This document shows, one piece after another, positions 1-36,212 of a stretch of 36,212 nt of DNA. This stretch comes from Acidobacteriota bacterium (GTDB lineage: Bacteria; Acidobacteriota; Vicinamibacteria; Fen-336), in contig JAJDNV010000037.1 in NCBI GenBank assembly GCA_022340545.1, positions 1 through 36,212 of the forward strand, given 5' to 3'. The notes beneath the pieces were generated by a model. The model worked only from the letters and a program-made list of their open reading frames with translations. It was not told where the DNA came from and searched no databases. Position 1 is the stretch's first letter. Each line of letters opens with the position of its first letter. Position numbers and translations under genes: made by a program.

Positions 1-688
<688 letters not shown>

Positions 689-696
<8 letters not shown>

Positions 697-2905
697 GCTC
701 GTCGTCGAGATCGGCGTGGAGGAGATGCCCGCGCCGTGGCTCCCCGGTCTGGCCCGGCAGCTGGGATCGCGTTTCGCCGAGGTCGCGGGGAAGGAGCATC
801 TCGCGGCGACGGACGTCGGGACGTACTGGACGCCGCGCCGCCTCGTCCTCCGGGCCGAGATCCCCGGCCGTCAGCCGGACCGGGAGGAGCATGTGTGGGG
901 TCCCTCGCTGAAGGTCGCGAAGGATCCCTCCGGGAAGTGGACGGGCGCGGCCGAGGGCTTTGCCCGCAAGAACGCGGTGGGCGTCGAGGAGCTGCAGGAG
1001 GCCCCCCGGAACCCCGCCAGGCCCGAGGAGACGCATCTCCTGTTCGTCCGCAAGACCGCCGGGGCCGACGCCGCCGAGGTCCTTCCCGAGCTGTTCGCCT
1101 CGACCCTGCGGGCCCTCGCCTTCCCGAAGCGGATGAGCTGGGACGCCTGGATCGACGACGGTCGTGGGGCCTTCCCGTTCGGCCGACCCGTCCGCTGGTT
1201 TGTCGCACTGCTCGACGGGCGCGTTGTGCCGTTCGCCATTCACGCCCTCGAGGCGGGCGCGAAGGGGGACGTGGTCGTCGAGAGCGGCTCGCTGAGCCGG
1301 GGACACCGGTTTCTCCCCCGGGAGACGGCGGGTCAGCCCCTGAGCGTCACCTCGTTCGCCGAGCTGCGGGACGGATTACGCCGACGCTTCGTGATGGTCG
1401 ACCCGGCGGAGCGCCAGGAGCGGGTCGAGGAGGGACTCCGCGCCGTGGCTTCCGGCGCGGAGGTGGACGATCACGGCCTGACCCGGGAGTGGCGCGACCT
1501 CGTCGAGTACCCGACGGTCGTCGCCGGGGAGGTCCCGTCCGAGTTCCGGTCGCTCCCCATCGAGGTGCTCGAGACCGTCCTCACCCACCACCAGAAGTAC
1601 ATCCCCCTGCGGGACGCCGACGGGCAGGTCGCCCGCTTCGCCGCCGTCGTCAACGGGGACGGGGCGTCCGCGCCGGAGATCGTGCGGGGGATGGAGCGGG
1701 TCGTGGTGGCGCGGCTGCGGGACGGCGCGTTCTTCTTCGGGGAAGACCGCAAACGCCGGCTGGCCGACCGCGTCGAGGACCTCGCCGGCGTGACGTTCCA
1801 CCGGGGGCTCGGCAGCTACCGCGACAAGGCCGACCGCATGGTGCGCCTCGTGGGGATCATGGGAGAGATGGGGCTCCTCGACGCACCCTCCCGGGCCTCC
1901 GCCGAGCAGGCGGCCCGGCTGGCCAAGGCCGACCTCACGACGCTCATGGTCGGAGAGTTCCCCGAGCTGCAAGGGATCATGGGCGGGATCTACCTCGAAG
2001 CGGAGGGCGCAGCGGTCGAGGTGGCCACCGCCGTCCGGTGGCACTACCACCCGGTGGCAGTCGAAGAAGGCGCCGCCCCGGCGGCCGCGCTCGCCGGGCG
2101 GGACGCCGAGACCCGTGTCTTCGCCGTGGTGGCCCTCGCCGACAAGCTCGACACCCTGGCCGGCTACTTCGGGCTCGGCGAGCGCCCCACCGGAAGCCGC
2201 GATCCGTTCGGGCTGCGGCGCGCGGGGCAGGGGGCGGTTCGGGTCGTCCTCGATTTCTGGAGGCCGGGAGACGGCGAGCCCCGTCCGGATCTGGAGCGGC
2301 TGGCCGTGGCTGCGGTGCAAGGCCACGGCGACGGTCTGAAGAGGCCGCCCGACGAGGTCCGCTCGGCCCTCGTGCAGTTCCTCCTCGAGCGCTTCCAGTA
2401 CGTGCTCGAGAGCCGGGGCTTCCCGCCCGAGGAGGTCAAGGCCGTGCTCCGGGCCGACGAGGCCGGCGCCACGAGCGTCCGGGCCCTCGCCGACCCGCTG
2501 GACGCGGCACGGCGCGTGGCCGCCCTGCACCGGGTGCGGGCGGACTCGCGTGAGGACTTCGAGGCCCTGGCCGCCGCCTTCAAGAGGGCGAAGAACATCC
2601 TCTCGGAGCAGGAGCCGGCCCCGAAGGTGGACCCGGCACTGTTCGAAGACGACGCCGAGCGGGATCTTCACCGCGCGGTGACGTCGGCGGCGGCCGCCGC
2701 CGCGTCGGCGAACGCCGCCGGCGACGACGAGACGCACCTGCGCGGGCTCGCGGGGCTCAGAGGGCCCGTGGACCGCTTCTTTGACGACGTTCTGGTGATG
2801 GCGGAGGACCCGGGAATACGGGGCAACCGCCTCGCACTCCTCAGGGACACGCTGTCCCTCTTCTATCGCATCGCAGACATTCAAAAGCTCGGAGGTAGCT
2901 CGTGA
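689..2905 (+). CDS. glyS: Glycyl-tRNA synthetase beta subunit
   Basis: Beta subunit of the alpha2beta2 glycyl-tRNA synthetase; it binds the tRNA body and anticodon for GlyQ. It is 738 residues, slightly longer than the usual ~690. The N-terminus [20 protein letters not shown] is the family signature. [21 protein letters not shown] and [10 protein letters not shown] follow, and the C-terminal [19 protein letters not shown] region matches the DALR-like anticodon-binding part. The start is GTG at 689, inside the end of glyQ (8-bp overlap), with GGAGG at 678-682 six bases upstream supporting it. Its TGA overlaps the GTG of ppdK (GTGA). Large antisense ORFs here are shadows caused by high GC. Confidence 0.97.
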
Positions 2906-5739
2906 CTCAATACGTTTACTTCTTTGGAGGTGGCAAGGCGGACGGCCACAAGGACATGAAGGACACCCTCGGCGGCAAGGGCTCCGGCCTCGCCGAGATG
3001 ACCAACGCCGGCGCCCCCGTGCCGCCCGGGTTCACCATTACCACCCAGGCGTGCAACGCGTTCGTCGACCAGGGCCGGGTTCCGCCCGAGGTGGACGAGC
3101 AGACCGAAGCCGCCCTGGCCCGGCTCGAGGAGCTGGAGGGCAAGAAGCTCGGCGACTCCGAGAACCCGCTCCTCGTTTCGGTCCGCAGCGGCGCCAAGTT
3201 CTCGATGCCGGGGATGATGGACACCATCCTCAACCTGGGCCTCAACGACCAGTCGGTCGAGGGTCTCAAGAAGAAGACCGGCAACGGGCGCTTCGCCAAG
3301 GACAGCTACCGGCGCTTCATGCAGATGTACGGCAACGTGGTCCTCGGCGTCGATAAGGACGCCTTTGAGCACGAGCTCAACGCGGTCAAGAAGAAGGCGA
3401 AGGTGAAGGCCGACGTCGACCTCGACGAGGCCGATCTCGACGACGTCATCGCCCGCTACAAGAAGGTCGTGAAGCGAGAGGTCCACCAGGACTTCCCGCA
3501 GGACGCGCGGGAGCAGCTCGTCGGGGCGCGCGACGCCGTCTTCGAGTCGTGGATGAATCCCCGGGCCATCACCTACCGCAAGCTCAACGACATCCCCCAT
3601 GACCTCGGGACCGCGGTCAACGTCCAGACGATGGTCTTCGGGAACATGGGCGACTCCTCGGCCACCGGCGTCGGCTTCACCCGCGACCCCGGGACCGGCG
3701 CGAAACAGTTCTACGGCGAGTTCCTGCAGAACGCCCAGGGCGAGGACGTCGTGGCCGGCATCCGCACGCCTCACCCGATCGCCGACCTCGAGGAGCTGAT
3801 GCCGGCGGCCTACCGGCAGCTGCGCGACATCACGACCCGCCTGGAGAAGCACTACAAGGACGTCCAGGACTTCGAGTTCACCATCCAGGAAAACAAGCTG
3901 TATATGCTCCAGACCCGCAACGGCAAGCGGACCGGGCTGGCCGCCATCAACATTGCCGTCGACATGGTGGAGGAAGGCATCCTTACGCCGGCGGAGGCCA
4001 TCCAGAAGATCGAGGCCCAGGCCCTCGACCAGCTGCTTCATCCCATCTTCGACCCGAAGGCCCGGGCGAAGGCCGAGGTCGTGGCCAAGGGGCTCGCCGC
4101 CTCGCCGGGCGCGGCCGCGGGCGCGGTCGTGTTCACCGCGGACGACGCGGTGGCCTGGGCCCAGAAGGGCAAGAAGGTCATGCTCGTCCGGATGGAGACG
4201 GTTCCCGACGACATTCATGGGATGAGCGTCGCCCAGGGCGTCGTGACCGCCACCGGCGGCATGACGTCCCACGCGGCGGTCGTCGGCCGCCAGATGGGCA
4301 AGCCCTCGGTGGTCGGTTGCGGGGCGCTGGACATCAACAGCAAGGTCAAGCAGGTGAAGGTCGACGGCAGGGTTGTCAATGAGGGCGACTTCCTGTCCAT
4401 CGACGGCTCCACCGGTGACGTCATGCTCGGCCAGGTGCCGACGAGCCCCTCCGAGGTGATCCAGGTCGTGCAGGGCAGGCTCAAGCCCGAGAAGTCGGCC
4501 GTCTACCAGAAGTTCGAGAAGCTGCTGGGCTGGGCCGACGAGATCCGTCGTCTCGGCGTCCGGGCCAACGCCGACGGGCCGAGGGACGCGAAGATCGCCT
4601 TCGCCTTCGGCGCCCGGGGGATCGGCCTCTGCCGTACCGAGCACATGTTCTTCGCCCAGGACCGGCTGAAGCTCGTGGTGAAGATGATCCTCTCCGCCGC
4701 CCGCGGCCAGAAGGGTCTCGATCTCACCGCGGACCTCAAGGCCCGGATCAAGGAGGCGAAGGGCCGGACCGCGAGCGAGCTTCGCAAGGAGCTCGCGAAG
4801 GTGCAGAAGGAGTACGGCAAGCACATCGCCGAGTACACCGGCGCCCTCAAGGGCCTGATGCCCATGCAGAAGAAGGACTTCGTCGGCCTCTTCCGGGAGA
4901 TGCACGGCACCCCGGTGACCATCCGCGGGCTGGATCCGCCGCTGCACGAGTTCCTGCCCAAGCGCGAGGAGCTCATGGTCGAGGTGGCCGTCCTGAAGGC
5001 GAAGAACCCCAAGAAGAACGCCCGCAAGATCGCTCAGAAGGAGAAAATCCTCCGCGCGGTGGAGGAGCTGCACGAGTTCAACCCCATGCTCGGCCACCGC
5101 GGCTGCCGCCTCGGCATCACCTATCCGGAGATCACCCGCATGCAAGCGCGGGCCATCTTCGAAGCTGCGCTCCAAGTCGCGAAGACGGGACAGGATGTCA
5201 AGCCCGAGGTCATGATCCCGCTCGTCGGCCACGTCGAGGAGCTGAGACGGCAGAAGCAGATCGTGCTCGAAGAGGCGAAGGCCGTCCTCAGCAAGCCCGG
5301 CGGCGACAAGGTCGACTTCCTGGTGGGCACCATGATCGAGGTGCCCCGGGGCGCCATCACCGCGGACGAGGTCGCGAAGGAGGCCGACTTCTTCTCCTTC
5401 GGCACCAATGACCTGACCCAGATGGGCTTCGGTCTGAGCCGCGACGACGCCGGCAAGTTCCTGGTCTACTACCAGGAGCACGGCATCCTCGAGAAGGACC
5501 CCTTCGTGTCGATCGACGTCGATGGTGTCGGTGCCCTGGTCGAGATCGGCGTCAAGAAGGGCCGCGCCACCAAGCCCACGCTCAAGATCGGCATCTGCGG
5601 GGAGCACGGCGGCGACCCGGCGTCGATCCGCTTCTGTCACGAGGTCGGCCTCGACTACGTGTCCTGCTCGCCGTTCCGCGTGCCGATCGCGCGACTGGCC
5701 GCGGCGCAGGCCCAGCTCGAGAAGCCGATTGGTGACTGA
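2902..5739 (+). CDS. ppdK: Pyruvate, phosphate dikinase
   Basis: Interconverts pyruvate + ATP + Pi with PEP + AMP + PPi in the cytoplasm, at the glycolysis/gluconeogenesis node. Domain order is an N-terminal ATP-grasp region (start YVYFFGGGKADGHKDMKDTL), a swivelling phospho-His domain (GGMTSHAAVVGRQMGKPSVV, catalytic His near residue 456) and a C-terminal PEP/pyruvate TIM barrel with the catalytic Cys in GICGEHGGDP near residue 899. At 945 residues it is longer than the usual ~870-900. The excess includes Lys-rich segments near residues 155-190 and 600-650. The GTG start overlaps glyS by 4 bp, with GGAGG at 2891-2895 six bases upstream. A strong hairpin follows the stop. Linkage of ppdK to glyQS is found in several phyla. 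Confidence 0.97.
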   Translation: MTQYVYFFGGGKADGHKDMKDTLGGKGSGLAEMTNAGAPVPPGFTITTQACNAFVDQGRVPPEVDEQTEAALARLEELEGKKLGDSENPLLVSVRSGAKFSMPGMMDTILNLGLNDQSVEGLKKKTGNGRFAKDSYRRFMQMYGNVVLGVDKDAFEHELNAVKKKAKVKADVDLDEADLDDVIARYKKVVKREVHQDFPQDAREQLVGARDAVFESWMNPRAITYRKLNDIPHDLGTAVNVQTMVFGNMGDSSATGVGFTRDPGTGAKQFYGEFLQNAQGEDVVAGIRTPHPIADLEELMPAAYRQLRDITTRLEKHYKDVQDFEFTIQENKLYMLQTRNGKRTGLAAINIAVDMVEEGILTPAEAIQKIEAQALDQLLHPIFDPKARAKAEVVAKGLAASPGAAAGAVVFTADDAVAWAQKGKKVMLVRMETVPDDIHGMSVAQGVVTATGGMTSHAAVVGRQMGKPSVVGCGALDINSKVKQVKVDGRVVNEGDFLSIDGSTGDVMLGQVPTSPSEVIQVVQGRLKPEKSAVYQKFEKLLGWADEIRRLGVRANADGPRDAKIAFAFGARGIGLCRTEHMFFAQDRLKLVVKMILSAARGQKGLDLTADLKARIKEAKGRTASELRKELAKVQKEYGKHIAEYTGALKGLMPMQKKDFVGLFREMHGTPVTIRGLDPPLHEFLPKREELMVEVAVLKAKNPKKNARKIAQKEKILRAVEELHEFNPMLGHRGCRLGITYPEITRMQARAIFEAALQVAKTGQDVKPEVMIPLVGHVEELRRQKQIVLEEAKAVLSKPGGDKVDFLVGTMIEVPRGAITADEVAKEADFFSFGTNDLTQMGFGLSRDDAGKFLVYYQEHGILEKDPFVSIDVDGVGALVEIGVKKGRATKPTLKIGICGEHGGDPASIRFCHEVGLDYVSCSPFRVPIARLAAAQAQLEKPIGD

Positions 5740-5747
5740 CGCCCGGA

Positions 5748-5792
5748 CGCTCTGCGGGCACCCCGCCGTCCTTACCGGGTGCCCGCAGGGCG
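5748..5792 (+). terminator. Long GC hairpin after ppdK (probable transcript end)
   Basis: CTGCGGGCACCC (5752-5763) and GGGTGCCCGCAG (5777-5788) are perfect inverted complements around a 13-base loop. The stem extends by one U-G and three G-C/C-G pairs to 5748/5792, making about 16 bp just 8 bases after the ppdK stop. There is no T-tract, so it is not a textbook intrinsic terminator. It could be a transcript-stabilising 3' hairpin or a pause/Rho-linked end. It closes the glyQ-glyS-ppdK unit. Confidence 0.6.
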
Positions 5793-5834
5793 CTCAGCCG
5801 TCGGCCTGCAGCTCGGTGGCCACGATCATTCATT

Positions 5835-5871
5835 GACCCCCCACCCTATCCCTCCCCACGTAGGGGGAGGG
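5835..5871. repeat. 37-bp palindromic repeat, copy A
   Basis: First of two direct copies (35 of 37 bases identical to 5965-6001). It starts with a C-rich run and ends in a hairpin with arms CCCTCCCC (5850-5857) and GGGGAGGG (5864-5871) around ACGTAG. It lies in the gap between ppdK and mutL. Origin unknown; it looks like a short interspersed palindromic unit and not a coding remnant. Confidence 0.75.
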
Positions 5872-5964
5872 AAAGGCTTGAGATAGGCCACGGACGCCGA
5901 CGTGTCCCCAAGGAAGGGACACGCCGGCGGAACTGGGCCTGGTGCTCAACTGCGCCTGCAAATG
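5872..5964. other. Spacer between the two 37-bp repeats, no gene seen
   Basis: This stretch contains no ORF with family resemblance and no clear promoter. Most of the 315-bp ppdK-mutL gap is accounted for by the ppdK hairpin, the two palindromic repeats and the putative mutL promoter. A weak inverted pair, GTGTCCC/GGGACAC, occurs at 5898-5921 (gtgtccccaaggaagggacac). Confidence 0.4.
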
Positions 5965-6001
5965 GACCCCCCTCCCTAGCCCTCCCCACGTAGGGGGAGG
6001 G
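5965..6001. repeat. 37-bp palindromic repeat, copy B
   Basis: Second direct copy of the unit at 5835-5871, 130 bp downstream and differing at two positions (t for a at +9, g for t at +15). The hairpin arms CCCTCCCC/GGGGAGGG are unchanged. A third, degenerate arm pair (CCCTCTCC ACGT GGGGGG, 6003-6020) follows directly. This places a hairpin-rich block about 35-90 bp ahead of the mutL start. Confidence 0.75.
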
Positions 6002-6035
6002 GCCCTCTCCACGTGGGGGGTGTAGTGCTTGGGGT

Positions 6036-6041
6036 TATGAT
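6036..6041 (+). promoter_or_regulatory. Possible -10 box for mutL
   Basis: TATGAT is one base from the sigma70 consensus in a region otherwise made of GC runs. No good -35 lies 16-18 bp upstream, where the sequence is the G-rich third hairpin arm. If used, transcription would begin near 6048, only a few bases ahead of the GTG at 6055. Tentative. Confidence 0.3.
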
Positions 6042-6054
6042 CTTTGCCCGCTGA

Positions 6055-7860
6055 GTGAGAGCTGCCGAGGGGGGAGGGTTCCTGTCCGCAGTCGAACGTT
6101 TACCTGAAGACCTGGTCAATAAAATCGCGGCCGGGGAGGTCGTGGAGCGGCCGGCGTCCGTCGTCAAGGAGCTCATCGAGAACGCCATTGACGCGGGGGC
6201 GCGGAGTATCCACATCGACATCGAGGGCGGAGGGGCCGGCCTCGTCCGCGTGAGGGACGACGGCCGAGGGATGAGCCGGACGGACGCCGAGCTGGCCCTC
6301 GAGCGCCACGCCACCTCCAAGCTCCGGAAGTTGGAGGATCTGCAGGCGATGGCGACCCACGGGTTCCGGGGCGAGGCGCTTCCGTCGATCGCCGCGGTCT
6401 CCGAGCTGGTCCTGCGCACACGCGAGGACGGCACGGTCGAGGGGACCGAGATCGCGGTGAGCCACGGCCGCCGTCTCCACGTCCGCGACGCGGGACACCC
6501 GCGGGGCACCACCGTGGAGATGCGGGATCTGTTCGGGGCAGTGCCCGCCCGACGCAAGTTCCTGCGGGCCGCCTCCACCGAGGCGGGTCACGTGGCGGAG
6601 GCGGTCACACTGCTGGCTCTGGCCCGTCCGGAGACCGGGTTCTACCTCAAGTCGGGTGCGCGCCGGCTGCTGGAGGCGCCCCCCGTCGATGGCCTGGCCC
6701 CGCGCCTCTACCAGGTGTTTGGGCCGCGGCTGCTCGAGGATGTCGTGCCCGTGGAAGGAGGGGCCGACTGGGCGGTGGTTCGCGGCTTCGTCTCCCGTCC
6801 CGACCGGCCCCGGCCGTCGCGGCCGTCGCTGCGGCTCTACGTGAACCGGCGACCCGTGCGCGACCGGGCCCTGGCGAAGGCCGTCTCCGAGGCGTACCGG
6901 GGATCCGGCGGGGGCGAGCGAGGCTTCGAGGCGTTCCTGTTCGTCGAGGCGCCGCCCCACCTCGTGGACGTGAACGTCCACCCGGCCAAGACCGAGGTCC
7001 GCTTCGCGGACGCGCGCACGGTGTGGGCCGCGGTCGAGCGCGCGGTACGGGAGGCGCTGTCCGAGGGCGTGCGTGAGCTTCCCCGGGTCGAGGTCGGGCG
7101 GGACGCCGAGGACGGATCTGTGGCCGAGCGGGCCGCGGCCGCGACGCGCTCGTTCTTCGAGCACGGCTCCGCGTTGAGCGGGACGGCCCCGGCATCGGGC
7201 TGGGGCCGGCGGCCGGAAGCGCCGGACCGGGTGGCGGAGGTCTCGGCGTCGCCGGCACCGGCCGGCGCACCCCCGATCGTCCTCGGGCAGCACCGCCTCA
7301 CGTACATCGTGGCGAGCGACGGAGACGAGCTCGTTCTCGTCGACCAGCACACCGCGCACGAAAGGGTCCGCTTCGAGCGCCTCCTGGAGCGAGCCGGCCG
7401 CCACGCGGTCCAGTCGCAGGGCCTGGTGACGCCGCTGGTCCTCGAGCTCCCCCCGGAGCTGAGGCCGGTCCTGGACGCCCAGGCCGAGACGCTCGGCGAG
7501 CTCGGCTTCGACGTGGAGGCCTTCGGAGGCGGCTCGATCCGTCTGCGCGCCCTGCCTGCCGTGCTGGGACACAAGGACCCCGGACCCGCGCTGGAGGGCA
7601 TACTCCGGGACCTGGCCCAGCGCGGAGAAGCGGAGTGGGCGGTGGCGGGCACGCGAGACCGCCTGGCCGCAACCCTCGCGTGCCACTCCGCGGTTCGAGC
7701 GGGCCAGCCCCTGAACGTGGAGTCCATGTCGGCCATCGTGCGCGACCTGCTCCAGACCGCGCACCCGACGTTGTGTCCCCACGGGCGGCCGACCGTGGTG
7801 CGGATCCCCCGGGCCGAGGTCAGCCGCTGGTTCGGCCGAACCGGCTGGCGACGGCAGTAG
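6055..7860 (+). CDS. mutL: DNA mismatch repair protein MutL (endonuclease type)
   Basis: Matchmaker ATPase of mismatch repair, acting with MutS (not in this window). The N-terminal GHKL ATPase carries KIAAGEVVERPASVVKELIE, VRDDGRGM, HATSKL and GFRGEAL. A transducer domain follows (VNRRPVRD, VNVHPAKTEVRF), then a linker and the dimerisation domain from about residue 400. That domain has the metal-dependent nicking motifs: DQHTAHERVRFE (DQHA-x2-E-x4-E with Thr in the fourth position, Asp430), ACHSAV (Cys543) and CPHGRP (Cys574), so this is a nicking MutL unlike E. coli's. The start is uncertain: GTG 6055 has no Shine-Dalgarno, while an in-frame CTG at 6082 follows GGGGGGAGGG and would give a more typical N-terminus. 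Stop TAG. Confidence 0.96.
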   Translation: MRAAEGGGFLSAVERLPEDLVNKIAAGEVVERPASVVKELIENAIDAGARSIHIDIEGGGAGLVRVRDDGRGMSRTDAELALERHATSKLRKLEDLQAMATHGFRGEALPSIAAVSELVLRTREDGTVEGTEIAVSHGRRLHVRDAGHPRGTTVEMRDLFGAVPARRKFLRAASTEAGHVAEAVTLLALARPETGFYLKSGARRLLEAPPVDGLAPRLYQVFGPRLLEDVVPVEGGADWAVVRGFVSRPDRPRPSRPSLRLYVNRRPVRDRALAKAVSEAYRGSGGGERGFEAFLFVEAPPHLVDVNVHPAKTEVRFADARTVWAAVERAVREALSEGVRELPRVEVGRDAEDGSVAERAAAATRSFFEHGSALSGTAPASGWGRRPEAPDRVAEVSASPAPAGAPPIVLGQHRLTYIVASDGDELVLVDQHTAHERVRFERLLERAGRHAVQSQGLVTPLVLELPPELRPVLDAQAETLGELGFDVEAFGGGSIRLRALPAVLGHKDPGPALEGILRDLAQRGEAEWAVAGTRDRLAATLACHSAVRAGQPLNVESMSAIVRDLLQTAHPTLCPHGRPTVVRIPRAEVSRWFGRTGWRRQ

Positions 7861-7866
7861 CCTGTG

Positions 7867-7933
7867 GCTCGAACGGCTGTCTTTCGGAGGGGCTCCACCG
7901 TGGCCGTTGCCCGGTGAATCCCTCCGTTCGAGC
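7867..7933 (+). terminator. Inverted repeat just after mutL
   Basis: GCTCGAACGG (7867-7876) and CCGTTCGAGC (7924-7933) are a perfect 10-bp inverted pair starting six bases after the mutL stop, with a 47-base loop that has its own GGAGGG/CCCTCC pairing potential. No T-tract. It could be a 3' hairpin of mutL that predates the palindromic element immediately downstream. Function inferred from position only. Confidence 0.4.
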
Positions 7934-7945
7934 TACGGAGAACCT

Positions 7946-8198
7946 CTAGTGGTACGTCACCGAAATCGTGTGGACTGCATAGGCGTGGTGGCGCGCAGGC
8001 GGCCGGGGCCCCCGACGAGGACGCAGCTGTGCTTCGAAGTTGATGCTCGAGGCGCCCGAATCGTGAACAATGGCGTACCCCAGGAGGCTGACGGGGCCTG
8101 CGGCCCCGCACGATTCGGGCACCTCGCCGCAGACGGGGTGGCCGCCGAGCGCCCAACGCTCCAGTAGAACGCACACGAGTTCGGTGACAGGACACTAG
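7946..8198 (+). repeat. CTAG-ended palindromic element, copy 1 (long form)
   Basis: A 253-bp intergenic element between convergent mutL and the aminotransferase gene. The termini are inverted: CTAGTGGTACGTCACCGAA on the left, and CTAGTGTCCTGTCACCGAA reading inward from the right. The core GGGGCCCCCGACGAGGAC is at 8005-8022. Internally, GCCCGAATCGTG (8054-8065) pairs with CACGATTCGGGC (8109-8120), enclosing a second hairpin CGGGGCC-TGC-GGCCCCG (8092-8108). The right-hand CTAG supplies the TAG stop of the aminotransferase. Shadow ORFs through copies 1-3 give near-identical peptides (LGARRPPRLR), an independent sign of homology. Copies 1 and 2 share orientation; 3 and 4 are inverted. Confidence 0.88.
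8054..8120 (-). repeat. Internal double stem-loop module of element copy 1
   Basis: Outer 12-bp stem GCCCGAATCGTG/CACGATTCGGGC and inner 7-bp stem with a 3-base loop. Read on the minus strand it aligns with the module at 29401-29468 in copy 4: same order, same spacing, and base-pair-preserving changes in the arms. The short copies 2 and 3 lack it. Confidence 0.8.
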
Positions 8199-9061
8199 TC
8201 ACAATGGGCAAGCGCAAACTCGCGGAAGGCCGCCATCACCTTGCGCGTCACCGGCCCGGGCCGGCCGTCGGCGATCAGGCTCTCGTCCACCTGCCGGACC
8301 GGCAGGATCTCCCGCGTGGTGGAGCTAAGAAACGCCTCGTCGGCGCCGAGGAGGTCGTCCATCGTCAGCATCTCCTCCCGACTGGCCACACCGAGGGTCG
8401 GGGAGAGCTCGAGCACGATCTCCCGGGTGATGCCGCCCAGGATTCCCGCGCTGAGCGGCGGGGTACGGAGGGCTCCCTGGTTGACCACGAACACGTTGGT
8501 GCTCGCGCCCTCGGCGATGTGCCCTTCGTGGTTCAGGAGCACCGCCTCCTCCGCGCCCCGGGCCTTCGCCTCGCGCACGGCCAGGATGTTGTTCAGGAGG
8601 TTGGAGGACTTGATCACCGGATCCAGGCTCCGGGGGTGGTTGCGGCGGACGGCGACCGCGCACACGCGGATGCCCTCCTCGTACTGTCGCTCGGAGACCG
8701 GAGTCAGCTCCTTCTGTATCATGACGACGGTCGGGCCGACGACGGTGTCGAAGTCGTACGAGGAGTTGCCGACCCCGCGGCTGACGACGATGCGGACGTA
8801 GGACTCGACGTGGTCGGCCCGGGCGAGGAGGGCCCGGACCTGATCGAGGAGCTCGCCGTCCGTCGCCGGGACGGGGATGCCGAGACGGTCGGCCGATGCA
8901 CGCATCCGACGGAAGTGTCGGCCGCTCTGGAAGGGGCGCCCGTTGTAGGTGCGCAGCACCTCGTAGACGCTGTCGCCGAAGACGAAGCCGTTGTCGAGTA
9001 CCGGAACTCGCGCCTCGTGGAGGGGCACGATCTCACCGTTGACAGAGGCAAAGGATCCCAT
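8195..9061 (-). CDS. Class IV PLP aminotransferase (D-alanine/branched-chain type)
   Basis: Fold-type IV pyridoxal-phosphate enzyme, 288 residues. The Schiff-base lysine is in VIKSSNLLNN (Lys151), the cofactor-binding Glu in HIAEGASTNVF (Glu184), and GILGGITRE and SSTTREILPV follow in the usual order. The C-terminal part (AFLSSTTREILPVRQVDES) is closest by eye to D-amino-acid aminotransferases, but branched-chain aminotransferase (IlvE) and aminodeoxychorismate lyase share this scaffold and I cannot settle the substrate. Start ATG with no obvious Shine-Dalgarno. It is a single-gene unit divergent from uppP. Its TAG stop is the terminal CTAG of repeat element 1. Confidence 0.88.
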   Translation of the reverse strand: MGSFASVNGEIVPLHEARVPVLDNGFVFGDSVYEVLRTYNGRPFQSGRHFRRMRASADRLGIPVPATDGELLDQVRALLARADHVESYVRIVVSRGVGNSSYDFDTVVGPTVVMIQKELTPVSERQYEEGIRVCAVAVRRNHPRSLDPVIKSSNLLNNILAVREAKARGAEEAVLLNHEGHIAEGASTNVFVVNQGALRTPPLSAGILGGITREIVLELSPTLGVASREEMLTMDDLLGADEAFLSSTTREILPVRQVDESLIADGRPGPVTRKVMAAFREFALAHCD

Positions 9062-9092
9062 GGCTGATGCTCGCGGAGGCGTGGTCGGGCGA

Positions 9093-9153
9093 GGTGCGGT
9101 GACGCAGACCCCGATCCGACTACGTCCCGGCGACGACTGTACCTCACCGCACC
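9093..9153. promoter_or_regulatory. Spaced 10-bp inverted repeat in the divergent aminotransferase/uppP gap
   Basis: GGTGCGGTGA (9093-9102) and TCACCGCACC (9144-9153) are perfect inverted complements whose starts are 51 bp apart, close to five helical turns. They sit in the 132-bp region from which both genes diverge. This could be a paired operator or a structured leader. I see no convincing -35/-10 pair on either strand here. Confidence 0.35.
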
Positions 9154-9193
9154 CTCAAAGGCGATGCGGCAGGGGAATCCCCCGGGGCCGGGC

Positions 9194-10012
9194 ATGAACG
9201 AGGCGCGGGCCATCGTCCTCGGCACTCTCCAGGGGCTCGGTGAGTTTCTCCCCATCAGCAGCTCCGGCCATCTCATCGTCGTGCCCTGGCTGCTGGGCTG
9301 GCCCGACAGCGGCCTGGCCTTCGACGTGGCCCTCCACCTTGGGACCCTGGCCGCGGTCGCCTATGCCTTCTGGCGTGACTGGCTTCGCCTGCTCAGCGCC
9401 GGGGTGCGTGGGATCCTCTCGGGGCGGCCGCTGGCCAACCCGGACAGCCGGCTCCTGTGGTACCTGGCCCTCGCCACCATCCCCGGCGCCCTCGCCGGCC
9501 TCGCCCTCGATGAGTGGGCCGAGACCGTCTTCCGGTCCCCGGCACTCGTGGCCCTCATGATGGCGCTCCTCGGGCTGGTGCTCTGGGCCGCCGACCGCCG
9601 GGTTGCCCACGCCGGATCGGAGGAGGAGGTCTCTCTCCGCGACGCGCTCCTCATCGGCCTGGCCCAGGCCCTGGCGATCGTTCCCGGCACGTCCCGCTCG
9701 GGGGTCACGATCGCGACCGCCCTCTTCCTCGGGCACCGGCGCGAGGGGGCGGCCCGCTTCAGCTTCATGCTCGCCCTTCCCATCACCCTTGGGGCTGCGG
9801 TCTTCAAGGTGCCCGATCTCTTCCCGGGCGGCGTCGACACCGCTCCGATCCTCCTGGGCATGCTGGCCGCCTTCGGGTCCGGCTTCCTGGCCATCCGGGT
9901 GCTGTTGGCCTACGTCCGGACGAGGTCCTACCTGCCCTTCGTCTACTACCGCCTGGCCTTCGCGCTGCTGGTCTGGGGAGTCCTTCTGGTGCGTGGCGCA
10001 AACCTGGGATAG
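9194..10012 (+). CDS. uppP: Undecaprenyl-diphosphatase UppP (BacA)
   Basis: Integral inner-membrane phosphatase that converts undecaprenyl diphosphate to the monophosphate, recycling the lipid carrier for peptidoglycan and O-polysaccharide. It is 272 residues from ATG 9194. The ORF-track start at 9164 adds a Pro/Gly-rich stretch unlike the family, so I reject it. Hallmarks are GLGEFLPISSSGHL (catalytic Glu/Ser motif) and IVPGTSRSGVTI (second catalytic motif with Arg), plus about eight hydrophobic segments such as LAFALLVWGVLLV at the C-terminus. Bacitracin tolerance is a known effect of this family. It is followed 9 bp later by nnr. Confidence 0.95.
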   Translation: MNEARAIVLGTLQGLGEFLPISSSGHLIVVPWLLGWPDSGLAFDVALHLGTLAAVAYAFWRDWLRLLSAGVRGILSGRPLANPDSRLLWYLALATIPGALAGLALDEWAETVFRSPALVALMMALLGLVLWAADRRVAHAGSEEEVSLRDALLIGLAQALAIVPGTSRSGVTIATALFLGHRREGAARFSFMLALPITLGAAVFKVPDLFPGGVDTAPILLGMLAAFGSGFLAIRVLLAYVRTRSYLPFVYYRLAFALLVWGVLLVRGANLG

Positions 10013-10021
10013 ATTCGACTC

Positions 10022-11599
10022 ATGATCCCGGTCCTGACAGCGGACGAGATGCGACGGGCCGATCGCGTCACGATCGACGAGATCGGCCTTCCCGGCGCCG
10101 TGTTGATGGAGAACGCCGGAGCCGCGGTTGCCGCGTCGATCCGCGAGCGGTTCCCGGACGCGCGGCGCATCGTCGTGCTCTGCGGAAAGGGGAACAACGG
10201 CGGCGACGGCTTCGTCGTGGCGCGTCGCCTGAGGTCGTCGGGGGCCGAAGCGCTTCTCCTGGGGCGGAAGGGAGACGTCAAGGGGCACGCCCGGATCCAT
10301 CTCGACGCGTGCGAGCGCTCGGGGGGGGCCGTTCGAGAGGTGGTCGACCCCGCCGCGTGGGCCGCGGCCCTCGAGCGCGTGCGCGCCGCCGACCTGCTCG
10401 TCGACGCGCTCCTCGGGACCGGCCTGCGCTCCGCACCGACGGGCCTCGCCGCCGATGCGGTCGCCGAGCTCGGCCAACGCGCAAAAGCCGGGGTCCCGGT
10501 GGTCTCGGTCGACATCCCGTCTGGAGTCGGTGCCGACGGGGGGGCGCTCGATGCACCGGCCGTGCCGGCCACGTTGACCGTAACGTTCGCCGCCGCGAAG
10601 CGAGGGCACGTGCTGCCGCCGGCCTGCGAGTGCGCGGGCGATCTGGTGATCGCCGACATCGGGATCCCGTCCGAGACGCTCGCCGCGGTGAAGCCCTCGC
10701 TCTTCCTGCTGGAGGACGCAGACGCGGCCGCGGCCTTTCCCCCGAGACTGCCCGCTGCCCACAAGGGCGACCTCGGCCACCTGCTCGTCGTGGCCGGGTC
10801 CCTCGGCAAGACGGGCGCCGCGATCCTCGCCGCGGGGGGGGCGCTGCGGGCGGGGGCCGGCCTCGTGACCGTGGCCACCCCGGCCTCGTGTGTTTCGATC
10901 GTGGCCGGGGGGCGTGCGGAGATCATGACCGAGGCGCTGCCCGAGACGCCGAGTGGGGGCGTGTCGGGAGACGCGATCGACCGCCTCCTGGCTCTCGCCG
11001 GCGAGCGCGATGCGGTCGTGCTCGGCCCCGGCCTGGGGCAGGATCCCTCGACGCGTGCTCTCGTCCTGGAGTTCGTTCGGCGCTGCCCGGTGCCCCTCCT
11101 CATCGACGCGGACGGGCTGAACGCCCTGGCCGCGGTGTCCGGCGGCCCCTGGAGGGACGCGGTGCGAGAGCGGCCGGCGGCCACCCTTCTGACCCCCCAC
11201 CCCGGGGAGATGGCCCGCCTGGTCGGCCGGGGCGTCCCGGAGATCCAGCGTCAGCGTGTGGAGGAGGCGTTGCGGCTGGCCGAGGAGAGCGGCGCGGTCA
11301 TCGTCCTCAAGGGACAGCGCACCGTCGTCGGCGAGCCGGGAGGACGCGCTGCGGTGAGCCCGACCGGCAACCCGGGCATGGCGTCGGGGGGAACGGGCGA
11401 CGTGCTCTCCGGGGTCATCGGGGCGCTCCTCGCCCGCCACGATGGCTGGCTAGCGGCCACCGCCGGTGTGTACGTCCATGGGCGGGCCGGCGATCTCGCG
11501 GCGCAGGCGTGCGGCGAGGAGGGGCTCGCCGCGGGAGACCTCCAGGAGGCCCTGCCCCGGGCCATCGAGTCGGTGCGGCCGCCGGCGGGAGGAACGTGA
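10022..11599 (+). CDS. nnr: Bifunctional NAD(P)H-hydrate repair enzyme (epimerase + dehydratase)
   Basis: Repairs hydrated NAD(P)H: the N-terminal YjeF-type domain (about residues 1-215) epimerises the hydrate, and the C-terminal ribokinase-like domain (about 230-515) dehydrates it using ADP. Seen: VLMENAGAAVAAS and GKGNNGGDGFVVARRL in the first domain; HKGDLGHLLVVAGSLGKTGA, LTPHPGEMARL, VVLKGQRT and NPGMASGGTGDVLSG (catalytic Asp near residue 457) in the second. 525 residues is normal for the fusion. Adjacency to tsaE is the widespread bacterial arrangement, and its TGA overlaps the tsaE GTG by 4 bp. Confidence 0.96.
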   Translation: MIPVLTADEMRRADRVTIDEIGLPGAVLMENAGAAVAASIRERFPDARRIVVLCGKGNNGGDGFVVARRLRSSGAEALLLGRKGDVKGHARIHLDACERSGGAVREVVDPAAWAAALERVRAADLLVDALLGTGLRSAPTGLAADAVAELGQRAKAGVPVVSVDIPSGVGADGGALDAPAVPATLTVTFAAAKRGHVLPPACECAGDLVIADIGIPSETLAAVKPSLFLLEDADAAAAFPPRLPAAHKGDLGHLLVVAGSLGKTGAAILAAGGALRAGAGLVTVATPASCVSIVAGGRAEIMTEALPETPSGGVSGDAIDRLLALAGERDAVVLGPGLGQDPSTRALVLEFVRRCPVPLLIDADGLNALAAVSGGPWRDAVRERPAATLLTPHPGEMARLVGRGVPEIQRQRVEEALRLAEESGAVIVLKGQRTVVGEPGGRAAVSPTGNPGMASGGTGDVLSGVIGALLARHDGWLAATAGVYVHGRAGDLAAQACGEEGLAAGDLQEALPRAIESVRPPAGGT

Positions 11600-12021
11600 T
11601 CCCGGAGCTGACCACGCGCAGCGAGGACGAGACCATGGCCCTCGCCGAGCAGCTCGGCACGCAGTTCCACGGCGGGGAGGTCGTGCTCCTCTCCGGCGAG
11701 CTCGGGGCCGGGAAGACGGCCTTCGTGCGCGGCCTGGCCCGAGGGGTCGGGGCCGACCCGGGCGAGGTGACGAGCCCGACGTTCGTGCTTCTCACGTCCT
11801 ATGCCGGACGGCTCACCCTTCACCACGCCGACCTTTATCGTCTGGCCGGCGACGGCGACGAGATCGAGCTCGGCCTGGACGAGCTTCCGGGGCCGCAGGG
11901 TGTGCTGGCGGTCGAGTGGGCGGACCGGCTGCAATGGCCGTGCTGGCCACGCGCGCTCCGAGTGCACCTCGATCACGCGGGGGATGACCTCCGCCGCCTG
12001 CGCATCGAGGAGGCGGCGTGA
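11596..12021 (+). CDS. tsaE: tRNA t6A37 threonylcarbamoyl transferase ATPase subunit TsaE
   Basis: Small P-loop ATPase of the TsaBDE complex that makes t6A at position 37 of ANN-decoding tRNAs; cytoplasmic. It is 141 residues. The ORF track hides it at the end of a spurious 835-residue frame (9514-12021). The true start is GTG 11596, overlapping the nnr stop (GTGA) with GGGAGG at 11587-11592. Walker A is GELGAGKTAF, followed by the family motifs VTSPTFVLL and HHADLYRL, then VEWADRL. TsaB and TsaD are not in this window. It overlaps the next gene by 4 bp. Confidence 0.95.
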   Translation: MIPELTTRSEDETMALAEQLGTQFHGGEVVLLSGELGAGKTAFVRGLARGVGADPGEVTSPTFVLLTSYAGRLTLHHADLYRLAGDGDEIELGLDELPGPQGVLAVEWADRLQWPCWPRALRVHLDHAGDDLRRLRIEEAA

Positions 12022-13463
12022 TGAGGCGTGTCTCGGGGATCATCGCGTTGGCCGTCGCCCTCGGCGCCGGTTGTGGCGGTGGGCCGCGGCCCGAGGCGGA
12101 CGAAAGGGATGCACCAACGCGGCCGCTGAGGGCGGGGAGCGGGCTCAACGTCCTCCTCATCACGATCGACACCCTGCGTGCCGACCACATGAGCCTGTAC
12201 GGTTATCCTCGCGAAACGACGCCGCACATCGACGCCTTCGCGCAGTCGGGGATCACGTTCGACCAGGCCTACACCTACTGGCCCAAGACGCGGGGCAGCT
12301 TTGTCGCGATGATGACGGGTCGGCTGGCCGCGCAGAGCGGGTACGGAAAGACCCACCCGCTGCTGCTCGACTTCAACCCCACGCTCGCGGGCATCCTGCG
12401 GGAGGCGGGCTACGAGACCGTCGCCGTCGTCGACAACCCCAACGTCGCCGCCTCGCTGGGGTACGCGAAGGGTTTCGACCGCTATCGGGAGACATGGGAA
12501 GAAAAGGCGCTTGTCTCCGAGATGGACCGGGCCCGCGCGATCACGTCGGACGGCGTTCAGTTCCTCCGGGAGGCGAGCCCCGAGAGACCGTTCCTTCTCT
12601 GGCTCCACTACGTCAACCCTCACGCGCCCTACACGCCCCCACCCCCCTTCGACGGCGCCTTCCTCGACGAGGAGGCCCAGCGGGGTCCCGCGCTGGAGCC
12701 GGTCGATGGCGTCAACGGCGGGGTGGCGCGGGTGTGGGAGGTGCCGGGTCGGGGCCTTGGCTACTACGTCGCACAGTACGACGGCGAGATCGCCGTCACC
12801 GACGCAGAGGTGGGCCAGGTCCTCGAGAGCCTGCGGAGCTCCGAGGTGGGGGAGCGGACGATCGTGATCCTCACGTCGGATCACGGCGAGAGCCTCGGCG
12901 AGCACAATTATTACTTCGATCACGGCCAGAACCTGTACGATCCCAGCATGCGGATCCCGCTGGTCATGGTTGGCCCCGGGCTGAGCGGGGGAGAGCGGAG
13001 CGACACGCTGGCCACGACCCTCGACCTCGTCCCGACCGTCCTCGACGCAGTCAAGGTGTCCTTCCCGCCCGGTCTCACGGGTCGGAGCCTTCTCGGGGTG
13101 GGAAGGGGAGGGGCCGGCCCGGATCGACCGCGCCTCTTTGGGCAGAACGACCGCAACCTGCTCGGGTCGTGGGATGATCGCTTCAAGATCGTGGCCACCC
13201 CGAGAGAGGAGGGGACGGACTACGCCCTCTTCGATCGCGAGAAGGATCCCGGGGAGACGCACGATGTCGGACCGCGGATGCCGGGCGCGCTCCGAGAGCA
13301 GCGGGAGGAGCTCGAGGCTTTCCGCCAGACGATTGACTCGCAGCGCGCGAAGACGCGCCGGCTGCTGGAAGGCCGCTCCGGGGAAGAGAGGCTCAGCCCG
13401 GAGGCGTGTGAGAAGTTGAAGGCGATGGGGTATATCCAGCAGGCCTGCCCGCAGCATCAATGA
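12018..13463 (+). CDS. Sulfatase/alkaline-phosphatase-fold lipoprotein lacking the formylglycine Cys
   Basis: 481 residues. An N-terminal hydrophobic signal ends in a possible lipobox ALGAGC (Cys19), so it is probably an envelope lipoprotein. The alkaline phosphatase superfamily core is clear: NVLLITIDTLRADH (metal Asp51), TGRLAA, HYVNPHAPY, LTSDHGESLGEH and FDHGQNLYDPS. Where sulfatases have C/S-x-P-S/T-R it has TRGSFVAMMTG, so Thr91 would be the nucleophile. Hydrolysis of a sulfate ester by formylglycine is therefore unlikely; phosphoester or phosphotransfer activity fits better. The GTG start at 12018 overlaps tsaE by 4 bp (ATG 12021 is an alternative). Substrate unknown. Confidence 0.85.
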   Translation: MMRRVSGIIALAVALGAGCGGGPRPEADERDAPTRPLRAGSGLNVLLITIDTLRADHMSLYGYPRETTPHIDAFAQSGITFDQAYTYWPKTRGSFVAMMTGRLAAQSGYGKTHPLLLDFNPTLAGILREAGYETVAVVDNPNVAASLGYAKGFDRYRETWEEKALVSEMDRARAITSDGVQFLREASPERPFLLWLHYVNPHAPYTPPPPFDGAFLDEEAQRGPALEPVDGVNGGVARVWEVPGRGLGYYVAQYDGEIAVTDAEVGQVLESLRSSEVGERTIVILTSDHGESLGEHNYYFDHGQNLYDPSMRIPLVMVGPGLSGGERSDTLATTLDLVPTVLDAVKVSFPPGLTGRSLLGVGRGGAGPDRPRLFGQNDRNLLGSWDDRFKIVATPREEGTDYALFDREKDPGETHDVGPRMPGALREQREELEAFRQTIDSQRAKTRRLLEGRSGEERLSPEACEKLKAMGYIQQACPQHQ

Positions 13464-13494
13464 CCCCGGGGCGGGCGGCGGAGGAGGACGACAG

Positions 13495-14745
13495 GTGAGC
13501 GGTGCCGGGCAGGCCTTCGACATCTCTCGTGTTCTCGTCAGCGAAGAGGTCCGCCAGATCCGCCGCGAGGGCTGGACGGGCGTGCTGGCCCTGGCCCAGG
13601 GCGACATCGCGAAGGGTCTCTATTTCATGGACGGGGAGATCGTCTTCGCGGCGTCGACCGTTGAGGAGGATCGCCTCGGCGCCAACCTCTACCGGATCGG
13701 ACGGATCACGGAACCCCAGTTCCGGGCGGCGATGACCGCGGCGCAGACGCCGGGCCGACGCCTCGGGCAGGCCCTCATCGATGCCGGGGTCCTGAAGCGC
13801 GAAGAGCTGGCGGCAGCGGTGGAAGGACAGGCGGAGCGGATCGCCCTCTCGGTCCTCCGCTGGACGAGCGGGCGGCTGCAGCGGCGGGCGATGGAGCGGC
13901 CCCTCCCCGCCGACCTGATCCTCGAGCTCAAGACGGGTCGCCTGCTGCTCCTGGGGGCGCGGCTCTTCCCGAACCCGAGGCGCCTCGAGGTTGCGCTCGG
14001 GGGGCCGGGGACGCGGCTGCGCCGCGTGGCCATCCGCCCGTTCGCCTACGACCAGCTGCCCACCTCGTCTCCGGAGCGTGCGGTGCTGGCCCTCTCGGCT
14101 CGCGAGACCACCCTCGGGGACGCGCTCAGTCTGCCCCATCCCCGGGATCAGCTGCTGCGGGCGGTTTACGGGCTCGTGGCCAGTGGCATGGTCGAGACAC
14201 ACGAGGCGGCGCCCGCGGCGCCGGAAGCGCCCGAGGAGATCGAGGTCGAGATCGAGGTCGAGCCCGCGGCTGAGCCCGCGCTCGAGCCCGGGTCCGCACT
14301 CGGGGAGGTCGGGCCGGCGTTCGAGGCTGGACCCGCTGACGACGAGGTCGGGTCTGAGCCCGACGCGCCGCCGAGCCCCGACACCGGCGAGCAGCGGGCG
14401 CGCTCGCTGCTCGAACGGGGGCAGCGGCAGGCGGCGGTGGAGCTGCTGACGACCCTCGTCGAGATGTACCCCGACGCGCACGGCTGCCGGAGGCTGCTCG
14501 CGATGACGCTGGCGCAGGCGGGGTCGTTCCAGAAGGACGTCGAAAGCCACTGCCTCGCCGCCCTCGAGATGGACTCCAAGGACACGGAGCTCAGACACCG
14601 CCTGGCGACCTACTACCGCCGTGCCGGGATGACCGCGCGAGCGATGCTACAGCTACGCAAGATCCTCTCCGACGATCCCGGTCACGCCGGGGCCTGGCGG
14701 GACCTCGGCGAGCTCGAGGCCGCGGAGGGGAAGCGGGGCCGGTAG
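13495..14745 (+). CDS. DUF4388 (PatA-like) protein with acidic linker and C-terminal TPRs
   Basis: 416 residues, no signal peptide. The N-terminal ~110 residues resemble DUF4388 (GWTGVLALAQGDIAKGLYFM, DGEIVFAAS, DRLGANLYRIG), a cytoplasmic module common in Myxococcota, Acidobacteriota and relatives and often linked to regulatory or motility proteins. A second part (residues 70-230) is followed by a Glu/Ala/Pro-rich linker (EIEVEIEVEPAAEPALEPG) and TPR-like helices (AVELLTTLVEMYPDAHGCRR, LAALEMDSKDTELRHRLATY). GTG start with GGAGGAGG upstream. The TAG stop coincides with the left end of repeat element 2. A scaffold role is inferred; no catalytic motif is seen. Confidence 0.8.
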   Translation: MSGAGQAFDISRVLVSEEVRQIRREGWTGVLALAQGDIAKGLYFMDGEIVFAASTVEEDRLGANLYRIGRITEPQFRAAMTAAQTPGRRLGQALIDAGVLKREELAAAVEGQAERIALSVLRWTSGRLQRRAMERPLPADLILELKTGRLLLLGARLFPNPRRLEVALGGPGTRLRRVAIRPFAYDQLPTSSPERAVLALSARETTLGDALSLPHPRDQLLRAVYGLVASGMVETHEAAPAAPEAPEEIEVEIEVEPAAEPALEPGSALGEVGPAFEAGPADDEVGSEPDAPPSPDTGEQRARSLLERGQRQAAVELLTTLVEMYPDAHGCRRLLAMTLAQAGSFQKDVESHCLAALEMDSKDTELRHRLATYYRRAGMTARAMLQLRKILSDDPGHAGAWRDLGELEAAEGKRGR

Positions 14746-14915
14746 CGCGACGTCACCGAAGTCATGTCTGTAGGAAGGGCGTGGGGGCGCGCAGGCGGCC
14801 GGGGCCCCCGTCGAGGACGCAGCTGTCCTTCGAAGCTGACGCGCCCGCAGCCGGGGTGGCCGCCGAGCGCCCAGAGCTCCGGAGAATGCACATGACTTCG
14901 GTGACGGGACAGTAG
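14742..14915 (+). repeat. CTAG-type palindromic element, copy 2 (short form)
   Basis: 174 bp between the convergent DUF4388 and radical SAM genes. The inverted termini GTCACCGAAGTCATGT (14752-14767, read inward) are perfect over 16 bp with the right end. The ends are GTAG on the left and CTAC on the right-hand inward read. The core GGGGCCCCCGTCGAGGAC at 14801-14818 is one base different from copy 1. The internal stem-loop module of copies 1 and 4 is missing. The left TAG is the stop codon of the DUF4388 gene; the right end is 12 bp short of the radical SAM stop. Confidence 0.87.
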
Positions 14916-14926
14916 GAGCGCCGGGG

Positions 14927-16525
14927 CTACTTGAGGCCCTGGCAGCGGGCGCAGACGTCGAGGAGACGGCCTTCGAGCATGTCCTGCTTGCGCCGGCGGC
15001 CCACCTCACCCTTCCACACGTCCTCGATCGAGCTCGCGAAGACGTTGGCGGTCTTGGTACGCCCCTCGTAGTCGGTGCAGCAGCTCACCACGTCGCCGTT
15101 CCACTGGATGACGAACTGGTCGTAGGGGGCGGGGCAATAGGTGTCCTCGACGCTGGCCCCGGCGTCGGGCGAGGGCAACACGGAGAGAGGAACCTCGGCT
15201 CGCTGCCCATCCCCGCCGATTACGTTGCCCCAGCTGTGGCAGCGCTTCCAGATCAGGTGCACGCCATCGAGCAGCGTGTAGCGACTGCCGTTCTCGTCCT
15301 GATCCAGGAAGCGCGCGCTCCGGATCCGATCCCAGTCGTGGAAGCGGGGAACGAGGTGGTGACGTTCCTCCAGCTCGCGGGCGAACGTGATCCAGTCCTC
15401 GAGGAAGGCCAGGGCCTGCTCCTCCTCGCTGACGATGCGCTGGTCGTCCACGTGCTTCGTGTTCATGATGTCGATCTCGAGGATGGTGCGCGCACCCAGG
15501 GCGACCTTCCGCTCGACCGCCAGCCGCACCTTGTCCCGGTACTCGTCGAAGAGGAGACGGGGAGCCTTGCGTGTCATGAACGACGCGGGGTCCGGGGTCT
15601 GATACGACAGGATCAGGTTGGTCAGGCCGGCGCGATAGAGGCCGTCGATCCTCTCGCGGGTGATGTGGCCGCAGTTGGTGTTGAGCTCGATTGCGACGCC
15701 CCGGGTCTCCGCGTGCTCCACGATCTCCGCAAGGTGGGGGTGGAGCATCGGCTCACCCATCTGATGGAGCTTCACCGGAAAGAGCGGCCCGAGCCACGAT
15801 TGCTTCTCCGCGACCTCGTCGAGGAGACGGAAGACCTTCTCCCTCTTCATAAAACCGCGCCGCCGATCCATGATCTCGTCCGGGCACCATGTGCACTTGA
15901 AGTTGCAGGCGTTGGTGATCTCGACGAAGAGGTAGTCGATCGGGTAGAAGCGGCCCGGCAGCTTCTTCAGGTCCGGGAGCGGGGCCACCGCGGGGAACGA
16001 GGCGAGATCGGCCGGGGGCTCGCGGCCGACCACGACGCGTGAGACGAGCATCCGGCTGCGGAACTCGAGGCGGAAGGAGGCCCCGTGGTGCTGCGTGCGG
16101 GTGGGGTCGAAATCGGGGAGGGTGAACACCGCGCGGCGGAAGTGTTCCGATCCCGCCCCGTCCGGCGCCCACCGCTGCTCCGCCGGCGCGTAGAGGCCGT
16201 CGACCGGAGCGTCCCGAGTCGTCGATGCGTACTGCAGCCGGAACTCACCGTATCGGCTGCCGTAGTACTCGACCTCGACCCACAGACTCGAGGTCGCTCG
16301 GTGGCGGAAGCGCTCGGGGAGGGTGAAGTAGAGGTAGTACGAGGTGTCGTCGGGGGCGAGGCATGGCCGGTTGTCCCGGTGGACGATCCGCCAGACGCCG
16401 TCTCCACCGGAAGGGACTCTCAGCTCACCGCGGGGCCCGTCGTGGCCGACCTCGGTCTCGACGCGCTCGGGGCCGCGGAGGAGGCGGGCGAGGCCCCCAC
16501 CCAGGCGGAACAGGATCGCGTTCAA
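14927..16525 (-). CDS. Radical SAM/SPASM protein with an N-terminal beta-rich domain
   Basis: 532 residues from TTG 16525. The ORF-track start at 16726 runs back through the neighbouring gene and is rejected. The TTG overlaps that gene's TGA (TTGA), with AAGGA five bases ahead. Residues 1-190 look like a beta-sandwich or carbohydrate-binding-like module (TSYYLYFTLPERF, LWVEVEYYGSRYGEFRLQYA). Then comes the radical SAM core with CxxxCxxC as ACNFKCTWC (Cys207, 211, 214) and GEPMLHPHL, and a C-terminal SPASM-type cluster region (YCPAPYDQFVIQWNGDVVSC, CARC). It should bind an auxiliary iron-sulfur cluster and modify a peptide, lipid or sugar. Substrate unknown; no RiPP precursor is visible nearby. 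Confidence 0.85.
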   Translation of the reverse strand: MNAILFRLGGGLARLLRGPERVETEVGHDGPRGELRVPSGGDGVWRIVHRDNRPCLAPDDTSYYLYFTLPERFRHRATSSLWVEVEYYGSRYGEFRLQYASTTRDAPVDGLYAPAEQRWAPDGAGSEHFRRAVFTLPDFDPTRTQHHGASFRLEFRSRMLVSRVVVGREPPADLASFPAVAPLPDLKKLPGRFYPIDYLFVEITNACNFKCTWCPDEIMDRRRGFMKREKVFRLLDEVAEKQSWLGPLFPVKLHQMGEPMLHPHLAEIVEHAETRGVAIELNTNCGHITRERIDGLYRAGLTNLILSYQTPDPASFMTRKAPRLLFDEYRDKVRLAVERKVALGARTILEIDIMNTKHVDDQRIVSEEEQALAFLEDWITFARELEERHHLVPRFHDWDRIRSARFLDQDENGSRYTLLDGVHLIWKRCHSWGNVIGGDGQRAEVPLSVLPSPDAGASVEDTYCPAPYDQFVIQWNGDVVSCCTDYEGRTKTANVFASSIEDVWKGEVGRRRKQDMLEGRLLDVCARCQGLK

Positions 16526-17491
16526 GGGTCCTTGCTCGCAGGCGGGCTCAGCTTGAGCGTCGAGGCAATGAGGTCGGGCCAGATGTCGATACGCCAGAAG
16601 ACGTCTTCCCGACCCTCGAAGGCCAGCGAGACCCCCCGATGCCCCTCGGCAAGGTAGAAGCGCTTGATGTAGCTCGCGGCGATCGAGGTCTCGGTGCGCA
16701 TGACGTCGACGTATCCCTCCCTCCACTCCTCGTGACTCACGACAAGGAGGTTCTCCCCGAGCCGAGCCCTCGTCGCTTCATAGAAGGCCTCGATCCCTCG
16801 TGCTTCTTCGGGCATCTGCTCGACGGTCATCGTCAACGAGGCGTGCACCGTCTGGTCGCGCTGGACGGCCAGGGCCGGGCTGGTGAACTGGACGAGGAGC
16901 GTGCCGCTACCCGAGAACTGCCGGCTCTCGCGCCAGGAGGGGGGCACGCCGAGCGAGACGCCGAAGCGCTCCCAGTGCTCGACCGGGTAGAGCTCCGGGC
17001 GCTCCAGGGTGAAGCTCGCCCACATCTCGTCGAGGGCCGCCCGGTGCTCCTCGAAGGCCTCGGGCTCTCCCTGGGCGTAGAGTCCCCAGAAACGCTCGCC
17101 CCTGGCCACCAGGAGGAGCCGGTGACGGGTTCGTCCGTCGGGCGAGGAGTAGCTCCAGCTCCGCCCCCTGGCCCCGTATCGTTCCTCCTCCCGCGAGGCG
17201 GCGACCTCGTTGCCGGCGAGGTACGCCTGGGCATACTCGTCGACGGAGGTGGTGAGCGGCCCGGCGAGGAGGGTGACGGAGACCGCCGCCTTGTTCTCGG
17301 GAGCGGCCGGCGGGGCGAGGAAGTACCGGTACCAGATCCCTTCCTGCTCCGCCTCGTCTGTCCTCCAGCCGGAGGGATAGCGGAGGGACACCTCCTGCTT
17401 CCCGTTGAAGTAGGTCGCGAAGGTCTCCCGTTCGCCGCGACGGCAGCCCGTGGCGAAGAGAACGATGGCGAGGACGGCGAGGAAGGATCGG

Positions 17492-17499
<8 letters not shown>
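16522..17499 (-). CDS. Lipoprotein with two tandem PsbP/DUF1795-like domains
   Basis: 325 residues. The signal peptide [12 protein letters not shown] is followed by the lipobox Cys19. The mature part looks like two copies of one fold: copy 1 begins [16 protein letters not shown] and ends [12 protein letters not shown]; copy 2 begins [15 protein letters not shown] and ends [17 protein letters not shown]. This '-SL-YP--W' opening with a closing amphipathic helix is typical of PsbP/Mog1-like proteins; homology is inferred by eye. The TTG start overlaps the guaB stop by 8 bp, and its own stop overlaps the radical SAM start, so the three genes are translationally linked. Specific function unknown. 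Confidence 0.7.
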
Positions 17500-18955
<1,456 letters not shown>

Positions 18956-19025
18956 TCGTTGCCCCTCCTTCGCTGGCCCCGACCGGCGGCCGGGATCCCC
19001 GGCGCGACGCGAACCCGCCCCTCGA

Positions 19026-22187
<3,162 letters not shown>

Positions 22188-22256
22188 GTCCGCGCGAGGC
22201 TCTCCGGGGGGTGCGAGGCTAACCCTCTCCCCGCTGCGTCCGCCGGAAGACGCGGA

Positions 22257-22312
22257 GGTATGCTCGGTCCCCTTATGGGCTCAGCATACCAACCCCCGTC
22301 AGGGCTTGGCAA
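22257..22312 (-). promoter_or_regulatory. Probable secA promoter with overlapping inverted repeat
   Basis: On the minus strand, TTGCCA (22312-22307) and TATGCT (22288-22283) are separated by 18 bp, a good sigma70-type pair, predicting a start near 22276 and a leader of about 90 bases before secA. The -10 lies within GGTATGCT (22290-22283), which is perfectly complementary to AGCATACC (22264-22257) just downstream, so an operator or leader hairpin is possible. Confidence 0.45.
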
Positions 22313-22396
22313 TGGAGTGCGGAGCCGGAGGGGGGCTGCTCACCAGCAGGCCCCGCAGTAGCCCGCACGGCGTCCTGGAGACTGTTCAGCAGCCTG

Positions 22397-22568
22397 CTAG
22401 CGTGCTGTCACCGAGTCGTTGTGTTCTCTGGAGTGTTCGGCGCTCGGCGGCCACCCCGTCTGCGGGCGCAGCAGCTTCGAAGTGCAGCTGCGTCCTCGTC
22501 GGGGGCCCCGGCCGCCTGCGCGCCACCACGCCCGCCCGGCCAACACGACCTCGGCGACGTACTGCTAG
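22397..22568 (-). repeat. CTAG-ended palindromic element, copy 3 (short form, inverted)
   Basis: 172 bp with CTAG at both ends (22397-22400 and 22565-22568). It is inverted relative to copies 1 and 2: the minus strand carries the core GGGGCCCCCGACGAGGAC (22509-22492). The internal module is missing. The centre is TTCGAA flanked by CGCAGC/GCTGCG. It caps the 3' end of the M23 gene (the right CTAG holds its TAG stop), and its left end lies about 85 bp upstream of the putative secA promoter. This is the only copy not at a convergent junction. Confidence 0.87.
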
Positions 22569-23461
22569 CGGAAGGACCTGTACTCGTCCAGGATGAACGT
22601 GATGGGGTTGCGGAGCTGGTCGTCCACCCACACCTCGTAGTGGAGGTGGGGCGCCGTCGAGCGCCCGGTGTTGCCCACGAAGCCGATGACGTCGCCGCGG
22701 CGCACCCGCTGGCCCGGGCGGGCGTTGAAGCCGTCGAGGTGGGCGAAACGGGTGACGATTCCGTAGCCGTGATCCACGACGAGGGCGTTGCCGTAGGCGC
22801 CGCGCTTGCCGCGGAAGGTGACCACCCCGTCGGCCGGGGCCACGACACGGGTCCCTCGTGGGGTCGAGATGTCGATGCCCGGGTGGAAGTCCGGCATGCC
22901 CGTGAAGGGGTCCTTGCGGTTCCCGAAGGACGCCGAGAGGTATCCCCGGACGGGCCAGATCGACGGCGTCGAAGCGAGCAGGACCTGCTGGTCCTTGAAA
23001 AAGGCCTGGAGCCGGCTCGACTTCTCGGTGAGGGCACTGACGGTCTGATCCATGTCCTGGAGCGAGGCGCCGATGTCCAGCGAGGGAGCGGCCGTCTCGA
23101 GGCGCGTCGTCCCGCCCACGCCGCCGATGCCCGCCTCCGGCAGGCTCTCCTCGACGCCGGCCATCAGACCCAGCTTGGTCACCATGTTCTGGAGGGTCAG
23201 GACCCGGGCTTGGAGACGGCCCGCGTTGTCCTCGTAGGCCCGGGCCTTGGCCGCGAGGGCCAGGTTCTCGCCCCGAAGTCGCTGCAATTCAGCAACTTCG
23301 ACGTTGATCCAGGTGTAGTGGATGACGATGGCCACCAGGGCCACGGCCAGGAAGCCGAGGGCCCCCAGGACCCACTTGGTCAGACGAACCGAGACCTGGA
23401 ATTTCCGAAACCGCGCCTTGGCGTGCGGGACGACGATCAGTGTGTAGAACTCGTTGGCCAT
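22565..23461 (-). CDS. M23 family (LytM-type) peptidoglycan peptidase, membrane-anchored
   Basis: 298 residues from ATG 23461, which has GGAG seven bases upstream; the longer ORF-track start is unlikely. A short cytoplasmic N-terminus is followed by one membrane helix (WVLGALGFLAVALVAIVIHY), a coiled-coil region (VAELQRLRGENLALAAKARA) and a C-terminal LytM domain with the zinc motifs HPGIDIS (H-x3-D) and HLHYEV (H-x-H). The catalytic site looks intact, so it could cleave cross-links in the periplasm or act as an EnvC-like activator. It lies 95 bp downstream of yifB. The TAG stop is formed by the end of repeat element 3. Confidence 0.92.
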   Translation of the reverse strand: MANEFYTLIVVPHAKARFRKFQVSVRLTKWVLGALGFLAVALVAIVIHYTWINVEVAELQRLRGENLALAAKARAYEDNAGRLQARVLTLQNMVTKLGLMAGVEESLPEAGIGGVGGTTRLETAAPSLDIGASLQDMDQTVSALTEKSSRLQAFFKDQQVLLASTPSIWPVRGYLSASFGNRKDPFTGMPDFHPGIDISTPRGTRVVAPADGVVTFRGKRGAYGNALVVDHGYGIVTRFAHLDGFNARPGQRVRRGDVIGFVGNTGRSTAPHLHYEVWVDDQLRNPITFILDEYRSFR

Positions 23462-23556
23462 CAATCGCTCCGAGCCAAACGAACAAACCCCCACTCCGGC
23501 TCAAAAGAAGCCGACGGAGGCTAGCACGCCCGTCAGGCAAGGGTCAAGGAAGGGCC
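23462..23556 (-). promoter_or_regulatory. Gap between yifB and the M23 gene with possible promoter
   Basis: On the minus strand TTGACC is followed after 18 bp by TAGCCT, a weak -35/-10 pair that could drive the M23 gene. A small stem CGGCT-tcttttg-AGCCG follows in the leader. The evidence is modest. Confidence 0.25.
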
Positions 23557-25086
23557 TCACGGCAGCCCCTCGAGCCCGGCGTCGGAGACTCCCAGCCTAA
23601 AATGAAGGGCTTCAGTGAGATCCCGCGTCGTCACCTCGTCCCGGTCCGCAAGATCGGCGAGGGTGCGGGCCACCCGGAGGAGGCGGTCCAGCCCCCGGGC
23701 GGTGAGTCCCAGCCGGTCCACGGCATGCTGCAGCAGGGCGTCGCCGTCGCCCGCGGGGCGGGCCACCTCTCGCAGGGCATCGGTCGAGAGACGCGCGTTG
23801 CTCGGGGCGCCGGTCACCGGGGCCCGGGCGAGCTGCCGCTGCCGGGCGGCGGCCACCCGGGAGGCGACCCGGGAGGACGGCTCGGCGGGAGGGGTGTTGA
23901 TCTCGGAATAGGCCAGCGGGGGGACGCCCACGTGGAGATCCATTCGGTCCATGAGCGGCCCGGAGATCCGGTTCCGGTAGGCGCGCGCCTCGCGTGCGGT
24001 GCAGCGGCACGGCCGGGCCACGGCGCCCGCCTGCCCGCACGGGCAGGGGTTCATGGCGGCCACGAGCTGAAATCGGGCGGGCAGGCACACCGTGCCCCGA
24101 CGACGGCTGATCGTGATCTGGCCCTCCTCGAGCGGCTGTCGGAGCACCTCGAGCGCGTGCCGCCGGAACTCCGGCAGCTCATCCAGGAAGAGGACGCCGC
24201 GGTGCGCGAGGCTCACCTCGCCCGGTTGGGGGACGGATCCGCCTCCGGCCAGGGCCACGTCGCTCGCGGTGTGGTGGGGGCTGCGAAAGGGCCTCGAGGC
24301 GGGGACGTCCGAGTCCGCCCGCCCGGCCGCGGAGTGGACGGCCGCCACCTCGAGGGCCTCGGACGGGGAGAGGTCGGGCAGGATGCCGGGAAGCCGGCGG
24401 GCCAGCATCGTCTTGCCCGCTCCCGGGGGACCGACGAGTAGCAGGTTGTGGCTCCCGGCGGCGGCGATCTCCAGCGCCCGCCGGGCCAGGGGCTGTCCTC
24501 GGACGTCGGCCAGGTCCGGCGGGGGCGTTCGGGCGGCGTGGGGTGCCGGGGGAGGCGGAGGAGGGGGCGGCGCCTCGGCGCTCACCAGGGCCACCGCCTC
24601 GTCCAGTGTCGCGACGGGATGAACAGCGAGGTCCGGGACGAGCGCGGCCTCGCGGTGGTTGGCGACGGGCACGATGGCCGTGGCGAGGCCGCGGCGCCGG
24701 GCCAGCAGAAGCATGGGCAGGACCCCGGACACGGGCCGAACGGCTCCGTCGAGGGCGAGCTCGCCCACCAGCAGCGCCCCGGCGAGTCCCGAGCGGACGG
24801 CCGCGCCGTCAGCGGCGAGCAGACCGAGGGCGGTGGCGAGGTCGAAGGATGAGCCGTACTTGCGCAGGTTGGCCGGCGCCAGGTTGACCGTGATCCGGCG
24901 ATCCCACTTGAAGGAGTAGCCGCAGTTGCGCAGGGCAGCGCGGATTCGGGCCTCGCTCTCCTTCACCGCGGAGTCGGGCAGGCCCACCATGACGAAGCGG
25001 GGGAAACCCCCGGCGACGTCGGCCTCCACGCGCACGAGGTGAGCCTCGACGCCGAGGATGGCCGCCGTCAACGCGGTCGCAAGCAT
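23557..25086 (-). CDS. yifB: YifB/ComM family magnesium-chelatase-like AAA+ ATPase
   Basis: 509 residues from ATG 25086, with GGGGGAGG six bases upstream; the 1103-residue track frame is an antisense run-on. N-terminal Lon-protease-like fold (VEADVAGGFPRFVMVGLPDS, VNLAPANLRKYGSSFDLATA), then AAA+ with Walker A VGPPGAGKTMLARRLPGI (about residues 218-235), Walker B VLFLDELPEF and a Cys-rich AMNPCPCGQAG segment, then a C-terminal Mg-chelatase domain. In naturally competent bacteria ComM is a branch-migration helicase for transformation; whether this organism is competent cannot be seen. A run of eight prolines (residues 173-180) links the first two domains. Confidence 0.94.
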   Translation of the reverse strand: MLATALTAAILGVEAHLVRVEADVAGGFPRFVMVGLPDSAVKESEARIRAALRNCGYSFKWDRRITVNLAPANLRKYGSSFDLATALGLLAADGAAVRSGLAGALLVGELALDGAVRPVSGVLPMLLLARRRGLATAIVPVANHREAALVPDLAVHPVATLDEAVALVSAEAPPPPPPPPAPHAARTPPPDLADVRGQPLARRALEIAAAGSHNLLLVGPPGAGKTMLARRLPGILPDLSPSEALEVAAVHSAAGRADSDVPASRPFRSPHHTASDVALAGGGSVPQPGEVSLAHRGVLFLDELPEFRRHALEVLRQPLEEGQITISRRRGTVCLPARFQLVAAMNPCPCGQAGAVARPCRCTAREARAYRNRISGPLMDRMDLHVGVPPLAYSEINTPPAEPSSRVASRVAAARQRQLARAPVTGAPSNARLSTDALREVARPAGDGDALLQHAVDRLGLTARGLDRLLRVARTLADLADRDEVTTRDLTEALHFRLGVSDAGLEGLP

Positions 25087-25401
25087 CGGATCCTCCCCCG
25101 GGAGCATCACCACCCTCGTGCGTGGGGCCGGCCCCCGGCCGACGGGCCACGGTGGGAGAGGACCGTGTGCTTCGCTCTGGAGGATAGCCTGGAGCCAGGT
25201 CACGGCGGGTCCGGCGGCTGGGCCGCCTCGCCGGCCCGTCGGCGGACTCGGGGAGCCCGGGCGGTCGGCTCGGCCTCTGAGGGGGCAGGGGACCGACGTG
25301 GTGCGTTGCGCCGTTCCACCGGCATCCGATAAGATGAGAAAGTTTTCGCCGAATGGACGCTCCTGCAGGCGCCACATCCTCAAATTCGTAGGAGAACGAG
25401 C
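25087..25401. promoter_or_regulatory. Divergent intergenic region with promoter for the + strand lipoprotein
   Basis: 315 bp with no credible gene. On the plus strand TTGCGC (25306-25311) and TAAGAT (25330-25335) are 18 bp apart, giving a predicted start near 25342 and a leader of about 60 bases to the ATG at 25402. The local A/T richness (gataagatgagaaagttttcg) contrasts with its surroundings. Nothing clear is seen for yifB on the minus strand apart from its Shine-Dalgarno. Confidence 0.4.
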
Positions 25402-26367
25402 ATGACAAACCGCCGTACGCGCGGGGCGGCCCTCGTCGCCGTCCTCGCCGGGCTTCTGGTGATGCCGGCGTGCAACCGTCGCCAGCCCGTCGAGGTCAAC
25501 CCCATCGTCCCCTCCATCGAGCTCAATCGCACGCGCGCACCCCTGGGGAGCGCACTTGAGATCCAGTACACGTGGACCCTGGAGCCAGGGGCCAGGAAGC
25601 TGGACCAGGACTACCGGGCCTTCGTTCAATTCCTGGACTCGCACGAGGTGATCCTTTTCCAGGACGATCACCTGCCCGTCCCACCCCCGTCGAGCTGGGA
25701 GCCCGGACACACCTACAGCTACGCGCGAACCGTCTTCATTCCCGTCTACCCGTACGTCGGCGAGGTCGAGGTGCGGATGGGGCTCTACCCCTATCCCGGA
25801 CGCGGCGAGCGGCCGGTGCTGAAGGGCGAGGACCGTGGCTTCCGCGAGTACAAGGTCGCGACCATGGAACTTCTGCCGCAGACGGAGAACATCTTCCTCG
25901 TCTACAAATCGGGTTGGCACAACCCGGAGACCCACCCGGAGAACCCCAGCATCGAACGCACCTGGACGGAGAAGGAGGCCGTCGTCTCCTTCAAGAACCC
26001 GAAGACCGACATCGTCGTCTACCTTCAGGCGGACACGTGTGTGAAGTGCTTCCCCTCCACGCCCGAGCTGACCGTGTCGGTGGGGAGCAACGTGGGCATC
26101 AAGATGCCGATCGAGGAGCCTCAGGTCTTTCTGAAGAAGATCCGGGTGAAGGCGGAGGATCTCGGCGACGAGGAATGGGTCGACCTGACCATCGCGATGA
26201 ACGAGTCGTTCATCCCCAACCAGCTCGACCCGCCGCTCAACAACGACGACCGGGAGCTCGGCCTGAACGTCTATCATCTCTACGTGGCGGACGCGGACAC
26301 GGTGGGCCCGGCCGAGGGTATCGTGGACGCGGAGCGTCTCGGTCCGGCCCCGCCGGCGGCACCCTAG
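25402..26367 (+). CDS. Uncharacterised lipoprotein, beta-rich
   Basis: 321 residues. The signal peptide GAALVAVLAGLLVMPAC gives a lipobox with Cys24, so it is an envelope lipoprotein. I do not recognise the family. The mature part reads as beta-sandwich repeats (LGSALEIQYTWTLEPGAR, YRAFVQFLDSHEVILFQDDH, VGEVEVRMGLYPYPG) and includes a CxxC pair, DTCVKCFPS, near residue 213, that might form a disulfide or bind metal. AGGAG precedes the ATG. It is a single-gene unit with a putative promoter upstream and an intrinsic terminator downstream. The stop TAG sits in a CTAG, but no repeat element is present there. Confidence 0.75.
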   Translation: MTNRRTRGAALVAVLAGLLVMPACNRRQPVEVNPIVPSIELNRTRAPLGSALEIQYTWTLEPGARKLDQDYRAFVQFLDSHEVILFQDDHLPVPPPSSWEPGHTYSYARTVFIPVYPYVGEVEVRMGLYPYPGRGERPVLKGEDRGFREYKVATMELLPQTENIFLVYKSGWHNPETHPENPSIERTWTEKEAVVSFKNPKTDIVVYLQADTCVKCFPSTPELTVSVGSNVGIKMPIEEPQVFLKKIRVKAEDLGDEEWVDLTIAMNESFIPNQLDPPLNNDDRELGLNVYHLYVADADTVGPAEGIVDAERLGPAPPAAP

Positions 26368-26395
26368 GAGGCTCGGCCGGCGAGCGAGCGAGAGA

Positions 26396-26423
26396 GGGAG
26401 GCGGCGCGGCCGTCTCCCTTTTT
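26396..26423 (+). terminator. Intrinsic terminator after the lipoprotein gene
   Basis: GGGAGGCGGC (26396-26405), loop GCG, then GCCGTCTCCC (26409-26418), pairs fully (one G-U) and is followed by TTTTT (26419-26423). It is the only classical stem plus T-tract terminator I find in the window. It isolates the lipoprotein from the glycosyltransferase operon starting 35 bp later. Confidence 0.85.
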
Positions 26424-26457
26424 CGTTTCTGGGACGAGCAGGAGCGGGGGGCGTGAC

Positions 26458-26970
26458 ATGGACGAGTGGACGGGAAGCGACGGCCGGGTGGACGTGGCCG
26501 CCATCATGGGCCGGATCCGCGAGAAGATTCGTGGCCGGAGGGACCGGGGGCTCTACACCGACGAGGAGGTCGAGGAGCTGAGCGCCCTGCGGCTCCAGGC
26601 GTTCGCCGACGACGCCGGGATCGATCCGGACCTCCTCGCCCGCCTCATGGCGCCGAACCACAACTGGAACATCTCCACCGACTACCGGATCGAGACCCAC
26701 CGGGCCGGACCCGCCGCCCGCCTCGTGGTGCTCCTGAAGAAGCTGGTCCGGCCCTGGATCCGTCTGTACACCGACCAGCCGCTCAGCCGGCAGGCCCAGA
26801 TCAATCTCTATCTTCACTACCTCTGCCACAATCTCGTGCGGGAGCTGGTCCGTCTGCAGATCGAGCACACCGCCGTGCGCAACAAGCTGGACGCGCTCGC
26901 GGGCGAGCCGGGGCCGCCGGGCGACGAGGCGTCGCCGGGCGGAGAAAAGGGCGAGAAGGCGTCGGGGTGA
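26458..26970 (+). CDS. Small conserved protein heading the glycosyltransferase operon
   Basis: 170 residues, no signal peptide. The N-terminal VDVAAIMGRIREKIRGRR resembles a short 'D(V/I)-x2-IM-x2-IR' motif that precedes many polysaccharide-biosynthesis proteins in Acidobacteriota and related phyla; this link is from memory of such loci and is not proven here. The middle (MAPNHNWNISTDYRIETHR) and an amphipathic helical C-terminal half (LVVLLKKLVRPWIRLYTDQP) suggest membrane-surface association. The last 25 residues are low-complexity Gly/Glu. ATG start; its TGA overlaps the following GT gene (GTGA), so co-translation is likely. Function unknown. Confidence 0.7.
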   Translation: MDEWTGSDGRVDVAAIMGRIREKIRGRRDRGLYTDEEVEELSALRLQAFADDAGIDPDLLARLMAPNHNWNISTDYRIETHRAGPAARLVVLLKKLVRPWIRLYTDQPLSRQAQINLYLHYLCHNLVRELVRLQIEHTAVRNKLDALAGEPGPPGDEASPGGEKGEKASG

Positions 26971-28151
26971 AGGTCGCCTTCGTCGTCCAGCGCTACGGGA
27001 CCGAGATCGTTGGCGGGGCCGAGCTGCACTGCCGCTGGGTGGCCGAGCACCTGGCCAGGCGGCACGAGGTGGAGGTGCTGACCACCACCGCGACCGACTA
27101 CCTCACGTGGCGCAACGCCCTCGAGCGGGGCCTGTCGGAGGTGAACGGCGTGGCCGTGCGCCGGTTCCCCGTCGCCCGGGAGCGGGACATCGAGCGGTTC
27201 GACCCCGTGGCCAACAAGGTCTGCTTCTTCGAGCACACCGACGAGGAGGAGCGCCGGTGGGCCGAGGAGCACGGGCCGGTCTGTCCGGAGCTTCTGGCCC
27301 ACCTGCGTGAGCACGAGCGCGACTACGACGCCCTCATCTTCTTCTCCTACCGCTACTGGACGACCTACTTCGGGCTGCAGGTGGCACCGCACAAGAGCAT
27401 CCTGGTGCCGACCGCGGAGCACGACCGGGTCCTCTACCTGCGGCTCTTCCGGCCCTTCTACCGCCTCCCCGCGGCGATCGCCTTCAACAGCCCCGAGGAG
27501 CGCATCCTCATCGAGAGGATCACCGGCAACGAGAACCTCCCTGGCGAGGTGGTGGGGACGGGAATCGACCGTCCCCCCGCGATCCCCGTCGAGGAGGTGG
27601 CGCCGCGGCTCGACCTCCTCGGGGACTACCTCGTCTACGTGGGACGGATCGAGCCCGAGAAGGGCTGCGCGGTCATGATTGACCACTTCCTCCGCTGGCA
27701 GCGCGAGACGCGGGCCAACGTGACCCTCGCGCTCTTCGGCCGCAGCACCATGACCTTCTCGGAGAACGCCCACGTCCGTCTCATGGGGGTGGTCCCGGAT
27801 GGGGAGAAGCTCGCCGCCATCGCCCGCGCGCGCGCCCTCGTTATGCCTTCGCGGCACGAGAGCCTGTCGATGGTGGTGCTCGAGGCCTGGATGATGGGAC
27901 GTCCGGTCCTCGTGAACGGCGACTGCGAGGTCCTCCGCGGGCAGGTGCTGCGCGCAGACGGAGGCCTCTACTATCGTCGCTACGAGGAGTTCGCGGCGGC
28001 CCTCGACCTGCTCATGGGGGAGCCCGCCCTCGCCGACCGGCTGGGACGCCAGGGCGGCGAGTACTTCGAGGAGAACTACGCCTGGGAGCGCATCGTGGAG
28101 AAGTACGAGCGGCTCCTCGCAATGGCCACCGGGGGAGGTGGGCGCGGGTGA
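26967..28151 (+). CDS. Family 4 (GT-B) glycosyltransferase, first tandem copy
   Basis: 394 residues from GTG 26967 (4-bp overlap with the previous gene); the track start at 26466 is a frame-shadow. The N-terminus VKVAFVVQRYGTEIVGGAEL is the GT-B donor-side start with the GGAE acceptor-loop motif. The C-terminal Rossmann domain has LVYVGRIEPEKGC and the E-x7-E nucleotide-sugar motif in PSRHESLSMVVLEAW. Retaining transfer of a sugar to a lipid-linked or polysaccharide acceptor in the cytoplasm is the family role; donor and acceptor are unknown. It is a clear paralogue of the next gene over its whole length. Confidence 0.9.
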   Translation: MKVAFVVQRYGTEIVGGAELHCRWVAEHLARRHEVEVLTTTATDYLTWRNALERGLSEVNGVAVRRFPVARERDIERFDPVANKVCFFEHTDEEERRWAEEHGPVCPELLAHLREHERDYDALIFFSYRYWTTYFGLQVAPHKSILVPTAEHDRVLYLRLFRPFYRLPAAIAFNSPEERILIERITGNENLPGEVVGTGIDRPPAIPVEEVAPRLDLLGDYLVYVGRIEPEKGCAVMIDHFLRWQRETRANVTLALFGRSTMTFSENAHVRLMGVVPDGEKLAAIARARALVMPSRHESLSMVVLEAWMMGRPVLVNGDCEVLRGQVLRADGGLYYRRYEEFAAALDLLMGEPALADRLGRQGGEYFEENYAWERIVEKYERLLAMATGGGGRG

Positions 28152-29314
28152 GGCTCGCCTTCGTCATCCAGCGGTACGGGCTGGAGGTTGCAGGCGGGGC
28201 CGAGCTGCACTGCCGCTGGCTGGCCGAGCGCCTGGCCCAGCGTCATCACGTCGAGGTGTTTGCCACGCGGGCGCTCGACTACCTCGAGTGGCGGAATCAC
28301 TACCCCAGGGGCACCGAGGTCGTGGGCGGCATCCCGGTCCACCGCCACACCGTTCGGCGGACCCGAAACGCGCGGAAGTTCGCCTCGCTCAGCAACCTGT
28401 GCTTCCACGAGACGCACAGCCGCGAGGAGGAGGAGGCCTGGGTGCGCGAGAACGGTCCGTTCTCGCCGGAGCTCGTCCGGAAGGTGAGACGCTCGCGGAG
28501 CGACTTCGACCGGTTCCTCTTCTACTGCTACCGCTACTACCAGAGCTACCACGGCCTGCCCCCGGTGAGGGACCGGGCCATCCTCGTGCCGACGGCGGAG
28601 GAGGACCCGGCCATCCAGCTGGGTGTCTTCAAGGATCTCTTCCGCTCCCCCCGCGGCATCCTCTACCTGACCCCGGAGGAGCGGGCCCTGGTGGAGGACG
28701 CGAGCGGGAACCACGATGTCCCGAACGCGGTGATCGGGTCCGGGCTCAACCTCCCGCCGACCGACGCCGGCCATGATTTCGCGGCCCGGCACGGGCTGAC
28801 TCGCCCCTTCGTCCTTTATGTCGGACGGATCGACAAGAACAAGGGCTGCGTGAGCCTCTTCGCCTACTTCCGCAAGTTCGTCGAGGAGACCAGGGCCGAC
28901 GTCGACCTGGTTCTCGCCGGCTCCGCGGTGATCCCGATTCCCGATCACCCCCGCATCCACCACGTCGGCCGCGTCACCGAGGAGGAGAAGGTGGCGGCGC
29001 TCGGCCAGTGCCGGCTCCTGGTGATGCCGTCGCCCTACGAGAGCCTCTCCATCATCACGCTCGAGGCCTGGAAGCTGGGAACCCCGGTGCTCGCGAACGG
29101 GCGGTGCCGGGTGCTGATGGGACAGTGTCTTCGCTCGAACGGGGGGCTCTTCTACCACGGGTACGCGGAGTTCGCCGAGGGGCTGCGCCTCCTGCTGGAG
29201 AAGCCACAGCTGGCGGCCTCGCTCGGCCGGCAGGGCCGGGACTGGGTCGACACCGAGTGCGCGTGGGAGACGGTGGAAGGCCGGGTGGAGGAGCTGCTCG
29301 AGCGAACGGGCTAG
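28148..29314 (+). CDS. Family 4 (GT-B) glycosyltransferase, second tandem copy
   Basis: 388 residues from GTG 28148, overlapping the previous GT by 4 bp (GTGA). It repeats that protein's architecture: VRLAFVIQRYGLEVAGGAEL at the N-terminus, FVLYVGRIDKNKGCVSLF mid-protein, and E-x7-E in PSPYESLSIITLEAW. The two share long collinear stretches, so they arose by tandem duplication, and differ most in the central acceptor-facing region, which suggests successive transfers onto one glycan. The TAG stop is the left end (CTAG) of repeat element 4. Confidence 0.9.
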   Translation: MRLAFVIQRYGLEVAGGAELHCRWLAERLAQRHHVEVFATRALDYLEWRNHYPRGTEVVGGIPVHRHTVRRTRNARKFASLSNLCFHETHSREEEEAWVRENGPFSPELVRKVRRSRSDFDRFLFYCYRYYQSYHGLPPVRDRAILVPTAEEDPAIQLGVFKDLFRSPRGILYLTPEERALVEDASGNHDVPNAVIGSGLNLPPTDAGHDFAARHGLTRPFVLYVGRIDKNKGCVSLFAYFRKFVEETRADVDLVLAGSAVIPIPDHPRIHHVGRVTEEEKVAALGQCRLLVMPSPYESLSIITLEAWKLGTPVLANGRCRVLMGQCLRSNGGLFYHGYAEFAEGLRLLLEKPQLAASLGRQGRDWVDTECAWETVEGRVEELLERTG

Positions 29315-29558
29315 CCGACGTCGTGCCCCCGCACCCCTACGACTCTCGACCACGCGGAGCCCCGGGGCGGGCTCGGCGTGCACCCCGTCTGCGGCGGGGT
29401 GCTCGAATCGCGCGGAGCCGCAGGCTCCGGGTGGTGTCGCCGGACCCGCCCTTGTACGCGATTCGAGCACTCCGAAACCAACAGCCTCGAAGTTGAGCAG
29501 GGTCCTCGCCGGGGCCCCGCCCGCCGAGCCCGTCACCGCGTGGTCGTTGCCCAGCTAG
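29311..29558 (-). repeat. CTAG-ended palindromic element, copy 4 (long form, inverted)
   Basis: 248 bp filling the gap between the convergent GT4 and MglA-like genes. CTAG at 29311-29314 and 29555-29558 supplies the TAG stops of both genes. The core GGGGCCCCGGCGAGGAC is on the minus strand (29518-29502). Outer arms CGACCACGCGG/CCGCGTGGTCG and CGGGCTCGGCG/CGCCGAGCCCG pair across the element. The internal module is present. Its terminal ~20 bp differ from the TCACCGAA-type ends of copies 1-3, so it marks a second subfamily. Confidence 0.85.
29399..29470 (-). repeat. Internal double stem-loop module of element copy 4
   Basis: Outer stem GTGCTCGAATCGCG (29399-29412) / CGCGATTCGAGCAC (29457-29470), 14 bp perfect. 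Inner hairpin CGGAGCC-GCA-GGCTCCG (29413-29429). It aligns with the copy 1 module read on its minus strand. Every difference in the shared stems is compensated on the other arm. Confidence 0.82.
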
Positions 29559-30685
29559 TCTTTGCTGGTGAGGTCGAGGTCGAGGCGGACGGCCAGCTTC
29601 TCCAGCTTGCGGGTGCCGACAAGGGTGAGCCTCACCGCGTCGCGGACGATCTCCTCGCGGCCGTCCCGGTCGAAGCCGAGGTGGATGCGCAGGTCGGTGA
29701 GACCCTTCAGGAGGTGGGGGGGGACCGCGAGCGCGGTCTTGCGCTGGATCTCCTGGCGCGCGTCGGGGCTGGGGGAGGGCGTGTCGCCCTGGTTCTTGCG
29801 GTCGCGGACGGCGGTGGGCGCGTGTGTCCGGTTGTCCCTCGTCATCTCGCGCAGCTTCCGGAGCTCCAGACCGATGTCGAGCGACCCCTTGGTGCTGACC
29901 GCGCGCACCTTGACCTTGTCGGTGTCCTCTTCGGCGAACTCGACCGCGAGAGGGTCCATCAGGGCCGGGTCGCTCGCCGAGCCGGTCTTCTCGGCCGCGG
30001 GGGTCTCGGCCGGATACGCCGCGGAGGCCGCGGCCTCTGCCGCGGCCTTCTTCTTGCGCTTCTTGCCCTTTGGAGCCACCCCTTCGGGCTCCTCGTCGGC
30101 GATGCGGCTCCGAACCGAGTCGAGGGCGAGGCGTGAGATCTCCTTGAGCGTCTCGAAGACCCCCACCCCGTGAATCGCCGCCGCCTCGAACGAGGGCGCG
30201 CTGGTCGGGTTCAGGGCCTCCTCGAGCTTCTCGACGGGCAGGATGTTGCGGAGGTCCCGCTTGTTGTACTGGTACACGATCGGGACGTCGGCCACGGGCA
30301 GGCCGAGCTCCTCGAGGTTCTGCTTGAGGTTGGCCAGCGACTCCTCGTTGGGCTCGAGCGCCGGCACCTGGCTGTCGGCGACGAAGACCACGCCGTCGAC
30401 GCCCTTGAGGACGAGACGTCGCGTCGCGTTGTAGAAGACCTGGCCGGGCACCGTGTACAGCTGCAGCCGCACCTTCATCCCTCCGATGACGCCGACGTCC
30501 AACGGGAGGAGGTCGAAGAAGAGCGTCCGGTCGGTCTCGGTCTCCAGGCTGACCATCTCGCCGCGAGAGCGGGGGGCGGTCTTGTTGTGAATCCACTGGA
30601 GGTTGGTCGTCTTGCCGCAGAGGCCGGGCCCGTAGTAGACGATCTTCGCCGTCATCTGCAGCGCGGTGTAGTTCAGGAAGACCAT
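29555..30685 (-). CDS. MglA-type Ras-like GTPase with long C-terminal extension
   Basis: 376 residues from ATG 30685; the 566-residue track frame is a run-on. Residues 1-195 match MglA, the polarity/motility GTPase of Myxococcus: P-loop YYGPGLCGKTTNLQ (G19-T26), LETETDRTLFFDLLPL, switch-region TVPGQVFYNATRRLVLKGVD (78-97) and VYQYNKRDL (G4, N141-D144). The rest is unlike MglA (about 195 residues): a Lys-rich patch GKKRKKKAAA, an Ala/Glu/Pro linker and a ~120-residue charged C-terminal part. No MglB or GTPase-activating partner gene is adjacent. No Shine-Dalgarno; a hairpin lies directly upstream. The TAG stop is the right end of element 4. Confidence 0.9.
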   Translation of the reverse strand: MVFLNYTALQMTAKIVYYGPGLCGKTTNLQWIHNKTAPRSRGEMVSLETETDRTLFFDLLPLDVGVIGGMKVRLQLYTVPGQVFYNATRRLVLKGVDGVVFVADSQVPALEPNEESLANLKQNLEELGLPVADVPIVYQYNKRDLRNILPVEKLEEALNPTSAPSFEAAAIHGVGVFETLKEISRLALDSVRSRIADEEPEGVAPKGKKRKKKAAAEAAASAAYPAETPAAEKTGSASDPALMDPLAVEFAEEDTDKVKVRAVSTKGSLDIGLELRKLREMTRDNRTHAPTAVRDRKNQGDTPSPSPDARQEIQRKTALAVPPHLLKGLTDLRIHLGFDRDGREEIVRDAVRLTLVGTRKLEKLAVRLDLDLTSKD

Positions 30686-30688
30686 GGC

Positions 30689-30719
30689 CGAGGCGGGAAG
30701 TTTAGCACTCTCCGCCTCG
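30689..30719 (-). promoter_or_regulatory. Hairpin immediately upstream of the MglA-like start codon
   Basis: On the minus strand CGAGGCGG (30719-30712) and CCGCCTCG (30696-30689) form a perfect 8-bp stem around 15 bases, ending three bases before the ATG. It occupies the place where a Shine-Dalgarno should be, and none is seen. It could attenuate or gate translation of the GTPase, or be a weak terminator for the upstream operon. Confidence 0.4.
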
Positions 30720-30729
30720 TCGCCGCGGC

Positions 30730-31221
30730 TCAGAAGCTCAAGCCGAGGCCGACGAAGTACCGGTGGTCCAGGTCCACGGGAGCGGGCGTGGGCAGGTCCA
30801 CCCACTGGAGCTCGCCCCGGACGACCAGCCCGAAGGGGAACTTCAGCTTGAGCCCCAGGAAGAGCTGGCCGAGGGTCCCGGTGTCGCTGTCGCCGGGCAA
30901 CGATTCGCGATAGACACCGGCCCCGATGCCGCCATAGGGAACGAGCCGCCCGAACGAGGGGCCGATGTAGGCCTTGGCCGAGAGGGTGAAGAGGCTCGTC
31001 GACGGGAGCTCGCTGGCCTGCCAGGCCCCTTCCAGCTCGCCCCCGACGAGGTTGAAGAGGGTGATGGTGAGGGTGCCGCCCCACCCGGTGCTCCAGCTCT
31101 CGCCCGGGTCGGCCCCGGAGAGGAAGGCGCCGATCTCGGCCGGCGTGGCCGCCGGCGCGGCAGCGGAGAGCAGTCCCGTCACCAACAGGGCCCGGAGCGG
31201 GACGAGGCGCCGCCGGCTCAT
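30730..31221 (-). CDS. Small outer-membrane beta-barrel protein
   Basis: 163 residues from ATG 31221, overlapping the stop of the preceding gene (ATGA). A Sec signal peptide (LVPLRALLVTGLLSAAAPAA) is followed by alternating amphipathic strands (TLTITLFNLVGGELEGAWQA, LFTLSAKAYIGPSFGRLVPY, LGLKLKFPFGLVVRGELQWV) and a terminal Phe in YFVGLGLSF, the typical Bam recognition ending. The size fits an eight-stranded OmpX/OmpW-like barrel. Specific function unknown. Being co-translated with the small ArsA-operon protein ties the ATPases to the outer membrane. Confidence 0.75.
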   Translation of the reverse strand: MSRRRLVPLRALLVTGLLSAAAPAATPAEIGAFLSGADPGESWSTGWGGTLTITLFNLVGGELEGAWQASELPSTSLFTLSAKAYIGPSFGRLVPYGGIGAGVYRESLPGDSDTGTLGQLFLGLKLKFPFGLVVRGELQWVDLPTPAPVDLDHRYFVGLGLSF

Positions 31222-31445
31222 TCGACCACGACCCGTCGCGGCTCTCGCCCTCCACGCTTCTTCTTCTGCGTCTCGGGCTCCTCCATGCGCTGGAGCTGCC
31301 ACTGGCACATCAGAACGATCCCCTCGAGGATCTGGCGTCGGATCTGACGCAGCCGCGTCCGATCGATGCCCGCCTCCTCCAGGATCTCCGAGACCATGCA
31401 ACACGGCTTCTTGGGTTCCGGGCGGGAACGCCTGGGTCGGCTCAC
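31218..31445 (-). CDS. 75-residue Cys-containing protein of the ArsA operon
   Basis: GTG start 31445 overlaps the ArsA-1 stop (GTGA). The ORF-track start at 31592 would run back over ArsA and gives a Pro/Arg-rich shadow. Sequence: basic N-terminus ([12 protein letters not shown]), a CC pair in PCCMVSEILEEAGIDRTRLR, a helix with a further Cys (IRRQILEGIVLMCQWQLQRM), then a basic tail KKKRGGREPRR. No family recognised. The vicinal Cys pair recalls metal or metalloid carriers such as ArsD, but this is only a resemblance. Overlaps on both sides argue that it is a real gene. Confidence 0.65.
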   Translation of the reverse strand: MSRPRRSRPEPKKPCCMVSEILEEAGIDRTRLRQIRRQILEGIVLMCQWQLQRMEEPETQKKKRGGREPRRVVVE

Positions 31446-32623
31446 GACGCCTCCTTCTTTCCGAACGTCACCCGCAGCCACTGGTCGGCGAAGGCCGCCC
31501 CCTCGACCTGACGACCGGAGAGGGTCCGGGGCAGGACCAGGTGGCGCCGCTGGTTGTCGACCTGCACCACAAGGTCGTCGCCGCGGGTCCACACCTGGAT
31601 CCGGTCCTTCTCCGCGAACGGCAGGCGCAGGGAGAGAGTGTACCCTCCGCCCTTCTTGCGAATCTCCATCGGCTTCTCGCTGTGGAGCACTGCGGTCGGG
31701 TCCGTGCGGCCGAAGACACGCCGGGCGAACTCCTCGAGCATATCGGTGCCCACCATCTCCCGGTCGAACAGAGGCGCCTCGAAGAAGGGGAGTGGGTCGA
31801 AGGCGGTGCGGGCGGTGGCGAGATGCCCGGCCTGGATGTCGAACCAGCGGTCGAAGTAGTCGGACCGCGCCTCCTCGGGCAGCACGCGGTTGGCCACGAT
31901 CGCGTCGACGGGGAAGCCGAAGAGGTTGAGGTAGGTGTAGAGCCGCTGGGACTCGTTGATGACCATCTTCTCCGGGTTCAGGACGATGCGGATCGAGCTG
32001 CGACTCGGGTTCTGGAGGATGGGCCCCATGCGCTCCATCTGACCGTAGAGCTCCTTGACCGCCCCGAAGACGTCGTCGGAGGGGAGCGGGAACTCGGTCA
32101 CGCGCTTCGCGACCGGGCGGACCGTCCGCACCACCGTGCGCTGGATTGGAAAGATCCGGGCGAAGTAGAAGCCCAGCACCTCGGGCACCGCGAGCATGCG
32201 CACCGTGTCCCCGGTGGGGGCGCAGTCGATGACGATGACGTCGTAGCGGTGGCTGTCGGCGAACGCCTTCACGCGCAGGAGGCTGAACAGCTCCTCCATT
32301 CCCGGGAGGATGGCCAGCTCCTCCGCCACCGTCTCCTCCACCCCGCGGAAGGTGATGAACCGGGTCAGGTAGTCGTGGATCACGCCCCAGTGGCTGGCGA
32401 GCTCCTGGTTCACGTCGATCTCGACCGCGTCCAGCTTCGGCAGGATGCGCGTGGGCTCGCCGGTGATCTCGCAGTCGAGGGCGTCGGCGAGGCTGTGGGC
32501 GGCGTCGGTGGACACCACGAGGGTGCGGTGACCGCGGCCGGCGGCGTGGATCGCGGTCGCCGCGGAGAGGCTCGTCTTCCCGACCCCGCCCTTTCCCGAG
32601 TACAGGATGAGCCGGGTGCTCAT
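31442..32623 (-). CDS. arsA: ArsA/GET3-family ATPase 1 (canonical, with C-terminal Hsp20-like domain)
   Basis: 393 residues. Deviant Walker A YSGKGGVGKTS with the signature lysine (Lys11) that crosses to the partner subunit in dimers. Switch I STDAAHSLADAL (Asp40, the predicted catalytic Asp). Switch II VIDCAPTGDTVRML. The last ~95 residues (GGGYTLSLRLPFAEKDRIQV and onward) look like the alpha-crystallin/Hsp20-like domain seen in some bacterial ArsA proteins. The family either energises ArsB arsenite export or delivers tail-anchored proteins (GET3). No arsB, arsR, arsC or arsD is here. It overlaps ArsA-2 by 4 bp (ATGA). Gene symbol denotes family only. Confidence 0.88.
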   Translation of the reverse strand: MSTRLILYSGKGGVGKTSLSAATAIHAAGRGHRTLVVSTDAAHSLADALDCEITGEPTRILPKLDAVEIDVNQELASHWGVIHDYLTRFITFRGVEETVAEELAILPGMEELFSLLRVKAFADSHRYDVIVIDCAPTGDTVRMLAVPEVLGFYFARIFPIQRTVVRTVRPVAKRVTEFPLPSDDVFGAVKELYGQMERMGPILQNPSRSSIRIVLNPEKMVINESQRLYTYLNLFGFPVDAIVANRVLPEEARSDYFDRWFDIQAGHLATARTAFDPLPFFEAPLFDREMVGTDMLEEFARRVFGRTDPTAVLHSEKPMEIRKKGGGYTLSLRLPFAEKDRIQVWTRGDDLVVQVDNQRRHLVLPRTLSGRQVEGAAFADQWLRVTFGKKEAS

Positions 32624-33786
32624 GGCGCCCCCGCGCGCACCCGGTTGGATGCGGCCCGGGCCGCGGGCAGGATCGTCTCGGCGAACAGTGCGAGGCCCTT
32701 CAGGTCGTGCACGTCCTGCTCGAACTCCGGGACCAGGATGGGGGTCTCCTTCGCGTCCACCTCGAGACGGGCCACCGCCCTCCGCTCGACCCGGGCGAGC
32801 GTCTGCTGCTCACGGAAGGTCTCCACCAGCTTCGAGGCGAGGGCGGGTGGTACGCGGGCGCGGCGGTGACCGCGCGTGGCGGCCGCCCCCCGCCCGGGAT
32901 CGGGATGGACACGGTTGACGACGACGGCGAGAAAGGGCATCTCCTTTTCCGTCAGGCGGCGATGGAAGTACAAGGCCTCTTCGAGGGCGAGCGGCGCCGG
33001 CGCGGCCACCAGGACGAACCCGGACGCGGGATCCCGGAGGAGGGCGTGGACCCGGGTCGCCCGCTCCTTGAAACCATCGTACATGCCCTCGAAGGCCAGG
33101 AAGAACTCGGACAGGTCCTGGAGGAACTCCAGCCCCAGGATCCGGTCGGCCAGCCGGACCGCGAGGGCACCGGTTCGCGTCGCCACCTTGAGGGTGAGGC
33201 GCCCCGCGGCGAAGTAGGGCTTCAGGAACCAGCGCAGGACGCTGGTGTCGAGGAAGTCCATCAATCGGTCGGGGGCCTCGAGGAAGTCGAGGGCGTGACG
33301 CGTGGGCGGTGTGTCGAGCACGACCAGGTCCCACTGCGGGTCGGCCGAGAGCTCGAGCAGCTTCTCCATGGCCATGTACTCGTGGCTTCCGGCCAGGGCC
33401 GCCGAGACGTGTCGGTAAAAGCGGTTGTCGAGGATACGCTTTCGGGCCGCTGCATCCGGGGTGTGACGCTCGACCAGGGCGTCGAAGGTGCTCTTGACGT
33501 CGAGGACCATGGCCCAGAGGGCGCCGCGGGGGGACTTCGTCCTCCGGCCGGAGAGATCGATGGCCCGCGGCTTCCCCGAGAGCCGGTTGAGCCCGAGGCT
33601 GGTGGCGAGCCGGCGTGAGGGGTCGATCGTGCAGACCAGGACGTTCCGACCTCCGCGGGCCGCGTGCTGGGCCAGCGCCGCCGCCGTCGTCGTCTTGCCC
33701 ACGCCGCCGGATCCGCACACCACGAGGACGTGCCTCTCGCGCAGGGCGCGCTCGAGCGTCGCCTCGGGTCGGCGCCGCGGCGGCAT
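32620..33786 (-). CDS. ArsA-family ATPase 2 (signature lysine replaced)
   Basis: 388 residues. The P-loop reads VCGSGGVGKTTT: the Walker Lys31 is present, but the signature lysine of the KGGxGKT deviant motif is Ser26. Switch I TIDPSRRLATSL keeps Asp55; switch II is VLDTPPTRHALDFL. A helical middle (LKPYFAAGRLTLKVATRTGA, FLAFEGMYDGFKERA) could form a client groove. The ATG overlaps the ArsA-3 stop by one base (TGATG), and its own stop overlaps ArsA-1. Loss of the signature Lys suggests it cannot form a normal self-activating homodimer and may pair with ArsA-1 or ArsA-3. Confidence 0.87.
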   Translation of the reverse strand: MPPRRRPEATLERALRERHVLVVCGSGGVGKTTTAAALAQHAARGGRNVLVCTIDPSRRLATSLGLNRLSGKPRAIDLSGRRTKSPRGALWAMVLDVKSTFDALVERHTPDAAARKRILDNRFYRHVSAALAGSHEYMAMEKLLELSADPQWDLVVLDTPPTRHALDFLEAPDRLMDFLDTSVLRWFLKPYFAAGRLTLKVATRTGALAVRLADRILGLEFLQDLSEFFLAFEGMYDGFKERATRVHALLRDPASGFVLVAAPAPLALEEALYFHRRLTEKEMPFLAVVVNRVHPDPGRGAAATRGHRRARVPPALASKLVETFREQQTLARVERRAVARLEVDAKETPILVPEFEQDVHDLKGLALFAETILPAARAASNRVRAGAP

Positions 33787-34739
33787 CAGGCGGCCTCGAG
33801 CCGCTCGGCGAGCAGCTCGAGGTCCTCGCGCTCGAGCGTCTCACGGAAGAGGAAGGGCAGCGAGGCGAGGGGAGCGGCCAGTCCCCGCTTCAGCCGACCC
33901 CGGTAGAGACGGGTCAGGCGACGGCGCCGGATCTGTCGGCGCGCCGCGCGCAGCGCCGCGGGCAGCGCGACCCCCGGCTCGAGGGATCCCCGCGCCTCCT
34001 CCGCAGTCAGGCGGAGCACCTCCGCCTCCTCCGGGTCGCTGAACCGCCGCTCGTGGCACGCATTGAGCACCGCGGCGGCCGGCTCGACCTCGAGCTCGTC
34101 CGCCGCGAGGCGCTGGAACTCCAGCGCCTCCACCACGGCCATCTCTTCCGGGACCGCCACCACGACGAGACCGGTGCGCCCGGGGTCACGCAGGAGCTTG
34201 AGGACCCGCCGGGCGTTGTGGCCGACGGGGCCGACCGGAATCGCCCGGGACGCGACGAGGGGGACCTTGAGAAAGGCGAGGCCGTGCCCGGTGGCAGGGG
34301 CGTCGACGACGATCACGTCCCAGGCGGGACGACGCGAGAGGCGGGCGCGCGCCTCCTCCAGCACCATGATCTTGCCCAGGATCATCAGCTCGCGCAGGCC
34401 CGGAGCGGCCGAGAAGAAGCGCCGGTAGATGGGGCTCGAGAGGACCCGGCGGGCAAGAAGGTCCACCGGGACGACGTGCCGGACGTACTCGTCCATCACC
34501 GTGGCCGGGTCCAGGTTCACAGTGGAGAGCCCGGGCAGCGCCTCCTTCACCCGACCCTTCGAAGGGGGCCCGCCGAGGAGGCGTGCTGCCTCGAGAGGCG
34601 CGCCCACCTCGACGAGGAGCACCCGTTTCCCTCGAGCCCGGGCGGCGAGGGCGAGCGACGCCCCCACGACGCTCTTGCCGACTCCGCCCTTGCCGGTGAG
34701 GACGACGAGCCGCCGCGACAGGAGGTCGTCGAGTAGCAT
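33786..34739 (-). CDS. ArsA-family ATPase 3 (switch I degenerate)
   Basis: 317 residues from ATG 34739; the track frame to 35102 is antisense to the GT2 gene. P-loop LTGKGGVGKSVV keeps the signature Lys17 and Walker Lys22, with Ser for Thr. At switch I, where ArsA-1 has STDAAHSL, it reads VEVGAPLEAARLL, so the catalytic Asp is gone (Gly46 by alignment). Switch II VVDAPATGHGLAFL is kept. The C-terminal third is Arg/Leu-rich (LRAARRQIRRRRLTRLYRGR), suiting a helical client or membrane surface. First gene of the minus-strand operon; divergent from the GT2 gene across 57 bp. No clear Shine-Dalgarno. Confidence 0.85.
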   Translation of the reverse strand: MLLDDLLSRRLVVLTGKGGVGKSVVGASLALAARARGKRVLLVEVGAPLEAARLLGGPPSKGRVKEALPGLSTVNLDPATVMDEYVRHVVPVDLLARRVLSSPIYRRFFSAAPGLRELMILGKIMVLEEARARLSRRPAWDVIVVDAPATGHGLAFLKVPLVASRAIPVGPVGHNARRVLKLLRDPGRTGLVVVAVPEEMAVVEALEFQRLAADELEVEPAAAVLNACHERRFSDPEEAEVLRLTAEEARGSLEPGVALPAALRAARRQIRRRRLTRLYRGRLKRGLAAPLASLPFLFRETLEREDLELLAERLEAA

Positions 34740-34780
34740 CCGCGGGGAGCCTAGCACACGGCCGCGGCGCGGGAGGGTGC

Positions 34781-34786
34781 TATAGA
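34781..34786 (+). promoter_or_regulatory. Strong -10 box right next to the GT2 start (near-leaderless)
   Basis: TATAGA (in gctatagaatgc) is the only A/T-rich block in the 57-bp divergent gap. A start 6-8 bases downstream would leave at most a few leader bases before ATG 34797, and there is no Shine-Dalgarno. No recognisable -35. Leaderless or very short-leader initiation is inferred. Confidence 0.4.
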
Positions 34787-34796
34787 ATGCCCGCTC

Positions 34797-35579
34797 ATGG
34801 GCGACTCGTCCGCGCTCGAGCCCTCCTCCCGCGCGGAGCCGAGAGAAGAGAAGGTCGTCATCGTCATGCCCGCCTACAACGCGGCGCGGACGATCGAGGA
34901 CACCTTCCGCGCCATCCCCGAGGGCTACTACGACGAGATCGTGGTGGTGGACGACCACAGCGGGGACGACACCTCCGCGAAGGCCGCCGCGCTCAACCTC
35001 AAGGTCATCCGCCACCCCCACAACGTCGGCTACGGCGGGAACCAGAAGACGTGCTACATGGAAGCTCTGCGCAGCGGGGCCACCATCGTGGTCATGCTCC
35101 ACCCCGACGGCCAGTACGACCCCGCGATCATCCCCGACATGATCCAGCCCATCCGCGAGGGGCGGGCCGACATGGTCCTGGGATCACGTATGCTCACCCC
35201 CGGCGGAGCCAGGCGCGGCGGCATGCCCCTGTGGAAGCGGGTCGCCAACCGCTTCTTGACGACCGTCGAGAACCTCGCCATGGGGCGAGGATTCGCGGAG
35301 TGCCACACCGGGTACCGTGCCTACAGCCGGCGCTTTCTGGAAACCGTCCCCTTCTTGCGCAATGCCAACGGGTTCGTGTTCGACACCGAGGTGATCTTCC
35401 AGGCCGTGAACTTCGACCTGCCCGTGGTCGAGGTGCCCGTCGAGAGCCGCTACTTCGAGGACGCCTCGTCCGTGGGCTTCCGTCAGGGTGTCGTCTACGG
35501 GCTCGGAACGCTCTGGACGGCCCTGCGATACCGGCTCCACCGCGCGGGCCTCGCGTCCAGCGACAAGTTCCGTAGGTAG
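34797..35579 (+). CDS. Family 2 glycosyltransferase, DPM1/polyprenyl-phosphate type
   Basis: 260 residues. The N-terminal tail of about 18 is followed by the GT-A fold: VVIVMPAYNAARTIEDTF, VVVDDHSGDDT, RHPHNVGYGGNQKT, the metal-binding MLHPDGQYDP (DxD equivalent), LGSRML and GFAECHTGYRAYSRRFL. It resembles dolichol/undecaprenyl-phosphate mannosyl- or glucosyltransferases. It has no C-terminal transmembrane helices, so a soluble or peripheral enzyme making a polyprenyl-phosphate sugar is likely; donor unknown. Single-gene unit divergent from the ArsA operon. The TAG stop at 35577-35579 is the left end of repeat element 5. Confidence 0.9.
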   Translation: MGDSSALEPSSRAEPREEKVVIVMPAYNAARTIEDTFRAIPEGYYDEIVVVDDHSGDDTSAKAAALNLKVIRHPHNVGYGGNQKTCYMEALRSGATIVVMLHPDGQYDPAIIPDMIQPIREGRADMVLGSRMLTPGGARRGGMPLWKRVANRFLTTVENLAMGRGFAECHTGYRAYSRRFLETVPFLRNANGFVFDTEVIFQAVNFDLPVVEVPVESRYFEDASSVGFRQGVVYGLGTLWTALRYRLHRAGLASSDKFRR

Positions 35580-35667
35580 CGACGCGTCAGGGAGTCGTGT
35601 GGCGCTCGCCCGCCGAGCCCCTGGGCGCGTGGTCCGGGACGCTCACACGAGCCGCGGCGCGTCCTAC
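35576..35667. repeat. CTAG-type palindromic element, copy 5 (minimal, 92 bp)
   Basis: Ends GTAG (35576-35579) and, read inward from the right, GTAG (35667-35664). Both TAGs are stop codons of the convergent GT2 and chalcone-isomerase-like genes. The inverted arms GTAGCGACGCG and TCGTGTG match the right arm GTAGGACGCG and TCGTGTG with small gaps. The segment CCCGCCGAGCCC-N6-GCGTGGTC is shared with the right part of copy 4, which makes it a shortened relative and not a chance hairpin. It lacks the GGGGCCCC core. Confidence 0.65.
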
Positions 35668-36212
35668 TCCCCTAGAACCTCGCCGATGCGGGCCAGCATG
35701 CCCTCCTTGAAGTCCTTCTGCAGGGGCTTGGGGCCGACGTAGAGGCCGAAGAGGGTCTTCGCGAACGTGGGGTCGGCGATGGGGGGCTTTTCCTCGCCCT
35801 TCATGACCGTCTCGATCGTTCCTCCAGGAACCCAGCGGAGCGTGCACTCCTCGCCCTTCTTGACCTCGGGGAAGTACGAGATGAACTGGGCCAGGACCTT
35901 CGGATCGGTGCCCTCCTCCAGCGCCTCGCGCATGGCACCCTGGATCTTCTTCTCTCCCAGGTCGCGCAGGAAGTGCAGGACCAGCTCCTTCTTGAAGTCG
36001 CCGGTCTGCACTGCCTCGAAGAGCTCGTCCGAGACGGGCTTCCCCTTGAAGGCGGCCAGGGGCCCCTCGGCGGCGGCCTTGTCCACGTAGAGGGCGACGG
36101 CGTACGCCTTGAAGCTGAAGATGATCTTCTTCACACGGAGCCCGGTTCCGAGCAGCACCAGGTCGTCCCTCTCGACGTCGAAGGCGACCTTGCTCTTGGG
36201 CTCGGTATAGGT
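35664..36212 (-). CDS. Chalcone isomerase-fold protein, 5' end beyond window
   Basis: The frame is open to the last base (TYTEPKSKVAFDVERDDLVL ahead of the GTG that the ORF track uses), so the gene continues past 36212. 182 residues are visible. Pattern LLGTGLRVKKIIFSFKAYAV, ALYVDKAAAEGPLAAFKGKP, KELVLHFLRDLGEKKIQGAM and FAKTLFGLYVGPKPLQKDFK matches bacterial chalcone-isomerase-like proteins. These have the fold but usually not flavonoid chemistry, and many are exported; the N-terminus is missing, so a signal peptide cannot be judged. The stop is TAG at the right end of element 5. Confidence 0.85.
   Translation of the reverse strand, partial: TYTEPKSKVAFDVERDDLVLLGTGLRVKKIIFSFKAYAVALYVDKAAAEGPLAAFKGKPVSDELFEAVQTGDFKKELVLHFLRDLGEKKIQGAMREALEEGTDPKVLAQFISYFPEVKKGEECTLRWVPGGTIETVMKGEEKPPIADPTFAKTLFGLYVGPKPLQKDFKEGMLARIGEVLGE

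Follow-up and report, generated by a model that had tools for sequence, protein, structure and literature searches.

Hairpin elements at CTAG stop codons in a Vicinamibacteria genome: a probable MITE-like family of mobile repeats

IS5-type insertion sequences generate 4-bp target duplications at YTAR sites, often CTAG. The other systems closest to the repeats described here are bacterial MITEs (Correia/NEMIS, RUP, ERIC, YPAL/RU-2, and Nezha; passages of PMC2229807 and PMC3049150) and GTAG-tagged REPs, which often supply TAG stops to neighboring genes and occupy convergent and unidirectional gaps (PMC3733652). In pneumococcus, BOX, RUP, SPRITE, and even IS elements occur in excess between convergent genes, as described in passages of PMC3049150. 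Here, we compare with these systems a family of hairpin elements from a fragmented MAG (5.04 Mb, 94% complete), taking as the window the whole analyzed stretch of 36,212 nt (contig JAJDNV010000037.1). The elements are very probably non-autonomous, MITE-like mobile hairpins that insert into NTAG, mostly CTAG, with duplication of the target.

Element copies in the window

Genes were called with a home-made codon-usage caller, and gene names in the window are those of the original prediction, which held that all four convergent junctions carry an element and that a fifth copy caps the 3′ end of M23 ahead of secA. Both statements were confirmed. Exactly four convergent junctions were called, and all of them were filled: mutL 7860/aminotransferase-like 8195, DUF4388-type 14745/radical SAM 14927, 29314/29555, and 35579/35664, the copy at the last of these (35580–35663) being a core-less remnant. 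A repeat search of the window paired 7943–8164, 14739–14886, 22424–22571, and 29371–29429. No element was present in the three divergent gaps of the window (9061/9194, 25107/25402, and 34739/34797) or in its operon gaps, as had also been claimed.

The second copy (14742–14915, plus strand) is a 166-bp hairpin, with its core on the plus strand, between GTAG at 14742–14745 and GTAG at 14912–14915. These flanks are an identical direct repeat of GTAG, not CTAG, and the left one holds the TAG stop (14743–14745) of the plus-strand gene. Its conserved structured core (14786–14870, plus strand) reads GGCGCGCAGGCGG...CTTCGAAGC...GCCGCCGAGCGCC, a pattern common to the subfamilies and to a genome of the same genus. 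The first copy, a long variant (7946–8198, plus strand), is bounded by CTAG at 7946–7949 and at 8195–8198, the latter being where the aminotransferase-like gene on the minus strand stops; an extra self-complementary module of ~80 bp (8047–8126, plus strand), of a type that recurs in the fourth copy and in other genomic copies, lengthens its inner core stem. The third copy, between M23 and secA (22397–22568, minus strand), has its left CTAG at 22397–22400 and its right CTAG at 22565–22568, and the stop TAG of M23 lies within the latter. The fourth copy (29311–29558, minus strand) is a long variant with diverged outer arms and CTAG at both ends, 29311–29314 being the stop of the plus-strand gene and 29555–29558 that of the minus-strand gene. 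In the remnant fifth copy (35576–35667, no strand assigned), the plus-strand gene stops at GTAG (35576–35579) and the minus-strand gene at CTAC (35664–35667). What is left of this hairpin is a pair of diverged ends and a single arm, of which 23 nt align at 95.7% with another copy in the genome; by inspection, the left end of the hairpin shows the spacing typical of the family, apart from an indel.

Across the family, the element is a hairpin of ~170–250 bp (~50–250 bp counting deletion derivatives) with no reported open frame, inverted ends of the form TG(T/G)..GTCACCGAAGTCGTGT, and a structured core. It starts with TG and ends with CA, its inverted ends of ~22 bp being TGTCCT or TGGTAC followed by GTCACCGAAGTCGTGT, and the consensus order is CTAG, TG, ~4 variable bases, GTCACCGAAGTCGTGT, core, ACACGACTTCGGTGAC, ~4 variable bases, CA, CTAG. 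The ends bear TGTCCTGTCACCGAAGTCGTG, and the 15-bp terminal inverted repeat GTCACCGAAGTCRTG was found at 40 forward and 39 reverse sites versus one control site. Subfamilies differ in their arms and have the core in common; several include the optional ~80-bp inner stem, and core-deleted (internal-deletion) derivatives exist, also at stop codons.

Other repeats were seen in the window. Between the mutL stop and the first copy lies a separate 85-bp hairpin (7861–7945, no strand assigned), which is not a family member, is present as a single copy in the sampled DNA, is absent from the same-genus genome, and is possibly another inserted palindrome. A second repeat family (5830–6020; ATTGACCCCCCACCCTATCCCTCCCCACGTAGGGGGAGGG together with a hairpin of the GGACACGCGGGYG type) is represented by 73 BLAST pieces across the sampled genome and sometimes adjoins truncated element copies (contigs C95, C241, and C109). 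Two neighboring genes have in common a 151-nt stretch at 79% identity (26965–27115 and 28146–28296), a probable tandem gene duplication.

Gene orientation and stop codons

Background counts were made in a 1.15-Mb sample that includes all element contigs and was deliberately enriched for them, which inflates absolute occupancy and affects comparisons between junction classes less. Core copies occupied 29 of the 145 convergent and 25 of the 630 tandem junctions, and none of the 150 divergent ones; the 55 classifiable copies comprised 29 convergent, 26 tandem, none divergent, and none inside a called gene. The convergent/3′ bias of the original prediction is real genome-wide, whereas an element at every convergent junction is a feature of the window and not a rule for the genome, most convergent junctions in the sample being element-free. 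The same-genus genome showed a more pronounced bias than the own genome, its copies being 19 convergent, 7 tandem, and 0 divergent against a background of 54, 263, and 54 junctions. As a separate observation, CTAG itself was very scarce in genes: of 271 non-element sites in the 1.15-Mb own-genome sample, 35 were genic and 52 lay in divergent gaps, the latter suggesting promoter use.

The element ends coincide with stop codons. At 36–39 of 77 end sites, the terminal tetranucleotide contained the TAG stop of the neighboring gene, nearly always at offset 0, and 28 of these sites were CTAG; in a hand count, most elements had at least one end base-exact with a stop codon. Ends away from stops are mostly without the motif now, CTAG being kept in 11. 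Identical flanking tetranucleotides were found in 10 of 39 end pairs (eight CTAG, one GTAG, and one CTAC), and a further pair (C73) became CTAG/CTAG after hand realignment. Because GTAG/GTAG and CTAC/CTAC pairs occur, the tetranucleotide is a duplicated target and not part of the element.

Occupancy depended on the stop itself: 32 of 153 CTAG stops were filled, compared with 17 of 201 other NTAG stops (p = 0.001) and 14 of 702 TGA stops (p ~2e-15), and no TAA stop was found at an element end. CTAG at stops (32 filled, ~114 empty) also differed from other intergenic CTAG (~3 filled, counted by hand, and 133 empty; p ~1e-7); for the sites in divergent gaps, promoter disruption may be the reason. 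Orientation had a smaller effect, with a weak convergent excess among CTAG stops having room downstream (17 of 49 convergent versus 10 of 57 tandem filled, p = 0.048; 13 of 45 versus 7 of 54 when only stops at an element end were counted, p = 0.077). Stop-codon sequence is thus a far better predictor of occupancy than gene orientation is.

The MITE-like reading would account for this placement through the target. CTAG is scarce inside genes here and most common as a (C)TAG stop codon, and the element inserts into NTAG, mostly CTAG, and duplicates it. As CTAG is palindromic, a single site can end two overlapping convergent genes, and an insertion there is harmless because each gene receives its own intact TAG. 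The element would be moved by an enzyme acting in trans, insertions into genes or promoters would be lost by purging, and the inserted element should be transcribed from one flank or from both and then fold. We consider insertion at CTAG stop codons, with no terminator function assumed, to be the best explanation of the convergent placement. Counting against the MITE-like reading, stop CTAG is favored over CTAG elsewhere between genes more strongly than simple gene avoidance would give.

Alternatively, the elements may be host-selected bidirectional terminators or 3′ insulators, with a hairpin that forms from either strand and would stop transcripts or shield them; we hold this to be possible but doubtful, and it is compatible with a mobile origin. 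The strong convergent/3′ bias with no divergent copies in both genomes fits such a role, as do the weak convergent excess at CTAG stops and the three junctions that are filled in the two genomes alike, in one case by the same long variant. T-tract terminators, presumed to be scarce in the original prediction, were indeed below the shuffle level in the window (3 and 2 found versus 5.9 and 6.3 expected), which also fits this view. However, no T-run follows either element arm, so that the copies do not qualify as intrinsic terminators, and none of the listed terminator-like sites falls inside an element. The majority of convergent junctions being empty also argues against selection, and a base-exact fusion with TAG is unneeded by a terminator and expected of an insertion target. 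Since pneumococcal repeats and ordinary IS elements are likewise convergent-biased (passages of PMC3049150), the bias alone is no evidence of function.

Empty sites, mobilization, and fold

Empty and filled orthologous sites demonstrate insertion into NTAG with tetranucleotide duplication at several sites. No element separates mutL from the aminotransferase gene in the same-genus genome, where the two overlap as ..cggcggag[CTAG]tcgcagtgggcg.., and the counterpart in the window is CTAG-element-CTAGtcacaatgggc, with the unrelated 85-bp hairpin intervening on the mutL side. The two genes at the C73 junction likewise overlap as CTAG in that genome, the 29311 junction is a CTAG in two other genera (G006 and G009), and M23 keeps its CTAG stop without the element in several relatives. 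Convergent genes rarely overlap by such a 4-nt CTAG: of the ~145 convergent junctions sampled, 3 do. Six junctions filled in the own genome lack a copy in the same-genus genome. Against the MITE-like reading, three of these (14742, C387, and C73:12544) have no readable shared CTAG there; at 14742, the relative has a 32-nt gap and a TGA-ended gene, where the pre-insertion site is not readable. Three junctions hold a copy in both genomes, one being the same long variant.

Also against that reading, a search for three transposase families (Y1, DDE_Tnp_1, and DDE_5) found no such gene in the own genome, which is a fragmented MAG, and DDE_Tnp_1 was absent from the same-genus genome too. Scanning the sampled DNA for longer elements bounded by the family ends returned a few widely separated end pairs, in most of which the second end was poor. 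It is very unlikely, in our judgment, that the elements are REP/BIME-like repeats moved by a Y1 tyrosine transposase (RAYT or TIRYT), with GTAG-tagged ends donating TAG stops. The resemblance to GTAG-REPs in stop donation and in the gaps occupied speaks for this explanation, and TIR-associated Y1 transposases occur in Acidobacteria (PMC3733652); against it, the own genome has no Y1 gene, the two Y1 genes of the same-genus genome have unrelated inverted ends, such as AAAGGGGTCAGGTCCC, and no element copy nearby, and no Y1 gene with GTCACCGAAGTCGTG ends was found in either genome. Moreover, REPs measure 20–40 bp and are tagged at a single end, whereas the element reaches 170–250 bp, its two ends match, and a direct repeat of 4 bp flanks it. 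The two same-genus Y1 genes (L285 at G001:C139 and L286 at G001:C6) have inverted ends of the AAAGGGGTCAGGTCCCAAACG and GGGGTCAGATCTC types, like published TIRtrons.

Single copies folded better than their shuffles (z −3.2, −7.1, and −4.6). A 44-pair structure on 30 aligned copies had 98% paired cells and 5 compensated pairs, with 12 double-change cells in stems versus 2.4 expected in shuffles, figures that relatedness can inflate and that concern a structure derived from the same 30-copy alignment. Core stems are nearly invariant within the family and say little on covariation; one compensated inner pair, G-C to C-G, recurred when the second genome was added. These very stable folds and compensatory stem changes also suit a terminator or insulator, but stem covariation can come from subfamily spread. 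Against a structured non-coding RNA gene or cis-regulator family, in which the core is selected, the arms are secondary, and mobility is incidental, stand the many copies beside unrelated genes, the core-deleted copies also found at stop codons, and the restriction to one genus; at both gathering and relaxed thresholds, Rfam matched no element and returned only a tRNA, together with a weak hit below threshold on the strand opposite to that tRNA. We therefore find this explanation unlikely, even with the same core combined with different arms in the subfamilies and in the second genome, the covarying inner pair, and an extensible inner stem in its favor. A conserved core with varying arms is nevertheless unusual for a plain MITE. 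The element might recognize stop codons as such, CTAG in use as a stop being favored beyond what purging explains, and the covarying core might be an RNA or single-strand signal for a mobilizing machinery that is perhaps linked to the termination of transcription or translation; we think this improbable.

The own genome held 48 pieces by DNA search and 66 core copies by the core model, which detected 27 core copies in the same-genus MAG. A first exact core pattern had no match in the genome contigs, and a degenerate pattern matched the same-genus MAG ALSabin.143 only. No convincing match was found in the other members of the taxonomic family that were searched, in viral contigs (exact core patterns), or in phages and plasmids (BLAST), and the element was thus detected in one genus and nowhere else in this material. 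Short matches in five other relatives (G011, G025, G029, G036, and G045) look like chance or coding matches.

Comparison with known systems

The element has the same target and duplication length as IS5-type insertion sequences, but DDE_Tnp_1 is absent from both genomes and its ends match no IS here. Duplication of a palindromic stop-codon target by the insertion leaves both proteins unchanged and gives a sequence-level reason for repeats to collect between convergent genes, which cautions that convergent bias is not proof of terminator function; the natural filled and empty orthologous junctions permit terminator activity to be measured directly. Searches of open-access titles and abstracts for CTAG or stop-codon targeting yielded no description of this element.

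Like bacterial MITEs, as portrayed in passages of PMC2229807 and PMC3049150, the element is short, non-coding, and self-complementary, and it has the inverted ends and target duplication that most of them have; as with YPAL, empty and filled sites are found between relatives. It differs from them in its NTAG (mostly CTAG) stop-codon target, its high G+C content, its conserved branched core, and the lack of a related IS among our findings. As in GTAG-tagged REPs and TIRtrons, the terminal TAG is the stop of the flanking ORF, and convergent and unidirectional gaps are preferred (PMC3733652), but the element is longer, has two matching ends with a direct repeat, and has no Y1 transposase with such ends. 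Its sequence is unrelated to BOX, RUP, and SPRITE, for which the relevant passages of PMC3049150 describe no CTAG or stop-codon targeting. With pneumococcal BOX, as presented there, it nevertheless shares a modular organization, the optional inner part of BOX being comparable to the 80-bp module of the element.
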